A stretch of DNA of 64,000 bases from Thermoproteota archaeon (GTDB taxonomy: Archaea > Korarchaeota > Korarchaeia > Korarchaeales > Korarchaeaceae). Each line of letters opens with the position of its first letter. Positions within the stretch are counted from its first letter, which is position 1. Below are positions 1 to 64,000 of the stretch, piece by piece. Both the position numbers and the translations under genes were made by a program. The notes beneath the pieces were generated by a model, which made no database searches, was not told the DNA's origin, and saw only the letters and a program-made list of their open reading frames with translations. Location: positions 1 through 64,000 of the forward strand of contig JAMOVA010000013.1 of assembly GCA_027061785.1 (NCBI GenBank). Reading direction: 5' to 3'.

Positions 1-716
1 CCTTCCAGCGTCCGGTCCTCTCCCGACATCCTCTTCAGCTCATCTATGCTCCCCTCGGCAACCAGCTTTCCCCTGCTGATTATACCCACTTTGGTGCAGA
101 ACCTCTCCACCATGTCCAGCAGGTGGCTGGACAGGAGGACTGCTACGCCCTCACGTGCCATTCTCCTCACCTCTCCCTTAAACGCATGCTGACTCTCCGG
201 ATCCATTCCCGCCATGGGTTCATCCATTATCAGGACCTTAGGGCGCACTAGGAAGGCAGCCGAAGCTAGGACCTTCTGGATCATGCCCCTAGACAGGCTT
301 GACGCCGGTTCATCCTCCTTATCAACGATGTCGAAAATTTGCAGGTACCTGTCGATGGACTCGGAGAGCTCCTCCTTACCGATGCCTCTCAATGTACCTA
401 TCATCTCCAGAAATTCTCTCACCGTCAGATTTCGGAAGAGGACGGGGTTCTCGGGTATGTAACCTACGTACCTTAGGGCATCCACTCTCTCACGCACGAC
501 GTCGTGCCCCATTATATACGCCCTGCCACCCTGGGGGATCAGCAGCCCCACGAGTATCTTCAGCGTGGTGGTCTTACCCGCACCATTCGGCCCTAAGAGC
601 CCGTAAATCTCTCCTTCTCGCACCTCAAAGGAGAGCCCTCTGAGCGCAGTTGTCCCACCATATCTCTTGATTAGACCATGGACCTCGATGGGGCTCCTAT
701 GGGACAAACGCTCCAT
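1..716 (-). CDS. ABC-2 type transporter ATP-binding protein (3' end outside window)
   Basis: Nucleotide-binding subunit of a CcmA/ABC-2 type exporter, expected to energise a membrane permease in the cytoplasmic membrane. Reading leftwards from ATG 716, the Walker A motif GPNGAGKTTT lies at about residues 42-51, followed by a Q-loop region, the signature SLSRGM, the Walker B core LIMDEP and the switch histidine in LLSSH. About 238 codons are visible and the C-terminus runs off the left edge, so the permease partner is probably just outside. GGGGAG lies about 9 nt before the ATG, and an in-frame TTG directly precedes it. The substrate cannot be told. The family call is firm. Confidence 0.9.
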   Translation of the reverse strand, partial: MERLSHRSPIEVHGLIKRYGGTTALRGLSFEVREGEIYGLLGPNGAGKTTTLKILVGLLIPQGGRAYIMGHDVVRERVDALRYVGYIPENPVLFRNLTVREFLEMIGTLRGIGKEELSESIDRYLQIFDIVDKEDEPASSLSRGMIQKVLASAAFLVRPKVLIMDEPMAGMDPESQHAFKGEVRRMAREGVAVLLSSHLLDMVERFCTKVGIISRGKLVAEGSIDELKRMSGEDRTLE

Positions 717-877
717 CAACTGAATTCTCTCCCCTTTATTATTCAAAAAGTTAATGCACTACCCATGCATGATCAAAGTATTCATCTATAGAGTAACGGA
801 TTAACTGATCTTCCTAGGATAGAGGGTATGGCCCTACCGCAAAGCTTATGAACGTGTTACGATGATGTTCACCCCGA

Positions 878-953
878 AGCCCCGTGGTGTAGCGGCCAAG
901 CACGCCGGGCTCTGGACCCGGAGACCCCGGTTCGAATCCGGGCGGGGCTACCA
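878..953 (+). tRNA. tRNA-Gln (anticodon CTG)
   Basis: Full cloverleaf: acceptor AGCCCCG/CGGGGCT, anticodon stem CCGGG/CCCGG with loop CTCTGGA (anticodon 912-914), T-arm loop TTCGAAT. CCA is encoded at 951-953. No intron. Its body is nearly identical to the tRNA-Gln(TTG) on the other strand at 40.3 kb, so the two isoacceptors probably arose by duplication. A TATA-like GCTTATGAA sits about 30 nt upstream. Confidence 0.95.
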
Positions 954-1034
954 ATTCATCTCTTCTAAGCTCTCCATCCCCATTTCCACCCAAAGAAAAA
1001 TAAGGGGAAAGGACCGGTTCTTAATTCAAGACCC

Positions 1035-1151
1035 TCAGATCATGCAGATGTGGTATTTACCAAGCCCTATATGGGCCAGGCATCCACCACAGCCGTAGTT
1101 GCGTACCTTCTCCTTTAGGTTTTCTTTCCTTCCCACAACTCTCTTCTTCAT
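1035..1151 (-). CDS. 38-residue Cys-rich peptide; candidate substrate of the neighbouring radical SAM enzyme
   Basis: Unrecognised small gene with strong expression signals. GGGGAGGT (1161-1168) lies 9 nt before ATG 1151, and a TATA-like TTTAAAAA lies about 60 nt upstream of the ATG. The first 18 residues are highly charged (many Lys/Arg/Glu, as in a leader). The last 20 are neutral and Gly-rich, with YGCGGC at 19-24, H27, H34 and C36, ending ICMI. A basic leader plus a Cys/Gly core is the layout of a ribosomally made, modified peptide, and a radical SAM gene lies 1.3 kb away. The alternative is a minimal zinc-binding microprotein, since CxxC with H34 and C36 could bind one metal. That this is a gene is likely; its function is inference. 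Confidence 0.6.
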   Translation of the reverse strand: MKKRVVGRKENLKEKVRNYGCGGCLAHIGLGKYHICMI

Positions 1152-1204
1152 ATGTATTCCACCTCCCCGGAGAAAGGCCTAATTGTTAATTAAATGGCAA
1201 CTGC

Positions 1205-1214
1205 TTTTTAAATT
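1205..1214 (-). promoter_or_regulatory. TATA-like element for the 38-residue peptide gene
   Basis: On the minus strand AATTTAAAAA lies in an A+T-rich gap after the 297-residue gene. Initiation about 25 nt downstream would give a leader of about 30 nt carrying the GGGGAGGT ribosome site. The peptide can therefore be transcribed on its own, in excess over the upstream gene. Inferred from sequence only. Confidence 0.45.
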
Positions 1215-1253
1215 CGTATTTTACAACGATATAAGTAAAGACTCGAGGTTACA

Positions 1254-2147
1254 TTAGCCAATTAACCCAGTTAGCTCGCTCTCTATGAATGACAGCTCAT
1301 CGTGAGAGAATAATTTTTTGGGCACGAAAACAGCGCTGGGGTCCGTAGATCCTCTGGTCAGCACGAAATAATAAATCTTATCCATTATACTCAAAAATAA
1401 GTCTTCCATTCCTACGGGAGGGATGTAATAAGAAAGCTCGTTACCTTCTCTCACGAAGATAATCGGCACACCTTTTATCCTGAATATCTTGCCTATCTCC
1501 ACCCTAAGAACTTCGCCGGGATCGATGTCATGCTCTGATGTAGACCGTGGGAGTAAGGTATTCTCTCTGGAATCAGAACATTTAAGCCTCCTCTCTCTTC
1601 CGTGATCATCCTCCTTAGCATCATCAACTTTCCTCTTAACGATGGACTTCTCTCCATCTGGCTTAATACTCACAGTGAAGTGATGTCCGCCTACTTTGGT
1701 GGATATTAAGAGACCACCCTCCCTCGTTACACTCATATCCTCAACAATCGATTCGAAGAGATCTCCTTCAGTGTAGTATTCATGACAGGGATCTACAGCA
1801 TATGTCGTTATATCCACATCGTCCATCACTAGGAAACTATCTTTAACAGCGAATCCATACACCTTTAGGTTAGGATTCCTGACTCTAATCCAGTATCTGC
1901 ACACTCGTCTAACGTTCACCCGTCCCTCAAAATATTGGGCACGTTTGAAAGATCCAATGACTCCAAAGCTTACCACACGGTTCTTTCCTATCCTAGACCA
2001 GGAGAGCGCATCCTCATAGAGCCTCTTAAGGATGGCTATGTCCTCTCTTGCTACTCCCCTGATCCTTTCAGGATCTATTCCACCGGTGAGCACATAGGGG
2101 GATAGCGCTCTCATCAATTCACACCATTTATTAGGTAAACTCTCCAT
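1254..2147 (-). CDS. Unknown 297-residue protein of the radical SAM cassette
   Basis: No family recognised. The sequence shows no signal peptide or membrane segment. A mixed alpha/beta N-terminal part (about 1-170) with several Cys, His and Tyr residues is joined by a charged, probably disordered linker (about 175-215) to a C-terminal domain (about 218-297). It reads divergently from the 92-residue and radical SAM genes, with only 12 bp between start codons, and the small peptide gene follows 102 bp downstream on the same strand. Codon use looks more A+T-rich than the surrounding housekeeping genes, which suggests accessory status. The context suggests a partner, transporter-independent modifier or immunity role, but this is a guess. 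Confidence 0.7.
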   Translation of the reverse strand: MESLPNKWCELMRALSPYVLTGGIDPERIRGVAREDIAILKRLYEDALSWSRIGKNRVVSFGVIGSFKRAQYFEGRVNVRRVCRYWIRVRNPNLKVYGFAVKDSFLVMDDVDITTYAVDPCHEYYTEGDLFESIVEDMSVTREGGLLISTKVGGHHFTVSIKPDGEKSIVKRKVDDAKEDDHGRERRLKCSDSRENTLLPRSTSEHDIDPGEVLRVEIGKIFRIKGVPIIFVREGNELSYYIPPVGMEDLFLSIMDKIYYFVLTRGSTDPSAVFVPKKLFSHDELSFIESELTGLIG

Positions 2148-2187
2148 TATATCTCAAGAATGCTGATAAGATGGGTCAATATAATTG
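2126..2187. promoter_or_regulatory. Interlocked divergent promoters
   Basis: Two TATA-like boxes face away from each other. ATTTATTA (2126-2133, plus) would start transcription near 2155, giving an almost leaderless 92-residue mRNA. CAATTATATTG (minus, 2177-2187) would start near 2160, giving a leader of about 12 nt for the 297-residue gene. Each box lies inside the other gene's first codons, so occupancy of one should interfere with the other. Confidence 0.35.
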
Positions 2188-2438
2188 TTAGGCTGAACAT
2201 TCCATTAATAGTTTACGTGAATGATGAGGAAGTGGATGTGATAGAACCGGATCCCGGGGAGGAAGAGGCCCTGGTTTCCTTCATCAGTAAGGTAGCCCGT
2301 TACGGTCAGCGTGATGATACAACTCCTCCAGGTTGGTTGAAGATCCCTTCTCATATACTGACGCATGAGGAAAGAGCCATAGCTAGATACCTAATGGACC
2401 ACGGAATAGTCAAGGCAGAGGAACGGGAGGTGATCTAA
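2160..2438 (+). CDS. 92-residue protein preceding the radical SAM gene (possible peptide-recognition partner)
   Basis: Not recognised with confidence. The first 30 residues predict beta strands (hydrophobic IIVRL, IVYV), then comes an acidic turn and a C-terminal helical segment resembling a small winged helix (about 66-92). Stand-alone proteins of this size next to radical SAM/SPASM enzymes are often PqqD-type RiPP recognition elements. The size, fold prediction and position fit, but I see no diagnostic motif. The ATG has no Shine-Dalgarno and may be leaderless. Its stop codon TAA (2436-2438) overlaps the proposed start of the radical SAM gene by one base, and the Shine-Dalgarno of that gene lies in its last codons, so the two are translationally coupled. 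Confidence 0.65.
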   Translation: MLIRWVNIIVRLNIPLIVYVNDEEVDVIEPDPGEEEALVSFISKVARYGQRDDTTPPGWLKIPSHILTHEERAIARYLMDHGIVKAEEREVI

Positions 2439-3325
2439 CGAAGGAAGGGAACTGGTATTTCGCTGGAGTAACGATAGAGATAACCTCTCTCTGCAACCTA
2501 GATTGTAAACATTGCCTCTTACCTGGATGGTACAGGAAGAGAAAGAAGCTACTTCCCCCTCAAAAGGTAGCGGATATTTTAGATACTGTGTGGAGGATGG
2601 GTGGATTTTACGTTGCGATAACCGGAGGGGAACCGACCCTCTATCCACACGATCGCTTGGTAGAAGTATTGAGAGAGGCGAGAGACAGAGGGATGTTCGT
2701 CATGCTCAACACAAACGCCACTAATGTCTCTGAGAAGCTCGCCGAGGAGGCGGCTAGACTTGGTGTTCAGGTTAAAGTGAGCCTGTATGGCATAGATGAT
2801 GAATCGTACAAACTCTTTACAGGGAGGCGCGTATTTAGCAGGGTCAACACCGGCCTAAAATTACTAAGAGAGAAGGGCGCTTGGCTCGATATCGACGTCG
2901 TTTACACCGCTGTCCACAGGAAATTGGGATTGCGTCCTGATGAAATGCTGGAATACGCACATAGGTTCACAGAAAATGCGAGGTTGATGGGTAAAATACT
3001 GGGTGGTTGGAGGGGAAGGGAACATGTGAAGGAACTTTCCTCAGAGACGGAAGAGGCAGTGGATCATGGAGGGGAGATATACTCCTACCATCCCTTCATT
3101 AGATTCATTCCAGGGCCCTGGGATCCCTGCGCCATAACCTACGTACCGGAACCCTATATCACAGCCGACGGATGGGTCCTCGCATGCCCTTTCGACGACG
3201 AGATCATTTCCTCGGTGTACAGTGCTAGCTGGCCGACTGTGTACCAGGAGAAGGTTGTTTCCTTCAGGAAACTCCCATGGCCCGGAGGCAGATGCAACTA
3301 CAAGAGGTTGATCGGGGAGACTTAA
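2438..3325 (+). CDS. Radical SAM protein with SPASM-like C-terminal cysteines; apparent ACG start
   Basis: Radical SAM enzyme: CNLDCKHC (C19, C23, C26) binds the 4Fe-4S cluster that cleaves S-adenosylmethionine, and GGEP is at 63-66. The C-terminal part carries C231, C250 (in the SPASM-like ITADGWVLACP) and C286, enough for an auxiliary cluster as in peptide-modifying or cofactor maturases. Numbering assumes a start at ACG 2438. No ATG, GTG or TTG occurs in frame between a stop at 2384 and the cysteine motif; the first GTG (2588) would delete the active site. GGAGGTGAT at 2426-2434 sits 3 nt before the ACG. The gene is therefore ACG-initiated, recently inactivated at its start, or misread at one base. 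Likely substrate: the nearby Cys-rich peptide (inference). Confidence 0.8.
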   Translation, partial: TKEGNWYFAGVTIEITSLCNLDCKHCLLPGWYRKRKKLLPPQKVADILDTVWRMGGFYVAITGGEPTLYPHDRLVEVLREARDRGMFVMLNTNATNVSEKLAEEAARLGVQVKVSLYGIDDESYKLFTGRRVFSRVNTGLKLLREKGAWLDIDVVYTAVHRKLGLRPDEMLEYAHRFTENARLMGKILGGWRGREHVKELSSETEEAVDHGGEIYSYHPFIRFIPGPWDPCAITYVPEPYITADGWVLACPFDDEIISSVYSASWPTVYQEKVVSFRKLPWPGGRCNYKRLIGET

Positions 3326-3352
3326 CCGAGGCCAAGTTCAGGATGCGTAATA

Positions 3353-3429
3353 TGGCGGGCCCGGGGGGCTTCGAACCCCCGACCTCCCGGTTAAGAGCCG
3401 GGCGCTCTACCATTCTGAGCTACGGGCCC
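3353..3429 (-). tRNA. tRNA-Lys (anticodon CTT)
   Basis: Acceptor GGGCCCG/CGGGCCC, anticodon stem CCCGG/CCGGG with loop CTCTTAA, T-arm GGGGG TTCGAAG CCCCC, discriminator G and encoded CCA (3353-3355). No intron. It marks the right boundary of the radical SAM cassette; tRNA genes are common integration sites, but I see no repeated attachment sequence. Confidence 0.94.
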
Positions 3430-3468
3430 CATCACCTACAGAGATTAGAGGGATATAAAAAAGTTCCC

Positions 3469-4599
3469 TCACTTGGCCAGCTCGATGGCGTGCTTCACTG
3501 CCTCCACGGCCTTCTCCGTCGCCTTTATTCCAAGCTCCGACAGGATTTTCTTGCCCTCCTCGGCCCTGTTACCGGACATCCTCACTACCACGGGCACTTT
3601 GAGGAGGCCCTTCTCGTGAACCTTCCTCACACCCTCAGCCACGTCCACGCAGCTGGTTATCCCGCACAACGTGTTTATCAGGACCACCTTCACGTTGGGA
3701 TTGCTCACCACCAGCTCCAGAGCCTCGGCGACCCTGTCAGCTGAGGCACCCCCTCCCACGTCGCAGAAGTTGGCAGGCTTCCCTCCGAAGGTATAGACTA
3801 GGTCCATCGTCGCCATGGCCAGCCCGGCTCCGTTGGCCATCGTGCCCACGTTACCCTCGAGCTCCACGTAGGCTATTCCTCTCTTCTTGGCCTCCGCCTC
3901 CCTCGGATTGCCCACCGCATAGTAGCGCTTCTCGAACTCCTTGTGCCTGAACAGGGCGTTGTCATCCACCTCTATCCTGGCATCTAGGGCCAACACCCTA
4001 TCGTCCTCCGTGACCGCCAGCGGATTTATCTCGAGCATCATGGCATCGTAGTCCCTGGCGACCTCCCATAGGGCCATAACGACTTTCTGGATCTCCCTCA
4101 ACTTGTCAGGTACGTTCATGGAGGCGTTCTTGGCCAAAGCCCTGGCAATGTAGGGAACCATCCCGAGCAGGGGGTGAACGGACCTCTTCTCTATGGACTC
4201 GGGATGCTCCGCAGCGATCTCCTCGACCTCCATCCCACCGTAGGGTGTGGAGATGAAGGTCATGCTCCTCGCATTTCTGTCGGCGATCGCACCCACATAG
4301 ATCTCGGTCTTGACCTTTATGGGCTCCTCCACCAGCAAGGACTCGGGCTTGTAGCCGTAGAACGTCTTGGAGAGTAGCTCACTGGCCACCTGCTTGGCTT
4401 CCTCCGGTGAGCTGACTACCTTTATCCCCCCGGCCTTTCCCCTCTGCCCGTGGGGGATCTGTATCTTCAAAACAGCCCTACCACCCAGTTTCTCGGTTAT
4501 CGCGGCAGCTTCCTCCGGAGTTCTGGCGACTTCACCCCGGGGAATTGGCACTCCCTTTGAAGCGAGCGCCTCCTTTGACTCGTACTCGAGCAATCTCAT
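3469..4599 (-). CDS. sucC: Succinate-CoA ligase (ADP/GDP-forming), beta subunit
   Basis: Beta subunit of succinyl-CoA synthetase, which interconverts succinyl-CoA plus phosphate and NDP with succinate, CoA and NTP (citric-acid-cycle type reactions or energy-conserving acyl-CoA use). At 376 residues it has the usual length, with an N-terminal ATP-grasp domain (about 1-235) and a C-terminal ligase domain holding the Gly-rich phosphate site [14 protein letters not shown] (about 250-263) and a CDVGGGA motif. GGAAGG precedes ATG 4599. It is transcribed away from sucD, which is unusual because sucC and sucD normally form one operon in C-D order. Nucleotide preference cannot be read from sequence. 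Confidence 0.95.
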
Positions 4600-4616
4600 A
4601 GGGCAATCCTTCCATC

Positions 4617-4634
4617 GATAATTTTAATCATTAC
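4617..4634. promoter_or_regulatory. Shared A+T core of the divergent sucC/sucD promoters
   Basis: The 60-bp gap between the two start codons holds one A+T-rich block (CGATAATTTTAATCATTA). It reads as a TATA-like element on both strands (TTTTAATC rightwards, GATTAAAATTATC leftwards), and each start codon is 25-40 bp away. A common element would keep the two subunits in balance. Confidence 0.4.
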
Positions 4635-4659
4635 ACCGCCGATTGGACCCGGTGATCGG

Positions 4660-5550
4660 ATGGCGATACTGGTGCGCGAGGGCATGAAGGTGCTCGTTCA
4701 GGGCATTACTGGAAGGCAGGGAACCATCCACACGAAGCTCATGCTTGATTATGGAACGAACGTGGTCGCTGGCGTTACTCCCGGAAAAGCGGGGACTGAG
4801 GTGCACGGCGTCCCGGTCTTCGACACGGTGGAGGATGCTATTAAGGAGGTAGGACCGATAGATGCCTCCATAATATTCGTGCCGGCTCCCTTCGCCTTGG
4901 ATGCGGTCATCGAGGCCGTCGATAACGGAATACCCCTGGTGGTGGTGATAACCGAGGGCATACCCGTACACGACACGGCCAAGTTCGTGAGTTACGCGAA
5001 AAGCAAGGGAACCACGATAATAGGGCCCAACTGTCCCGGTATAATCGCGCCTGGCAAGGTGAAGATAGGGATAATGCCCGCTGATGCCTTCGCTCCCGGA
5101 CCGGTCGGGATAGTCTCGAGGAGCGGGACCCTAACCTACGAGATCTCCATCTCACTCAAGGAAGACGGCTACGGATCAAGCACGACCATAGGTATAGGAG
5201 GGGATCCGATAACGGGGCTGAACTTCATAGAGGTGCTGGAGATGTTCAAGGAGGATCCCGAAACGAAGGCAGTCGTCTTGGTAGGAGAGATCGGAGGGGA
5301 CGCTGAGGAGAGGGCCGCTCGTTACATAAAGGAGACGAACTATCCCAAGCCCGTGGTGGCGTACGTGGCTGGAAGGACCGCACCTCCTGGCAAGAGGATG
5401 GGGCACGCGGGGGCCATAATAACCGGAGGGCAGGGAACTGTGGAGAGCAAGGAGGCGGCTTTCAGGGAAGCCGGGGTACCGGTAGCCAAGACACCCTTCG
5501 AAATAGCTCCCTTACTGGAGAAGGTGATGAAGGAAAGGGGATTAGCCTAA
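4660..5550 (+). CDS. sucD: Succinate-CoA ligase, alpha subunit
   Basis: Alpha subunit that binds CoA and carries the transient phosphohistidine. A Rossmann-type CoA-binding domain is at 1-130 ([14 protein letters not shown] near residue 15), followed by the flavodoxin-like ligase domain. The active-site histidine is H249 in GHAGAII. The 296-residue length is typical. Translation signal: GGTGAT-CGG-ATG, a clean example of the spacing this genome uses and useful for judging the ACG cases. It partners the divergently placed sucC. Its 3' end overlaps the convergent winged-helix gene by 9 nt. Confidence 0.96.
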
Positions 5551-5907
5551 GTCCCCAGACTCAGATCGTTCTCCTGATCCCCCACCCTCTAAATTCTCAT
5601 TTTCCCCTTCTTCGACTCCCTTTTCTGGGCCCTCATTCACCTCCGCCTCCATCTCCCCCGACTCCTCACCTGAGAATTGAGACTCGGCCTCCATCTGAAG
5701 CAAGAAACCCTTACCCTCGCTGGTTATCCTGTAGAAGGTGTATCCGCCGTGCGAGAACTTCTCGACCAGGCCTTCCCTCACCATCTCCTCCAGCACGGGC
5801 TTAAGTTCAGAGATGGAAACATCCAACCTCCTCAAGAGCTCCCTGAGATGGAGCACCTCCGGCCCACTAAGCTCCCTGAGCACCCTCTCCCTCAATCCCG
5901 AGCCCAT
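5542..5907 (-). CDS. Winged-helix protein with acidic tail
   Basis: 121 residues. Residues 1-75 form a typical winged helix (helices [34 protein letters not shown], then a strand pair GGYTFYRIT), which predicts DNA binding or a protein-protein role. Residues 80-121 are almost wholly Glu, Gly and Ser, hence disordered and acidic. The gene is convergent with sucD and divergent from L40e. Specific target unknown; it could be a small transcription regulator. The ATG is clear, and a TATA-like stretch (AAAACTTTATG) lies upstream. Confidence 0.75.
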
Positions 5908-5976
5908 GATCTATCCCACGATCCACAGGCATAAAGTTTTATCAAGCCGTGCGATGCCCCTAGCTGGGAGATCGAA

Positions 5977-6141
5977 ATGCCGGTAGAAGACCCGTTCAAA
6001 AGGAGTGTGGCTATGAAAGCCCTGCTAGGATACAAGATATGCAGGAAATGCGGCGCCAGGAATCCCCTAAGCGCTACTAGATGCAGGAGGTGCAGGAGCA
6101 AGAACCTCCGGCTGAAGAAGACCAAGCTCGTGAGGAAGTGA
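5977..6141 (+). CDS. rpl40e: Large ribosomal subunit protein eL40
   Basis: 54-residue zinc-ribbon protein of the large subunit. C22-C25 and C36-C39 (CRKC and CRRC) bind zinc, and the N-terminal ALLGYKICRKCGARNP block is the eL40 hallmark. In eukaryotes it is made as a ubiquitin fusion; here it is free. GGGAGATCGAA precedes the ATG. The gene lies in a short gap between the winged-helix gene and tRNA-Arg. Confidence 0.93.
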   Translation: MPVEDPFKRSVAMKALLGYKICRKCGARNPLSATRCRRCRSKNLRLKKTKLVRK

Positions 6142-6191
6142 TCCACTAACCTTTTTCAATCCACAAGCTCCTCTCACTTGGAGGGTTTCAA

Positions 6192-7259
6192 ATGAGCGGG
6201 CCCGTAGCTCAGCAAGGATCAGAGCGCCGGCCTGCGGAGCCGGAGGTCCCGGGTTCAAGTCCCGGCGGGCCCGCCATCCTCCTGCTAATCATCCTGATCA
6301 TACCTCTGCTACCCATCTCGGGACAACGAGCTCACTTCGATGCGGTGATCGTTAGGGGAGACATATACACCGACTGGGCTGTGGCCATGGCCTACGGCAT
6401 AACCCACGGATCTTGGGTCATGCATCTAACGGCGGACAACGAGGGAGAGGTGCTCAACCTGCTCTCCGGGTTCATGAGGTTCCGTAAGGGAATGAGCATC
6501 CTCATAATAGGCGCCCCCAACGCAGTCCCCATCGAGTTCGAGGAAAAGTTGAGAGGGATGGGAGCCACCGTCAGCAGGATAGGAGGGGCGACTAGGCTGG
6601 ACACATCCCTCCTCCTAGCCATGTACTACTGGAACGACTGCGATTCCGTGGTGCTGGCTGATGGGCTCAACTCCTCCTACTACATGGTGGCGCTCTCGGT
6701 TGCCGTGGAGAGGAACGCCCCGATAATCTACACCATGAACGGCCGACCTCCCGAGGGCTTTGAAGCGGCCTTGAGGGAGCACCTCAAGGATGTGAAGAGC
6801 TTGGTGGTGATAGGAAATAGCTTGGATAGGGGGGAGGCAGCTAAGTTCACATCCCAAGGGTATAAGGTGGAGGTTATCGGGGAGATAGGAGGCAGCAAAC
6901 CCTTCTCAGGCGGGTGGTCGCCCTCATTCATAGTCAGGGAGATCCTCAATCCCCTCCCTCTCCTCACTGGTCTGCTCATCGGCCTGGCAGTGGCGATCCT
7001 GATCTACAGGCTGAGGCCCAAGCCGGGTCCCTCCGACATAATGGACTTCTTCACCGTAGATGAGAGGAAGCTCATAGAGGTCATTATGGAGAGGGGTGAG
7101 GTATCGCAGGAGGAGCTCCCCGAGCTGACGGGATTCTCCAAGCCGAAGATAAGCAGGCTGTTGAAGGATCTGGTCGACAGGAAGGTCGTGGAGAGGAAGA
7201 AATACGGCAAAACCTACTTGGTGACCCTCACGGAGAGGTTCAAGTCGCAGGTCGGTTAG
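6192..7259 (+). CDS. Membrane-anchored winged-helix regulator with cell-wall-binding-like ectodomain; start uncertain
   Basis: After a strongly hydrophobic leader (ILLLIILIIPLL, encoded from 6276) the protein has an outside domain (about 50-235) with features of the CWB2 cell-wall-binding fold (IGGATRLDTSLLLAMYY, VVLADG, VVIGNS). One membrane span follows (LLTGLLIGLAVAILIY), then a cytoplasmic winged helix (about 280-350: VSQEELPELTGFSKPKISRLLKDL). This is the plan of a one-component surface sensor that binds DNA directly. The only canonical start before the leader is ATG 6192, 6 nt upstream of the tRNA-Arg gene, which would make residues 3-29 tRNA-derived. Otherwise translation must begin at a non-standard codon or at GTG 6345, losing the leader. 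Domain calls are moderately sure, the start is not. Confidence 0.65.
   Translation: MSGPVAQQGSERRPAEPEVPGSSPGGPAILLLIILIIPLLPISGQRAHFDAVIVRGDIYTDWAVAMAYGITHGSWVMHLTADNEGEVLNLLSGFMRFRKGMSILIIGAPNAVPIEFEEKLRGMGATVSRIGGATRLDTSLLLAMYYWNDCDSVVLADGLNSSYYMVALSVAVERNAPIIYTMNGRPPEGFEAALREHLKDVKSLVVIGNSLDRGEAAKFTSQGYKVEVIGEIGGSKPFSGGWSPSFIVREILNPLPLLTGLLIGLAVAILIYRLRPKPGPSDIMDFFTVDERKLIEVIMERGEVSQEELPELTGFSKPKISRLLKDLVDRKVVERKKYGKTYLVTLTERFKSQVG
6198..6276 (+). tRNA. tRNA-Arg (anticodon GCG)
   Basis: Acceptor GGGCCCG/CGGGCCC, D-arm with an 11-nt loop, anticodon stem CCGGC/GCCGG with loop CTGCGGA, T-arm CCGGG TTCAAGT CCCGG, discriminator G, encoded CCA (6274-6276). No intron. The gene is wholly contained in the 5' end of a same-strand open frame whose hydrophobic leader begins at the last base of CCA. 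A T-rich TATA-like stretch at about 6147-6158 could drive it. Confidence 0.93.
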
Positions 7260-7307
7260 GGACATCTTTAAATTACCGTGGGGCGGGGCCCTTACCGGTG
7301 TGATGAA

Positions 7308-7514
7308 GTGTCCAGCGAGAGCCTAGTCTTCACCCTAGTACCTCCCGACGAGGATGTTTACTGTACCTCGTGCGGTAAGAAGGTCACCTACGAGCAGGGA
7401 TTCGTGGCCTTCCGCTGCCCCAACTGCGGAGAGGCCATCATAATAAGGTGCAAGGTCTGCAGGAAGCAGGCCAACGAGTACGTCTGCCCCAACTGCGGGT
7501 TTACTGGTCCGTGA
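7308..7514 (+). CDS. Small zinc-ribbon RNA-binding protein (HVO_2753-like)
   Basis: 68 residues with four CxxC pairs (CTSC, CPNC, CKVC, CPNC), giving two zinc sites, and the family ending CPNCGFTGP. Archaeal members are thought to act in translation or nucleic-acid binding. I start it at GTG 7308 (MSSESLVF) rather than at GTG 7278, because a TATA-like TTTAAATT at 7267-7274 would place the transcript start near 7298. It is followed at once by EF-1beta, the common archaeal arrangement, supporting a translation role. Confidence 0.85.
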   Translation: MSSESLVFTLVPPDEDVYCTSCGKKVTYEQGFVAFRCPNCGEAIIIRCKVCRKQANEYVCPNCGFTGP

Positions 7515-7524
7515 GGTGGTCTGG

Positions 7525-7794
7525 ATGGCTAGGATAATGGCTCTGGTGAGAGTGCTCCTCGATGGGAGCGTGGAACCGGCTAAGGTCGTTGAGGACCTCA
7601 AGAAGGCCCTCTCCTCAATCGGAGGTAATCTAGAGAGCTACGAGGAGAAGCCCATCGGCTTCGGGATAACGGCCCTCAGCGTGGTGCTCACCGCTCCGGA
7701 GGAGGACGGAATAACCGATAAGATAATGGAGGCCATACAGGGCATCGAAGGAGTGAGCAGCGCCGAGCTCGAGAGGGTGAGTAGGGCGGGCTGA
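7525..7794 (+). CDS. ef1b: Elongation factor 1-beta (aEF1B)
   Basis: 89-residue guanine nucleotide exchange factor for EF-1alpha, with the ferredoxin-like alpha/beta fold of the family (MALVRVLLDGS..., PIGFGITALSVVLTAPE, IEGVSSAELERVSR). Archaeal members are about 88-92 residues, so it is complete. ATG 7525 follows GAGGTGGT; an upstream in-frame GTG (7516) is part of that ribosome site. It forms an operon with the preceding zinc ribbon and the next small gene, which starts directly after its stop. Confidence 0.93.
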   Translation: MARIMALVRVLLDGSVEPAKVVEDLKKALSSIGGNLESYEEKPIGFGITALSVVLTAPEEDGITDKIMEAIQGIEGVSSAELERVSRAG

Positions 7795-8043
7795 ATGTCC
7801 CGAAACCTGCCCCTCCTCACAGTGGTCTACGACGTGGTTAGGAGCAAGAAGGTCATAAACGACAGGGACCTCTACGAGCTGGTCTCCTCCAAAATACCCG
7901 GAGTGTCGCTCTCACAGATAGAGGAGGCCCTGCTGAAGCTGGAAGTAATGGGCAAGGTCGTCACATCAGCGAGCGGTAAGAAAGGAGAGCTAATTATCGA
8001 AATAGCCGGTGAGAGGAGATATCTGACGCCGGATGAGGAGTGA
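7795..8043 (+). CDS. Small winged-helix-like protein
   Basis: 82 residues, no firm family. Helix-turn-helix pattern: TVVYDVVRSKKVINDRDLYELVSSKI then SLSQIEEALLKLEVMGKVV and a beta hairpin (GELIIEIAGERRYL), as in a compact winged helix. It abuts the EF-1beta stop codon (zero spacing), so it is co-translated with it. It is convergent with fen1, 5 nt apart. It may be a DNA-binding or RNA polymerase-associated protein, but nothing specific can be read. Confidence 0.75.
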   Translation: MSRNLPLLTVVYDVVRSKKVINDRDLYELVSSKIPGVSLSQIEEALLKLEVMGKVVTSASGKKGELIIEIAGERRYLTPDEE

Positions 8044-8048
8044 GCGGC

Positions 8049-9077
8049 TCAGAACCAGGCCTCCAGCCCCCCTCCAGCTAACATCTTGTACGCCTCCTCG
8101 ATCTCGTCTATCACCTTCCTCACCCTGTCCTCCGAGAACTCGTGCTCCTCCACCATGAACTTGAGCAAGCCCTCCCTGTCGGGCCTCCTCAGGTTGGTGT
8201 CATAATCGTCTGTGGTAGGCGGATTCAGGAAGAACTCGAATATGCTTTGGGGATCCACGTCGAACTCCCACTTTACCTTGGAGAAGAGTACCTCGGGCTT
8301 CGGGAACCTCTTCACCAACTCCAAGGCCCTCTTCACCCCTATCCCCTTGACACCTCCGGGGTTGTAGTCGGTCCCCACAAGGATGCCTATGAGTATTAGC
8401 TGCTCCCTGGTGATCCCGTGAGCATTCAGCACCTCCTTCAACTCTATCAACTCGGGATGCACATCGACGTAGATGTTCTTCCCGGGGAGCTTCCTCTTAC
8501 CTGTGATCGTAACGTTTCTCACGAGCTTGGGTGCGCCGAACAGGAGGGAGTCGTAATCTTGGGAGGCGGCGGCCCAGACATCCCCCTTGGCGGCCATGTA
8601 GGCAGCCTGGGCCTCACCCTCGCTTGGCGCCTGCACGACCGGAACGCCCATCAGTCGGAGTATCTGCTTGGCGTCCTCCACCATCTCATCCGTGACCATC
8701 AACGCTGCCTGGGCGTACTTCCTGGCCTCCTCCAGATCTCCCTTCTGGAGGGCTTCCTTCCACCTCTCCTCAGCCTCCTCCCTCACCTTTATGCGCTCCT
8801 CAACTGTCTTGGCCTTGAACTCCGGAGGTTCGCCATCGAAAACGTAGACGGGGATTATCCCCTCCCTCAGCAGGTTCGCGGTCCTGTAGAAGATCCCCGA
8901 GTGGACGCTGGTTATCTCCCCCCTACTGGTCATTAGGGGCGTGCCATCCGGCTGCCTTATCTTGGCTAGGAACTGGTACATCGCGTTGAACGCGTCTAGG
9001 GCCAACCTCTTTCCCGACAGGTCCTTCAGCCTGAGCTCCACTTTCTTGGTTATCAGGTCACCTATCTTGACCCCCAT
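8049..9077 (-). CDS. fen: Flap endonuclease 1
   Basis: Structure-specific 5' nuclease that removes flaps during Okazaki-fragment maturation and repair. At 342 residues, all landmarks are present: N-terminal block with [19 protein letters not shown], the acidic cluster [12 protein letters not shown] and [10 protein letters not shown], and the helix-hairpin-helix [13 protein letters not shown]. The extreme C-terminus GGLEAWF matches a PCNA-interacting peptide, so it should act on the sliding clamp. ATG 9077 gives the conserved MGVKIGDLI start. Confidence 0.96.
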
Positions 9078-9153
9078 GGGAGGTCACAGTTATTCCGCCG
9101 CTTCCTCGAATTAAACCTTGGTCTTTATCAAGTCGGCCAGTCAACTCCTCCAG

Positions 9154-10227
9154 ATGAGGATAGCGCTCGTGGGGCCCTACCACCCAGATGTGGGCGGCGT
9201 GCAGATATACACCACGTACCTAGCGGGGGAACTCGTTTCCTTGGGACACGATGTGGTCGTCGTCTCCTATCACTACGCCAGATCTAGGTGGGGGGAGCGG
9301 GTGAGGAGGTCCCCTAACGTGAGGATTCGGGGTCTCAGGGGGCTCACGTTCATGACCCATTCGGCGTTCTCACTAGTTAGGGAGGGACCGGACATGGCCC
9401 TAGCCCAGTACGCCATAACCTCCGGCGTCGCTGCCTGGCTTGCAAGCTTCCTCGGGGTACCGTACACCGTCACATTCCATGGCAGTGACCTCAGGATCTC
9501 GCCCCGCCTCTCTAGAATTGCATCCTCTAGGGCTGAGGCGGTGATCTCCGTGAGTAGTTGGTTGGCCGAGCGCCTCGAGGATTCGGGCATAGAGGTGAGC
9601 GAGGTCATACCGGGAGGGATCGATCCAGCGCCCTTCCTAGCCCTCCCTCCTAAGGAGGAGGTGAGGGAGGAGCTGGGCTTGGATCCCAGAGACAAGCTTG
9701 TCTTATCGGTCGGGGCCCTGATCGAGGCCAAGGGATTCGACATAGTCCCGGAGGTGGCGGCCCTCCTGACGAAGAAGGGGGTTGATGCGAAGTTCCTCCT
9801 AATCGGGGAAGGTCCCCTTAGAGGGATCATAGAGGAGAAGGCCGACCGTCTGGGCGTGAGAGACCGTATCATCCTTCTAGGTCATAAGAAGTTCGAGGAA
9901 ACGGTCAAATATTATAGAGCGGTCGATCTCCTCCTCCATCCAGCCAGGTACGAGGGCTACGGATTGGTGATAAGGGAGGCGATGGCTGCTGGCACCCCCG
10001 TGATCACCACCGACGTGGGCGGGGCCAGGGACCTCGTGGAGGACGGGGTGAATGGTTACATCGAGGAGAGGGATGCCGAGAAGATGGCAGACAGAGTAGC
10101 CTTCCTTCTACTGAACGATGATCTCAGGGAGGAAATGGGTGAGAGAGGCAGGGATAAGGCCCTATCCAGGACGTGGAGGCATGTGGCCCTCGATTACCTT
10201 AGGTTGCTGGGGAGGGTGCTCTCATGA
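9154..10227 (+). CDS. Glycosyltransferase, GT4 family
   Basis: 357-residue GT-B fold enzyme that transfers a sugar from a nucleotide donor to a lipid or glycan. The N-terminal acceptor domain has the family opening MRIALVGPYHPDVGGVQ. The C-terminal domain holds the donor site: GALIEAKGFDIVPE, GEGPLRG and the E-x7-E motif in EGYGLVIREAMAAGTP. ATG 9154 is preferred to the in-frame TTG 9118 because it yields the standard N-terminus. Its stop overlaps the Pth2 start (ATGA). Probably cell-surface or lipid glycosylation; exact sugar unknown. Confidence 0.9.
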   Translation: MRIALVGPYHPDVGGVQIYTTYLAGELVSLGHDVVVVSYHYARSRWGERVRRSPNVRIRGLRGLTFMTHSAFSLVREGPDMALAQYAITSGVAAWLASFLGVPYTVTFHGSDLRISPRLSRIASSRAEAVISVSSWLAERLEDSGIEVSEVIPGGIDPAPFLALPPKEEVREELGLDPRDKLVLSVGALIEAKGFDIVPEVAALLTKKGVDAKFLLIGEGPLRGIIEEKADRLGVRDRIILLGHKKFEETVKYYRAVDLLLHPARYEGYGLVIREAMAAGTPVITTDVGGARDLVEDGVNGYIEERDAEKMADRVAFLLLNDDLREEMGERGRDKALSRTWRHVALDYLRLLGRVLS

Positions 10228-10580
10228 GGTACAAGCAGGTCATAGTGGTGAGGAAGGATCTGGGAATGAGCTGCGGCAAACTCGCGGTTCAGGTAGCCCA
10301 CGCATCACTCGAGGCAGCGGAAGTGGTGAGGAAGAGGATGCCGGATGTGTACAGGATGTGGAGAGAGGAGGGAGCTAAGAAGGTGGTCGTTCAGGTGGGG
10401 AGCGAGGATGAGCTCATGGATGTCTACCGGGAGGCTTTGGAGAGGGGCCTGCCCGCGGTCCTGATAAGGGATGCTGGCCTGACCGAGCTGGAACCCGGAA
10501 CTCCCACGGCCGTTGGGATAGGGCCCCACGAGAGCGAGAGGATCGATAGGGTCACCGGGAGGCTGAGGCTGTACAGGTGA
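10224..10580 (+). CDS. pth2: Peptidyl-tRNA hydrolase, Pth2 type
   Basis: 118 residues, full length for archaeal/eukaryal Pth2, which frees peptides from prematurely released peptidyl-tRNA. The N-terminal block KQVIVVRKDLGMSCGKLAVQVAHASLEA is diagnostic (catalytic region with conserved K, H), as is the C-terminal DAGLTELEPGTPTAVGIGP. ATG 10224 overlaps the glycosyltransferase stop, and its own stop overlaps truD (GTGA), so the three genes are a tightly coupled operon. Confidence 0.97.
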   Translation: MRYKQVIVVRKDLGMSCGKLAVQVAHASLEAAEVVRKRMPDVYRMWREEGAKKVVVQVGSEDELMDVYREALERGLPAVLIRDAGLTELEPGTPTAVGIGPHESERIDRVTGRLRLYR

Positions 10581-11674
10581 GGGTGCCCGAACTGGACGAG
10601 AGGCTGGGGATGCTGACCTACCTCACTGAAGGTGGTGGAATCGGTGGAAGGATAAAGGAGAAGCTCAGCGATTTCATAGTGGACGAGGTCCTCATGGGAA
10701 AGAGAGCCTCTCGGGTCCTCCTAGGACTGGAGGACTTCCCGTCCGAAGGACCCTATCACTACTTGGTGGCCGCCAAATTCACCAAGATGGGAACTAGGGA
10801 GCTTGCCTCCCTCATCAGCAGGGAACTGGGTGGTCGGGTCAGATATGCAGGCCTGAAGGACGCTAGGGCCATGACCTTCCAGTTCTTCTCCCTGGAGGGG
10901 AGATTCAGGCTCAGGGAGGTAAGAAACGGCGTGTGGATCAGGCCGGTGGGGCGGCTTCCAGAGCCCCTGTCCAAGGGGAGGAACGACGGCAACCACTTCA
11001 CGGTGGTTATCCGGGGGGCCGAGTCAACCCCCTCTATAACTGCCTCCATAACCGGCAGGTTCCCCAACTTCTTTTCCTACCAGAGGTTCGGGGTGAGGCC
11101 TCCCTTCAACCACGACATAGGCAAAGCCCTCCTCCTAAGGGACCTCAGGTCAGCCACGTCGATGATGGCGGAGCAGGGGTACGAGACCCAAGGTAGGAGC
11201 CTGAGGCAGCTGGCCAGCGAGGTAGGGGTGGAGATGCTCAGGTTCTACGTTCACTCTTATCAATCCTACCTCTTCAACCTGCTCCTGTCAAAGAGGTTGA
11301 TGGAGGGCCTCGACCCGAGAAAGGGGGATCTCGTCATCAAGGAGAACGGTGAGGTGGCCCTGTATCCCGAAGATGGTGAGTTGGTGCTACCGGTCCCTGG
11401 GGCCTACACCAGAGTGAGGGGATGGACGTCGGAGGCATTGAGGGACATACTGAGGGAGGAGGGCGTATCCCTGGATCTGTTCCTGTTCAGGGAACTCCCC
11501 GAGATAAGCGCCTTGGGGGACCTCAGGGCAGCCCTGGCGAGGGCCGAGTCCTTGACGCTCGGGAGGGGGAGTAATGTGGTCCTATCCTTCTTCCTCGGGA
11601 GGGGAGTTTACGCCACCTCCTTCCTGAGGGAGATCATCAAGCCCAAGGATCCGATAGCTCAGGGGTTTCACTGA
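10577..11674 (+). CDS. truD: tRNA pseudouridine synthase D
   Basis: 365-residue TruD family enzyme that makes pseudouridine 13 in tRNA. Visible: FIVDEVLMG near the N-terminus, the catalytic block YAGLKDARAMTFQFFS (Asp as nucleophile, about residue 95), GNHFTVVIRG, NFFSYQRFGVRPPFNHDIG and the TruD-specific insertion. The start is GTG 10577, inside the pth2 stop. Convergent with the DUF371 gene, 3 nt apart. Confidence 0.95.
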   Translation: MRVPELDERLGMLTYLTEGGGIGGRIKEKLSDFIVDEVLMGKRASRVLLGLEDFPSEGPYHYLVAAKFTKMGTRELASLISRELGGRVRYAGLKDARAMTFQFFSLEGRFRLREVRNGVWIRPVGRLPEPLSKGRNDGNHFTVVIRGAESTPSITASITGRFPNFFSYQRFGVRPPFNHDIGKALLLRDLRSATSMMAEQGYETQGRSLRQLASEVGVEMLRFYVHSYQSYLFNLLLSKRLMEGLDPRKGDLVIKENGEVALYPEDGELVLPVPGAYTRVRGWTSEALRDILREEGVSLDLFLFRELPEISALGDLRAALARAESLTLGRGSNVVLSFFLGRGVYATSFLREIIKPKDPIAQGFH

Positions 11675-11677
11675 CCG

Positions 11678-12088
11678 TCAGAAGGATATCTCCATGACCA
11701 CGACCTCATCAGCCCTCCTCATGACCCTCACCATCTCCCTAGGCAGATCCCTGGCCGCGGCGCTGGACCTTATGACCAAGGTCCTGTCATCAACGAAATC
11801 GGACTTCCTCACGACCACATCCCTGGCGTGAGTGAGCCTGAGCCTCGGATCTCCCACCGCCTCCAGGCGGAACTCCATCCCTCCCACCGAGATTGCGATG
11901 CTCACGGACCCTCCCTCGATCAGGTGGGACTTGAGCTCCTGCGAGAGGTCCCTCACCGACTTGTCAGCCCTGACCCCTATAACGCAGTCCGCCCTCAGGG
12001 TTATCTCCTCGTCTTTCGTCACTTGAAGCGTGGTCCTGTGCTTGGCAGTTATGTTGGGGTGCCCGTAAGCTATTATTTCCTCCAGCAT
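11678..12088 (-). CDS. DUF371 family protein
   Basis: 136 residues of the archaeal DUF371 family, function unknown. The conserved opening EEIIAYGHPNITAKHRTTLQVTKD and ADCVIGVRADKS with a C-terminal VVVRKSDFVDDRTLVIRSSAAA are visible. I start at ATG 12088 (MLEEIIAYGHP); upstream extension would overlap the divergent pcm gene. Only 12 bp separate the two start codons, so the two promoters must overlap neighbouring coding sequence or the mRNAs are leaderless. Confidence 0.88.
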   Translation of the reverse strand: MLEEIIAYGHPNITAKHRTTLQVTKDEEITLRADCVIGVRADKSVRDLSQELKSHLIEGGSVSIAISVGGMEFRLEAVGDPRLRLTHARDVVVRKSDFVDDRTLVIRSSAAARDLPREMVRVMRRADEVVVMEISF

Positions 12089-12100
12089 AAGTTCCCCCGG

Positions 12101-12769
12101 ATGGACGCCCATAAATCGTTAGTGGATAGGCTGGTGAGGCTGGGGATTATAAGGAGCGAGAAGGTCAGGAGGGCCGCTGAAAGGGTCAGGAGGGAGATGT
12201 TCGTCCCCGAAAGCTATAAGGACATGGCCTACGCCGACACCCCCCTCCCTATAGGGGAGGGACAGACCATAAGCGCACCCCACATGGTCTTCATGATGAA
12301 CGAGCTCTTGGACTTGGAAGTGGGCCAGGTGGTGCTGGAGGTGGGGGCGGGCAGCGGATACCACGCAGCTACGGTGGCCGAGATAGTGGCCCCATCGGAG
12401 GAGCCGCCCCACACTTGGGGCGTCGTCGTGAGCGTCGAGATAAACCCCCATCTGGCCACTCTCGCGCACTACAATCTGATGGCCGCTGGGTACTCCTCTA
12501 GGGTTCACGTGCTCAACATGGACGGCAGCGCCGGGGTCCCCCTGAGGGTGAAGGTCGATAGGATACTAGTGACCGCCGCGGCGCCCGACATTCCAAAACC
12601 CCTCTTCGAGATGCTCAAGGAGGGCGGCAAGATGGTCATCCCCGTCGGGACCCCGGGGCTCTGGGGCCAGGAGCTCCTCCTAGTTGAGAAGGTCGAGGGG
12701 AAAATGGTCGTTAGGAGGGTCACGGATGTGGCCTTCGTCCCCTTGAGGGGCAAGTTCGGTTGGAGGTGA
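12101..12769 (+). CDS. pcm: Protein-L-isoaspartate O-methyltransferase
   Basis: 222-residue SAM-dependent enzyme that starts repair of isoaspartyl residues, a common need in thermophiles. Motifs: EMFVPESYKDMAYADTPLPIGEGQTISAPHMV (substrate segment), SAM motif I VLEVGAGSGYHAA, and LVTAAAPDIP with VPVGTPG-like end segments. ATG 12101 gives MDAHKSLVDRLVRLG, the usual N-terminus; a long upstream open frame has no homology. It leads an operon with bud32 and the ITPase. Confidence 0.95.
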   Translation: MDAHKSLVDRLVRLGIIRSEKVRRAAERVRREMFVPESYKDMAYADTPLPIGEGQTISAPHMVFMMNELLDLEVGQVVLEVGAGSGYHAATVAEIVAPSEEPPHTWGVVVSVEINPHLATLAHYNLMAAGYSSRVHVLNMDGSAGVPLRVKVDRILVTAAAPDIPKPLFEMLKEGGKMVIPVGTPGLWGQELLLVEKVEGKMVVRRVTDVAFVPLRGKFGWR

Positions 12770-12778
12770 GCTGATGGG

Positions 12779-13366
12779 ATGGAGCTGATATACAGGGGAG
12801 CCGAGGCGGAACTCTACAGGACCGAGTTCATGGGCCTCCCCGTGATGGTGAAGAGGAGGATCAGGAAGGGGTACAGGCACCCAGACTTGGACATCCACCT
12901 GAGGAGGGGGAGGACTAGGAAGGAGGCCAGGTTGATGAGGAGGGCTAGGTTGGGAGGGGTGAGCGTTCCGGCCGTGCTAGATGTGTGGGAGGACTCCCTG
13001 ATGATGGAGTTCATAGAGGGTGTGAGGCTCGCAGAGGAGCTCACCCCGGATAGGATGGAGATCTTCGGGGACATGGCCTGCAAACTCCACTCGTCCCACA
13101 TAGCCCACAACGACCTCACTCCATACAACGCGCTGGTGACACCCTCTGGGATATGCCTCATAGACTTCGGCCTCGCTGAATACACCCACGACGTCGAGGA
13201 CTATGCTGTCGACCTTTACGTGTTCAAGAGGTCCCTCAAGTCCCTCAGGGACGACTGGGAGCCGCTCTGGCAATCCTTCCTCCGCGGGTACAGGAGGTGC
13301 GGTGAACTCGCTGAGAGGGTGCTGGCCAGGCTGGTCAAGGTGGAGGCTAGGGGGAGGTACAAGTGA
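12779..13366 (+). CDS. bud32: KEOPS complex kinase/ATPase Bud32
   Basis: 195-residue small atypical kinase of the KEOPS complex, which makes t6A at position 37 of ANN-decoding tRNAs. It stands alone here, not fused to Kae1. Seen: GAEAELYRTE (compressed P-loop), VKRRIRKGYRHPDLD, the catalytic loop HNDLTPYNAL and IDFGLAEY (DFG), all Bud32 hallmarks. ATG 12779 is preceded by GGAGGTGAGC. Its stop overlaps the next gene by 4 nt. The KEOPS subunit Cgi121 is encoded 3 kb downstream. Confidence 0.95.
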   Translation: MELIYRGAEAELYRTEFMGLPVMVKRRIRKGYRHPDLDIHLRRGRTRKEARLMRRARLGGVSVPAVLDVWEDSLMMEFIEGVRLAEELTPDRMEIFGDMACKLHSSHIAHNDLTPYNALVTPSGICLIDFGLAEYTHDVEDYAVDLYVFKRSLKSLRDDWEPLWQSFLRGYRRCGELAERVLARLVKVEARGRYK

Positions 13367-13953
13367 TCTATCTGGCGTCCTCTAACAGGCACAAGTACGA
13401 GGAATTCAGGAGGATGCTCTCCGATATAGTGGAGGTTCGCTGGATCCAAGTGGACTACCTCGAACCACAGAGTGACGATCTCGAGGAAGTGGCGCTCACT
13501 TCTGCCCTGTGGCTGGCCGATCGCTTACCCAAGCCCTTCTTCTTGGAGGACGCCGGTCTGTTCATACACGCGCTGGGGGGCTTCCCGGGACCGTTCTCCT
13601 CTTACGTGTTCTCGAGGCTGGGAAATGAGGGCGTGCTAAAACTGATGTCCGGTGTCAAGGACAGGAAAGCGGAGTTCATCTCAGTCATAGCGCTGCACAC
13701 GGGGAGGGAGCTATTGACCTTCGTGGGCAGATCGAGGGGCGAGATATCCACCGAGCCCAGGGGAGGGGGATGGGGCTTCGATCCTATCTTCATTCCCGAG
13801 GGATCGGGAGGCAGGACTTTCGGCGAACTGGGTGAAGAGAAGGATGCATTCTCGCATAGGGGAGCAGCGGTGAGGGAACTCCGCCGTTTCCTTCAGGCGA
13901 GGGGGGCGCAATTGTTTAAAAACGAGCTTGGGTCATGGGGAGCTGAAGGGTGA
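13363..13953 (+). CDS. XTP/dITP diphosphatase (Ham1/RdgB family)
   Basis: 196-residue house-cleaning NTPase that hydrolyses ITP, dITP and XTP. Features: opening [13 protein letters not shown] (SxNxxK), [21 protein letters not shown] (acidic metal-binding site), [12 protein letters not shown] (substrate-binding GFDPIF) and [10 protein letters not shown]. It starts at GTG 13363, overlapping bud32. The last ~15 residues overlap the promoter of rps15. Full-length. Confidence 0.95.
13914..13922 (+). promoter_or_regulatory. TATA box for rps15
   Basis: GTTTAAAAA inside the end of the ITPase gene lies about 25-30 nt before the expected transcript start near 13946. GGGTGAAC then precedes ATG 13958. 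This lets the ribosomal protein be expressed separately from the upstream operon. Confidence 0.45.
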
Positions 13954-13957
13954 ACAA

Positions 13958-14413
13958 ATGGCTAGGATGCACAGCAGGAAGAAGGGCAAGTCCGAGTCGA
14001 CTAGGCCTCCCAGAGAGACTCCCCTAGACTGGGTCCCCCTATCCAAGGAGGAGATAGAGGAGCTGGTGGTGAAGCTCGGCAAGAGGGGAGTGCCTCCCAG
14101 TCAGATAGGTATGATACTCAGGGATGAGTACGGAGTCCCGCTCGTGAAGAGGGTCGTCGGTAAGAAGATAACCCAGATACTGGAGGAACACGATGCAGCG
14201 CCGCCCATACCCGAGGACCTCCTGGCCCTGATAAGCAAGGCATACAAGATCAGGAAGCATCTGGAGGAGCACAGGAAGGACTTCCACGCTAAGAGGGGTC
14301 TCATACTCACTGAGTCCAAGATAAGCAGACTGGTCAAGTACTACAAGAGGGTGGGCAAGCTCCCGCCGGACTGGCGCTACAGCCCCGAGCTGGCCGAGCT
14401 CTACGCGTCATAG
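13958..14413 (+). CDS. rps15: Small ribosomal subunit protein uS15 (S13e type)
   Basis: 151 residues, the long archaeal/eukaryal form of S15. The N-terminal extension [16 protein letters not shown] is typical, then [35 protein letters not shown] and the S15 core with [23 protein letters not shown]. It binds the central domain of 16S rRNA. The DHH nuclease gene begins 5 nt downstream, a conserved archaeal pairing. Confidence 0.97.
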
Positions 14414-14418
14414 AAGGG

Positions 14419-15771
14419 GTGCCCTTGGACCTAGGCCAGTTCCGGGATCACGTCAGGTCCTTCGCCCGGGACCTATACAACTCTTTTGAGGGCACGGTAA
14501 GGCTGATAAGCCACCTAGATGCCGATGGCCTGAGTTCAGCAGGTATACTGATCTCACTCCTCAGGAGGCTGAACGTCCCCTTCCACCTGACGATCGTCAA
14601 GTACGTCAGCGAATCTCTCGTGGAGGAACTGAGGAGGGAGCCCTACGAGGTATACCTGTTCTCCGATCTGGGATCCGGCGATCTCCAAATCATATCCTCG
14701 CTGGGGAAGAAGGTCTTCATAGTGGATCACCACCGCCCGGAGGGGGATGTTGGGGAGGTGAGGATCCTCAACCCGTTCCTGGCCGGGCTGGATGGCGACA
14801 GGGAGATCAGCGGTGCCGGGGTGGCCTTCCTGCTGTATTACGAGATACTGGACGATCCTGACATGTCCCCGATGGCCATAACCGGGGCACTGGGCGATGT
14901 CCAGGAGAATGATGGTTTCCGGGGCCTCAACGCCGAGATACTGAAGCTGGCCGTGGAATCCGGGTTGGTTGAGGTCAGGCCGGACCTCAGGCTCTTTGGA
15001 GGCCCAGATTATCCCCTGGTGGCATCGCTGGAGAGGACGGTGGATCCCTTCATAGAGGGGGTGTCCAACAACTCGGCCGGGGCGCTGGCGCTCGTCGAGT
15101 CCCTGGGGATACCCATAAAGGTGGGGGAGAGGTGGACCACCCTCTCGGACCTGACGGAGGAGCAGAAGAGGGACCTGACCAACGAGCTGGTCAAGAGGAT
15201 GGAGAGCTTGGAGAAGGCCAAATCCCTAGTGGGAAACGTCTACATATATCTGAAGGAGCCTAAGGGCTCCCCTCTCAGGGATCTGGGAAGCTTCGCCACG
15301 ATACTCAACGCCTGCGGGCGGATGGGGGGCGGCCATGTGGGAGCCCTGCTCGCTTCCGGCCTGAGGGGAGAGATCCTGAGTAGAGCGCTAGAGCTACAGC
15401 AGTCGTACAAGAGGACCCTCGCCCAGGTACTGAGGAGCGCCAGACCCAGGATCGTCGGCAGAATAGCTTTCATAGATGAGGGCTTGGCCGGGGACACCAT
15501 GATCGGCACGGTCACGTCGATACTCAGCAAATCTCTCAGAGAAGCGGACATCGTGGTGGGGTACGCGCACACCGATGAGGGCATGATAAAGGTGTCAGCT
15601 AGGCTGACGGGGAGGGGAAGCTCCAAGCAGATAGACCTCGACGAGCTCCTCAGGACAGCATCTAAGGAGGCCGGTGGGACGGGTGGCGGTCATCAGATGG
15701 CCGCTGGAGCCCAGATACCTAGGGAAGGGAAGAAGGCCTTTGAATCAACGCTTCTCAGCTACCTCGAGTGA
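14419..15771 (+). CDS. RecJ-like DHH-family nuclease/phosphoesterase (GAN-type)
   Basis: 450 residues. N-terminal DHH domain: ISHLDADGLSSAGI (first metal motif), FSDLGSGD and VDHHRPEGD (DHH). The C-terminal DHHA1 domain ends GGTGGGHQMAAGAQIP. This matches archaeal RecJ/GAN nucleases that act with GINS-Cdc45-like partners or in repair. The GTG 14419 start lies 5 nt after rps15. Substrate polarity cannot be read. Full length for the family. Confidence 0.9.
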   Translation: MPLDLGQFRDHVRSFARDLYNSFEGTVRLISHLDADGLSSAGILISLLRRLNVPFHLTIVKYVSESLVEELRREPYEVYLFSDLGSGDLQIISSLGKKVFIVDHHRPEGDVGEVRILNPFLAGLDGDREISGAGVAFLLYYEILDDPDMSPMAITGALGDVQENDGFRGLNAEILKLAVESGLVEVRPDLRLFGGPDYPLVASLERTVDPFIEGVSNNSAGALALVESLGIPIKVGERWTTLSDLTEEQKRDLTNELVKRMESLEKAKSLVGNVYIYLKEPKGSPLRDLGSFATILNACGRMGGGHVGALLASGLRGEILSRALELQQSYKRTLAQVLRSARPRIVGRIAFIDEGLAGDTMIGTVTSILSKSLREADIVVGYAHTDEGMIKVSARLTGRGSSKQIDLDELLRTASKEAGGTGGGHQMAAGAQIPREGKKAFESTLLSYLE

Positions 15772-15874
15772 ATACATTTCAGCCCAAACCCGTAGGACCT
15801 ATCAGGGCCCTGAGAGAAGGTGAAATAATGAAAATTGGAACGCAGCTACCCTCCCTCTCAGGTCAGTCTTGTGC

Positions 15875-16195
15875 CTAACCACCTTGAGAGGGCTGCAACA
15901 TCCTATTCAGGGTCTCTCTGAGGTCCTTCTCCCTCTTCTCCAACGACCCTATGGTAGATTCGAGTGCCTCCTTGGTGGCCTTCAGCTCGACTATCACGGA
16001 CTCCCTGTCTCTCTTGACGTAGATCACACCGACCCTCTCGAAGACCTCCTCCACATCATCCAGTTTCTCCAACCTCTTGAGCGCCTCCTCCACTGAGGCA
16101 AGCTCAGCCTTCAGGGTGGATATCTGGGTGACCACCTGATTCAGCTCATTGAGTAGCTCCTCCGCCTTAGCCTGCAGGAAATCCTCGGAAGACAT
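15875..16195 (-). CDS. pfdB: Prefoldin beta subunit
   Basis: 106-residue subunit of the jellyfish-shaped chaperone that passes unfolded proteins to the thermosome. Two coiled-coil helices (about 5-50 and 72-102) flank a beta hairpin region (VFERVGVIYVKRDRESVIVELKATKEAL). GGAGGAG precedes the chosen ATG 16195; ATG 16201 is an equal alternative. A TATA-like CCTTTTAAA lies 25-35 nt upstream on the minus strand. The alpha subunit is at 30.4 kb. Confidence 0.93.
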   Translation of the reverse strand: MSSEDFLQAKAEELLNELNQVVTQISTLKAELASVEEALKRLEKLDDVEEVFERVGVIYVKRDRESVIVELKATKEALESTIGSLEKREKDLRETLNRMLQPSQGG

Positions 16196-16280
16196 CTCCA
16201 TCTCCTCCGCTTCTAACTACTACTCTTTAAAAGGTAACCCATTTCCCCTCCTCCCCACCTCCCTCCCGCCTCACCTTGCA

Positions 16281-16763
16281 TCACCGATCCAGCTCCAGCA
16301 TGGCGCCCTCCTCCATTGCCAGGGCTTCAGCACTACCCGAACAGGAGGGCAGGTTGTCCGGCTTGTATCCCGGCTCGACATCGGTGAGGCGAGAACCCCA
16401 CGCCAGTAGGGTCATCAACGGCTCCAGACAGTCGCTCACATCCTCGCACACGGAGACGAGCACCTTGGGACCTGAAGATGAGAGGACCTGTCTTATCCTA
16501 GATACCTCCCTCACACCTGTGAGGCACGCTCCCAGCTCGTAGGCGAACGCTTCAGCTACATTCCTTCCGGTAGTTAAGGCTCTTAAAGCTCTGAACGCTG
16601 CCATGACGATATGCCTCAGGGAAGCCACTAATTCGACGGGAACTAGGGCCACCCTGTCAGGTAGGGCTGATAAAGAGGTCTTCTCACTAGGAAGCAGCCC
16701 CGTCACGAGTATGAAGCCGCACTCAGTCTTGAAGAGGGACGGTCTACTTGGGATCTCGGCCAT
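16281..16763 (-). CDS. cgi121: KEOPS subunit Cgi121 family protein
   Basis: 160 residues. The central helices match Cgi121/TPRKB: HIVMAAFRALRALTTGRNVAEAFAYELGACLTGVREVSRIRQVL, the surface that binds Bud32 and tRNA 3' ends in other systems. A Cys-rich stretch (SVCEDVSDCLEP) is unusual. It lies just upstream of pfdB on the same strand. Together with bud32 at 12.8 kb this indicates a full KEOPS pathway. A TATA-like CCTTTTTAG near 16790 suggests a nearly leaderless mRNA. Confidence 0.82.
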   Translation of the reverse strand: MAEIPSRPSLFKTECGFILVTGLLPSEKTSLSALPDRVALVPVELVASLRHIVMAAFRALRALTTGRNVAEAFAYELGACLTGVREVSRIRQVLSSSGPKVLVSVCEDVSDCLEPLMTLLAWGSRLTDVEPGYKPDNLPSCSGSAEALAMEEGAMLELDR

Positions 16764-16949
16764 CGGTAGCTACCCATGTGGAGGGCTAAAAAGGTTGAAC
16801 GACCTTACCCTCCACGGATTCGGCCGACTTGAGAAATTTAATTTACAGGAAGCGTTAAATAGGAGATGAGAAACGATTGAATGGATCTTCACATGTTTTT
16901 GCTTGTGTGAAATCCTCGTAGTAGAGCGGGTTCGACCCGCCGGAAGGTG
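16764..16949 (+). promoter_or_regulatory. Structured 5' leader of the DUF4242 gene
   Basis: Two TATA-like elements (near 16836 and CGTTAAATAG near 16853) precede a leader with two hairpins. 16884-16914 pairs GATcTTCACA with TGTGAAATC around a 12-nt loop. 16926-16940 is a perfect GCGGGT-TCG-ACCCGC stem-loop ending 1 nt before GGAAGGTG, the ribosome site. Such a stem next to the Shine-Dalgarno could control access. No known riboswitch is recognised. Confidence 0.4.
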
Positions 16950-17225
16950 ATGAACATTCCGAAGTTTCTAGCCGTGCACGATATGGCTGAACCGATATCC
17001 GTTGAAGAGGCCGCCGCTATGGGGAGGAAGGTAAGGGACCTTACCACTCAAGAGGTTAGATGGATTAGCACATGGGTCCAATTAACCGAAGAAGGCTTGA
17101 TCAGGAGGATTTACTGCTGCTGGGAGTCTCCAGATGCGGAATCCATAAGGAAGATATTGAGCGATGTCCAGTTCCCCCTAGAAGGAGTATATCCAATGGC
17201 CGAGGTGGACCCTTCAACCCTCTAA
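16950..17225 (+). CDS. DUF4242 family protein
   Basis: 91 residues of the DUF4242/SCO4226-like fold (ferredoxin-like): KFLAVHDMAEPISVEEAAAMG, VRWISTWVQLTEEGLIRRIYCCWESPDAESIRKIL, then FPLEGVYPMAEVDPSTL. A bacterial relative binds nickel; metal binding here is only suggested by the conserved His and the CC pair. ATG 16950 directly follows the GTG of GGAAGGTG. It is preceded by a hairpin-bearing leader and is convergent with the LAGLIDADG gene. Confidence 0.72.
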   Translation: MNIPKFLAVHDMAEPISVEEAAAMGRKVRDLTTQEVRWISTWVQLTEEGLIRRIYCCWESPDAESIRKILSDVQFPLEGVYPMAEVDPSTL

Positions 17226-17291
17226 TCTTTTTCGAATCGAGGGGTTTATGGAAGTCGCAGGAGAAAGAACTGGAACAGGGAGCAACATCAT

Positions 17292-18278
17292 CTAGTGATT
17301 CGACTTCCTCCCTATCAAGAACCTCTCATATTCTTCAAGAGCATCTTCCCAGTCGAGGAACCTCTTCCTCCTGAACCACCTCTGACGGCCCATCCCTCTC
17401 CTATATTCGTACCTTCTGATCCACTCCACAGCGGCCCTTCGGCCGAGTCCGAACCTAGTGAGAATGTCAACTACATCTTTCAACTTCTCCTGCTTCCTTA
17501 CTGTGAAGAGCTTCATCCGATCATGGAATCTAATAATGGCGTCTCTTCTATACACCTCAAGCGTATAGCAATTCCTCCTAGCTATAGACCGACCCTTGGA
17601 GGTCTCTATGACCTTTCCTCTAGAGTGAACCATATAAATCTCACCGAACACTCCTAGATCTGCGAGTCTCTCTTTGATCTTCTCCATTAAATCGTAATCT
17701 GTATTACTAACTCCTATCCTAGCAAGGAAGCTACCCTGACTACTCACTAGGCCAGTAACGTATCCTTCACAGTCGAAGAATGCTTGAATAAATTCAACCG
17801 GTCTCTCCTCTAATAGGTTTAGGACATTACTACGCTCGATAAGAACATCTATGAGCTCTCTAGACTGAATCTCTACATAATATCTCCCGTCTGATAGTTT
17901 ACCTACGAAGTACGGCTTCTCCCTACCCATCAATATGCTTAACTTCCTAGCAGCCGCCTCTGCGAGCTCTCTATCCTTTACCTTTAATGAGAGGAACCTG
18001 CCCTTGCGATTTACCTTTATAGAACCGTCTCCTGCATACATACCGGCTATCCAGGCGAGTTCTTCTCTTTTAGAGAGGTCAGGAACGTTATAGGGCTCCC
18101 TCTCAGGTACATGGATCCCCCTCACCCAGTAAGATATGTGGGATCTACTGATCTTAACGCCATACTCTCCCTCGATTATCTTCTGAATTTTCCTATAACT
18201 CATCCCTCCATTGTGGAGCTCTAGAACCCTCCTGTAGAGCCTTAATCTCATAGCGTGGGGGAGCCTCCTTCCTCCCAT
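17292..18278 (-). CDS. Free-standing LAGLIDADG-type protein with N-terminal HTH
   Basis: 328 residues. An N-terminal helix-turn-helix (about 10-58: RLYRRVLELHNGGMSYRKIQKII, ISRSHISYWVRG) resembles a transposase/resolvase DNA-binding domain. It is followed by a two-repeat LAGLIDADG fold: LAWIAGMYAGDGSI (74-87, acidic residue in DGS) and FIQAFFDCEGYV (about 163-174). The C-terminus is very basic. It is not inside a host gene, intron or intein, so it is either a stranded homing endonuclease or a domesticated DNA-binding regulator. Start ATG 18278 is chosen because a TATA-like TTTTTTATA at about 18307-18316 puts initiation near 18285; the longer open frame would begin upstream of it. Confidence 0.8.
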   Translation of the reverse strand: MGGRRLPHAMRLRLYRRVLELHNGGMSYRKIQKIIEGEYGVKISRSHISYWVRGIHVPEREPYNVPDLSKREELAWIAGMYAGDGSIKVNRKGRFLSLKVKDRELAEAAARKLSILMGREKPYFVGKLSDGRYYVEIQSRELIDVLIERSNVLNLLEERPVEFIQAFFDCEGYVTGLVSSQGSFLARIGVSNTDYDLMEKIKERLADLGVFGEIYMVHSRGKVIETSKGRSIARRNCYTLEVYRRDAIIRFHDRMKLFTVRKQEKLKDVVDILTRFGLGRRAAVEWIRRYEYRRGMGRQRWFRRKRFLDWEDALEEYERFLIGRKSNH

Positions 18279-18359
18279 TGCCCTATCTTCTACTAATAGG
18301 AAGTGTATAAAAAAGTAAACAAGACTGAAACTATATATTGTAAAATGAAAGGTTAGCAT

Positions 18360-18969
18360 TGATAGTAACTTAAGTGATTTCCGTGGACCAGATAACCAAG
18401 TAAGCGTTCCGGCACTTAGGGCTCGAGAGCGCTGAGAGACCCCTCTTCCTAACGGCCATGTGATGACTCAGAAGTTGTAGAGCAGAGATCCGTGAATATG
18501 TGCAGTATCTTCCCAACAACGTCAGGCCTGAACGGCTGGCGAGAAAGTGTTAAATCCTCTAAGTTCGCCCTCCATCATCTTCGCGATCTCCAATGTAATT
18601 CCTCAATCTCTAAGCTAATCGCAGGCATGCTATGTGGTCTAGGGAATCGAGATTGCCTGTACCAACGAGTCATATTAGCTTCCTGAATCCTCTCCCAATT
18701 TTTAAGAAATCCTTGACTATAACCGCTTCGCCCTACTTCCTTAAGAGCGTACAACATCCTACTGTCTAGGGCGGAGACTGCCTCGCACCGGTCAGGATCA
18801 TAATCTCCTGTTCGCTGAGTCTAGAGGGGTATGCACCTTCATATCACAATTCGATAGCGTCCGGTTCCGCGAGTACTGTTCCCTAGTAGTTATAATAAGC
18901 GAAAGATACACCACAATTTAGTAATAAAATTTGACCAAGAAGGGAAGTTTTGTTAAATTTTTAACGAAG
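18360..18969. other. Gene-poor gap with probable decayed coding sequence
   Basis: About 600 bp without an intact gene. On the minus strand a stretch of about 85 codons (about 18828 to 18575) stays open without a good start. It contains DYDPDRCEAVSALDSRMLY and SRFPRP-SMPAISLEIEELHW, which look like real protein, then stops, while recognisable-looking sequence seems to go on in another frame (KMMEGELRGF). I read it as a degraded gene of unknown family. The last 60 bp are A+T-rich. Confidence 0.35.
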
Positions 18970-19043
18970 TAGCGGGGGGTGGATTTGAACCACCGACCTC
19001 CGGGTTATGAGCCCGGCGGGCTACCAGGCTGCCCCACCCCGCT
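18970..19043 (-). tRNA. Initiator tRNA-Met (anticodon CAT)
   Basis: Acceptor AGCGGGG/CCCCGCT with discriminator A, anticodon loop CTCATAA, and an anticodon stem with the three stacked G-C pairs (GGG/CCC) that mark initiators; A1-U72 is also initiator-like. The CCA is not encoded (CTT follows). The anticodon is a normal CAT, so the ACG start candidates are not explained by a variant of this tRNA gene. Confidence 0.92.
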
Positions 19044-19206
19044 GCTTTGCCCCGCCATCCTATATCCGAATTTCCCATATTTAAAGATTTCCCAAGCGGT
19101 AGAAGGCTATCCTTCCTTCTTTTTGCTTGAGAGCGTCTCTCCTGCATTATATAGCCGTAATGCTTCCTATGCCTTCATTTCAGTTGGAGAAATGGGAGTC
19201 CTGCTA

Positions 19207-19500
19207 GGGGAGTGGAGGCCATAGTCCGCCTTCTGTACTGGGGGGATTCGGCTAAGCGCCTACCCCCCGCTCGCCCCAGCTGCTCATCGCGGGGACTGGC
19301 TTGCACACCGCCGGGGCCCCGTTTCACCGGTCCCCTCGGGGTCCTCTGCCTCACCGGCATCATCGCCACATCCCGAGGGACGTGTCGTTTCTGTGGGCCT
19401 TCCTGCCCCTCTCGGGGCATCCCCTTGCGGGGAGGCGGTGCTGGGGGCGTGGGCGGACCTTCCTCAGCCTTGCGGCCGTAACCCCCGGCCTCCTCTCCCC
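19207..19500 (-). ncRNA. rnpB: RNase P RNA
   Basis: About 294-nt G+C-rich RNA. Ends form P1: GGGGAGAGGAGGCC (5') pairs with GGCCTCCACTCCCC (3') apart from one A-A mismatch. Conserved cores are present: GAGGAAGGTCCGCCC near the 5' end (P4 5' strand, CR-I), ACAGAAACG in the middle, and AGAAGGCGGACTATGG near the 3' end (P4 3' strand, CR-V). The catalytic RNA trims tRNA 5' ends; its protein partner Rpp21 is at 32.8 kb. Ends are estimated from P1. Confidence 0.92.
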
Positions 19501-19519
19501 TAATTTCTCACCTTTCCCC

Positions 19520-19531
19520 AATTAAAAATTG
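19520..19531 (-). promoter_or_regulatory. TATA box for RNase P RNA
   Basis: On the minus strand AATTTTTAATTG lies about 25 nt before the P1 5' end at 19500, the spacing expected for an archaeal promoter. This supports the RNA boundary. Confidence 0.45.
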
Positions 19532-19603
19532 ACCTCGGGGGGGTGGATCACAGCGCCAGATCTTATAACTCCGGGCTCTAATTGATGCGGGTAAAGCGTA
19601 ACG

Positions 19604-20524
19604 ATGAACCCCCGAGGAGCGATCGATAATAGGGCCCTAAACTACCTGTTCCTTCTGATACTGCTGGGCGGCCTGGTCCTCAGCTTCACCCCACGAGGGA
19701 GTCCAGTAAAGGAAATGTTCCTCAAATCCCTTCCAGATGTGGACTATTACGCTAGGGAGAAGGAGGTATTCGAGAGATACGGGAGGAAGCTAGGCTCCCT
19801 AGTGCTGGTAGTTCCTCCGCTCAGATTTAACAGGTTGGAGATAAGGAAGCTGCTCGACTACGCCGAGCGAGTTAACAGAACCCTTCCGTTCACCATCATA
19901 TGGTCCCTCAACGGGAGTCACGATGTTCATTACGTAGAGATGCTGGCTTCAGAGCTGGCCTCTCGCAGAGTTCCCTCCAGAGTTTTCGCCGACTTACCGC
20001 CTACCTTGTTGAGTTCCTTGAGTGGAGTGGCCGAACTTTGGGTGAGGGAAGGGAGGGGATGGAGGAGGCTGAACGGTCCATCCGAAGGTTACGGAGAGGG
20101 GATGTGGAGGTGCGACGAGATATACCACGGACTCCTGTACCCGGAGGGAGATGTCTGGTGGTTTTACTATGAGCAAGGAAGGGCAAGCGGGTGCACTAGA
20201 GGGGAACCACCCCGCACAGCCTGCGACATCCATATGATCTTCAGAGCGAGGTTCTTGGGCATGGGCGAAGGCGTAGCGTTGATCACCCTGCCGGGCAGCG
20301 AGCCCGCTGCGAACTGCGGGGGATCGTGCGGCTCCGCCAACACCCTGATTAATGGGACGTGCGGACTGGAGATGAGGCATTTAGGAGAGCTCATGTTCGC
20401 CAGCTACATGATGACCCACACGAAGAAGGACCCCTGCCCCTATTACAGCTACTGCGGATGCTTGGGATCGTGCGATACGCCTCAGATCTTCATATCCGAC
20501 GTTAGAAGCGTATTGAAGGGATGA
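19604..20524 (+). CDS. Secreted or membrane-anchored Cys-rich protein, unknown
   Basis: 306 residues. One hydrophobic segment near the N-terminus (YLFLLILLGGLVLSF, about 14-28), then a large outside domain. Cysteines cluster in the second half (CDE, GCTR, ACD, NCGGSCGS, TCG, CPYYSYCGCLGSC), suggesting disulfides or metal sites. The middle (SLVLVVPPLRFNRLEIRKLLDYAERVN, TIIWSLNGSHDVHYVEMLASEL) looks like a Rossmann or thioredoxin-like fold. No family recognised. TATA-like TCTTATAAC is at about 19558. It lies between rnpB and a HEPN relic in an accessory zone. Confidence 0.7.
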   Translation: MNPRGAIDNRALNYLFLLILLGGLVLSFTPRGSPVKEMFLKSLPDVDYYAREKEVFERYGRKLGSLVLVVPPLRFNRLEIRKLLDYAERVNRTLPFTIIWSLNGSHDVHYVEMLASELASRRVPSRVFADLPPTLLSSLSGVAELWVREGRGWRRLNGPSEGYGEGMWRCDEIYHGLLYPEGDVWWFYYEQGRASGCTRGEPPRTACDIHMIFRARFLGMGEGVALITLPGSEPAANCGGSCGSANTLINGTCGLEMRHLGELMFASYMMTHTKKDPCPYYSYCGCLGSCDTPQIFISDVRSVLKG

Positions 20525-20709
20525 TTGAGGGTAGCTGGAAGCATCTCCGAATACCTCTCGAGCAGGGCTCTCACGTCGTGACCCCAAGGAGACTCATTCC
20601 TACTTATCAGGAGGGCCTTGACAGCCATCTCCGCGGCTTGATGAGCGTAAAAACAAGTGGCGTTATACCTTCCTCTATCGTGCAATATCTTAGCTGTCTC
20701 TAGGTTTCA
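20520..20709 (-). pseudogene. HEPN-domain protein remnant
   Basis: The minus strand encodes NLETAKILHDRGRYNATCFYA then HQAAEMAVKALLI, the first half of a HEPN domain (usually paired with a nucleotidyltransferase as an RNase toxin module). The expected N-terminus is in another frame (MKPRDS then stop), and the C-terminal half is missing, replaced by sequence antisense to the end of the 306-residue gene. No partner minimal nucleotidyltransferase is nearby. A short TTG-initiated peptide could still be made. Confidence 0.6.
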
Positions 20710-20753
20710 TCTCGCCTCAGAGGGCGTGGGAGAGGATCATGCCTGCTAGGAGT

Positions 20754-21425
20754 TCAGATCGTTAATAGCGCTGGAAAGTCGTGCCTGTCAAGGTACGCTG
20801 CAGTCAAGGCAACTACAAGTATCGCCCCGATTAGTAATGTGTATGCTAGCAATTCCCGCATGAGGATTTTCGTCAGGAAGGGAGTGGAAAAGGTCAGCAG
20901 AAAAGTGAGCCCACCAATCACCAGCGAAAAGACATCTAATAACCTCAGACCGCCGATCTTTACCGATAGAAGGACTGTAGTTGTCGCGAAAATAGAGGAA
21001 CCAAGGGAAGTGATGACGATAAGTGCTAGGAAATCAATCCATATCGTTTCGATCCCGATTATCAGCGAATCCACCAGCAAGATCAGCAAGACGAGGAGTA
21101 TTGAGAGGAGGAACATGGCCGCGATGTACATAAGATACCTGAGCCTCAAATAGGGAGGACCGTATGTCTGAAGAAGGATCTCGATCAGACCGCTTTTCTT
21201 GACCCTGATCGTGTTATCCAGCATGAAAGTCGATACTAATAGCCACATCCCGGGAAGTGAAACGTAAACGTGCCTGAGATCACCGGAATCGAGGGGGACC
21301 AGCAGGCCAAGCGACATTATTGCCGCGGAGGCCACCAGCGCTCGGATGAACCACCCCACCCTTCCTTCCCTGCTCCCGGTGAGCAGCTTCAGCTCCAAGA
21401 CCACCTGGTCGCTCCACCCACACAC
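20754..21425 (-). CDS. ABC transporter membrane protein (permease 2)
   Basis: 223 residues with six likely membrane spans (for example ALVASAAIMSLGLLVPL, YVSLPGMWLLVSTFML, MFLLSILLVLLILLV, VFSLVIGGLTFLLTF, LLAYTLLIGAILVVALTA). It is the last gene of a four-gene minus-strand operon with another permease, an ATPase and a five-span protein, 1 nt after the previous stop. It resembles the CcmB or ABC-2 class of exporter subunits. Substrate unknown. Confidence 0.75.
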   Translation of the reverse strand: MCGWSDQVVLELKLLTGSREGRVGWFIRALVASAAIMSLGLLVPLDSGDLRHVYVSLPGMWLLVSTFMLDNTIRVKKSGLIEILLQTYGPPYLRLRYLMYIAAMFLLSILLVLLILLVDSLIIGIETIWIDFLALIVITSLGSSIFATTTVLLSVKIGGLRLLDVFSLVIGGLTFLLTFSTPFLTKILMRELLAYTLLIGAILVVALTAAYLDRHDFPALLTI

Positions 21426-21426
21426 T

Positions 21427-22173
21427 TCAGTCCACCTCGACTACCCGACCCCTCTCCTCGGATAGCTCGATTAACAGTATGAGAGAGAAGAGGAGCATGA
21501 GAGCCTCGCCGACGAGCGACGTGGGATCCACGTATCCGCTTACGAGGAGGCGCAGGAAATTTCCGGAGGAATCAGGTTGAGTCAGGAAATTCCTGTACAG
21601 GAATCCGAGAATGAATAAGGAGAACATCTCTGACCAGTATTGCACCTCACTCGGAGATAGGATGATCGATAACGTCACACAGACCGATGAAAGAAGCGAG
21701 ACCGCCATCGCAACCACGCCCGCAGCTATAAGGAGCTCCACTATAGTCGTCCTTCCAAAGAGGTAGGGGGAGAGCAAGGCCACAGAATTGACCACTATCA
21801 TGTAGAGCGAGTACTTCAAGGAGTAGCTGGCCCAGAGAGACAGCATTACGGGACTCAATCCGATCCCCTGATTCAGGAACATCTCCAGCATACCTGTATC
21901 TCTCATGGAGTGGCTCAACCTGACTAGGCTTCCCATGGTCGCCAAGGTCATGAGGATGTACGTGAGGGGCAGGACTAGGTTGCTACCCACCGAAATCACG
22001 ATCAGGAATTCGTCGTGTGTGTTCGCGTTCATGCTCAAGGCCACTATCCCAACCAGCACCGAAACCAGTATCTGGGGGGTTGAGATCACTAGAAGCTCTT
22101 TAACATCGAAGAGCCCGCCCAGCAAGTGGAGATGGCCAGCCATCAGGTCACCGAATCTCGACAACGCTTCCAC
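21427..22173 (-). CDS. ABC transporter membrane protein (permease 1)
   Basis: 248 residues, about six membrane spans (ISTPQILVSVLVGIVALSM, LVLPLTYILMTLATM, SLYMIVVNSVALLSPYLF, LLIAAGVVAMAVSLLSSVCVTLSII, LMLLFSLILLIEL), with a conserved-looking cytoplasmic loop RLSHSMRDTGMLEMFLNQGI typical of ABC-2 permeases that dock on the ATPase. It overlaps the ATPase gene by 26 nt and precedes permease 2. With the ATPase it should form an exporter. Confidence 0.78.
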   Translation of the reverse strand: MEALSRFGDLMAGHLHLLGGLFDVKELLVISTPQILVSVLVGIVALSMNANTHDEFLIVISVGSNLVLPLTYILMTLATMGSLVRLSHSMRDTGMLEMFLNQGIGLSPVMLSLWASYSLKYSLYMIVVNSVALLSPYLFGRTTIVELLIAAGVVAMAVSLLSSVCVTLSIILSPSEVQYWSEMFSLFILGFLYRNFLTQPDSSGNFLRLLVSGYVDPTSLVGEALMLLFSLILLIELSEERGRVVEVD

Positions 22174-22792
22174 CCCTCATCTCCAATTCGAGATCAGCAC
22201 CGGGGAACTCTATGTGAGACGATATCAGGAAAGAGCGCCCTTGGTCAGCGAGCCTCCTGACCTCTTCAACTAGGAATTTCACGCTCTCCTCATCCAGATT
22301 GGCTAGGGGTTCATCGAGCAGGTAGACCTTGGCTGGGAAGGCTAGGCTCCTGACTATGGCCACCTTCTTCTTGGTCCCCGCCGAGAGCTTCGATATTCTC
22401 TCGTTCAAATAGTCCTCGAGTTGAAACCCTCTCAAGTAGGTCCTGAACCTCCCCTCGTCGAAGGGCCTACCGAATACCTTGGTGAAGAAGACCATGTTGT
22501 CCTCTATGGTGTAATCCCCCAAGAGCCCGAGCCTCTCAGGGCAGTAGCTGATCTCCCTCCTGACACCGAGGTCATCGTGCACATCCCTCCCCATCAGGAG
22601 CACGCGTCCCGAGTCGGGCCTCAGTACTCCAGCAACCACCCTCAGGAGCGTGGTCTTTCCGGATCCGTTGGGCCCCCTTATGAGGACCACCTCGCCTTCT
22701 CCCACGTCGAACCCCACATTCCGGAGAACCTGCCTTTCTCCGAGTCTCTTACTAACTCCCTCAACTGTTAGGAGGATGCCCTCGGCATTCAT
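22148..22792 (-). CDS. ABC transporter ATP-binding protein
   Basis: 214 residues from ATG 22792, which overlaps the stop of the upstream gene (ATGA); a longer open frame from 22885 adds unrelated residues. Walker A GPNGSGKTTLL (about 38-48), signature KLSAGTKKKVAI, Walker B VYLLDEPLANLD and switch histidine ISSH. The compact length and LSAGTKKK signature fit a CcmA/ABC-2 exporter ATPase. It drives the two permeases encoded directly downstream. Confidence 0.92.
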   Translation of the reverse strand: MNAEGILLTVEGVSKRLGERQVLRNVGFDVGEGEVVLIRGPNGSGKTTLLRVVAGVLRPDSGRVLLMGRDVHDDLGVRREISYCPERLGLLGDYTIEDNMVFFTKVFGRPFDEGRFRTYLRGFQLEDYLNERISKLSAGTKKKVAIVRSLAFPAKVYLLDEPLANLDEESVKFLVEEVRRLADQGRSFLISSHIEFPGADLELEMRGGSVVEIR

Positions 22793-23382
22793 GCTGGACC
22801 GACCCCCTTCCCCAGCCCGCCGGCCCACGCCACGATCGCGTCCACTAGCAGCAGTGAGAGGACAATAAATGCAGATATTTTCCACCCCGTCCCCAATCTG
22901 TACCTCAATATGATGGCGTACAGGGGATAACGGGACAATGAAACCGCCAGTAAGGCGAGCATCGCGTTCACGTACAATGGGGACCTACCGATGGCCCGAG
23001 CTGCGGTGATGAGCCCCTCCGCGGAGGTGACGGTGTAGTCAGGTAGGTTGAACCATAAGAGGGGGATCACTATCAGCAGGAAGGCGAAAACGGGGATGTA
23101 CGCCAGTGACAACTCCTCCATCACGAGTTTCAGGTTTAAGCTAGCCTCCCTCTTCCTGTCCGCTCTCCTTAAGATGAGCGAGGCTATGGAGGACTCTACG
23201 ACCCACAGGATGACGGAGATGGGGCTGGAGATAACTGGGGTGATCAGGAGGGTCCCCCTCATAATGCGAACATCTAAGTCGGAGTTGGTAGCCACTTGAG
23301 GCTTCAGGAACGGGATGGCGAGGAACAGGTAGGCCATCACTCCCGTAGAGAGGACCAGCAGGAATGAAGCGAGTAGCTTCAT
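22789..23382 (-). CDS. Polytopic membrane protein (Yip1-like), first gene of ABC operon
   Basis: 197 residues with five predicted spans, beginning LLASFLLVLSTGVMAYLFLAIPFL and including LAYIPVFAFLLIVIPLLWF and ISAFIVLSLLLVDAIVAW. The layout (spans, a polar LRRADRKREASLNLKLVMEEL loop, then a span near AYIP) resembles archaeal YIP1-like permease partners. ATG 23382 lies about 25 nt after a TATA-like GGATTATAAG, so the operon mRNA may be leaderless. Its stop overlaps the ATPase start by 4 nt, so the genes are coupled. Confidence 0.65.
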   Translation of the reverse strand: MKLLASFLLVLSTGVMAYLFLAIPFLKPQVATNSDLDVRIMRGTLLITPVISSPISVILWVVESSIASLILRRADRKREASLNLKLVMEELSLAYIPVFAFLLIVIPLLWFNLPDYTVTSAEGLITAARAIGRSPLYVNAMLALLAVSLSRYPLYAIILRYRLGTGWKISAFIVLSLLLVDAIVAWAGGLGKGVGPA

Positions 23383-23542
23383 ACTATGTTTACGTTAATC
23401 ATGGGAGAGCTTATAATCCTTAAAGAAAATCACCGAATTTACAGCTCTGAGCTAGAGATGTGAGGAACATCGACTCTCCGGGGATCCGATCTAGGGCTAA
23501 CAGGAATGATATGGTAGGGATATTCAAAAGGAGATCATCAAT

Positions 23543-23585
23543 GCGCCCCGCATAGTTGGCGATTACGCCGGCTGGCGCTAGGTCG
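23543..23585 (-). other. 23S processing stem, 3' arm
   Basis: GCGCCCCGCATAGTTGGCGA, followed by GGCTGGCGCTAGGTCG, is the reverse complement (with a few central mismatches) of the segment at 26618-26660. The two arms bring the ends of pre-23S together; the interrupted middle is where a bulge-helix-bulge for the archaeal splicing endonuclease would sit. Confidence 0.8.
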
Positions 23586-23589
23586 GTCG

Positions 23590-26616
<3,027 letters not shown>

Positions 26617-26617
26617 A

Positions 26618-26660
26618 CGACCTAGCGCCAGCCTGTAGCGTCGCCAACTATGCGGGGCGC
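26618..26660 (-). other. 23S processing stem, 5' arm
   Basis: Complements 23543-23585 across the whole 23S gene (for example CGACCTAGCGCCAGCC and TCGCCAACTATGCGGGGCGC). Expected to be cut by the tRNA splicing endonuclease during pre-rRNA maturation. Confidence 0.8.
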
Positions 26661-26737
26661 ACATTTCCCGTTAGCGGGCAACTAACGGGATTTGCGCCTC
26701 AACTCCGGAGGTGGCGCCTCCGGAGCATCATCTGACT
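26661..26737 (-). other. 16S-23S internal spacer with two hairpins, no tRNA
   Basis: The short spacer holds CCCGTTAG-loop-CTAACGGG and CTCCGGAGG-loop-CCTCCGGAG hairpins. No tRNA-Ala, which many euryarchaeal operons have here. This spacer layout is the crenarchaeal and korarchaeal type. Confidence 0.7.
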
Positions 26738-26782
26738 GAGAGTCCGGATGTCCCTATCACGGGTGGGTGGCCCAGAAGGCCT
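26738..26782 (-). other. 16S processing stem, 3' arm
   Basis: GAGAGTCCGGATGTCCC and GGGTGGGTGGCC pair with the segment at 28316-28364, closing the pre-16S helix. A mismatched middle (TATCAC) is where a bulge-helix-bulge would lie. Confidence 0.8.
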
Positions 26783-26793
26783 TGGTATTATAA

Positions 26794-28301
<1,508 letters not shown>

Positions 28302-28315
28302 CGCATACGGCCGCA

Positions 28316-28364
28316 AGGCCTCCCAAAACCGCCACCCACCATTCGTGGGGACATCCGGACTCTC
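28316..28364 (-). other. 16S processing stem, 5' arm
   Basis: The reverse complement of this segment (GAGAGTCCGGATGTCCCC then GGTGGGTGGC) matches 26738-26782, enclosing 16S. Together with the 23S stem it gives the full pre-rRNA processing plan. Confidence 0.8.
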
Positions 28365-28534
28365 TTGAGCACGAGGGGTCTGACGTTTCCTCGTGCTCAC
28401 ATGACCGTACTTAACGTACGCACACTGTCGCCACGGTCGGAAAGACGATCCCTCACCCGATCGGGGTTTCCCCCTTCATCTCCTCGGGACCGCCACCGGG
28501 TCAACCGTGGCCAATCAGATTAGTGGTCACGTAG
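28365..28534 (-). other. External leader of the rRNA transcript
   Basis: About 150-nt transcribed leader between the promoter and the 16S stem, with short local inverted repeats (CTCGTG/CACGAG flanking 28370-28400). No gene or tRNA seen in it. Confidence 0.5.
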
Positions 28535-28544
28535 CTATATAAAG
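28535..28544 (-). promoter_or_regulatory. rRNA operon TATA box
   Basis: CTTTATATAG on the minus strand, 15 nt after the argF stop and about 230 nt before 16S. It is a close match to the archaeal TATA consensus and the only good candidate in the leader; initiation is expected near 28510. Confidence 0.6.
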
Positions 28545-28559
28545 TTGACTGAGAAAGAT

Positions 28560-29492
28560 TTATATGAGGAGAGCCTCCAGCACAGCTTTCGCCGTGTGGA
28601 GCCTGTTCTCCGCCTGCTCGAACGCTATGGAATGAGGCCCATAGGCGACTTCTTCGGTTATCTCCTGTCCCAAGAACCAAGGCTGGCAGTGCATCACCTT
28701 CACATGAGGAGCAGCGTGGCTCAGAAGCTTGGAGTTCACCTGATAGGGCGGGAATACTTCCTTCCTCCTCTCTATGTCCTCCACACCCATGGAGAACCAC
28801 GTGTCCGTGTAGATCACGTCGGCTCCCCTGACGGCCTCGATGGGGTCCTCCACTACCCTCAATGTACCTCCCGTTTCCTCCATGATCTCCTCGACCTTAG
28901 ACACTATGCCCTTGTCCGGCCAGTACTCCTGAGGCGCTCCCACGACGTAATCGTATCCCACCAATGCTGAGGCTATCATGAGGCTGTGGTTCGTGTTGGC
29001 GGCCCCATCCCCCAAGAAGACGACCTTCAACTTCCTCTCCCCGAAGAACTCCATCATGGTGAACACGTCGGTCAGGGCTTGGAGCGGGTGGAACTTGTCG
29101 CTCAGCATGTTGATCACCGGTACGTCGGCCCACCTGGCGAGTTCCTCGAGGGTGGAGTGGGACTTCACCCTGGCAGCTATGGCGTTTACGAACCTGCTCA
29201 GCACCTGAGCCGTGTCCCTCAACGTTTCTCCCCTCGATACCTGAAGGCTGGATGTGGGGAGCTCCAAGAACACGCCTCCCAGATCGAACGTAGCTACAGA
29301 CATGGAGACCCTCGTCCTGGTGGACGGCTTCTCGAAGATACCGGCGACGTACTTGCCCTTCAAGGGGTCTCCCTTCGCCAGACCCCACTTGTGCTCTCTA
29401 GATCTGACGATCAACGCCTTGAATTCTAGGGGTGTGAAATCCAGGAGGGTGAGGAAGTCCCTCCCCTTGAGCCTCCTCAGCACCGAGGCCAT
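28560..29492 (-). CDS. argF: Ornithine carbamoyltransferase
   Basis: 310 residues. Transfers carbamoyl from carbamoyl phosphate to ornithine in arginine synthesis or fermentation. Carbamoyl-phosphate motifs STRTR (about residue 57) and HPLQALTD (about 135) are intact, as is the ornithine loop FSMG (about 232). The usual HCLP motif reads HCQP, within HCQPWFLGQEITEEV, a Leu-to-Gln change beside the catalytic Cys; conserved flanks argue for a working enzyme with a modified pocket. The gene ends just ahead of the rRNA promoter on the same strand. No other arginine genes are nearby. Confidence 0.9.
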   Translation of the reverse strand: MASVLRRLKGRDFLTLLDFTPLEFKALIVRSREHKWGLAKGDPLKGKYVAGIFEKPSTRTRVSMSVATFDLGGVFLELPTSSLQVSRGETLRDTAQVLSRFVNAIAARVKSHSTLEELARWADVPVINMLSDKFHPLQALTDVFTMMEFFGERKLKVVFLGDGAANTNHSLMIASALVGYDYVVGAPQEYWPDKGIVSKVEEIMEETGGTLRVVEDPIEAVRGADVIYTDTWFSMGVEDIERRKEVFPPYQVNSKLLSHAAPHVKVMHCQPWFLGQEITEEVAYGPHSIAFEQAENRLHTAKAVLEALLI

Positions 29493-29514
29493 TGATTAAC
29501 ACCGGGATAAGAGG

Positions 29515-30387
29515 TCATGCGAGGATATAATCTATTGCCTCCTCGGGGTCGAAATCCTTGAGATCGTTGAAGGACTGACCGGTCCCTAGGAAGAGCACGG
29601 GCTTTCCGGAGTGGAGGGAAGCTACGAGCGGGGTGGCTAGGCCCGAGCCATCTACCTTGGTGACTACCAGGGCATCTATACCCACGGCCTCCTCGAAGGA
29701 ATCACACTGGTTGAGGACGTCATTCCCAGCCATGCCATCCACCACCAAGACCTTGAGGTCCGGCTGCACAACCCTCACCACCTTCCTCAACTCCTCCGTG
29801 AGGTTCTTGTTCAGGTAGTTCCTCCCAGCCGTGTCGATGAGGACGAACTCGTACCCCTTGGAGGAAGCCATATTGAGACCGTCGTACGCGACGGCCGCGG
29901 GATCGGCGCCCCTCGGACCCTTGAACATTGGGACGCCGGCGGATCTGCAGTAACCCTCGAGCTGATCGCCCGCCGCAGCTCTGTACGTATCGGCCGAGAC
30001 GACGAGGACCCTCTTCCCCTTACTCTGCAGGTATTTGGCCATCTTGACGATGCTCAGGGATTTCCCCACACCGTTGAACCCGAAGAACACGACCTTGTAC
30101 AGGCCTTTGGCCCCGATAACATCGTCCAATCTCATCTGAGGGGGAAGCAGCCCTCTTATCGCGGATTTGATCGCATTTCTCACGATCTCCTTTGGATCTC
30201 CCTTGGTTTCCACTCCATCCAACTTCTTGGCCACCTCCTCCCTGAGGCTGTCCACTAGGGAGGGGGGAATCCCTTGGGCCACCAGCTCCAGCTCCAAGGA
30301 GTCGAATACCCTAAAGACGTCCTTCTTACTCCACTTCTTCCTCACAATTCCTCTGGAGGTTAATTCGTCTACGAGCCTACCTAGCAC
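29515..30387 (-). CDS. ftsY: Signal recognition particle receptor FtsY
   Basis: 290-residue SRP-receptor GTPase that docks ribosome-SRP complexes at the membrane. An N domain (1-90) is followed by the G domain: G1 GFNGVGKSLSIVK (about 100-112; most family members have GKTTT, here GKSLS), DTYRAAAGDQL, DTAGRN, TKVDGSG and a closing GTGQSFNDLKDFDPE. It overlaps the prefoldin alpha stop region by 11 nt. The operon order eIF6, prefoldin alpha, FtsY is common in Archaea. Confidence 0.96.
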   Translation of the reverse strand: MLGRLVDELTSRGIVRKKWSKKDVFRVFDSLELELVAQGIPPSLVDSLREEVAKKLDGVETKGDPKEIVRNAIKSAIRGLLPPQMRLDDVIGAKGLYKVVFFGFNGVGKSLSIVKMAKYLQSKGKRVLVVSADTYRAAAGDQLEGYCRSAGVPMFKGPRGADPAAVAYDGLNMASSKGYEFVLIDTAGRNYLNKNLTEELRKVVRVVQPDLKVLVVDGMAGNDVLNQCDSFEEAVGIDALVVTKVDGSGLATPLVASLHSGKPVLFLGTGQSFNDLKDFDPEEAIDYILA

Positions 30388-30775
30388 GTCTCGAGGTCCC
30401 CCTCTGCAGGTTCTCTATCTCGAGCTGGACCTTAGTGAGGTTCATGCCCACCTCCTGAAGGCCCTTGTTGACCTCCTCCAGCCTCTCTTGGGCCTGCTTC
30501 AATGCCTCCTCGGGTCCCATCTTAGCATATATGTTGCCACCCATGAGGACGAGCGTCTCTTTGGCCTTGACCCCATCCACCAGGAGGGACAGGAAAGATG
30601 ATACGGGGATTATCAGGGGACCAACTTCTTCCTCCTGCGCCTTATTGAGGGCCTTTAGGGTCTCTATTGTCCTCTCTAAGTCCGTTTTGAGCAGGTTCAA
30701 CCTGTTGTACTCGTCCAACAGGTACCTGTAGAGCGTTTGGAGGAAGTTCAGGTCGGCAGCTCTCTCTTGGCTCAA
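30377..30775 (-). CDS. pfdA: Prefoldin alpha subunit
   Basis: 132 residues from TTG 30775, which follows GAGGTG by 6 nt; GTG 30784 is part of that ribosome site. Long N- and C-terminal coiled coils (about 5-50 and 95-130) surround hairpins with IIPVSSFLSLLVDGVKAKETLVLMGGNIYAKMGPEEAL, the alpha-subunit pattern. It assembles with the beta subunit encoded at 15.9 kb. Confidence 0.93.
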   Translation of the reverse strand: MSQERAADLNFLQTLYRYLLDEYNRLNLLKTDLERTIETLKALNKAQEEEVGPLIIPVSSFLSLLVDGVKAKETLVLMGGNIYAKMGPEEALKQAQERLEEVNKGLQEVGMNLTKVQLEIENLQRGTSRRAR

Positions 30776-30797
30776 TCTTCGCACCTCACTGATAGGC

Positions 30798-31469
30798 TCA
30801 TGGTTCTATATTAAGAGCTTCCGCCAGGTTCTCTATCTCCATAGGGGTGGTGGGGTAGCCGACCAAGGCACCGGAGTCGCTGGCCACTAGCCCCAGCCTG
30901 ATATAGCCAACGCCGTCGTTCACCGTGCCCCTGAGGCACTCCACCCCTAGGATCTCGGAGGCGCCCCTCAGCTCGGCATCATCGGCGGAAGGGGAGATCA
31001 GGCATCCCTTGTTATTGGCCACCACTAGGGAACCGACCACGGGGACGCCGCCTATCCTCCCCTTGATCGCCTTGACTCCGAGGAACTTGCTTATGAGATC
31101 CACCTCGTCGTCCGTGAAGAGGGGGTGTACCAAGGCCCCGTAATCGTTCACCACTATATCATTTCCCAAGGCAGTCAGTCTGGCCGAGGGAAGCACGTGA
31201 ACTTCCAGATCCAACTTCTCCCTGAGGTATCTGATCTCGCCCTCCGATACGATGGGAGGGACCAGCAGGGACCTGCTATTCCCAGTCAAGAATATGCCCA
31301 ACATCCTACTATCGTAAATCGAGGTCTCAACTACCCTCAGACCTATCTCCTCTGCCTCCTCGCCAATCACCCGCGAGGCGTTGGAAGGGGCCAGCAGGTA
31401 GGGGCCCACCGCCCTCAGGTAAATCCCTAAATTGTAGCTGCCGAAGACCTTTACCCTAAAAATCACCAT
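30798..31469 (-). CDS. eif6: Translation initiation factor 6 (aIF6)
   Basis: 223 residues of the five-fold pentein family. It binds uL14 on the large subunit and blocks joining with the small subunit until ribosome maturation is complete. Repeats such as LTALGNDIVVNDYGALVHPLF, VGSLVVANNKGCLISP and RLGLVASDSGALVGYPTTPMEIENL are clear. It directly follows the L31e gene, the conserved L39e-L31e-aIF6 order. Confidence 0.96.
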   Translation of the reverse strand: MVIFRVKVFGSYNLGIYLRAVGPYLLAPSNASRVIGEEAEEIGLRVVETSIYDSRMLGIFLTGNSRSLLVPPIVSEGEIRYLREKLDLEVHVLPSARLTALGNDIVVNDYGALVHPLFTDDEVDLISKFLGVKAIKGRIGGVPVVGSLVVANNKGCLISPSADDAELRGASEILGVECLRGTVNDGVGYIRLGLVASDSGALVGYPTTPMEIENLAEALNIEP

Positions 31470-31477
31470 CTAAATCC

Positions 31478-31750
31478 CTAAGCCGGCCATATGACTGCTG
31501 TCTCCTCGTCCTCGTCCAATACCACGCGCACTCTCACTTTACCAGGCGGATTTCCAGCCCCTCTGGACCACAGGAGCTCGTTCAACTCCGGTCTGACCTT
31601 TATCTCGTATTCTTCAGGGATTTTCGCGTGCCTCCTGACGAAGGCCTTGATGAATTTCACGGCCCTCGCCGCTCTCTTCTTGGGAGGATATTTCGCCCTT
31701 ATGAGGATCCCCATATTGATGTTGAAGGCCATCTCCTTCACCTCGGCCAT
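31478..31750 (-). CDS. rpl31e: Large ribosomal subunit protein eL31
   Basis: 90 residues: KRAARAVKFIKAFVRRH, then EIKVRPELNELLWSRGAGNPPGKVRVRVV, the eL31 hallmark. ATG 31750 follows GAGGTGAGCTCT. It sits 10 nt after L39e, with aIF6 next. The longer frame upstream is antisense-like run-through of the L39e region in another frame. Confidence 0.95.
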   Translation of the reverse strand: MAEVKEMAFNINMGILIRAKYPPKKRAARAVKFIKAFVRRHAKIPEEYEIKVRPELNELLWSRGAGNPPGKVRVRVVLDEDEETAVIWPA

Positions 31751-31760
31751 AGAGCTCACC

Positions 31761-31913
31761 TCACAGTTGGAGCCTATTCCTCCTCCAGTTCCTGAGTGGT
31801 CTGGCCCTGACCTTCCTGTTAGTTCTCGCGTAAACCCAGGCAGGAATCCTCTTATTACTCTTAAGAGCCCTAGCATATCTCAGCTTACTCCCCAGAGGCC
31901 TGTGAGTCGCCAT
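31761..31913 (-). CDS. rpl39e: Large ribosomal subunit protein eL39
   Basis: 50-residue basic protein lining the peptide exit tunnel. Family pattern: HRPLGSKLRYARALKSNKRIPAWVY, then NRKVRARPLRNWRRNRL. Complete at the usual ~51 residues. It precedes L31e in the same operon, after PDCD5. Confidence 0.94.
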   Translation of the reverse strand: MATHRPLGSKLRYARALKSNKRIPAWVYARTNRKVRARPLRNWRRNRLQL

Positions 31914-31932
31914 AGTTATCACCCGATCACAT

Positions 31933-32259
31933 TCACACTATCCTTATGTTGAAATCCCTCTTGGCCCTCTCCGAGAGCTGGGCCAGCAGGGCCTTCAACT
32001 CATCGTCGGTCAGTCTCCTAGCTAGCCGACCGGCGGTATAAAGTTGAACCAAATATAACTTTACCTCATTGGCTAGGTCGGGCTTGACGAGCTCCACCCT
32101 CTTGAGCCTCTGCCAGGCTTCATTGGTCAGGAGCTGCTTAACGAGCGCATCTATCTTCTGGAGTTCCTTGGCCACTTCCTCCTCTTTACTCTGCTTAGCC
32201 GCCATCTCGGCCATCAGCTTCTCCTGTATCTCCTTAAGCGCCTTATCCTCGGCACTCAT
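31933..32259 (-). CDS. PDCD5-family DNA/RNA-binding protein
   Basis: 108 residues, the archaeal PDCD5/TFAR19 homologue. A charged N-terminal helix is followed by a three-helix bundle: EAWQRLKRVELVKPDLANEVKLYLVQLYTAGRLARRLTDDELKALLAQL. Usually found, as here, between S19e and L39e. It binds nucleic acids in related archaea; its role, perhaps linked to translation or chaperonin, is unsettled. It overlaps S19e by 4 nt. Confidence 0.93.
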   Translation of the reverse strand: MSAEDKALKEIQEKLMAEMAAKQSKEEEVAKELQKIDALVKQLLTNEAWQRLKRVELVKPDLANEVKLYLVQLYTAGRLARRLTDDELKALLAQLSERAKRDFNIRIV

Positions 32260-32720
32260 GGCGCCTCCACCTTTCCCGGGATTAACTCCATCTCCTTGAT
32301 TATTCCAGCAGCCACCCTATCCAAGAGAGAGATGCCCTTCGGTGTGATCCTTCTACCCCTCCTCTCCACCTTTTCCACTAGGCCCGCAGCTTCTAGCTGC
32401 TGGAGGATGAGTCGTATCACATGCCCGCTTCCCTTAACGAATCTCTCCGGTCTTACTCCCCTGTCCTTCCTGCCTCCATACTTCGTTCTGAGCCTCTCCA
32501 CGCCGACAGGTCTACCTCCCCTCATGTAGAGCGTTCTCAATAGAGAGGCGGCCCTGATGTACCACCAATCCTCTTGAGCAGGAGGTCTCTCTTTATGCAC
32601 TCCCGTTTTCGTGTAGAAAGCCCACTCGGGTGGCTTTATCGATTCAAACTTCTTGAGCTCCTCCTTAAGGTGGTCTATCAGCAGGTCAGCCCGTACATCT
32701 CTAGCTGTAGGCAAGCTCAT
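32256..32720 (-). CDS. rps19e: Small ribosomal subunit protein eS19
   Basis: 154 residues. Recognisable blocks: TARDVRADLLIDHLKEELKKFESIKPPEWAFYTKTGVHKERPP, DWWYIRAASLLRTLYMRGGRPVGVERLRTKYGG and HVIRLILQQLEAAGLVEKVERRGRRITPKG. It is a small-subunit head protein near the end of 16S maturation. ATG 32720 is preferred to the adjoining GTG 32723. Confidence 0.96.
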   Translation of the reverse strand: MSLPTARDVRADLLIDHLKEELKKFESIKPPEWAFYTKTGVHKERPPAQEDWWYIRAASLLRTLYMRGGRPVGVERLRTKYGGRKDRGVRPERFVKGSGHVIRLILQQLEAAGLVEKVERRGRRITPKGISLLDRVAAGIIKEMELIPGKVEAP

Positions 32721-32824
32721 CACCCTTTTTCTCCGTTAGACCTTCAACAAGCTACTGCAGCCGTGGCATATAAAACCATTAGGGAAGTTGAGGTCCACCG
32801 GTGTGTCCCCACGCAATCCTCTAC

Positions 32825-33175
32825 TCAGTGAGATGCGACTCTCTTGACCCTCTTCTCTCTGAGATAGGGAATTCTCCTTACCTCACCGCACAATCGACAC
32901 CTTATCACTAGGTGAGGGAGCCTACGATCTCTAATCCTGACATCAGCGTTTATTCCGGGATAGAGGAAGGACCCACATCTCTTACAATATCTCCACTTCC
33001 ATTCCTTGGGTATCCTCACTCTGGTTCTTAGAGCCAACCTTCTAGCCAGCTCTCCATATCGAAGCCCGAGTTCAGGTTCTTTAGAATACACTTCATCGGC
33101 CAACCTAAGCAGCCTCACTATTCTCTGCCTAGCAAGGTCCTTCTCCCTCTCCCTAACCTTCCTCCTCATCCCCAT
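32825..33175 (-). CDS. rnp4: RNase P protein component 4 (Rpp21 family)
   Basis: 116 residues. N-terminal helices (RQRIVRLLRLADEVYSKEPELGLRYGELARRLALRTRVRIPKEWK) and a zinc ribbon with CKRC and CRLC. It binds the specificity domain of RNase P RNA (the gene at 19.2 kb) and aids pre-tRNA 5' processing. Its start overlaps the end of the Nep1 gene. A possible alternative start is the second Met. Confidence 0.93.
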   Translation of the reverse strand: MGMRRKVREREKDLARQRIVRLLRLADEVYSKEPELGLRYGELARRLALRTRVRIPKEWKWRYCKRCGSFLYPGINADVRIRDRRLPHLVIRCRLCGEVRRIPYLREKRVKRVASH

Positions 33176-33825
33176 ACCTCCAAGTGATAGAGGTAAGTAA
33201 GCATCATGGAGAGAGCTGTCGAAGAGGACAGTACCCCCCTGTACAGACTGATCGTGCTTTTAGCGAGGGATTTAACTTCCTCGGAGAAGGATCCCTGAGG
33301 GAACCCGCCAACCATTATCGATACGTCCTCCCTACCCATTACGTCCCTCAAGTAGGCTAAGGGATTACGAAACTCACCACCTTCCTCTAGGAGTATCGCT
33401 TGGTCGCCCACCAGATCCTTCAACTTCTCTTTCACTTCCCATATAAGCGGTTCATCTTCGCTCGGGCCCACCCACCCTTCGTCGAGCAATTTACTCATCA
33501 AACCGAGGAACCTTATGTAGTTGCGAGGAGGCCTGATCTCCTTGGAGAAGCGAAATACTCTATCGTCCAAGGTGTGCACATAGAACTCAACACGTCCCAT
33601 TAAGAAGAGGGGGTGATCAGTTACGGCGAGCACAGATCTGTGAACTATGTCTGGCCTGCCTTCCTTCGGCCCCATGTCAACTCTAACTTGAGGAGGCAGA
33701 CCTTGGATATCTAGGACGTCATAGAATTTCCCATACACTTTGGTATAAGACCTCCTTGTTTTATCACTCTTTGACCTTTCAGGAATTTTTGTTAAAGATG
33801 CCTCTACTAGGAATACCTTGATCAT
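33166..33825 (-). CDS. nep1: rRNA N1-pseudouridine methyltransferase Nep1/Emg1
   Basis: 219-residue SPOUT-fold enzyme that methylates a pseudouridine of 16S rRNA and helps assemble eS19, whose gene lies downstream in the same run. Seen: MIKVFLVEASLTKIP, RPDIVHRSVLAVTDHPLF, RVEFYVHTLDDRVFRFSKEIRPPRNYIRFLGLM and VGGFPQGSF (SAM-binding loop). ATG 33825 follows GGGAAGGGAG, with TATA-like GTATTTAAG upstream; the longer frame start is less likely. Confidence 0.94.
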   Translation of the reverse strand: MIKVFLVEASLTKIPERSKSDKTRRSYTKVYGKFYDVLDIQGLPPQVRVDMGPKEGRPDIVHRSVLAVTDHPLFLMGRVEFYVHTLDDRVFRFSKEIRPPRNYIRFLGLMSKLLDEGWVGPSEDEPLIWEVKEKLKDLVGDQAILLEEGGEFRNPLAYLRDVMGREDVSIMVGGFPQGSFSEEVKSLAKSTISLYRGVLSSSTALSMMLTYLYHLEVWG

Positions 33826-33878
33826 CTCCCTTCCCGGGGAATTAATGCTTAAATACACGATCGCTGGCTATAGAGCTG

Positions 33879-33955
33879 GCGGCCGTAGTCTAGCCTGGAC
33901 AGGATGGGGGCCTGCCACGCCCCAGACCCGGGTTCAAATCCCGGCGGCCGCACCA
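33879..33955 (+). tRNA. tRNA-Gly (anticodon GCC)
   Basis: Acceptor GCGGCCG/CGGCCGC, anticodon stem GGGGC/GCCCC with loop CTGCCAC, T-arm CCGGG TTCAAAT CCCGG, discriminator A and encoded CCA. No intron. Six bases separate it from tRNA-His, so both are probably on one precursor. Confidence 0.94.
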
Positions 33956-33961
33956 CTACTT

Positions 33962-34037
33962 GCCGGGGTGAGGTAGCCTGGTAACCTGGGGGCCTGTGGA
34001 GCCCTTAACCCGGGTTCAAATCCCGGCCCCGGCCCCA
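33962..34037 (+). tRNA. tRNA-His (anticodon GTG), G-1 not encoded
   Basis: Acceptor GCCGGGG/CCCCGGC, D-arm AGGT/ACCT, anticodon loop CTGTGGA, T-arm CCGGG TTCAAAT CCCGG, discriminator C73, encoded CCA (34035-34037). HisRS normally needs G at position -1 opposite C73. Here the genomic base before G1 is T (33961), so the G must be added after transcription (Thg1-type reaction) or the synthetase differs. Confidence 0.93.
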
Positions 34038-34121
34038 TTCAGCTATTCTCCGCTCGACCCATCGACCCCAGCATGATGCAATTACCGGCACATAGCGGTA
34101 AGGTTACTCAAGAATCGAGAT

Positions 34122-34197
34122 TGGTGGACCCGCCGGGACTCGAACCCGGGACCTCCGGCTTGCAAAGCCGGCGCTCTACCATCTGAGCTACGGGCCC
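34122..34197 (-). tRNA. tRNA-Ala (anticodon TGC)
   Basis: Acceptor GGGCCCG/CGGGTCC with the G3-U70 pair that identifies alanine tRNA, anticodon loop TTTGCAA, encoded CCA. TATA-like GTTTATTAAAC is about 20 nt upstream on the minus strand. No intron. Confidence 0.95.
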
Positions 34198-34377
34198 AAT
34201 CGTAGGAGACCACTGAAGGTTTAATAAACATTGTCCCACATGCGACCGGGACCATCTCCGATTAGGTGCCCAATTCAATCAATCGCATGGAAGCGCATCG
34301 TCGAACCATACGCCTTACTTTAAATAGGGAATTGCCATCATCCTAAGAGAGAAATAGGAGCGATAAGGGGATGTGTA

Positions 34378-35583
34378 TTGAAGTCCATAGTGAGATCTGC
34401 CACACGCAGAGTTGAGGAGGAGGTACGGGAGATCCCCCAAAAGGTCTCCCCAGAAGATTCAGCTCTGAAGGACTTCGTGGAGAGAGTTAAAGCTAGGATA
34501 GTGATAATGGGCGTGGGTGGAGCTGGGAGTAATACTATCACCAGACTGAACGCGATAGGCGTCGATTCCGTAGAGACTGTGGCTGCTAACACCGACGCCC
34601 AGCACCTCCTGACCACCATCGCCGATAGGAAATTCCTCTTGGGTAAGGAACTATGCGGCGGGAACGGATCAGGTGGTGACCCCCATATAGGTGAAGAGGC
34701 CGCCAGGGAGAGCATGGAGGAGCTGGAGCAGTTCCTCAGGGGCACGGATATACTCTTCATAATGGCCGGGCTGGGAGGGGGAACCGGCACAGGCGCCTCT
34801 CCTGTGATAGCTGAGGTCGGAAAGAGGGTAGGGGCCGTGGTGGTTTCCGTCGTTACACTACCGTTCTCGGCAGAAGGAAGCAAGAAGAAGGAGATAGCCA
34901 TGAAGGGGCTTGCCAAGCTGGCGGAATCCTCAGACACGATAGTGGTGGTTAACAACGACAGGATATTGGATATAGCGAAGGAGCTCCCTCTACATCAGGC
35001 GTTCTTCATTTCGGACGAAATCGTAGCTAGGGCCGTCAAGGGCATGGTCGAGCTTGTGATGAAGCCCGGTCTGATAAACGTGGACTTGGCCGACCTCAGG
35101 AACGTCTTGGAGAACGGAGGTCCGGCGGTCCTCTCCTTCGGAGAGAGCGATGGGGAGAATAGGGCGATAGAGGCCGTTGAGGATGCCCTAGGTAATCCCC
35201 TGCTTGAGGCTGATATCTCAGGTGGTAAGGCGGCCATCATAAACATCACATCTGGACCTGACTTCTCCCTCGAGGAGATGGAACAGATAGTGGAGACCAT
35301 AGTAGGATCCTTGGACCCAACCGCTAATGTCATATGGGGCGCCAGGATAGACGAGTCCCTCAAGGGAGTGGTCCAAGTCCTCTTGGTGGTCACCGGAGTA
35401 GCATCTCCAAGTGTTGAGGCCGCCCTTCAGGGCGAGGTCACAGAGGTGACGGCTGAGAGGGCCACTAGGGTGAGAGTAGAGAGGCCCACGGCTCCTAGGA
35501 GGGTAGTCTCCGATAGGAGGACCGTACCTCTAGCTAGAGAGGTGAGGGAGCCGGAAAGGGACTTAGGTCTGGATGAGTTGTGA
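34378..35583 (+). CDS. ftsZ1: Cell division protein FtsZ (first paralogue)
   Basis: 401-residue tubulin homologue that polymerises with GTP at the division site. A 35-residue charged N-terminal extension, then IVIMGVGGAGSNTITRL, the tubulin signature [10 protein letters not shown] (about residue 142), and the T7 loop NVDLADLR that completes the neighbour's GTPase site. The basic C-terminal tail ends RDLGLDEL. It starts at TTG 34378 with GGGGATG upstream; the nearby ATG 34371 is out of frame. TATA CTTTAAATA is at about 34318. It leads the operon ftsZ-secE-spt5-L11-L1-L10, tying division to translation genes. Confidence 0.96.
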   Translation: MKSIVRSATRRVEEEVREIPQKVSPEDSALKDFVERVKARIVIMGVGGAGSNTITRLNAIGVDSVETVAANTDAQHLLTTIADRKFLLGKELCGGNGSGGDPHIGEEAARESMEELEQFLRGTDILFIMAGLGGGTGTGASPVIAEVGKRVGAVVVSVVTLPFSAEGSKKKEIAMKGLAKLAESSDTIVVVNNDRILDIAKELPLHQAFFISDEIVARAVKGMVELVMKPGLINVDLADLRNVLENGGPAVLSFGESDGENRAIEAVEDALGNPLLEADISGGKAAIINITSGPDFSLEEMEQIVETIVGSLDPTANVIWGARIDESLKGVVQVLLVVTGVASPSVEAALQGEVTEVTAERATRVRVERPTAPRRVVSDRRTVPLAREVREPERDLGLDEL

Positions 35584-35595
35584 GGGGGATGTCCT

Positions 35596-35805
35596 ATGCC
35601 CAAGAAGAAGGATCAGAGGGGTAAACAGCCCACCAAAAGCAAGTCTGGACTATGGGACTACATAGTCCAGACACTCAAGGTCGCGGAGAAACCGAGCTGG
35701 GATGAGGTGTGGAGCACATTCAAGGTTACCGTGACGGGCTTCCTGATAGTCGGTGTGATAGGCTTCCTGTTCCAGCTGACGGCGCTCTACCTAGTGGGTG
35801 GCTAG
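35596..35805 (+). CDS. secE: Protein translocase subunit SecE (Sec61-gamma)
   Basis: 69 residues: a basic, lysine-rich N-terminus, the amphipathic segment YIVQTLKVAEKPSWDEVWSTFKVT and one membrane span (GFLIVGVIGFLFQLTALYLV). It clamps the SecY channel. It lies between ftsZ and spt5, its conserved archaeal position. Confidence 0.93.
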   Translation: MPKKKDQRGKQPTKSKSGLWDYIVQTLKVAEKPSWDEVWSTFKVTVTGFLIVGVIGFLFQLTALYLVGG

Positions 35806-35806
35806 G

Positions 35807-36307
35807 ATGGAGAGCCAGCAATCTCAAGCACTCTTTTTTCCGGTTAGAATAGTTTCAGGAAAGGAAATAAATGTAATACGCCTACTCATGGCGAGGGTAT
35901 CCTCCACAGGAGCCAAGATAAAGTCCATTCTCTTCATACCGAAGTTCAAGGGATATCTGTTCATCGAGTCGGACAGGGAGTACGAGGTGAGGAGGCTGAT
36001 TAGGGGCCTTACCAAGGTTAAACTCGCATCAACGAGCCCCATTCCACTCCAAGAGATAGAGAACTTGATCGCCTCCGAAACGGCTGCTATAGAGATAGAG
36101 CCCGGGGATATAGTGAAGATTATTAAAGGGAATTTCAAAGGCTATAGGGCCGTCGTGCTCTCGGTCCCTGAGGGTGGCAGGGGTAAGATGCTCACCCTGA
36201 AGTTGTTGGACATAGACAGGGACTGGGAGATAAAAATGCCCCTAGCAAACGTGAAGCTGATAGAGAAGAAGGGAGAAGAGGCCGAGGGAGGTGCTCAGAG
36301 TGCCTAA
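35807..36307 (+). CDS. spt5: Transcription elongation factor Spt5 (NusG)
   Basis: 166 residues. NGN domain (about 8-95: [45 protein letters not shown]) binds the RNA polymerase clamp; a KOW domain (about 105-150: [24 protein letters not shown]) contacts RNA or the ribosome. ATG 35807 is preferred; GTG 35798 is in frame. The archaeal partner is Spt4. Confidence 0.95.
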
Positions 36308-36782
36308 GAAGGTAGTTAAGGTTATGATAGAGGGTGGGAAGGCCACACCCGGTCCTCCGCTGGGTCCTGCGCTGGGAGGCTTGGGCCTCAACATGGGACT
36401 CGTGGTCAAGGAGATAAACGATAAGACCAAGGAGTACGCTGGCATGAAGGTTCCGGTGGAGATAGAGATCGACCTAGAGACTAAGGAGTTCGAAGTCAGG
36501 GTAGGAACTCCCCCTACCTCCATGCTCATCCTCAGGGAATTGGGGGCGGAGAAGGGATCCTCCGATCCGGGCTCCAAGAAAATTGGGGACCTCAAGATGG
36601 AACAGGTGGTGGAGATAGCCAAGACCAAGCTAGAGAACGCTAACACGAGGGACCTCAAGAAGGTGGTGAAGCAGGTACTGGGGACAGCTCTATCTATGGG
36701 CGTAACCGTGGAAGGGAAGGACCCCCGTGAGGTCCAGAGGGAAATAGATTCTGGCGTTTGGGATGAGGTAATAGGTGGTTGA
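36300..36782 (+). CDS. rpl11: Large ribosomal subunit protein uL11
   Basis: 160 residues: [26 protein letters not shown] is the uL11 signature, binding the GTPase-centre RNA and release or elongation factors. It starts at GTG 36300 (MPKKVVKVM) with GGAGGTG just upstream, overlapping the end of spt5 by 8 nt. The C-terminal helical domain ([28 protein letters not shown]) is complete. Confidence 0.96.
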
Positions 36783-36783
36783 G

Positions 36784-37470
36784 ATGTCTCAGGTGTTGGT
36801 TGAGGACGAGGTGTTGAAGGTAATCTCTGAAATGCTCGAGAAAAGTCCTAAGAGGAGGTTTACTGAGGCTGTGGACTTGGTGGTCCTCCTCAGGGGCATA
36901 GACCTCAAGAGGGATCCCAATGCGAAGATAAACGAGATAGTAGAACTGCCTCATCCGCCGAAGAACAGGCCCATCAAGGTGGCCGTGATAGGGAAAGGGG
37001 AGTTCGCGGTCAAGGCCAAGGAGGCTGGAGCAGATAGGGTAATTGAGCCGGAGGAGATAGAGGCGCTGGCCGGTAACAAGAGGGCACTGAAAAAGCTAGC
37101 AAATGAGTACGACTTCTTCATAGCCCAAGCCGACATCCTGCCTAGGATAGTCAGGTACATAGGTCCCGTCTTCGGTCCTAGAAACAAGATGCCTGTTAAT
37201 CTTCCGGCAGCGGCGGTATCTCAGCTGCCTGCCATGATAGAGAAGCTGAGGAGATCCGTGAGGATAAGGATGAAGGATCAGCCCGTGGTTCATGTGAAGG
37301 TGGGATCTAGGAACATGACTCCCGAGGAACTACTGGATAACATAAAGGCGGTACTGTCAGTGATAGAGAGGAAGTACGAGGATCCCTCTAAGATAGCCAA
37401 GGTATACGTGAAGACGACTATGGGTCCCGCGTACGAGCTCCCGATATCCTACACCAAGAGGAGGAGGTGA
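36784..37470 (+). CDS. rpl1: Large ribosomal subunit protein uL1
   Basis: 228 residues, mobile L1-stalk protein and often a repressor of its own operon in Archaea. Seen: AVDLVVLLRGIDLKRDPNAKINEIVELPHPP, ADILPRIVRYIGPVFGPRNKMP and VHVKVGSRNMTPEELLDNI. ATG 36784 follows GGTGGTTGAG. The first codons would be the place to look for an L1-binding mimic, but I cannot confirm one. Confidence 0.96.
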   Translation: MSQVLVEDEVLKVISEMLEKSPKRRFTEAVDLVVLLRGIDLKRDPNAKINEIVELPHPPKNRPIKVAVIGKGEFAVKAKEAGADRVIEPEEIEALAGNKRALKKLANEYDFFIAQADILPRIVRYIGPVFGPRNKMPVNLPAAAVSQLPAMIEKLRRSVRIRMKDQPVVHVKVGSRNMTPEELLDNIKAVLSVIERKYEDPSKIAKVYVKTTMGPAYELPISYTKRRR

Positions 37471-37475
37471 TCCCC

Positions 37476-38351
37476 ATGTCCACCGTCACTGGAGAGGTAA
37501 GGAAGAAGCAGAGTCCTCAGAGGATAAGGAAAGCCAAGATGATGGAGAGGTTCATAGAGCTAGCCAAGGAATATCCCACTATAATGCTAGCTGACTTCGC
37601 TAGGGTGCCAGCTGATCACTTCCAGCAGGTGAGGAAAGAGCTGGCCCCTGACATAAAGTTCTTCGTGATAAAGAAGAGGCTCGTTCAGAAGGCAGCCGAG
37701 AGAATGGATAGGAAGGGCATCCAAGAGTTAGTCAAGAGGATGCCGATGAGCTTGGTCGCCATTTTTAGTAAGAAGGACCCCTTCGAGACCTACAGGCTGG
37801 TAACCGAGAGGAAGGCGGAGGTCTTTCTCAAACCCGGCGACGTAGCTGAAGAGGACATAGTCATACCCAAGGGTCCCACGGACATAGCTCCAGGACCTAT
37901 TCTCACCGATCTGAGGGCCATGGGGATACCTACTAAGATACAGGGAGGCAAGATAGCGATATCAGAGGACTTCACGATACTAAAGAAGGGCGAGACCGCC
38001 TCCCCGCAGGTGGCGGACCTACTCAGGAATCTCAACATAAGGCCTTTAAAGGTCGGTTTCAAGGTGACCGCTGCCATAGACGAGGACGGACTCCTCTACC
38101 TACCGGAGATCCTCTCGATCACCAAAGAGGACATAATAGAGATGGTCGTCAGGGCCCACTCTGCCGCACTGAACTTGGCCTTGGAGATGGGCGAGATAAA
38201 CAGGCACACGGTGAGACCTCTCACGGAGAGGGCTGTCGCAAGGGCTTTAGCTCTAGCCCTAGAGACAGCTTGGCTGAGCGACAAGACCATACCTCTGCTG
38301 ATAAGGAAGGCGGCGGCAGCCGCCAAGGCCCTGCAGGAGAAGGTCTCCTGA
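37476..38351 (+). CDS. rpl10: Large ribosomal subunit protein uL10 (P0), short C-terminus
   Basis: 291-residue stalk base protein that binds 23S rRNA and L12 (P1) dimers. N-terminal domain with YPTIMLADFARVPADHFQQVRKEL and the P0-type insertion; the helical L12-binding spine lies at about 210-290. Archaeal L10 usually ends in a hinge and an acidic L12-like tail; here it ends RKAAAAAKALQEKVS, without an acidic tail. ATG 37476 has GGAGGTGAT-CCCC before it. No rpl12 follows, although it usually does. Confidence 0.94.
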   Translation: MSTVTGEVRKKQSPQRIRKAKMMERFIELAKEYPTIMLADFARVPADHFQQVRKELAPDIKFFVIKKRLVQKAAERMDRKGIQELVKRMPMSLVAIFSKKDPFETYRLVTERKAEVFLKPGDVAEEDIVIPKGPTDIAPGPILTDLRAMGIPTKIQGGKIAISEDFTILKKGETASPQVADLLRNLNIRPLKVGFKVTAAIDEDGLLYLPEILSITKEDIIEMVVRAHSAALNLALEMGEINRHTVRPLTERAVARALALALETAWLSDKTIPLLIRKAAAAAKALQEKVS

Positions 38352-38394
38352 CCTATCTCCTCGTTCTTCCCAATTTTCTCGATCAAGGGGGCTC

Positions 38395-38419
38395 AGGAGC
38401 GGAGAGTCTCCTCATTTTT
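38395..38419 (+). terminator. Hairpin and T-run after the ftsZ-rpl10 operon
   Basis: AGGAG-loop-CTCCT followed two bases later by TTTTT (38415-38419), 44 nt after the rpl10 stop. It fits an end-of-operon terminator before the convergent tyrS gene. Confidence 0.45.
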
Positions 38420-38498
38420 GTGATAGTCTGTCTGTGGAGCTATCATCACAGCCCCTCTCTTCTGACCGTATCTCCCCTAAAAATTTCGGGGGGATACC

Positions 38499-39635
38499 CT
38501 ACGAGATGGACTCTCCCAAGTAGGGGCGGTATGATTTGAGGACCTCCTTCCACTCCAAGTCCCCGAACAAACCTCTCTCCTTCTGCCACTTCTGCAGCCT
38601 GTAGAGGGGCTCTATCAACCCACTATCGGACATCAGCTTGTCCCTCAATCCAGCGAATTCGTCCACCAGATACTCAGCCACGAAGTTCTTCAAGTCCAGT
38701 GGATGTATCTCGCCCCTCCTGTAACTTCTCTCTAACTCCTCATAGCTGGAGATCTCTATCTCTCCACCGCCAGCAGACCTAGACTTCGGCAGGACGACGC
38801 TCCCGGATCTCGGAAGTATTATATACCTCATTATACCGAGTATCGGGTTCTTCAATCTGCCCTCCTCATCATACTGATCCTCAGATCCGGGGGGACAGTA
38901 AGCGTGCTTTATCTTCTCCCTTATGATCTCAGGCGGATCGTGAACGGCTATGTGTGACTTGGGAACGCTGCTACTCATCTTACCCCCCGTCAGTCCCGTC
39001 AGCAGCGGGGTGTGTATGGCTGACGGTACGTACTTCTCGACCCTCAGGGGGACATTCGTCGAGAATACGTCCCTAGCTAGGGCATGTATCTTCCTCTGGT
39101 CGGTCCCTCCAATGGCCACCTTGACCCGGAGGTACAGGATGTCGAGGGCCTGCATCAGAGGGTAGATGTGGTGGGATACCAGGGGATCCTCCTGCTCTCT
39201 AGCTATTATCGACATGGCCCTCCAGGCCCTTCTGGCAGTCACCCTCTGAGAGAGCGAGAGGAGGTCTAAAACGTAGTCGGGAGACAGCTCGAAGCTACTA
39301 CCTAGTTTTATCTCTATTTCTGGGGAGCCAAGCTCGTGGAACACCGTCTTCCAATAGGTCATTGAAACTTCCTCTATGAGCTCCCTGGGCCCCTTCAGAT
39401 TGAGGATGGCGTGGATATCCGCCATTAGAGCTATTGCGTGGAATCCCGCCTCCACCATGTCCTTCAGCTTGTAGAGCGTGATGAGCGTTCCTAAGTGGAT
39501 CGGGCCGGATGGCTCATAACCCACGTAGGTGTTGTGCCGTCCCGTCTTGAGTAACTCCTTTATCTCATCCAGAGTCATGACGAACTCATCCAGCGGCTCT
39601 GCCACGCCCCTTAGCACTAGCGATAGTCTATCCGT
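38499..39635 (-). CDS. tyrS: Tyrosyl-tRNA synthetase; apparent ACG start
   Basis: Archaeal-type TyrRS, class I. HIGH-like GPIHLGT near residue 46, acceptor-stem binding helices with RARRAWRAMSIIAREQEDPLVSHHIYPLMQALDI-like order, GGTDQRKIHALAR, and KMSSS. With ACG 39635 as start the N-terminus reads (M)DRLSLVLRGVAEPL, which aligns with the MDEFEMIKRNTSEI start of the Methanocaldococcus enzyme. The only canonical start, GTG 39617, would cut off these conserved residues; an in-frame TAG is further up. GGGTGAT (39639-39645) lies 3 nt before the ACG. A TATA-like TTTATGTA is at about 39668. Enzyme call firm, start inferred. Confidence 0.93.
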   Translation of the reverse strand, partial: TDRLSLVLRGVAEPLDEFVMTLDEIKELLKTGRHNTYVGYEPSGPIHLGTLITLYKLKDMVEAGFHAIALMADIHAILNLKGPRELIEEVSMTYWKTVFHELGSPEIEIKLGSSFELSPDYVLDLLSLSQRVTARRAWRAMSIIAREQEDPLVSHHIYPLMQALDILYLRVKVAIGGTDQRKIHALARDVFSTNVPLRVEKYVPSAIHTPLLTGLTGGKMSSSVPKSHIAVHDPPEIIREKIKHAYCPPGSEDQYDEEGRLKNPILGIMRYIILPRSGSVVLPKSRSAGGGEIEISSYEELERSYRRGEIHPLDLKNFVAEYLVDEFAGLRDKLMSDSGLIEPLYRLQKWQKERGLFGDLEWKEVLKSYRPYLGESIS

Positions 39636-39741
39636 GGTATCACCCTGAGGGGGAGAGGAGAGCTACATAAATTCCTTTGGTCTGACTCGAATTGCATGGG
39701 AGGACCTCAGAGTAGGTCAGTTTTCTCACGAATCATTGCCG

Positions 39742-40251
39742 TCACCTGTCATCACCGGTCCCCCCGGAGTATTGGAGAGAACCCCTTTTCTGCTTTACTT
39801 CAGATAGGGTCCTGAGCATATTCCAGTAATGCGTCCCGAACCAGAAGACATTTCCACAGGACGGGCACACCAGAAACTTGATGTGGGAGCGGAGGACCTC
39901 CCTAGGTAGCTCCTTGGCCACGTGAGCCCTCTTGATGAGATCTAGCTTGGTGTTGCAGAACGGGCACCTGCTCTCCCTGGGATCGATCCTCAACTTTACC
40001 CCAGCGCTCGCTGACAGGATGGCTAGAGCCTCCTCCAATCGCTCGGGGACACTTATCACCCTAATTCCATAGTTAATCGCCCTTTTGACGAGTTCCCTAT
40101 CCCTAGTGACCAGTATCCTGCCGGTTGAAGACCTGAGTATCAAGGAGTCCTCCTCTCTGGGATCCACATACTCGGTGTCGCATCCCAGTATTCTCAGCCA
40201 CTTCGCTAGTTTTCCACCCATTGAGTCAACAAGGAACTTGGCGTCGCACAT
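39742..40251 (-). CDS. Mut7-C RNase domain protein (DUF82)
   Basis: 169 residues. A PIN-like RNase fold (KFLVDSMGGKLAKWLRILGCDTEY, ILVTRDRELVKRA with acidic residues) is followed by a zinc ribbon (CPFCNTKLD and CPSCGNVFWFGTHYWNM). The ending WFGTHYW is diagnostic of Mut7-C. Probably an RNA-processing nuclease; substrate unknown. ATG 40251 gives MCDAKFLVDSM. It lies just downstream of three tRNA genes on the same strand. Confidence 0.9.
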   Translation of the reverse strand: MCDAKFLVDSMGGKLAKWLRILGCDTEYVDPREEDSLILRSSTGRILVTRDRELVKRAINYGIRVISVPERLEEALAILSASAGVKLRIDPRESRCPFCNTKLDLIKRAHVAKELPREVLRSHIKFLVCPSCGNVFWFGTHYWNMLRTLSEVKQKRGSLQYSGGTGDDR

Positions 40252-40287
40252 CCATACCACTCATTTGGGATGGTTGGTTGGAGGGAG

Positions 40288-40363
40288 TGGTAGCCCCGCC
40301 CGGATTCGAACCGGGGTCTCCGGGTTCAAAGCCCGGCGTGCTTGGCCGCTACACCACGGGGCT
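40288..40363 (-). tRNA. tRNA-Gln (anticodon TTG)
   Basis: Acceptor AGCCCCG/CGGGGCT, anticodon stem CCGGG/CCCGG with loop CTTTGAA, T-loop TTCGAAT, encoded CCA. It differs from the tRNA-Gln(CTG) at 0.9 kb by only a few bases around the anticodon loop. No intron. Confidence 0.95.
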
Positions 40364-40407
40364 TCAACAGGTTAGTTATCGTTCTCCCTATAAAATTTGA
40401 TCACAAG

Positions 40408-40497
40408 TGGTGCGGGGGGTGGGATTTGAACCCACGCGGGCCTGACGCCCACCGGACCCTGAATCCGGCGCCTTGGACCTGGCTTGGCTACCCCCGC
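40408..40497 (-). tRNA. tRNA-Leu (anticodon CAG)
   Basis: Class II tRNA of 90 nt with a long variable arm (GGGCGTCAGGCCC pairs), acceptor GCGGGGG/CCCCCGC, anticodon loop TTCAGGG, encoded CCA. Its first base (40497) directly follows the CCA of tRNA-Glu, with no spacer. Confidence 0.94.
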
Positions 40498-40575
40498 TGG
40501 TGCTCCGGCCGGGATTTGAACCCGGGTCTGGGGCTCGAAAGGCCCCTATGCTTGGCCGGGCTACACCACCGGAGC
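40498..40575 (-). tRNA. tRNA-Glu (anticodon TTC)
   Basis: Acceptor GCTCCGG/CCGGAGC, anticodon stem GGGGC/GCCCC with loop CTTTCGA, T-arm CCGGG TTCAAAT CCCGG, encoded CCA (40498-40500). First gene of a Glu-Leu-Gln tRNA cluster; TATA-like TTTTTATT lies about 25-30 nt upstream on the minus strand. Confidence 0.95.
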
Positions 40576-40681
40576 CCAATCCACCTATAAGTGTAACCCC
40601 AATAAAAATGTTATGAGGCCCCTCGTCGAGGAGAGACCCTAATTCTCGAATTGAAGATAGGAGAGAGGGGATCCTTGGAGA

Positions 40682-41791
40682 TCAGATGCTTATCCCTAGG
40701 TGCTCATCCAGCTTCTCCCTCAAGTACTCGACGAATAGCTCCTTCAGCTTCTTAGCGGTGGGACTCATGGCCTTGAATATCTCTATCTCTGCCTTCTTCT
40801 TTTTCTCCAGGAACCACCTATTCTCCCTCTGCCAGAACTCGTTCTGGAGATTGGGGAGGAACTGATTGTCCTGAGCGGCCTTGAGATCCGCGGGAGTGAG
40901 GGGCTCGAGTGCGAACTGATAATCCCTGAAGAATCCCTCCTCTACATCCTTCGTGAGTATGCCGATGAATCTGGCCTCCGGAGACGCTAGATAAGGTATG
41001 TGGGCGGAATTTATGCTGTTGTATATCACGGTGGCTGCTATCCTGAGAGACCAAGGGGACAAGTCCGTTAGTATGGCGATGGGGACTCCTTCATCCGATA
41101 GCATCCTCAGGAACCTTCTCATGCTCCTAGAAGCCTGTCCCTGTAAAATCGCGATGGCGATCTTTCTCTCCTCGGGGATACCTAACTCGATCATGTTCTT
41201 GGCTGGACCCACCTTCTCTATGGCGACGACTGCCTTGACACCTATCCTCTTGAACTTTATGTTCTCGGGCCTCGGCGGTACGGAGTAACCCATCTCTCCC
41301 ACCTGATCAGCTCTCAGGACCCTTCCCGATCTGTCAATGAGTTCTATGTCTCCGTAGATCCATCCTCTAGGATCGCTGGTTATTGAGAAGGCCTCCCTAG
41401 GCATTCCGAGTATGAGCTCCATGAGCACTATTCTTGCATCGGTCTCCCTCTGATCCTCGGGGAAGAGAGTTCCCTTAAGCCTCTCCACTTTATGTACATA
41501 GTAGAAGTCCCTCTTCGTCATGGTAAGCCCGTTCTCCAAGTGATCTAATGCCCTGCTCAGCCCGTATAGGACGCCGGTGAGGGTCTTTAGGCTTTTCACT
41601 CTTGAACCTCTTATCTTACTGTAGGTCTTAGGACTGAATATGTAGCCTATCTTCTCATCGAACAGTATGTTCTTCTGACTATTAGGTGGATACTCTATCT
41701 CGGGAAACTCTCCCCGCTTTATCTTCTCAGCAATTTCCCTAGCTAGCTCAAGAGCTTTCTTCTTGACCTCCATCTCCTCCATCCTCATCAC
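40682..41791 (-). CDS. top6A: DNA topoisomerase VI subunit A (Spo11 family), altered Toprim DxD
   Basis: 369 residues. It makes the 5'-phosphotyrosyl break during duplex passage. The 5Y-CAP domain has the catalytic tyrosine in TKRDFYYVHKVERL (about residue 97-99). The Toprim domain has its glutamate in AVVAIEKVG. The second Toprim motif, normally D-x-D-P-x-G, reads ILTDLSPWSLRI, so the second metal-binding Asp is Ser and the Gly is also Ser. The reading frame and flanks are otherwise intact. It overlaps top6B by 44 nt, ensuring equal synthesis. Confidence 0.94.
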   Translation of the reverse strand: MMRMEEMEVKKKALELAREIAEKIKRGEFPEIEYPPNSQKNILFDEKIGYIFSPKTYSKIRGSRVKSLKTLTGVLYGLSRALDHLENGLTMTKRDFYYVHKVERLKGTLFPEDQRETDARIVLMELILGMPREAFSITSDPRGWIYGDIELIDRSGRVLRADQVGEMGYSVPPRPENIKFKRIGVKAVVAIEKVGPAKNMIELGIPEERKIAIAILQGQASRSMRRFLRMLSDEGVPIAILTDLSPWSLRIAATVIYNSINSAHIPYLASPEARFIGILTKDVEEGFFRDYQFALEPLTPADLKAAQDNQFLPNLQNEFWQRENRWFLEKKKKAEIEIFKAMSPTAKKLKELFVEYLREKLDEHLGISI

Positions 41792-43310
41792 CTACTTTAA
41801 CCCTCAACTTATTCAGCAGATTCTCCACAGGAGGACGCTCGCCGAGCAGTTCCTCCAAAGTCTCCGCTATTATCTGGTAGTACATCTTGAACAGCTCGTA
41901 CCTCCTTCTAAGCATCTCCTTCCTTCTCTTACGACTTAAGAAGATTCTCAGATCTCTAGCACAGTTTCTCAACCCCAATTCGATTTCTTTGGCCACCTCA
42001 GGCACGTTAGCTATGAACTCCTTACCGACGGTCTTGAATGGGACCTTGGTAGAGACTATGTGAACGAAGAAGACGATTGGCTCGTCCTCAGGGTTCTTTA
42101 TACCGTAATTGCTCCAATCTATTCTCCTAATTATCTGATAGGATACATCACTCGAGACATCGTACAGGAGAGGTATCCTATTGGCGTACCTATACAGCTG
42201 TATCTCTCCTGTAGGCCTTATCTGGCCACCATAAGCTATGGCGGTCTCTACTATGAAGGGGTGAGCCTCATAAACTGAAGGTGGCCTCTGAACTGCTTTG
42301 ACGAACTCAGGCTGTAATTCCTTCTTTATACCCGACTCGAAGAGATCAGCTCCTAGTGGGGATAAGACGCTGGGATCCGGTGGAAGGAACTTGTCGTAAC
42401 TCTTCAGCGCACGGAACAGCCTCTCTATCTCCTCCTTCGTGAGTTTGGAGGGCTTCTTATCTGGGGGCAAACCAGCTATCTTCAGGACCTCGCTGGCGGT
42501 CTTACTCCCCACCCTCTGGAAGTGCCTAGTTAGGAACGACTTGAGAGTACGTGCCTTCGTTGCCTGCAGCAGCCTCTGCAATAGCTCTAAATCCACTCCC
42601 TTCGGATGGTACAGCGCTTCCTTGGGTCGGGGAGGTAATCTGTCAGTACTTCGGGGGAATACGTAGAAGTTTCCTTCCGGGTCCATGAAGGAGATGTCTG
42701 CGTAGGGGACGACTATGGCCGTCTGGTGCAAGTAATCTACAATCTTCCTCTTGGCCCTGGGGTAATTGCCCTCGAAGTAGGATTCCACTACAGTGAAGGA
42801 GGCCCTAGATATGCCCTTCAAGATCCTCCTCTCCAGTACCACGGGCTCGTTCTTCTGGATGTCTATCATCATGGTTATCTCGTAAACGGGCTCTCCTTTC
42901 TTGGCCGATGTCACCTTAAACGGCATATTCGTAGTTATCTGCCCGTAAAGAAGGGCCATGGTTCCTCCGAGACCGAAGGTACCCCTGCTCTGGATCAGCC
43001 TGTATTTGGAGCTGACGAAGACCCTACCGAAGGCCCTAGGTATCTCGTCCGGCCCTAACCCTATTCCGTTGTCTGCGACCACGATCCTATACCATGGCAG
43101 GGATCCCATGTCCCTCTCCTTATATTCGGTCATCACTACCTGTATCTTAGGAGGATTTTCCGCCATCTCCGCCGCATCTAGGGCATTCTCCACCAGCTCC
43201 CTGACTATCGTATAAGTAGCTCTGACGGGATTGTCGAACCCGGCTAGAGACTTATTCCTGTAGAAGAAATCCGCAGCACTTATCTCCTCGAGCCTCACGT
43301 CTTCAGACAT
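41748..43310 (-). CDS. top6B: DNA topoisomerase VI subunit B
   Basis: 520-residue GHKL ATPase that dimerises on ATP to close the gate for strand passage. Bergerat motifs: VRELVENALDAAE (about residue 45), VVADNGIGLGPDEI, SRGTFGLGGTMA. A helix-2-turn-helix middle and the transducer with the switch lysine in TKVPFKTVGKEF (about 430) follow. ATG 43310 (MSEDVRLEEISAADFF) is chosen over an upstream GTG. It is downstream of the KH, Rio1 and initiation-factor genes. Confidence 0.96.
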   Translation of the reverse strand: MSEDVRLEEISAADFFYRNKSLAGFDNPVRATYTIVRELVENALDAAEMAENPPKIQVVMTEYKERDMGSLPWYRIVVADNGIGLGPDEIPRAFGRVFVSSKYRLIQSRGTFGLGGTMALLYGQITTNMPFKVTSAKKGEPVYEITMMIDIQKNEPVVLERRILKGISRASFTVVESYFEGNYPRAKRKIVDYLHQTAIVVPYADISFMDPEGNFYVFPRSTDRLPPRPKEALYHPKGVDLELLQRLLQATKARTLKSFLTRHFQRVGSKTASEVLKIAGLPPDKKPSKLTKEEIERLFRALKSYDKFLPPDPSVLSPLGADLFESGIKKELQPEFVKAVQRPPSVYEAHPFIVETAIAYGGQIRPTGEIQLYRYANRIPLLYDVSSDVSYQIIRRIDWSNYGIKNPEDEPIVFFVHIVSTKVPFKTVGKEFIANVPEVAKEIELGLRNCARDLRIFLSRKRRKEMLRRRYELFKMYYQIIAETLEELLGERPPVENLLNKLRVKVGDEDGGDGGQEESS

Positions 43311-43321
43311 GGAAACACACC

Positions 43322-43918
43322 TCACTTCTCCTCGTTCATAGTCTCCTTGAGGGCCTTCCTCAGCAGACTCTCATCGAGCATTGCCCTCTTACTCATCTCG
43401 GCTATCTTCTTCTCCATGGCCCTGTAGGCCGTGGAGTGCATAGATCCCTCCAACAGCGAGAACACCGCTTCTCTAGCGGCTACGACATCATACGTCCTTC
43501 CGATTATAGAGACGGTATGCCCGTAAACCGATATGTGGGTATTGGTCCTGCTCTCTATGTAGGAACGGGCCTTCCCCTTCTCTCCGATTAGCCTCCCCCT
43601 CATTCTCTTTAATGCGTTCTTCCTAGCACCGACGAACCTCCTTATGTCTATGACCTCGAGCACATAGTCATCCTGCAGGAGCTTCAGCGCTATCTCGGGA
43701 TTGAAACCCCTGCCTATCGCCCGTATCACCGACTCGAGCTTCATCGGCATTAGAGGATCCTCCGGAATCTCAGGGAACCTTATTAGGACCTCGCCGGTTC
43801 CGCTGTCAACCAAGATCTCGGCTCCGGTGAGCTCCTCTATCATGGCCTTGGTGGAACCCCTCTTGCCTATCAGAACTCCTATCCTGTCCTTTGGTATCCT
43901 GACCCTGATCTCCTGCAA
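43322..43918 (-). CDS. KH-domain ribosome-biogenesis protein (Pno1/Dim2-like)
   Basis: 198 residues with two KH domains: IGVLIGKRGSTKAMIEELTG (KH1 with GKRG loop, about 13-32) and RLIGEKGKARSYIESRTNTHISVYGHTVSII (KH2). Archaeal homologues bind the 16S 3' end beside Rio kinase, and the rio1 gene is directly upstream. It starts at TTG 43918 after a G-rich site (GGGGGTC). A short charged C-terminal tail follows. Confidence 0.92.
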   Translation of the reverse strand: MQEIRVRIPKDRIGVLIGKRGSTKAMIEELTGAEILVDSGTGEVLIRFPEIPEDPLMPMKLESVIRAIGRGFNPEIALKLLQDDYVLEVIDIRRFVGARKNALKRMRGRLIGEKGKARSYIESRTNTHISVYGHTVSIIGRTYDVVAAREAVFSLLEGSMHSTAYRAMEKKIAEMSKRAMLDESLLRKALKETMNEEK

Positions 43919-43933
43919 GAGTAAGACCCCCTC

Positions 43934-44722
43934 TCAAACTTCCTTAGTCCTAGCAAGCTCCTCGGCAAGCTTGTAAGGGTCCGGGACATCTATCCGGTAT
44001 CGCTTTTTAAAAAATGAGGTGACCCTCTCCAAGTCCCTGAGGAGCAGTGAGAAGGATAGAGGATGAGCTGTGACCACCGCTTGGGACACATCTATGATCC
44101 AAGGATGGTCCTCCCACACCATCACGTTATACTCGCTGAGATCCCCGTGCACTAGATCCGCCTCTAAGTACGACCTCTCTATATCCTCAAGTATCTCCTC
44201 GAGGTATCTCTCGGGATCCCCTAGATCAGCGTCCTTCAGGAGGGGGGCAGGTACCCCGTCTCTACCTATGAACTCCATCACCAGCACGTTCCCTACGACA
44301 TCCACGGGCTTGGGCACCCTCACTCCAACATCCCTCAGCCTCTTGAGGTTTCTAAACTCCTTCTTCGCCCATAGGGGTATGATCTTGTCTCGGTCTTTGA
44401 CAGGGGGGAACCTGTGATCTCCTATGATGTAATCCAAGTACTTCCTGAAGTTAGCAGTATAGATCCTGTATATTTTGATCGCTAGCTCGCCCTCGGATCC
44501 CCTTCCGGCCAAGACTAGGGATTCCTTCCCAGCGCTTATGACCCACGTCAGGTCGTCCAGTACTCCCTTATTGAACAGCTTCAGGAGGGCCCTTATCGTC
44601 CTGTTGTCGAAGGCTAACTGCCTTACCTTGAAATATTCTTCATCCTTAATCCTCTTCTTGCTGCGGTCCTTCTCCAGCAGTTCCTCTATCCTCTCCTCCA
44701 GCTCCTCGAACCTGTCGGACAA
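43934..44722 (-). CDS. rio1: RIO1-type serine/threonine kinase
   Basis: 262 residues. Atypical kinase/ATPase for small-subunit maturation. Seen: the STGKEA-like loop VISAGKESLVLAGRG, IKIYRIYTANFRKYLDYI (Lys of the ATP site), VLVMEFIGRDG hinge, catalytic loop LVHGDLSEYNVMVWEDHPWIIDVSQAV (HGDLSEYN and the ID metal Asp). These match RIO1 rather than RIO2. It starts at TTG 44722 with GGGAGAT upstream. Confidence 0.95.
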   Translation of the reverse strand: MSDRFEELEERIEELLEKDRSKKRIKDEEYFKVRQLAFDNRTIRALLKLFNKGVLDDLTWVISAGKESLVLAGRGSEGELAIKIYRIYTANFRKYLDYIIGDHRFPPVKDRDKIIPLWAKKEFRNLKRLRDVGVRVPKPVDVVGNVLVMEFIGRDGVPAPLLKDADLGDPERYLEEILEDIERSYLEADLVHGDLSEYNVMVWEDHPWIIDVSQAVVTAHPLSFSLLLRDLERVTSFFKKRYRIDVPDPYKLAEELARTKEV

Positions 44723-44740
44723 GCTGAAATCTCCCTCGAA

Positions 44741-45109
44741 TCAGCCCTCCTTATAGAGCGCCCAGTCCTCGGGTATGTATCCCTTCTCCACCAGCCACTG
44801 AACCTGCTGATGCGTGTATCTGACTACTATATCTCCCCTATCCTTCTTGAAGGGCCATATTGACACGAGCACGATGTCTCCTCTCTTTATCCAGGATCTC
44901 CTCCCTCTAAGCTTGCCCCTTACCCTGCACACCCTGATGGCCCCGTCCGCGCACTCCACCCTGAAGTGCCCCTTCCCTAGAGGCTCCAGCACCCTACCGA
45001 AGATCTCAAGCTCCTCTTCCACAGGAAGGAGCTCCTCCATCTCGGCATCTAAGGATCTCTCGACGTCGCTTCCTTTCTTCTTCTTTTTTACTGCTCTCTT
45101 CTTACGCAA
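44741..45109 (-). CDS. eif1a: Translation initiation factor 1A (aIF1A)
   Basis: 122 residues. A Lys-rich N-terminal tail (RKKRAVKKKKKG), then an OB/S1 fold: RVLEPLGKGHFRVECADGAIRVCRVRGKLRGRRSWIKRGDIVLVSIWPF. It occupies the A site of the small subunit in initiation. It starts at TTG 45109 after GAGAGGGAGG. It sits between aIF2-beta and rio1, the conserved archaeal neighbourhood. Confidence 0.95.
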   Translation of the reverse strand: MRKKRAVKKKKKGSDVERSLDAEMEELLPVEEELEIFGRVLEPLGKGHFRVECADGAIRVCRVRGKLRGRRSWIKRGDIVLVSIWPFKKDRGDIVVRYTHQQVQWLVEKGYIPEDWALYKEG

Positions 45110-45123
45110 AGAATCCCTCCCTC

Positions 45124-45546
45124 TCAGATCTTAGGTATCGGAGTCTCCGCACCGCAAGCCTGGCACCTGAGAACCCAAGCCTTCTTGATCTTCACTATGA
45201 CCGTGTCAGGCCTGCCGCAGTGAGGGCATATCACGTAGGTCCTGATGAATCTCTCTACCCTGTTCTCCACCTGCCTGGGATCTATCCTCCTGCTCAGTAT
45301 TAGCTTCCTGCCGTCCTCGGTTAGGAAGTAGGGAGAACCCAGTTCCTTGGACAGATACCTAGCTAGGAGCTTGGGATCCCTGTTCAAGGCGGTAGTTATC
45401 TCTTTGAAGTTGACTATGTGAGTCTGCTTTCCTTCTATCGCTATTATAGGCTTTGGAGGCGTGAACCTCTCCCCACTAACCACAACGGCAGGTAGCTGCT
45501 TCCTAGCCTCTCTAAGCATCTCCAGATACTCTTCCTTGCTTGACAT
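45124..45546 (-). CDS. eif2b: Translation initiation factor 2, beta subunit
   Basis: 140 residues of aIF2-beta, part of the complex that brings initiator tRNA to the ribosome. Central domain KEITTALNRDPKLLARYLSKELGSPYFLTEDGRKLILSRRI and a C-terminal zinc ribbon with CPHC and CQAC. ATG 45546 (MSSKEEYLEML) is preferred. The gene overlaps the RPA-like gene upstream by 35 nt. Confidence 0.96.
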   Translation of the reverse strand: MSSKEEYLEMLREARKQLPAVVVSGERFTPPKPIIAIEGKQTHIVNFKEITTALNRDPKLLARYLSKELGSPYFLTEDGRKLILSRRIDPRQVENRVERFIRTYVICPHCGRPDTVIVKIKKAWVLRCQACGAETPIPKI

Positions 45547-46189
45547 GTTTATCACCCCATCCAACGTACACGTATTTTCCATTATCCTCGTATATTAAAC
45601 CTAAGTCCTCCAGCTCATGGAGCTGGACGATGAGCAGACCCTCATCGACCTTGAGGAGGTCGGCCATCTCTCCACTATCTAAAGGACCTATCTCCTTGAG
45701 TAATTTGATTATAGTCCTCAAGCTAAGTACTTCTCCTCTTGAAGCGCCTCTAGGAGCAGCTTGATACCTTAACTTCCTCCTTAAAATCTCCAATTCTCTG
45801 AGGAAAATGGCATTGGGATCCCTCACCCTGATTACGAGAACAGGGTAGAGGTAGAGGGTGTCCCTCCAGCTCCTTATTCTCCCTATCACATCTACTAGAG
45901 AACCAGTTTTCAGCAACTTACCCGTGTTAGGATCTGTGATCCTGTCTATGTCCTCCTCCCAAGCCTTGACTTGAATGCTCCCGCTTCCATCGTGTATCTC
46001 TATCCACGCGAAGGTGCCATCATCGTTCATCCATGAATTGATGACCAATCCCATAACCCTGACCTTGGAGACGCTCCCCCAAGGCAATCGGAAGTAGCGC
46101 ACCTGATTGATCGATATGTCCTCAAATCTACCCTCTGCAAGCTCCTCTATCCACACCTTATGGGCGGGTTCCGGGATTGTCGAACTCAT
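45512..46189 (-). CDS. RPA32-like single-stranded DNA-binding protein
   Basis: 225 residues. One OB fold (about 35-128: VSKVRVMGLVINSWMNDDGTFAWIEIHDGSGSIQVKAWEED, LVDVIGRIRSWRDTLYLYPVLVIRV), a linker helix and a C-terminal winged helix (about 158-212: LRTIIKLLKEIGPLDSGEMADLLKVDEGLLIVQLHELEDLGLIYED). This is the RPA2 (RPA32) arrangement, suggesting a role in replication or repair with a larger RPA partner not in this window. An initiation-factor link by operon is also possible. Confidence 0.82.
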   Translation of the reverse strand: MSSTIPEPAHKVWIEELAEGRFEDISINQVRYFRLPWGSVSKVRVMGLVINSWMNDDGTFAWIEIHDGSGSIQVKAWEEDIDRITDPNTGKLLKTGSLVDVIGRIRSWRDTLYLYPVLVIRVRDPNAIFLRELEILRRKLRYQAAPRGASRGEVLSLRTIIKLLKEIGPLDSGEMADLLKVDEGLLIVQLHELEDLGLIYEDNGKYVYVGWGDKHVKQGRVSGDA

Positions 46190-46252
46190 GTCATCTCCAT
46201 GAAGCCTAGCTAATCCTTATATATAGGTCCAGTGCTTTATCGATCAGGGCTG

Positions 46253-46363
46253 GGGCCCGTGGCTCAGACTGGATAGAGCGCCCGCCTTATATGGCGGCTC
46301 CCGCTACAGGGACCCCAGAGGAAAAGCGGGAGGTCGGGGGTTCAAGTCCCCCCGGGCCCACCA
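46253..46363 (+). tRNA. tRNA-Ile (anticodon TAT) with intron
   Basis: Acceptor GGGCCCG/CGGGCCC with discriminator A and encoded CCA. The anticodon stem CCCGC/GCGGG is interrupted by a 33-nt intron (about 46291-46323). Joined, the loop reads CTTATAA with anticodon TAT, decoding AUA directly. The splice region can form the bulge-helix-bulge: CCTT pairs with GAGG, with ATA bulged on one side and an A-run on the other; the exact cut may shift by one base. Most Archaea instead modify a CAT anticodon with agmatidine. Confidence 0.88.
46291..46323 (+). other. tRNA-Ile intron
   Basis: 33-nt intron after position 36/37 of the anticodon loop, containing a short CCCGCTACAGGG arm. The boundaries give a standard 7-nt loop after joining; one-base ambiguity remains. 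Confidence 0.7.
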
Positions 46364-46605
46364 TGGCCCTTCCCCGGTGACGATTTTACCCTCAGGAACA
46401 GGGCCCTGAGCGTGAGATACCAAAGGTAGAGAGCTCCGCCAAGAGCCGAGAAGCCGACTACAACCTCTATTAGGGCGATGAGGAACCCCTTAGTCCCCAG
46501 AGTCATGATCAGCACTTTGATCAAGGAGAGCGACATCAAGATGAGTATCCATCCCGATATAACGCTATAGATGGCTAGGAGAAATCCCTTATCCACGATC
46601 TTCAC
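46342..46605 (-). CDS. Small membrane protein (two to three spans)
   Basis: 87 residues, unknown. Hydrophobic segments LLAIYSVISGWILILMSLSLIKVLIMTLG and FLIALIEVVVGFSALGGALYLWYLTL, then a polar tail. It begins within the stop region of the phosphoglycosyl transferase gene (4-nt overlap), so they are co-translated. The last seven codons are antisense to the 3' end of tRNA-Ile, which gives the Gly/Pro-rich tail; the true function may not need it. Confidence 0.55.
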   Translation of the reverse strand: MKIVDKGFLLAIYSVISGWILILMSLSLIKVLIMTLGTKGFLIALIEVVVGFSALGGALYLWYLTLRALFLRVKSSPGKGHGGPGGT

Positions 46606-47588
46606 CTCGGGGTGAGGAGGAAGAATGTGAAGCAGGAAAGCAGCCCTGAGATTAACGATATAGCGACGACCTCCTTAACTATACGAGGTTCAACTTTGCC
46701 CTCGTAACTCGTCAGTATGGCTATGAGGGAGATTGGTGCCTTTTTATCAGGATTCGCTCTTATAACCCCTCCCTCCACGATGACTGGTCGGACCCTTATA
46801 TCCCTCCTCTCCAGCAACCCCCCTATCGAGGCCAGGATGGAGAAACCCGAAACCATGAATGGGAGCAGCGATATAGCGAAGAAGGCCTCAGTGTTGGATA
46901 TGGCCGCTACCGAGGCGAGGGCGGCCCCGACGAAGAGGGAATTGGAGTCGCCACCAAATACCTTAGCTGGATACCTGTTCCTTATGTAGTAGGGTATCAG
47001 GGATCCGTACAGGGCGATGAGTGATATCAGGCCCGTGTAGCTGCCCAGTGCGATCAGCACAGGCACTAGGGGCAGGGTAGAAGCGAAGACAGAGGAGGGC
47101 ATCATACCATTAAGCGCATCCATCATGTTAACACCGTTGGAGAATACGGTGAACATGGTGGCCAGCACGATCCAGTAGGTGTAGTAAAGCCTCGCTCTAC
47201 CCAGTATGGGCAAGTAAGGCCTCGGAACTATCTCCCCACTCACCGCTAATAAGAGGGCAGGCAGGATCAGAAGCAGAGGTTTCGTTTTGGGACCTAAAGG
47301 GGACAGATCGTCCAGCAGTCCGATGAGAAAGGCCAACCCAGTTGAGGCGACAACTCCCTCAAGTGCCACGCTGCCAGCCAGATGCGATACGACCATCATA
47401 GATATGGCGAAGGACAGATAGACCGCGGGTCCCGCTGGCTCCGGGACCTTGGGCCTACCCGGCTTGTGGACATCCTCGGAAATGTATCCCCTGCTCACTA
47501 GCCTAGGGATCAAAGTCCGATGAAACAGCTCAGACGCGACGAGGGATAGCACCATCGCAAGCGCTGTTAGGGAGATCCAAGTTAGCAT
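46602..47588 (-). CDS. Phosphoglycosyl transferase, WecA/MraY-type (GT4-like polytopic)
   Basis: 328 residues, about ten membrane spans. It should move a sugar-phosphate from a UDP-sugar to a polyprenyl phosphate. Motifs: VHKPGRPKVPEPAGPAV (N-terminal loop), LIGLLDDLSPL (DD), SNGVNMMDALNGMMPSS (NxxNMMD) and VFGGDSNSLFVGA. The Asp after NMM makes it closer to WecA/MraY than to the eukaryotic form. ATG 47588 gives a single N-terminal span; ATG 47654 is an alternative but would overlap the divergent gene. Confidence 0.88.
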   Translation of the reverse strand: MLTWISLTALAMVLSLVASELFHRTLIPRLVSRGYISEDVHKPGRPKVPEPAGPAVYLSFAISMMVVSHLAGSVALEGVVASTGLAFLIGLLDDLSPLGPKTKPLLLILPALLLAVSGEIVPRPYLPILGRARLYYTYWIVLATMFTVFSNGVNMMDALNGMMPSSVFASTLPLVPVLIALGSYTGLISLIALYGSLIPYYIRNRYPAKVFGGDSNSLFVGAALASVAAISNTEAFFAISLLPFMVSGFSILASIGGLLERRDIRVRPVIVEGGVIRANPDKKAPISLIAILTSYEGKVEPRIVKEVVAISLISGLLSCFTFFLLTPR

Positions 47589-47625
47589 TTTTATCAGTAG
47601 CCAACCGGTGAGCACCGATAAAAAG

Positions 47626-48567
47626 ATGCTTCCAGCTGATCCAGTAGTCGGCATCACCGCCAGCGTATGTCTGATATTGACGGGCTTCGCGGTCACCTAC
47701 CTGCTCACCGGGACTTGGGAGAAAATCTCTAGGAGGAGGAAACTCGTTTCGAGGGATCTCCATAAACCTCGTGAATCGTGGGGAGTCAAGATAGGGGGAT
47801 TGCCAGCGGCATTCACCTTAATAGGGGTCTTGGCAGCGACCTCCCTAATCCTTTCAGTCGAAGCTTACCCTTTGATTACTGCTGCAGTCTTTTTCGCCTC
47901 AATGGGCCTTATAGACGACTTTATCGGCCTTAAAAATATGGAGAAGATCGTATTATCTGGCGTACCCTTCCTTGTGTTCCACAGCTCACTGAAGCCATTC
48001 CCACCCTTCCACCAGGATCCGCTCCTTCAGATAGTTGCGGTGACCCTATTCGGGATCTACGTGACCAACGCCTTCAACACCCTCGCTGGATTCAACGGCC
48101 TCGAAGCAGGGTCCTCCTTCATAATATACCTGGCGTTGGCGATCCTATTACTCGCAAGGGGTGACGCCTACGGGATCGCCCTGCTGATCTCAGTGTCCGT
48201 GATACTAGCCTTCCTTCCCTACAACTGGTATCCCGCCAAAGCGTTTCCGGGGAACATCCTGACGTTCCTCTTAGGAGGATTCATAGGATTCATTTCAGCT
48301 CAGAGAGGAGTTTACTGGCCCCTAATAATAATGACCATTCCCCACGGATTCGATTTCCTCCTGAAACTCATAAGTTGGGGAAGAACCGAGAAGAAGATCC
48401 CCACTAGGGTCGAACCTGATGGGACCCTGATCCCTCCACCGAACAAGTCGCTGGCGTGGTTCCTCATCAAAATAGGGGTTAATAGGGAGTACGAGCTGGT
48501 GAAAGCTATTCTCGGGATCGAGGTCGTGTTAGCTGCCCTCTCTCTCCTTATATACCTTCCAAGATAA
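47626..48567 (+). CDS. Phosphoglycosyl transferase, Alg7/GPT-like (GT4-like polytopic)
   Basis: 313 residues, about ten spans. It matches the eukaryal and archaeal dolichyl-phosphate GlcNAc-1-phosphate transferase type: DLHKPRESWGVKIGGLPA, GLIDDFIGL, TNAFNTLAGFNGLEAGSSF (compare NILAGINGLEAG), and YPAKAFPGNILTFLLG, where homologues have PGD or VGD; the Asp is Asn here. It probably starts the N-glycan or lipid-linked oligosaccharide pathway. Start ATG 47626 or GTG 47608. It is divergent from a second member of the fold and convergent with gcvPB (39-nt overlap). Confidence 0.87.
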   Translation: MLPADPVVGITASVCLILTGFAVTYLLTGTWEKISRRRKLVSRDLHKPRESWGVKIGGLPAAFTLIGVLAATSLILSVEAYPLITAAVFFASMGLIDDFIGLKNMEKIVLSGVPFLVFHSSLKPFPPFHQDPLLQIVAVTLFGIYVTNAFNTLAGFNGLEAGSSFIIYLALAILLLARGDAYGIALLISVSVILAFLPYNWYPAKAFPGNILTFLLGGFIGFISAQRGVYWPLIIMTIPHGFDFLLKLISWGRTEKKIPTRVEPDGTLIPPPNKSLAWFLIKIGVNREYELVKAILGIEVVLAALSLLIYLPR

Positions 48568-50061
48568 CCACAGTCTCTTGTTCGCGAACGAATCATCGAT
48601 CCTGCCAATGGCCGTGTTCTTGGGGGCGCTGAGCAACTCCTCTGGGTCACTCTTAGCCAGATCGGCGAGCTCACCCATGGCATCCACGTAGGCATCCAGC
48701 TCTTCCAAGCTATCCGATTCCGTAGGCTCCATCATGAACGCCTCCTGAACTATGAGCGGGAAGTACATGGTCGGTGGATGCACCCCCCTATCCATCAACG
48801 CCTTGGCGAAGTCGAGCGCCCTGACCCCATACTCCCTCCTGAATCTGGACAGGGATATGACGAACTCGTGCTTACACGGCCTGTCCTTTCCGTAAGGAAC
48901 CTCAAACCCCATGTCCATGAGCCTCTTCCTGGCATAGTTCGCGTTAAGAACGGCTATTCCCGATGAGAGCCTCACACCCTCGCTTCCCAGCAGTTTTAGA
49001 TAACCCCACGCCTTCATGAGGACACCTATATTTCCGTGAAACATCCTGACCCTCCCTATGCTCTTGGGGAGGTCGTAATCTAGGCGATAGGTGTCACCCT
49101 CCCTCACTATTACGGGGACGGGGAGATAATCAGCTAGCTCCTCTATGACCCCGACAGCTCCAGCGCCTGGACCTCCCCCACCGTGAGGCGCGCTGAAGGT
49201 CTTATGTATGTTGAGATGGGCTAGATCGACTCCCATGTCGGACAAGCGTACCCATCCCATTATCGCGTTCAGGTTCGCTCCATCGTAGTAGAGGTAGCTG
49301 CCATTAGAGTGTAGGAGATCCGCTATCTCCAGTATATCACTCTCGAATATGCCTAGTGTGTTGGGGTTGGTTATCATCATCCCAGCAGTTCTCTCGCTTA
49401 TGGCTGCTTTCAATGCTCCCATGTCCACAGTGCCCTCCTCGGAGGGCGGAATCCTGACCACCTTGAATCCGGCCATCGCTGCACTGGCGAAGTTGGATCC
49501 ATGGGCAGATTCCGGGATGAGAATTTCATCTCTTCTTTCCCCTAGGTCAAGAAACCTCTTTCTTATGATCAGGGCCCCGACTAGCTCACCGTGAGCCCCC
49601 GCTGCTGGCTGTAGAGTGAACTTGGGCAATCCCGTTATTGAGGAAAGCATCTCCTGAAGCTCGTAGAGGACCTCCAGTATTCCCTGAACCGTCTCCTCGG
49701 GGGCATAGGGGTGCGCGTTCCTGAGGGATGGATGGGACTCCAGCTTCATCGCAACTTTGGGCGTGTACTTCATCGTACACGAGCCCAACCAGTACGGGCC
49801 GCTGTCGACCCCGTAGTTCATCTGGGCCAGATGATTGTAGTGCCTGGCCACCTCCGGCTCGGTCAGTCCAGGCAATCCTATAGCTCCTCTCTGGAGATCT
49901 CGGGGGATCAAGTCATCCAGCTCTCCCACTTCCCTCCGTAGCTCGTCCTCCACTCTAGCGACTACGACACCCCCCTTTCCAATTTCCCCCAACTCGAAGA
50001 CGGTGGGTTCTAGGACTCCCTCGCTGAGCTGCCACTTGGCCTGTACGTATCTCCGGTTCAT
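48529..50061 (-). CDS. gcvPB: Glycine dehydrogenase (decarboxylating) subunit 2
   Basis: 510-residue subunit that holds pyridoxal phosphate. Seen: LGSCTMKYTPKV, the PLP lysine in LAHLNIHKTFSAPHGGGGPGAGAVGV (about residue 285), and FHGNIGVLMKAWGYL. With GcvPA it forms P-protein, which decarboxylates glycine and loads aminomethyl onto lipoyl-GcvH (gene at 57.9 kb). ATG 50061 follows GGAGGTGTGCTC; overlap with gcvPA is 4 nt. It runs convergent into the phosphoglycosyl transferase. Confidence 0.96.
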   Translation of the reverse strand: MNRRYVQAKWQLSEGVLEPTVFELGEIGKGGVVVARVEDELRREVGELDDLIPRDLQRGAIGLPGLTEPEVARHYNHLAQMNYGVDSGPYWLGSCTMKYTPKVAMKLESHPSLRNAHPYAPEETVQGILEVLYELQEMLSSITGLPKFTLQPAAGAHGELVGALIIRKRFLDLGERRDEILIPESAHGSNFASAAMAGFKVVRIPPSEEGTVDMGALKAAISERTAGMMITNPNTLGIFESDILEIADLLHSNGSYLYYDGANLNAIMGWVRLSDMGVDLAHLNIHKTFSAPHGGGGPGAGAVGVIEELADYLPVPVIVREGDTYRLDYDLPKSIGRVRMFHGNIGVLMKAWGYLKLLGSEGVRLSSGIAVLNANYARKRLMDMGFEVPYGKDRPCKHEFVISLSRFRREYGVRALDFAKALMDRGVHPPTMYFPLIVQEAFMMEPTESDSLEELDAYVDAMGELADLAKSDPEELLSAPKNTAIGRIDDSFANKRLWLSWKVYKEREGS

Positions 50062-51440
50062 GAGCACACCTCCCTCATCAGTCCCAAGAATATATCCAAG
50101 TCAGCAAGCCGGTGTTTCTCCGTTGTTGAGAGCAGGCCCAGCTTTCCAGTCGGATCAACGTCCGGGAACAGTCTGGATACTTGGAAGGCCCCCAAGATCC
50201 CATTCCTCAACAGCCAGCTGTTCACTTCACTCCAAGATACTTCAGACATGACGGGAATCTCCTTGAAATGAAGAGAGTCCTCGAACAGGACGCTGAAGCA
50301 TGGGAGATCGCCTAACTTCCTCTTGAGGTACTCTGTATTGTATAGGATCTTCTCGGCGACGGATTTGATACCATCAGGCCCCAGCAATGCCAGGTAGATC
50401 GCTGCTCTCACGGCCATCAACGAGGAGTTGGTTGTTATGTTCGAAGTGGCCTCCTCCTGTCTGATATGCTGCTCCCTCGTCTGAAGGACCATGGTATAAC
50501 CGCGATACTTCCCATCCACGGTCTTGGTCATCCCTATCAATCTTCCGGGAAGCTGTCTGATATGCCTAAAGCTCCTCTTCACCGCGAATATGCCCAGTGA
50601 TGGACCTCCATAGCTCATGTATCCGCCCAAGTGCTGTCCTTCTCCAATCACTACGTCCGCTCCCAGCTCTCCAGGGGGCTTAACTATCCCAGCTAGTAAG
50701 GGATCGGTTCCAACGACGAGAAGTGCCCCTTTAGAATGGACCATATCAGCTACATCCTCAATCTTCCTCTCAACCACGCCGAAGAAATTTGGAGTCTCCA
50801 GATAAACCATGCCTACGTCCTCATCCATCTTAGCCGATAATTCATCGAGAGAGATCTCTCCGCTAGCCTCCCGATCGATCTCAACTATTTGGACATCGAG
50901 GGGTTCCATGTAGGTCTTCAGTACAGCCTTCCTCTCCGGATGGATGGTCGTCGCGAGCAGGATCTTCTTCCTCTTGGTGATCCTGACGGAGAACCTCCCA
51001 GCCTCGCCCAATGCGGAGGCGTAGTCATAAAGGGAGGCATTTACCACATCCATGCCCAGCAGCTCCGCCATGAGCGACTGGTATTCAAAGAGCGTCTGTA
51101 GTATCCCCTGAGATATCTCGGGCTGATAGGGTGTATACGAGGAGTAGAACTCTTGGTTGGTCGCTATTTCATCAACCAAGGGAGGCACGTAGTGATCAGC
51201 CATCCCTCCTCCCATGAAGCTCAGTTTAACGGATACATTCTTCTCCAGCTTTTCAGAGTAAAGAGCTTCCACTTCAGATTGTGTTAGAGGTCTCCCGATT
51301 TCAGCAGGCTCGTTCATTAAAATGGGACTGGGGACATCGGAAAATAAATCCTCTAACTTATCAATGCCCAGATAATTCAGCATCTTAGAGGTAGCAAGGC
51401 CTGAGGCGTTGGGTATCAAGCCCTCTGCAGGCATCGGCAT
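50058..51440 (-). CDS. gcvPA: Glycine dehydrogenase (decarboxylating) subunit 1
   Basis: 460-residue partner of GcvPB. Typical blocks: FMGGGMADHYVPPLVDEI, YTPYQPEISQGILQTLFEYQSLMAELLGMDVVNASLYD, GGPSLGIFAVK and GYTMVLQTREQHIRQEEATSNI. Lacks the PLP lysine, as expected for this subunit. The split PA/PB form is usual in Archaea and thermophilic bacteria. It leads the two-gene operon; GcvT and lipoamide dehydrogenase are not in this window. Confidence 0.96.
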   Translation of the reverse strand: MPMPAEGLIPNASGLATSKMLNYLGIDKLEDLFSDVPSPILMNEPAEIGRPLTQSEVEALYSEKLEKNVSVKLSFMGGGMADHYVPPLVDEIATNQEFYSSYTPYQPEISQGILQTLFEYQSLMAELLGMDVVNASLYDYASALGEAGRFSVRITKRKKILLATTIHPERKAVLKTYMEPLDVQIVEIDREASGEISLDELSAKMDEDVGMVYLETPNFFGVVERKIEDVADMVHSKGALLVVGTDPLLAGIVKPPGELGADVVIGEGQHLGGYMSYGGPSLGIFAVKRSFRHIRQLPGRLIGMTKTVDGKYRGYTMVLQTREQHIRQEEATSNITTNSSLMAVRAAIYLALLGPDGIKSVAEKILYNTEYLKRKLGDLPCFSVLFEDSLHFKEIPVMSEVSWSEVNSWLLRNGILGAFQVSRLFPDVDPTGKLGLLSTTEKHRLADLDIFLGLMREVCS

Positions 51441-51649
51441 CAGATATTACACCACCCAGATTATCTTAACACTATGGCACTTCCATGTCGTAAACGCGGA
51501 GTGGAAATGATAGTGATCATGCTACAAATCGCTAGTCATATTCACAAGAAAACTGCATCTCAAAGCCGATTCTAGAGAGTACCGGACCTTCTTTTTTCAG
51601 TCCGCACTGCACTACTTGCTTGCTGTCTAACTTTCAGAAAACATTGATT
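51441..51649. other. Intergenic region between gcvPA and the division operon
   Basis: About 210 bp of A+T-rich sequence before the cdrS-like promoter. I see no open frame with a ribosome site and no RNA signature. The part next to 51440 should hold the gcvPA promoter (TAAGATAATC-like on the minus strand). Confidence 0.4.
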
Positions 51650-51682
51650 TGTCACTCTAAAAAGTTACATTACTATATAAAA
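51650..51682 (+). promoter_or_regulatory. Promoter of the RHH-ftsZ2 operon with inverted repeat
   Basis: TATA box CTATATAAAA (51673-51682) is very strong. Directly upstream lies an inverted repeat TGTCACT-CTAAAA-AGTTACA (51650-51669; six of seven arm positions complementary) over the BRE position. A ribbon-helix-helix dimer encoded by the first gene could bind it and control its own operon. Leader of about 75 nt; GGTGGT precedes the ATG. Confidence 0.5.
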
Positions 51683-51782
51683 GATCCACCATGGAAATAT
51701 TAACAACGACACTACGACATCCTACTCAGTTATCCTAACCATACCTTAAGGTCACGTATATTGGATTGATCTCGGTGGTATC

Positions 51783-51944
51783 ATGGTAGTAGTATCGTTC
51801 CATATACCTCACTCCCTTATGAGGGAACTGGAGAAACTGGTTCAGGAGGTCGGTTTCACGAGCAAGAGCGAGGCCATAAGGGAGGCTATAAGGCTCCTCA
51901 TAAGGGAATATAAGAGAAGAAACGCTGGAGGTGTGGCCTACTGA
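51783..51944 (+). CDS. Ribbon-helix-helix regulator, CdrS-like
   Basis: 53 residues, whole protein a MetJ/Arc/CopG ribbon-helix-helix: strand VVVSFHIPHSL, helix MRELEKLVQEVGF, turn TSKSEA, helix IREAIRLLIREYKRR. Its TGA overlaps the ftsZ2 ATG (TGATG). In haloarchaea and other euryarchaea a protein of this size, CdrS, is encoded just before ftsZ2 and controls division genes. The same arrangement here suggests the same job, with self-regulation at the inverted repeat upstream. Confidence 0.85.
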   Translation: MVVVSFHIPHSLMRELEKLVQEVGFTSKSEAIREAIRLLIREYKRRNAGGVAY

Positions 51945-53170
51945 TGTTTGAGGAGATGCAGGAGACCGGATCTTCTCAAGGAAGGGAGATGGTGGACCTT
52001 TTCAGGAGGATCTTCAACGGTCCCACTGACGATGAGGCCGGCATGCCGATGATGGACGCCGCGAGGGCTATCGACTCCTTGGACACTCCGGTGAAGAGTG
52101 AGGACTACTCCGCTGGCAACATAGTCATAGTCGGGGTGGGAGGATGCGGCTCAAATACCGTCCACAACCTGAATAAGCTGGGCGTCGAGGGGGTCAGGCT
52201 CGTCGCCATAAACACGGACAAGGTACACTTGGATGGCGTGGAGGTTCCCCATAAGATACTCATAGGGGAAAACATAACCAACGGTCTTGGTGCGGGCGGA
52301 AGGCCAGAAGTAGCGAGAGCCTGCGCAGAGCAAGATTCTCACAAGATCTCGGATGCCTTGGGAAGCAGACCGGATCTGGTCTTCATAGCGGCGGGTATGG
52401 GAGGTGGAACCGGGACGGGTGCCGCCCCTATCGTCGCGAAGATAGCTAAGGACAAGGGGGCTAAGGTGATAGGCTTCGTTACCCTCCCATTCAAGACCGA
52501 GGGGAGGCACAAATACAAGATAGCTCAGGAGGGAATAAGACAGCTCAGAAAATGGGCTGATACGGTCGTGCTCATATCCAACGACAAGCTCCTGCATCTG
52601 GCTGGCGAACTCCCGATAGATAAGGCCTTCGTGATGGCTGACTACACCCTCGCCATAATGGTGAAGGGGATAGCTGAGATCATCAGGAAGAGGACCATGG
52701 TGAATGTGGATCTCAACGACATAAGGACGCTCATGTCCGCCGGAGGAGTGGCAGCTGTGGGAATAGGGGAGTCCAGCGATCCAAAGAGGAGGGCAGAGGA
52801 GGCGGTCAAGATGGCTCTCAGGAACCAGCTGATAGAGATCTCCCCGGACGGAGCCAAGGGAGCCCTGGTAGTCGTGTACGGAGGGAGGAACCTCAAACTC
52901 ACGGAAGTCCACCAGATAACGGAGATAGTGGCGTCTAGGATGTCCAGCGATGCCATAATAAAGATAGGAGCTGACATGGACGAGCAGCTCGGAGACAGCG
53001 TGAGGGTGATACTCCTACTGACGGGTATAAAGTCCCCCGATGTCCTCGGGCCGGAAAGGGTGGGGCCGATCCAACCCGTGATCAGCACAGGTATAACGGC
53101 CGTGGACGGACAGTACGACCCCGTTAGTGTAATAGAGGATGCCTTGGGTAGAGCCTACGTGCTCTACTGA
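51944..53170 (+). CDS. ftsZ2: Cell division protein FtsZ (second paralogue, FtsZ2-like)
   Basis: 408 residues. A 45-residue acidic N-terminal extension, then [21 protein letters not shown], the tubulin signature [10 protein letters not shown] and the T7 loop [15 protein letters not shown], all intact for GTP binding and hydrolysis. C-terminal tail ends [14 protein letters not shown], unlike the basic tail of FtsZ1, so the two probably bind different partners. In haloarchaea FtsZ2 drives constriction. Operon with the RHH gene suggests cell-cycle control. Confidence 0.96.
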
Positions 53171-54288
53171 GTCAACCTCACCCTAACTATTTTCTCCTCC
53201 CTGTAACCTATTATCACCCTGACATATTCAGGGACATTCTGGAGGGGCTCATCCACATCTATAAGCAGCTCCTCTGTGCCCCTGATTTTTGAGGGAGTCG
53301 AGACTATCAGGACATCCTCCCTCCAGTCGGCTCTCCTTATGGCAGGTATGAGCTGGTGGTTCCCCCTTCCAAGTAGGAACGAGGTCCCCCCTATTGGGGT
53401 TAGAATCACTAATGGCCTGTCCAAGGATCTCTCGACGACGGATTCCATCTCGAAGTAATCTACATCCTCCAAGTACTCCCCTCCCACAATCACATCCACA
53501 GTTGAGGGGTTCTTCTCGTAGCCCATCTTGGCGGCTATGAAGCTCACAGTTCTGCCCGGGCCTAGAACGATCAGATCCCTTGCTTCCAATCTGTTGCTGA
53601 TGTACCTATAGATCCCCTCGAGCACTATCTCATCCGGAGCCTCCAAGCTCTTACTGCCCTGCACCAAATGGGAGCGAGGTATCCTCAACGTACCGATAAC
53701 CCTGGGGGAGAAGGAGCCACTCCTGTAGTCCTCCTCCGGTATATCAACAACTTCTCCTACGGTCTCATCCAATCTTCCCTCTAAATAATCCCTCGCTATT
53801 CTCCCAGCATCCTCTGGAGTCTTTGCGAACACGGACGAGAACACCTTGACGCCTGAAGGTATACCTAGGACCACCAGCCTGTGATTCACAGCTCTCAACA
53901 CATCGGCCGCCGTCCCATCTCCACCTGAGAACAAGAGGAGGTCAACGCCCTTCCTGACGATCTCCTCAGCTGCCCTCAGCGTATCCTCCCTCGTGCTGGG
54001 ACTGGAGGGCGTGTACTCTAGAGGGATGAACTTAGGTCCCAGACCAGCGGAGATAACGGAAATCTCGCCCATCTCTCCCCTTGGAGCATATACGATCACG
54101 TCGATATCCCTGAGGAACTTCAAAGCCCTAGAAGCCCTCTCTAAGGAGGTCTTCTTGAGCCCTCTCCTTAGTGCCTCAGCAACAGTCTTAGGATCATCCG
54201 TGCCCTTCCTACCGAGAGGACCGCCGAGCCCGGCTATGGGGTTTACTATTAACCCAATTTTGCGCCTTTTCTCGTATATATTGCTCAC
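53164..54288 (-). CDS. ATP-NAD kinase-like protein (COG3199 type)
   Basis: 374 residues. KIGLIVNPIAGLGGPLGRKGTD opens the family; SGGDGTAADVLRAV carries the GGDGT motif, and GIPSGVKVFSSVFAKTPEDAGRIARDYL and GPGRTVSFIAAKMGYEKNPSTVDVI follow. These proteins resemble NAD kinase and diacylglycerol kinase folds; the true substrate is not established, with acetoin or NAD-related roles proposed. GTG 54288 is chosen over TTG 54300; the helicase starts 13 bp away in the opposite direction. Confidence 0.88.
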   Translation of the reverse strand: MSNIYEKRRKIGLIVNPIAGLGGPLGRKGTDDPKTVAEALRRGLKKTSLERASRALKFLRDIDVIVYAPRGEMGEISVISAGLGPKFIPLEYTPSSPSTREDTLRAAEEIVRKGVDLLLFSGGDGTAADVLRAVNHRLVVLGIPSGVKVFSSVFAKTPEDAGRIARDYLEGRLDETVGEVVDIPEEDYRSGSFSPRVIGTLRIPRSHLVQGSKSLEAPDEIVLEGIYRYISNRLEARDLIVLGPGRTVSFIAAKMGYEKNPSTVDVIVGGEYLEDVDYFEMESVVERSLDRPLVILTPIGGTSFLLGRGNHQLIPAIRRADWREDVLIVSTPSKIRGTEELLIDVDEPLQNVPEYVRVIIGYREEKIVRVRLTQ

Positions 54289-54301
54289 CCACAATCTCAA
54301 G

Positions 54302-56056
54302 GTGTGCGAGGGAATTGAAAGGCATTTTCCCTTCGATGAGTTCAGGCCGGGACAGAGGGAGCTCTTGGCTTACCTGTGTCGTTCGTTGAGTGAAGGGGGT
54401 CTAACACTCATAGAAGCCCCAAACGGGATAGGTAAGACAGCCACCGTCCTCACCGCCATGGAATATCTCTCACAAAGGATTGGAGCTACTTTCTTGTACC
54501 TCGTCAGGACCCACAGCCAGATAGATCGTGTGTTAGATGAATGTAGAAGGTTCGGCATGGTCAAGGTAGCTGCCTTGAGGGGCAAGAGGGAGCTATGTTT
54601 AAACTGGAGGGCCAACCGCATCGCAAACTACCGCCTGTTCAATAAGAGATGCGATGAACTTAGAGAAGAGGGAAAGTGCCCCTATTTCGCCAGGACCAGC
54701 CAGAGAAAGCCGGAGCGGTGCTTTGATCCCCTAAGTTTGGGCGGAAGCGGATGCCCGTATTACGAATCCCTCAGGACCATAGCTAGAGGGGGCTACGATG
54801 TGGTGGTCGCGTCATACGCATATCTCATGGACGAAGGCTTGCTGACGTTCGTGGAAGGAACTCTCGGAGGCAGGAGATCGATCCTGATAGATGAGGGTCA
54901 CAACCTGAAGAAAGCTTGGCTGTCTAACCACTTGATCACGATAGAGCAGGACCTACTCAACTCGATCGCACATCACTGCTGGAGGATTAGAGATTTGCTG
55001 TCCTACTTTAAGAGATCGAGGCTGAGCTACGTCGCTCTTCCCAAGAGGTATCTAGCTGCCTCCTTGGTCTGCGAGGGGACCCTCCCTAAAGAGGTTAGAG
55101 AGACCCTGGTATGGCTGAGGGATGAGGCTCTAGAAGCAGAAAAGATCTTTCTATCCGGCGAGGGGCTCATTCTACTCAGGAGACCTAGGGGCACCCTAGA
55201 GGAGATCTTCAGCAAGTACGAATCGGTCGTTCTAATATCAGGGACATGGGGTGGGAGGGAGTCTAGGGGAGAATTCTTAGTGGAAGCTAACTACAGAGGG
55301 GTGTCTTTACCGAGATGGGGCCGCCTAGAGGCGTACATAACGAAGGACTTCACCACGAGATTCGAGGAGAGGAACAGCTATGAGTATTACAGACTAGCCA
55401 CTGCTCTAGCGGACCTATCCCACAGAGTATTCGGGAACATAGGAGTGTTTGCCTCCTCATATGACATCGTACAGGGACTGCTTGACGCCGGCTTGGAGGA
55501 GCTCGTTGACAGACCCATCTTCGTTGAGAGAAAGGGAATGCGGGAGACGGAGAGGGCCTACCTCATCGAGAGATACAAGAGGTCCTGGAGAGAGGGAGCT
55601 ATACTTCTGGGGGTTCAGGGAGGCAGGAACAGCGAGGGTGAGGATTTCCCAGGGCCCTACATGTCCACATCTGTGATTGTGGGGATGCAGTTCATGAAAC
55701 CCGGTATCGTCAGGTCCCTCACACTTTCTCTATGGAGAAGGTACTCGAGGCTCGACAATCCCGAGCTCCTAATAGCGTGTAGGTCCGCGGCGCAAGCGGC
55801 AGCTAGACCCATAAGGTCATCCGATGATTTAGGATTTGTTGTGTTCGCGGATAGTAGGTTCAAGCTGTGCCTGAACCTGTTCCCCAGATGGCTGAGGGAG
55901 AGGGTCAAGGTTACATCCTTGGAGGATGTACCCCAGTTAGCCGATGAGTTCTTTAGCTCAAACGGATACTTACTTGGAGATGCAAGGGTGCCCCTCGATG
56001 GAGTTAATAGCAGCACCATCTCACCTGAAGGGAAGCCTCTTGAGGAGAGATATTGA
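54302..56056 (+). CDS. xpd: XPD/Rad3-type DNA helicase with Fe-S cluster
   Basis: 584 residues, superfamily 2 helicase, 5' to 3' in known members. Walker A EAPNGIGKTATVL (about 38-50). Cysteines in CLNWRANRIANYRLFNKRCDELREEGKCPYF...CPYY form the 4Fe-4S cluster domain. DEGHNLKK is motif II (DEAH type). Motif III-VI elements include VLISGTWGG, FASSYDIVQGLL and GVQGGRNSEGEDFPG. It suits repair or resolution of structures. GTG 54302 (MCEGIERHFPF) is the likely start; a longer frame is antisense to the kinase gene. The next gene overlaps its 3' end by 59 nt. Confidence 0.92.
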   Translation: MCEGIERHFPFDEFRPGQRELLAYLCRSLSEGGLTLIEAPNGIGKTATVLTAMEYLSQRIGATFLYLVRTHSQIDRVLDECRRFGMVKVAALRGKRELCLNWRANRIANYRLFNKRCDELREEGKCPYFARTSQRKPERCFDPLSLGGSGCPYYESLRTIARGGYDVVVASYAYLMDEGLLTFVEGTLGGRRSILIDEGHNLKKAWLSNHLITIEQDLLNSIAHHCWRIRDLLSYFKRSRLSYVALPKRYLAASLVCEGTLPKEVRETLVWLRDEALEAEKIFLSGEGLILLRRPRGTLEEIFSKYESVVLISGTWGGRESRGEFLVEANYRGVSLPRWGRLEAYITKDFTTRFEERNSYEYYRLATALADLSHRVFGNIGVFASSYDIVQGLLDAGLEELVDRPIFVERKGMRETERAYLIERYKRSWREGAILLGVQGGRNSEGEDFPGPYMSTSVIVGMQFMKPGIVRSLTLSLWRRYSRLDNPELLIACRSAAQAAARPIRSSDDLGFVVFADSRFKLCLNLFPRWLRERVKVTSLEDVPQLADEFFSSNGYLLGDARVPLDGVNSSTISPEGKPLEERY

Positions 56057-56438
56057 GGAATCTCTGAGGGTGGGTTCTAAAGTAGCCCTAGTATCCTTCG
56101 AGGGGTACACACTCCGAATGCTCGGAGAGGTCTTCAAACGGGAGAGAGACCTCTTGTTAATAGATGCTACCCTATCGGGGGGAATAGACCCCCTCCTGAT
56201 GCTTGCTCACCTGCTCGGGAAATATGAGGGATTCATTGATGAGGCATACGGACCGTACGCTGTGTCCTTGAGCCTCTCTAATGAGTTCGGTAGCGCTAGA
56301 AGGAAATTCTTGATAGCCATGAATCTGCTGAGGTTCCTCGAGAGACAAACTCCCTCACGCGTGAGGGCTTATACATCGTTTACTCAATTGGATGCCCAGT
56401 TCCTGAAGGTTTTCGATGAGGTGACCTTCGTTAGGTGA
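55998..56438 (+). CDS. Unknown protein overlapping the helicase gene
   Basis: 146 residues from ATG 55998, which follows GGGTG by about 8 nt. No family recognised. It starts KGSLLRRDIEESLRVGSKVALVSFEGYTLRMLGEVFKRERDLLLIDATLSGGIDPLLMLAHLLGKYEGF, a pattern of strands and helices like a degenerate RecA/Rad51-type P-loop-less fold (VALVSFE, LLLIDA). It is tightly coupled to the helicase (59-nt overlap) and followed by carS and radA, suggesting a helicase partner or RecA-fold accessory protein. This is inference. Confidence 0.65.
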   Translation: MELIAAPSHLKGSLLRRDIEESLRVGSKVALVSFEGYTLRMLGEVFKRERDLLLIDATLSGGIDPLLMLAHLLGKYEGFIDEAYGPYAVSLSLSNEFGSARRKFLIAMNLLRFLERQTPSRVRAYTSFTQLDAQFLKVFDEVTFVR

Positions 56439-56441
56439 TAA

Positions 56442-56927
56442 ATGATGTTAGATTTGACGATCCTGATACTGAAATCCCTCTGGTACATTCTACCCTCATA
56501 CGTGGCTAACATGTCACCGGTCATTTTCGGAGGGGGGAGACCCTTGGACATGGGGAGAAAGTTCCTAGATGGAAGGAGGATACTTGGAGACCACAAGACC
56601 ATCAAGGGTTTCGCCTCCGGGATACTGATTGGCACATTGGTGGGGTGCCTACAGGGGAGGTCCCTGGCGGGCTTCCTCCTCTCCTTGGGTGCTATGCTGG
56701 GGGATTCTCTAGGCTCGTTCGTAAAAAGGAGAATGGGAATAGAGGCTGGTGGTTCTGCCCCCCTTCTCGATCAAGAGGGATTCCTAATAGCTTCCATCCT
56801 TCTCGCTTATCCCGTGGAACCTCTGGACATGGGGTCCATTCTATTCCTCTTGGTGGTGACTCCCGCGCTCCATAAGGGCACTAACGTGATAGCGCACAGA
56901 CTAGGGTTGAAGGGGGTCGATCATTGA
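56442..56927 (+). CDS. carS: CDP-archaeol synthase
   Basis: 161-residue membrane enzyme that activates unsaturated archaetidic acid with CTP for polar lipid synthesis. Seen: ANMSPVIFGGGRPLDMGRKFLDGRRILGDHKTIKGFASGILIGTLVG (family signature with conserved D, G, D, K), and ALGDSLGSF-type GAMLGDSLGSFVKRRMGIEAGGSAPLLDQ. Four to five spans. AGGTGATAA precedes ATG 56442. Its stop overlaps radA by 4 nt. Confidence 0.94.
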   Translation: MMLDLTILILKSLWYILPSYVANMSPVIFGGGRPLDMGRKFLDGRRILGDHKTIKGFASGILIGTLVGCLQGRSLAGFLLSLGAMLGDSLGSFVKRRMGIEAGGSAPLLDQEGFLIASILLAYPVEPLDMGSILFLLVVTPALHKGTNVIAHRLGLKGVDH

Positions 56928-57838
56928 GATCCGAAGACCTCTCCTTCCTCAGAGGGAGGATCCCCGATGAGTACCTGAAGAAGCTCATCGACAAAGGTAT
57001 ATCGGCTAGGGACCTGCTCACCATCTCTGAAAGGCAGCTTGCTGGTGAGCTGGCTATCGATAGGAAGGTTGCTAGGGAGATATTGGACACAGTCGCCTCA
57101 ATTCTACTCAAACCCGTACCTGCCGATGAACTCCTAAAGGAAGAGAAGCCCATCCTGGGCACTGGAATCAAGGGGTTAGATGACCTGCTGGGCGGGGGAT
57201 TCCAAATAGGAACCATAAACGCTATATTCGGACCTCCAGCCTCGGGTAAAACGCAGTTCTGTCTCCATATGACAGCTAGATCCTTACTAAATGAGCATGA
57301 GGGAGGTATAGCCTCTGAGGAAGCCATATTCTTGGATACGGAGGGGACCTTCGTTCCGGAGAGAATGAAGGCGTTCCTATACAGTAACGGCCTCGCGGAC
57401 AGGGATCTATCTAGGGTGAGGGTGTTCTCGGCTCCAGGTGTATCCCAACTGAAGGTAGCCCTCAAGCTCTCCTCTGACTTCGTCAAAGAGGGTACCAGCA
57501 GGTTCATCTGCGTGGATTCAATATCCTACCCTTTCAGGGGATATAAAGGGTTAGATGGCCTGAGAGAGAGGCAGGAAGAGCTCCAGGAGGTGCTGATGCT
57601 CGTGAGAAGGATCGCGGAACTGGGCGCGGTGATCCTGATCACGGCTCATGCTGTCAGATGGGGTAAGGAGATCACCTCTAAGGGCGGTTTTGTTCTCGGT
57701 CATGTCCCTCACAACACCCTGTACTTCAGGAAGGCCAGGAAGAACCTAGTGATAGTATCTTTGGAGGACTCCTCTTACCTGCCTCCAGGTCAAGCAGCCT
57801 TCAAAATAACCGAATTTGGCCTAGAATCCCCGCGATAA
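56924..57838 (+). CDS. radA: RadA/Rad51-family recombinase, short form
   Basis: 304 residues. N-terminal helix-hairpin-helix domain (1-60: IPDEYLKKLIDKGISARDLLTISERQLAGELAIDRKVAREIL), then the RecA ATPase core: GIKGLDDLLGGGFQIGTINAIFGPPASGKTQF (Walker A), FLDTEGTFVPERM, RFICVDSISYPF (Walker B) and AELGAVILITAHAVRW. The L2 loop region between AHAVRW and GGFVLGHVPHNTLYFRK is shorter than in typical RadA, and the L1 segment differs (RGYKGLDGLRERQEEL). It may be the main recombinase of a divergent lineage or a paralogue. It starts at TTG 56924 in the carS stop. Confidence 0.88.
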   Translation: MRSEDLSFLRGRIPDEYLKKLIDKGISARDLLTISERQLAGELAIDRKVAREILDTVASILLKPVPADELLKEEKPILGTGIKGLDDLLGGGFQIGTINAIFGPPASGKTQFCLHMTARSLLNEHEGGIASEEAIFLDTEGTFVPERMKAFLYSNGLADRDLSRVRVFSAPGVSQLKVALKLSSDFVKEGTSRFICVDSISYPFRGYKGLDGLRERQEELQEVLMLVRRIAELGAVILITAHAVRWGKEITSKGGFVLGHVPHNTLYFRKARKNLVIVSLEDSSYLPPGQAAFKITEFGLESPR

Positions 57839-57885
57839 TCATCTAAGGATTAAAAGGAATAGGAGTCATCCTACTCGGTGATCAC

Positions 57886-58311
57886 ATGCACGAGGTCCCC
57901 GAGGACAGGTACTATACCAAGACCCACGAATGGGTCAAGCTGGAGGGTGATATTGCCAGAATGGGCCTGACCTCCTATGCCGTGGAGGAATTGGGTGATA
58001 TTACATATCTCGAGGTCAAGCCGGTGGGAACTAGGGTCAGCCAAGGGGAGCCCATAGGACTGGTGGAGAGCAGTAAAACCACCGAGAAGATATACGCCCC
58101 ACTATCGGGTGAGATCTCCGAGTTGAACAGAGAAGTCGGCGTGGTCGAGGAGGGAAGCGATGAAATTCCGATGGGCTTGGAGACAATAACCGAGGATCCC
58201 TATGGAGAGGGGTGGATTCTCGCCATAAAGGTGGGACCGGAGGCTGAGAAGGAGATAAAGAACCTCCTCTCACCCGAAGAGTACAAGAAGCTCTTGGAGG
58301 AGCACCAGTGA
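57886..58311 (+). CDS. gcvH: Glycine cleavage system H protein
   Basis: 141-residue lipoyl carrier. The lipoylated lysine is in GLVESSKTTEKIYAPLSGEI (K64-65). RYYTKTHEWVKLEGDIARMGLTSYAVEELGDITYLEVKPVGT is the standard opening. It shuttles the aminomethyl group from P-protein (genes at 48.5-51.4 kb) to T-protein. GGTGAT-CAC-ATG gives another exact spacing example. TATA-like ATTAAAAGG near 57850. Confidence 0.95.
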   Translation: MHEVPEDRYYTKTHEWVKLEGDIARMGLTSYAVEELGDITYLEVKPVGTRVSQGEPIGLVESSKTTEKIYAPLSGEISELNREVGVVEEGSDEIPMGLETITEDPYGEGWILAIKVGPEAEKEIKNLLSPEEYKKLLEEHQ

Positions 58312-59498
58312 TGGGGAAGTACGTCAAATCGATAAAAGACCCCATCCACGGCTACATAGAGCTGACTCGCCTCGAGCTTGAGATAGTGGACACCTTACCG
58401 CTTCAGAGGTTGAGGAGGATAAAGCAGCTCCCTGGATCGGAGTACGTCTATCCAGGGGCAATGAACACGAGGTTCGAGCATTCACTCGGCGTGATGCATC
58501 TAGCAGGGCTCATGGGAAAGAGAATAAGCGAACAATCCGGAGACGACGATATAGTAACTCTTCTGAGAGTATCAGGCCTACTCCACGACATAGGCCACGG
58601 TCCCTTCTCTCACTCATTTGAACCCGTCTTGGGAAGGTCTCTGGGCATGACGCACGAGGAGATGAGCGTCCACCTCATAAAGAGGACCGAGATATCGGAC
58701 ATCCTGGAAAGGTGGGGCGTGGGAGTTAACGAGGTAACCGACCTGATAAAGGGCGTTCACCCCAGGAGGAGCTTATCTAGGATAATAAACTCCTCAGTGG
58801 ATGCAGATAAAATGGACTACACCGTTAGGGATTCCTATCACACGGGAGCTGGTTATAGTGTCGATATTCATAGGATCGCACTTAACTCACTGGAAGTTAA
58901 TGGGGACCTCGTCATCAATGCCAGAGCTCTAGAAGCGGTGGAATCCCTCCTAATGGCCCGACTACTATCTTTCAGGACAGTCTACTACCATAAGACATCA
59001 AGAGCCGTCCAACTGATGTTGGAGAGGGCGATGCTGTCGGTGATTGACAGACTGGATCTCCCGAGGTGCTTAGACGATCCGGAGGCATTCCTTCACCTAG
59101 ACGACTACACCATGTGGGATATCCTCAGGAGAGACGGTAGGAGCAAGGAGATAATGGATAGACTGATGAGGCGATACATACTCAAATTAGCGAAGGAGTG
59201 GTACGACACATCCCTTTCCGAAGAAGAGGTCTCCGACCTGAAATCCCAAATAGCGAACCGCGCGGGCCTGAAGGAGGACGATCTCGTGGTGGACTCCCCC
59301 CGTATAGAGTTCATAAAATCAACAGATCTTCCCCTCCTATGGAGAAATGGCTCCCTACTAGATCCCTTAGAGGCTTCTCCTGTCTTGAGCAGACTGAGAA
59401 ACCTTTTGCCTAGGATGGTGAGGGTCTACACATGGCCACCCTATAGGAACAGGGTGAGAGAGATATTGAAAGACAGACGTCCTGAAGATCTACTTTGA
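58311..59498 (+). CDS. HD-domain phosphohydrolase (dNTPase/SAMHD1-like)
   Basis: 395 residues. Motifs: KSIKDPIHGYIELTRLELEIVDTLPLQRLRRIKQL (family start), NTRFEHSLGVMHLA (first His), LLHDIGHGPFSHSFE (HD pair), and SSVDADKMDYTVRDSYHTG (final Asp). These fit archaeal and bacterial SAMHD1-like dNTP triphosphohydrolases. ATG 58311 shares its A with the gcvH stop (TGATG). A 100-residue C-terminal extension has no evident motif. Substrate by inference. Confidence 0.92.
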   Translation: MGKYVKSIKDPIHGYIELTRLELEIVDTLPLQRLRRIKQLPGSEYVYPGAMNTRFEHSLGVMHLAGLMGKRISEQSGDDDIVTLLRVSGLLHDIGHGPFSHSFEPVLGRSLGMTHEEMSVHLIKRTEISDILERWGVGVNEVTDLIKGVHPRRSLSRIINSSVDADKMDYTVRDSYHTGAGYSVDIHRIALNSLEVNGDLVINARALEAVESLLMARLLSFRTVYYHKTSRAVQLMLERAMLSVIDRLDLPRCLDDPEAFLHLDDYTMWDILRRDGRSKEIMDRLMRRYILKLAKEWYDTSLSEEEVSDLKSQIANRAGLKEDDLVVDSPRIEFIKSTDLPLLWRNGSLLDPLEASPVLSRLRNLLPRMVRVYTWPPYRNRVREILKDRRPEDLL

Positions 59499-59546
59499 CA
59501 TGTCGGGGTTGCCGAGAACCATTTTTAACTTAGAGGTTCAGTTGTA

Positions 59547-60080
59547 GTGCGGGGGTCCCCCATATTAGGTAAGGAGTTCTTAGTGTGCGGAGAGAGCTGC
59601 AGGAAGGTTCTGTCAATGACCCTGATAGGACTATCGAGACTCCACGGGACTCACGAGGAGAGAGAACTCTGGTCGGGCTCTACCCCCCAAGTGAAGAAGG
59701 GTTACGTGTCATACGAGGTAATTCTACTGGAGGAGGGAGGAAAGCCCTCCCCTTTTCAGGGAGGGAACGCGGTTAAGCATGTCATAAAGGTCCTCCACGG
59801 TCCCGAGGATCCCGTAGGGGAGACTCACAAGTTCAGGGTGACGTTAGGTTACTACTACATAAGTGGGGGGAGGGCCATTCACCTCAAGAGGGACATCTAC
59901 CGAGTAGATATACGGGGGGTTGAAGGAGGCGCGTTGGTCTCGTTGAAACTCGAGAAGGGCTTATCTAGGATTGGATACGACGAACTGATCTCCAAGATCA
60001 TGGAAAAGGCTCAGGAGTCTAGCTGGGAATCTAAGATAGTTTACGCCTCCTTTCCTGACGAGATAAGCTCCTGTAGATAG
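59547..60080 (+). CDS. Unknown 177-residue protein
   Basis: Not recognised. GTG 59547 start after a TATA-like TTTTTAACTT (about 59522-59531), giving a near-leaderless mRNA. Mostly beta-strand pattern: KGYVSYEVILLEEGG, AVKHVIKVLHGPEDP, HKFRVTLGYYYISGGRAIHLKRDIYRVDIRG, then a C-terminal helix (YDELISKIMEKAQES). Two Cys near the N-terminus (VCGESCRK) may bind metal. It overlaps the convergent p27-family gene by 50 nt. Confidence 0.65.
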   Translation: MRGSPILGKEFLVCGESCRKVLSMTLIGLSRLHGTHEERELWSGSTPQVKKGYVSYEVILLEEGGKPSPFQGGNAVKHVIKVLHGPEDPVGETHKFRVTLGYYYISGGRAIHLKRDIYRVDIRGVEGGALVSLKLEKGLSRIGYDELISKIMEKAQESSWESKIVYASFPDEISSCR

Positions 60081-60417
60081 AGCTGGCCTTCTCGATCGCC
60101 TCCAGTAGAGAATTTATCCTTGATATGTCGTCGTCACTCAGTTCCTCACCTGCCTCATGAAGTATCCTGTCCAAATGTCTTATGAGGTCCCTCATGATCC
60201 TCTCCAACACCAATCTCTGTTCCTCTACTCTCACCTCTTCCTCCGAACTTACCAAGATGACCTTGGTTCCGCATACCGCACAGACAACCTCTCCACCTGG
60301 AGTTTCGAAGAGGGGAGATCCGCAGACGGGGCAGGTCTCGGGGAGCATCTTCCATCCCTTGAGCAGGGCCTCCGCCAGCTTTCTGCTTCTCTCTTCAGGC
60401 CCCACGCTCCCCGACAT
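60031..60417 (-). CDS. Autoantigen p27 (SSSCA1) family zinc protein
   Basis: 128 residues: LAEALLKGWKMLPETCPVCGSPLFETPGGEVVCAVCGTKV is the family signature, with CPVC and CAVC binding one zinc. A long charged helical C-terminus follows (EEQRLVLERIMRDLIRHLDRILHEAG). The eukaryotic homologue is a centromere autoantigen of unclear role. The gene is divergent from the UPF0147 gene. Confidence 0.9.
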   Translation of the reverse strand: MSGSVGPEERSRKLAEALLKGWKMLPETCPVCGSPLFETPGGEVVCAVCGTKVILVSSEEEVRVEEQRLVLERIMRDLIRHLDRILHEAGEELSDDDISRINSLLEAIEKASSIYRSLSRQERRRKLS

Positions 60418-60512
60418 CCAGTGCTCCCCTTAGCTTAATCACTTGGGTAATAATTTTTTAAGTCGATGAAGCGCGATCCTATCGGAGTCTGCTTGATTCG
60501 GAGGTGATTGTT

Positions 60513-60797
60513 ATGGCCACCAAGAAGTCCCAGAAGATTAAGGAGTATGAGCAGTTCCTATCAGAGGCCATCCAAAGGCTCGATAAGATTTCTCAAGATA
60601 GGAGTGTCCCAAGAAATATAAGGAGAGCCACGACCGAAGCGATCGAGGCTCTAAGGGATGAGAACTTCAGTTACGGGGTTAGGGCCAACAAGGCCATCTC
60701 CATCCTGAATGAGATAGTAAACGATATCAACATGCCCTTCCCGACTAGGTCCGAGATCCTCCTAATAATCGGTCTCTTGGAGAGGATAAGGGACTAA
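60513..60797 (+). CDS. UPF0147 family protein
   Basis: 94 residues, helical, archaeal UPF0147: EAIQRLDKISQDRSVPRNIRRATTEAIEALRDENFSYGVRANKAISILNEIVNDINMPFPTRSEILLIIGLLE. Function unknown; often near ribosomal or proteasome genes. GGAGGTGAT-TGTT-ATG ribosome site. Convergent with the next gene (4-nt overlap). TATA-like AATTTTTTAAG near 60455 suits both directions. Confidence 0.92.
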   Translation: MATKKSQKIKEYEQFLSEAIQRLDKISQDRSVPRNIRRATTEAIEALRDENFSYGVRANKAISILNEIVNDINMPFPTRSEILLIIGLLERIRD

Positions 60798-61525
60798 CGG
60801 TCCCTTTTTCTGCACATCACCGAGATCATTTCACTCTTAAGGAGTATGTTCTCCCACAACAGCACCTTGCTTTCCGAGATGTCTTCCGCTATGAGTCTCC
60901 TCAGATCCGACAGAGAGGATACTGAGTATGAGATCAGGTGATATAGATCCTCGGCCACTGGCTGCTGTTTCAGTAAAGACTTGATGTTCTTCAAACCCTT
61001 TAGAATAGGTTCCAGCTCGTCTAGATCAGCTGAAATTTTACCTAACCTCCCAATTATTCTATCAAGCACCTCGGCGTAGTTCTCTGCCCTCTCTTTCCCT
61101 ATTGAGCTGTAAGGCTCACAGCATAACCTGACAGATCTGGCTAGGACTTCTAACATGCCCATCGCAGCATCTATCTCCCTCTTTAGAGTAGCCTTCCTCG
61201 AGGTCTTGGTACCCACATCGCTCAGTATCCTCTCTCGAGCCCATTTAAGCTGGGATTCCAGCTCACTGATTTTAGAGCTCAAGATAGTCAACTCCCTCTT
61301 CAATTTGACAATGGCTTGAGGACCGTACTCGTCCAGGAATCCCATGAAAGATGTCCTGTCCACCTCTGCAAGTTCCAATATCTCCTCTGGAACATCTCCG
61401 GTCAGGTCATCGAAACATGTGATCCCCGTCTTGGAGAGCAGATCGGCCAATTTCTCCCCAACTTCACTGCCGAAGTAGCTCTTCAGCGAACTGAGGAGGT
61501 AATCAGAGACGCGATCTCTTCCCAT
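60794..61525 (-). CDS. Unknown coiled-coil protein
   Basis: 243 residues, no family recognised. A short N-terminal helical domain resembling a helix-hairpin-helix (LADLLSKTGITCFDDLTGDVPEEILELAEVD) is followed by coiled coil (about 75-115: LKRELTILSSKISELESQLKWARERIL) and further helices to the end. No membrane or signal segment. It lies next to tRNA-Phe/Ala and UPF0147. It could be a structural or DNA-associated protein; this is only a pattern reading. Confidence 0.7.
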   Translation of the reverse strand: MGRDRVSDYLLSSLKSYFGSEVGEKLADLLSKTGITCFDDLTGDVPEEILELAEVDRTSFMGFLDEYGPQAIVKLKRELTILSSKISELESQLKWARERILSDVGTKTSRKATLKREIDAAMGMLEVLARSVRLCCEPYSSIGKERAENYAEVLDRIIGRLGKISADLDELEPILKGLKNIKSLLKQQPVAEDLYHLISYSVSSLSDLRRLIAEDISESKVLLWENILLKSEMISVMCRKRDR

Positions 61526-61543
61526 ACTACCATCCCTAAGGAG

Positions 61544-61615
61544 TGCCGGGGGAGGGATTTGAACCCTCGACCTTCCGGTCTTCAGCCGGACGCTCTCCCC
61601 CTGAGCTACCCCGGC
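61544..61615 (-). tRNA. tRNA-Phe (anticodon GAA)
   Basis: Acceptor GCCGGGG/CCCCGGC, discriminator A, anticodon stem TCCGG/CCGGA with loop CTGAAGA, T-arm GAGGG TTCAAAT CCCTC. CCA is not encoded (CTC follows). Seven bases after tRNA-Ala, so co-transcribed. No intron. Confidence 0.94.
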
Positions 61616-61622
61616 AGTTAAA

Positions 61623-61698
61623 TGGTGGACCGGGGGGGACTCGAACCCCCGACCTCCCGCATGCCAAGCGGGCGCGCTACCAGCTGCGCCACCGGCCC
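61623..61698 (-). tRNA. tRNA-Ala (anticodon GGC)
   Basis: Acceptor GGGCCGG/CCGGTCC with G3-U70, anticodon stem CCCGC/GCGGG with loop TTGGCAT, T-loop TTCGAGT, encoded CCA. A T-rich TATA-like element (GTTAAAATTCC on the minus strand) lies about 25 nt upstream. Confidence 0.95.
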
Positions 61699-61794
61699 CG
61701 AACCATCATGGATGACATGGGAATTTTAACCTTTTCTCTGCAAGTGGGGCGATTCCAAGTAAGAGAGGTAAATCGATCAAACGGTCGTTGAGGG

Positions 61795-61986
61795 TTATAC
61801 GACCCTTAAACCCTTCCACCTCACCTTATTGGCCCACTCATACCTTCTCATTTTCTTACTCCTTCCAAAACCACATGCTGCGCAGTAGCCCTTCCTCACA
61901 TTGTACGAGTGCCGTCCGCACCTCCTGCACCTGATGTGAGTCTTGCCCCTGCTCCTCCTACCCATTGACGGAGTCCCTTTCACCAT
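61795..61986 (-). CDS. rpl37e: Large ribosomal subunit protein eL37
   Basis: 63 residues: [20 protein letters not shown] then CRRCG and CAACGFG form the zinc finger; the C-terminus [14 protein letters not shown] is typical. Complete. It directly follows the LSm gene (13 nt), a very conserved archaeal pair. Confidence 0.97.
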
Positions 61987-61999
61987 AACCGTACCCCCC

Positions 62000-62248
62000 T
62001 TACTCCATCTCTATCTTCGGTGTGGATATGGCGATCACGTTGTCTCCCCTTATTAAAACCCTCTTACCTATCCTGTTCTGTTTAGTCTCCCCATCTGGAG
62101 TGGTATATATCTCTTCGGCGTTATCCAAGATGAGGTTGAGGTGGTTATCATAGGCCCTCAATATCCCCCTAACGAATACGCCATTCTTCAAGGATACCAA
62201 GATGTTGGTGTTAACGCTCTTGGAGAGGTATCTCATAGCGCTGGACAT
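62000..62248 (-). CDS. Sm-like RNA-binding protein (LSm)
   Basis: 82 residues. Sm1 motif: [32 protein letters not shown]; Sm2 motif: [15 protein letters not shown]. It should form a heptameric ring that binds U-rich RNA. TATA-like CCTATTTAAAAGG lies about 45 nt upstream. Operon with L37e. Confidence 0.95.
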
Positions 62249-62506
62249 GTCGGTTCCCCTCGTCGGTTCATTGAATAAGGAGGCCTTTCCCTTTTAAATA
62301 GGTTTTGGATGCGATATCCGAGATCAGATTCGCGGGGCCTGTCGGGACAATCAGCTCCCTATAAGGGGACTTCCACCGAAAATTACCTCCCATCCCCACA
62401 TAAAGCGATCGGGGAAAGGAAAATTCTCTTTTCATGCCCCCAGTCGAGTAGTCTTTAAATATGTGTTGAGGCCGGATTATCGAAGCAAGTTTGTGGGGGT
62501 TGTACT
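62249..62506. other. Divergent intergenic region, LSm and sepF promoters
   Basis: 258 bp. The LSm TATA (TTTAAAAGG, minus, about 62291-62301) and sepF TATA (CTTTAAATAT, about 62452-62461) are clear. The middle 150 bp contains short complementary runs (for example TCCCTATAAGGGGA) but no open frame or RNA class that I can name; a small RNA is possible. Confidence 0.4.
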
Positions 62507-62911
62507 TTGGGTTTCTTCAGAAAGCTCTTCGGAAGGGGAGAGGAGGAGTACGAGGAAGAGTATCCGGAGGAGGGATATGAGGAGGAGATAGAATACGAGG
62601 ACCTAGATTACGAAGTAGAGCCGGCAAAGGCCAAAGTTCTCGCTGAGAAGGCGATTACTGTGAAGCCAATGAGTCTGAGAAATGCAGAGGATGTTGAACA
62701 GGTTCTCAACGAGATAAGCGAGGGTAACATAATCCTCCTGAGATATGACGACTTGGCTGCTGAGGGTGAGGAGAAGTTGAGATTCATCATACAGAGGCTG
62801 AAGGAGAGGGTTTTGGAGATGGGTGGGGACTTGGTGCTGATAAGGGACAGGGGCTATCCTCCCATACTTATAGTCCCCAGATTCGTGGAGATATGGCGCA
62901 GTCCCGAGTAA
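62507..62911 (+). CDS. sepF: Cell division protein SepF
   Basis: 134 residues. The N-terminal GFFRKLFGRG is an amphipathic membrane-targeting helix. An acidic linker (EEEYEEEYPEEGYEEEIEYEDL) follows, then the SepF domain (about 50-130: KAITVKPMSLRNAEDVEQVLNEISEGNIILLRYDDL, then GGDLVLIRDRGYPPILIVP). In FtsZ-bearing Archaea SepF anchors FtsZ to the membrane. With ftsZ1 and ftsZ2 in this window, a full FtsZ division core is present. TTG 62507 start after GGGGGTTGT. Confidence 0.93.
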   Translation: MGFFRKLFGRGEEEYEEEYPEEGYEEEIEYEDLDYEVEPAKAKVLAEKAITVKPMSLRNAEDVEQVLNEISEGNIILLRYDDLAAEGEEKLRFIIQRLKERVLEMGGDLVLIRDRGYPPILIVPRFVEIWRSPE

Positions 62912-62934
62912 TTCCCTCTTTCTTTAAGCGTTAC

Positions 62935-64000
62935 TCAAGCCAGTTTGAAAGTCTCCCCGATATGGGGGGCGGAGAACCTCATCCCGCCTATGCTCTTGTG
63001 GGCCAGGGGGATGAACGATCTTATTTTGCTCTCCTCTCCGTGTACCAAGAAGACCCTGTGCGGCCTGGGCTCGACAGTATTCAGGTAAGTGAGGAGCTGA
63101 ACCTTATCGGCATGAGCTGAGAACCCCTCGACGACGTGTACCTTGGCCCTCACCTCTACCGTGACTATCTCACCTTCCTCGTTGGGTACCCTTATCTCCT
63201 TGGCCCCATCCCTTATCCTCCTGCCCAGAGTTCCCTCGGCCTGGTAGCTCACCAGCACTATCGAGTTGTCCTCATTAGGTGCCATGAGCCTCAGGTACTC
63301 GACACTGGGACCTCCCGTGAGCATCCCTGACGGAGCTATGATCACAGCAGGCCCGCCGGTGGTCACATCGGGCCTCTCATCAGGCCCGCCGATGAAGTTG
63401 AAGTGGGGATCGGTGAAGGGATCTCTATCCTCCTTGAAGACCCTGTTCCTGACGTAGGAGGAGAGGTAGTCCGGATAAGCTGAATGGATCGCTGTCGAGT
63501 CGTAGATCATACCATCCAAGTAAACCGGTATGTCCGGGAGTACATCCCTGCGGAACCCATCCACCAGGGAGAGCATTATCTCCTGAGCCCTCCCCACGGC
63601 TAAGGCGGGAATGAGGACCTTCCCTCCCCTCTCCGTCGTCTCCCTTATTATGGAAAAGAGGGTTTCTTCGGCCTCCCTGAGGCTGGGCAGCACGTCCCTC
63701 TCCCCGCAGTACGTACACTCCATTATGAGGGTTTCCACCCTCGGGAACCTCCTCATGGCCTTATCCAATAGCTTGGTGTCCCTGTATCTGAAATCTCCGG
63801 TGTAGAGGATGTTATGCCTAGCACTCTCTATGTTGAGATGAGCCAGGCTCGAACCCAGTATGTGTCCAGCGTTGTAGAGGGTGAGCTTTATGTCAGGGGA
63901 TATGTCGACGGTCTCTCCGTAATCCAAGGTGATCATGTGATTCATCAGGTTAACAACATCCCTCCACGAGAAGAAGGGAGTTATCCCCATCTTCTGTGAG
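62935..64000 (-). CDS. beta-CASP ribonuclease (aCPSF-type metallo-beta-lactamase), 5' end outside window
   Basis: C-terminal ~355 residues of a metallo-beta-lactamase/beta-CASP RNase; the frame stays open past the ATG at 63990 to the window edge, so the N-terminus with the HxHxDH motif is missing. Visible: YNAGHILGSSLAH (His ligand), YTGDFRYRD (Asp ligand), ECTYC, KVLIPALAVGRAQE, APSGMLTGGPSVEYL and the final FSAHAD and VFLVHGEE motifs. Archaeal members end transcripts (aCPSF1) or act as 5'-3' RNases. Whether KH domains precede is unknown. Confidence 0.93.
   Translation of the reverse strand, partial: SQKMGITPFFSWRDVVNLMNHMITLDYGETVDISPDIKLTLYNAGHILGSSLAHLNIESARHNILYTGDFRYRDTKLLDKAMRRFPRVETLIMECTYCGERDVLPSLREAEETLFSIIRETTERGGKVLIPALAVGRAQEIMLSLVDGFRRDVLPDIPVYLDGMIYDSTAIHSAYPDYLSSYVRNRVFKEDRDPFTDPHFNFIGGPDERPDVTTGGPAVIIAPSGMLTGGPSVEYLRLMAPNEDNSIVLVSYQAEGTLGRRIRDGAKEIRVPNEEGEIVTVEVRAKVHVVEGFSAHADKVQLLTYLNTVEPRPHRVFLVHGEESKIRSFIPLAHKSIGGMRFSAPHIGETFKLA

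Follow-up and report, generated by a model that had tools for sequence, protein, structure and literature searches.

Gene content of the locus

The window (the whole stretch of 64,000 nucleotides from the start of contig JAMOVA010000013.1) derives from the genome of a heat-loving archaeon of the genus Korarchaeum, and the interval between its tRNA-Gln and tRNA-Lys genes is filled by four open reading frames (ORFs), whose products are a peptide of 38 aa, two proteins of 297 and 92 aa, and a radical SAM (rSAM) enzyme (Table 1). A preliminary description of the locus had reported these features, and much of it is borne out: all four ORFs lie at the positions it gave them between the two tRNA genes, the strong expression signals ascribed to the peptide (a TATA-like element and a strong Shine-Dalgarno sequence) recur in a relative, three extra C-terminal cysteines of the rSAM enzyme (C231, C250 and C286) are present and conserved, and the rSAM core alone matches known families, the 297-aa and 92-aa proteins having no library match. 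It had missed the copy of the 92-aa domain within the 297-aa protein and the other contents of the same slot in relatives. Judged from sequence, three of the four cassette genes belong to no known family.

Table 1. Features of the tRNA-Gln/tRNA-Lys interval (window coordinates)
Feature	Position	Strand	Remarks
tRNA-Gln (CTG)	878-953	+	left slot border; ARAGORN, Rfam
38-aa peptide MKKRVVGRKENLKEKVRNYGCGGCLAHIGLGKYHICMI	1035-1151	-	proposed precursor; conserved half, residues 20-38
Shine-Dalgarno-like GGGGAGGTGG	1159-1168	-	peptide gene; from sequence; GGAGGTG kept in relative (alignment)
TATA-like TTTAAAA	1206-1212	-	~55 nt upstream of peptide ATG; conserved in relative (alignment)
297-aa protein	1254-2147	-	no known family; conserved N-terminal region and C-terminal domain paralogous to 92-aa protein
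C-terminal domain of 297-aa protein	1257-1487	-	paralogue of 92-aa protein; hhalign, BLASTP, shuffles, own-genome profile match
Head-to-head start region of 297-aa and 92-aa genes	2090-2215	.	12-bp spacer; alignment
92-aa protein	2160-2438	+	candidate peptide-binding or partner protein
GGAGGTGATC	2426-2435	+	full anti-SD match ahead of rSAM start
rSAM enzyme, 295 aa	2438-3325	+	probable ACG start overlapping 92-aa stop (TAACG)
tRNA-Lys (CTT)	3353-3429	-	right slot border; ARAGORN, Rfam

The N-terminal half of the peptide is basic and variable, while its last 19 residues are nearly fixed between two species (GCGGCxAHIGLGxYHICxI); non-synonymous codons number 10 of 19 in the N-terminal half and 3 of 19 in the C-terminal half. 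The nearly fixed core, which includes all three cysteines of the peptide (C21, C24 and C36), argues for one conserved product instead of a diversifying antimicrobial. The TATA-like element probably acts as the promoter of the peptide gene, and such separate, strong expression (own TATA-like element as well as Shine-Dalgarno sequence) fits a substrate present in excess over the enzyme. SCIFF, an rSAM-matured peptide, is the sole family matched by both peptide orthologues in each of two libraries, the matches being weak (E 0.035-0.05); with 13.6 vs 50 bits and three cysteines instead of six, the peptide falls outside SCIFF (TIGR03973).

Conservation and distribution of the cassette

The full cassette recurs in a second Korarchaeum species with order, strands and slot all alike (locus L005 in the metagenome-assembled genome G006, JALWYH010000094.1), which brings the copies found to two, both in Korarchaeum. 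Protein identity between the two copies is 66% for the peptide, 51% for the 297-aa protein, 67% for the 92-aa protein and 73% for the rSAM enzyme. Nei-Gojobori comparison with G006 gave 17.5 synonymous changes in 23.7 sites and 17.5 non-synonymous changes in 90.3 sites for the peptide (pS 0.74 vs pN 0.19; dN/dS about 0.07) and dN/dS values of 0.15 and 0.17 for the 297-aa and 92-aa proteins, respectively, while the rSAM gene has a saturated pS of 0.80 vs a pN of 0.16. The other species has the same set in the same order and orientation, and in each frame synonymous changes greatly outweigh non-synonymous ones, so that the four ORFs are not chance frames; these substitution patterns point firmly to purifying selection on all four, and to a strong one on the peptide.

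Among 394 archaeal relatives, the profiles of the 297-aa, 92-aa and rSAM proteins each match these two genomes only, except for two weak, stop-ridden fragments detected with the 297-aa profile (E 0.005-0.008). Furthermore, no cassette gene occurs by itself in any of the 394 genomes at the thresholds applied; for the rSAM enzyme, searches of all 394 at E 1e-28 and of 178 at E 1e-17 revealed no orthologue beyond the cassette. The four genes thus appear, from their distribution, to be gained or lost together. The co-occurrence which the preliminary description proposed to look for is therefore seen in one other genome (G006) among the 394 archaeal ones; the pattern that it set against its own reading (rSAM homologues in other contexts together with an unconserved peptide frame) is the reverse of what was found.

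Apart from the cassette itself, possible relatives of the peptide were considered and rejected: 108 of the 394 archaeal genomes give a match at E<=0.5, beginning at E 0.007, and the inspected loci were judged to be chance frames lacking an rSAM neighbour. The peptide DNA pattern gave three matches in viral contigs, all out of context, and searches of viral contigs with the rSAM and 92-aa proteins returned generic rSAMs or nothing. No match to the 297-aa protein was found among plasmids and phages.

The slot between the tRNA genes

The adjacency of tRNA-Gln and tRNA-Lys is kept in 11 of 11 further Korarchaeum genomes with a readable interval, and in ten of these (including the close relatives G008 and G015, sucC 97-98% identical) the gap measures 20-260 bp. 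In G001, the slot extends over 2424 bp and holds an HD-domain gene and a 165-aa orphan in the place of the cassette. These two genes lie at L040:438-2726 (G001:C4 about 180637-182925); the HD-domain gene encodes a phosphohydrolase-like protein of 585 aa (PF19276/PF01966) with a weak PADLOC dGTPase match, and the orphan is absent from all others among 61 genomes. Homology to G008 ends at window position 972 (just past tRNA-Gln) and returns at 3352 (the end of tRNA-Lys); the slot boundary is real. The cassette is AT-rich (GC 46% vs 55% for the window), and the 297-aa gene has the lowest GC among the 64 long ORFs of the window. Being near-empty in ten Korarchaeum genomes and occupied by an unrelated HD-hydrolase pair in one, the slot has the look of a hotspot for accessory genes, perhaps with a part in defence, in keeping with the accessory island described earlier. 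An integrase-borne element was considered; the slot holds no integrase, and no tRNA 3'-end duplication was seen by eye at the right border.

Window positions 1-720 hold the gene of an ABC transporter ATPase, truncated at the start of the contig. It was rejected as a candidate exporter of the product, being absent beside the G006 cassette (where the left flank differs from that of the window) and adjoining other slot genes in G001 (about 78% DNA identity, apparently broken up). Elsewhere in the window, a 355-aa ORF (17292-18359) may also have been acquired: its GC is 45% where the median is 54%, and only one of the 64 long ORFs lies lower. The longest ORF frame at 6192-7259 opens just before a tRNA-Arg gene (6198-6276) and reads through it, and thus its real start must be downstream.

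The radical SAM enzyme

The enzyme belongs to the radical SAM superfamily (PF04055, E 9.6e-20, 71.9 bits vs a gathering score of 29.5), with a CxxxCxxC motif (C19, C23 and C26, at 2492-2515) and a GGEP motif, invariant in both species. Equally invariant is the C-terminal arrangement C231-X13-G245-X4-C250 followed by C286 (at 3128, 3170, 3185 and 3293). It agrees with the first half of the SPASM/Twitch signature, CX9-15GX4C (PMC6231123), with a further cysteine, and hence with the Twitch half of this subfamily; the second half of a full SPASM domain (CX2CX5CX3C...C, Aux II) is absent, a single cysteine following C250. The best solved full-length relative is SkfB (6EFN; alignment over residues 11-263, E 1e-5), whose C333 and C351 align with C231 and C250, and among NCBIfam models MftC, the maturase of the mycofactocin peptide, ranks first (1.4e-18, far below its cut-off). 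No N-terminal RiPP recognition element (RRE) is present, there being ~10 residues ahead of the first strand. The single rSAM relative outside the genus in the genome scan (L006, Lachnospiraceae, 32%) is immediately preceded by a PqqD protein (PF05402, 3e-7), a single case which serves as a lead only.

No in-frame ATG, GTG or TTG precedes the motif, and the first canonical start (GTG 2588) follows CxxxCxxC, so that translation must begin upstream. The most likely start is ACG 2438, which aligns with a GTG in the relative (TAACG vs TAGTG; window 2436-2440), the 92-aa stop overlapping the rSAM start in both species. The GGAGGTGATC element ahead of it matches the archaeal 16S 3' end. Either the rare start codon ACG is used for initiation or the assembly carries an error at that base.

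The 92-aa and 297-aa proteins

A shared domain links these two proteins. Residues 12-74 of the 92-aa protein align with residues 225-287 of the 297-aa protein by hhalign (E 3.5e-6), BLASTP gave 3e-5, the 297-aa profile has the 92-aa gene as its only other match in its own genome (E 0.0065), and three of four pairwise comparisons beat all 1000 shuffles, the fourth being reached by 4. The 297-aa protein therefore consists of an N-terminal region of unknown kind and a 92-aa-like C-terminal domain. Where the two genes start, head to head, the DNA is unusually conserved (about 80-90% identity vs the relative), and the first 20 codons of both genes show 24 identical vs 4 synonymous codons; this conservation, even at the synonymous level, suggests probable overlapping divergent promoters.

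The AlphaFold2 model of the 92-aa protein (pLDDT 86, from a shallow alignment of 4 sequences) has a beta-beta-beta-alpha-beta-alpha topology (E3-11, E14-21, E24-28, H35-48, E61-63 and H69-79). The protein has no Pfam match up to E 10 and no NCBIfam match up to E 1, and hhalign against real PqqD gave nothing (E 0.53); the fold search with the model returned nothing below E 0.3 in the PDB and nothing below E 0.08 in either of two libraries. The definition of an RRE includes three helices (PMC12710340), and the modelled topology, one helix short, falls outside the strict definition. The gene lies directly ahead of the rSAM gene, the position expected of a discrete RRE, and the preliminary description had called it placed like one; on profile matches and predicted fold, the RRE label fails and is unproven. 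The model of the 297-aa protein was unusable (pLDDT 43), and its single PDB profile match (7qep_MD, E 0.087) was treated as chance. Neither protein matched a PADLOC model.

Interpretation and alternatives

The locus is best explained as a self-contained rSAM peptide-maturation (RiPP-like) cassette, representing a new and rare family in Korarchaeum, and this reading is considered probable. As is characteristic of RiPP systems, a short conserved precursor gene adjoins the gene of a modifying enzyme, and the peptide is the likely rSAM substrate. The peptide would be expressed under a separate promoter and ribosome-binding site. The 92-aa protein, whose translation immediately precedes that of the rSAM enzyme, would hold the peptide and/or the enzyme and present the former to the latter, performing the job of a (PqqD-like) RRE with a fold not recognised as such. 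The SAM cluster would then abstract hydrogen and the auxiliary Twitch cluster would act on the Cys/Gly-rich C-terminal half, most likely yielding a thioether or another crosslink that involves at least one of the cysteines C21, C24 and C36. The N-terminal domain of the 297-aa protein is new, and its fusion to a further copy of the 92-aa domain makes it probable that this protein, too, binds the peptide or the enzyme, perhaps as an additional factor for processing, carriage or regulation.

This reading is favoured by the recurrence of all four genes in another species with order and slot unchanged, by the succession of 92-aa and rSAM genes with overlapping stop and start (the PqqD-PqqE order), by purifying selection on a peptide frame with a fixed Cys/Gly core, and by the Twitch signature along with SkfB as a RiPP-enzyme relative, MftC as the top NCBIfam model, the PqqD neighbour in L006 and the weak SCIFF matches. 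Against it stand the occurrence of Twitch domains in non-peptide enzymes as well (MoaA and BtrN; PMC6231123), the absence of a peptidase or exporter gene from the cassette, a 92-aa protein not recognisable as an RRE, only two cassette instances and a SCIFF score far short of its cut-off. Of the interpretation offered earlier, the peptide-maturation cassette on an accessory island is supported, with its co-occurring genes and conserved small frame; the reading of the 92-aa protein as an RRE is not borne out. More tentatively, and with some doubt, the 92-aa protein and the 297-aa C-terminus could represent a novel type of domain that binds peptide or enzyme in place of the RRE; the rSAM-modified peptide would then belong to a novel korarchaeal class, and its fixed Cys/Gly/His product would act inside the cell in the manner of a cofactor or signal.

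The conserved spacing C21-x2-C24-x2-H27-x6-H34-x-C36, with H27 and H34 invariant in both species, would also suit a small protein that binds zinc or iron (for instance in regulation or metal donation), in which case the rSAM enzyme would act on another substrate; Twitch enzymes such as MoaA and BtrN do act on small molecules. This is unlikely, however, as the nearest solved full-length relative of the enzyme modifies a peptide, no gene of a substrate pathway lies nearby, and the gene set and sizes are those of the PqqA-D-E and mycofactocin systems. Quite unlikely, too, is a defence or competition module with a viperin-like or antimicrobial-making rSAM enzyme. The hotspot character of the slot, the HD gene (weak dGTPase, a defence match) and orphan of G001, the patchy, AT-rich nature of the cassette and weak pVip matches of the enzyme (PADLOC, E 2e-13) speak for such a module, but the pVip match is confined to the rSAM core, the viperin NCBIfam model scores 41.7 vs 180 bits, behind MftC and MoaA, neither the 297-aa nor the 92-aa protein has a PADLOC match, and the nearly fixed C-terminus of the peptide does not resemble that of a diversifying antimicrobial. 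Finally, the head-to-head arrangement of the 297-aa and 92-aa genes over a 12-bp divergent spacer, its strongly conserved DNA and the common domain could indicate a separate regulatory or toxin-antitoxin-like pair with the peptide and rSAM genes as mere neighbours; the overlap of 92-aa stop and rSAM start in both species and the gain or loss of the four genes as one make this improbable.

Few archaeal RiPP products have been identified so far (PMC12144867), and no paper joining Korarchaeota, radical SAM and RiPP was found in the literature searched. A discrete partner not recognisable as an RRE, with a duplicate in a second protein, would add to the known routes by which peptides are delivered to rSAM enzymes. 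Furthermore, the four-gene cassette is compact enough for synthesis and direct testing without cultivating the archaeon.

Comparison with known systems

The PqqA-PqqD-PqqE and MftA-MftB-MftC systems resemble the cassette in having a short peptide and a small partner ahead of an rSAM enzyme with a C-terminal auxiliary-cluster domain, and MftC is the top (though sub-threshold) NCBIfam match; in contrast, the partner in the cassette is not PqqD-like, the rSAM signature is of Twitch type instead of full SPASM, the peptide is another one, and dehydrogenase or peptidase partner genes are lacking. SkfA-SkfB (sporulation killing factor, a sactipeptide) shares the combination of rSAM and Twitch, SkfB matching over nearly the full length. 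SkfB, however, has an N-terminal RRE fused to it (PMC6231123), which the cassette enzyme with its short N-terminus does not, and ligates its cluster via CXC where the cassette enzyme has the single C286; export and immunity genes are likewise absent from the cassette. With the SCIFF/CteB-type maturase system (ranthipeptides), the likeness lies in the weak match of both peptide orthologues to the N-terminal half of SCIFF, including GCGxC, whereas the number of cysteines and the score differ as given above and the rSAM enzyme lacks the full seven-cysteine SPASM set. The RRE (PF05402, PqqD) and the 92-aa protein are alike in size, gene position and three N-terminal strands followed by a helix, and differ in the overall modelled topology and in the lack of any profile or fold match. 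Among rSAM peptide systems, the cassette represents a variant that is both new and rare.
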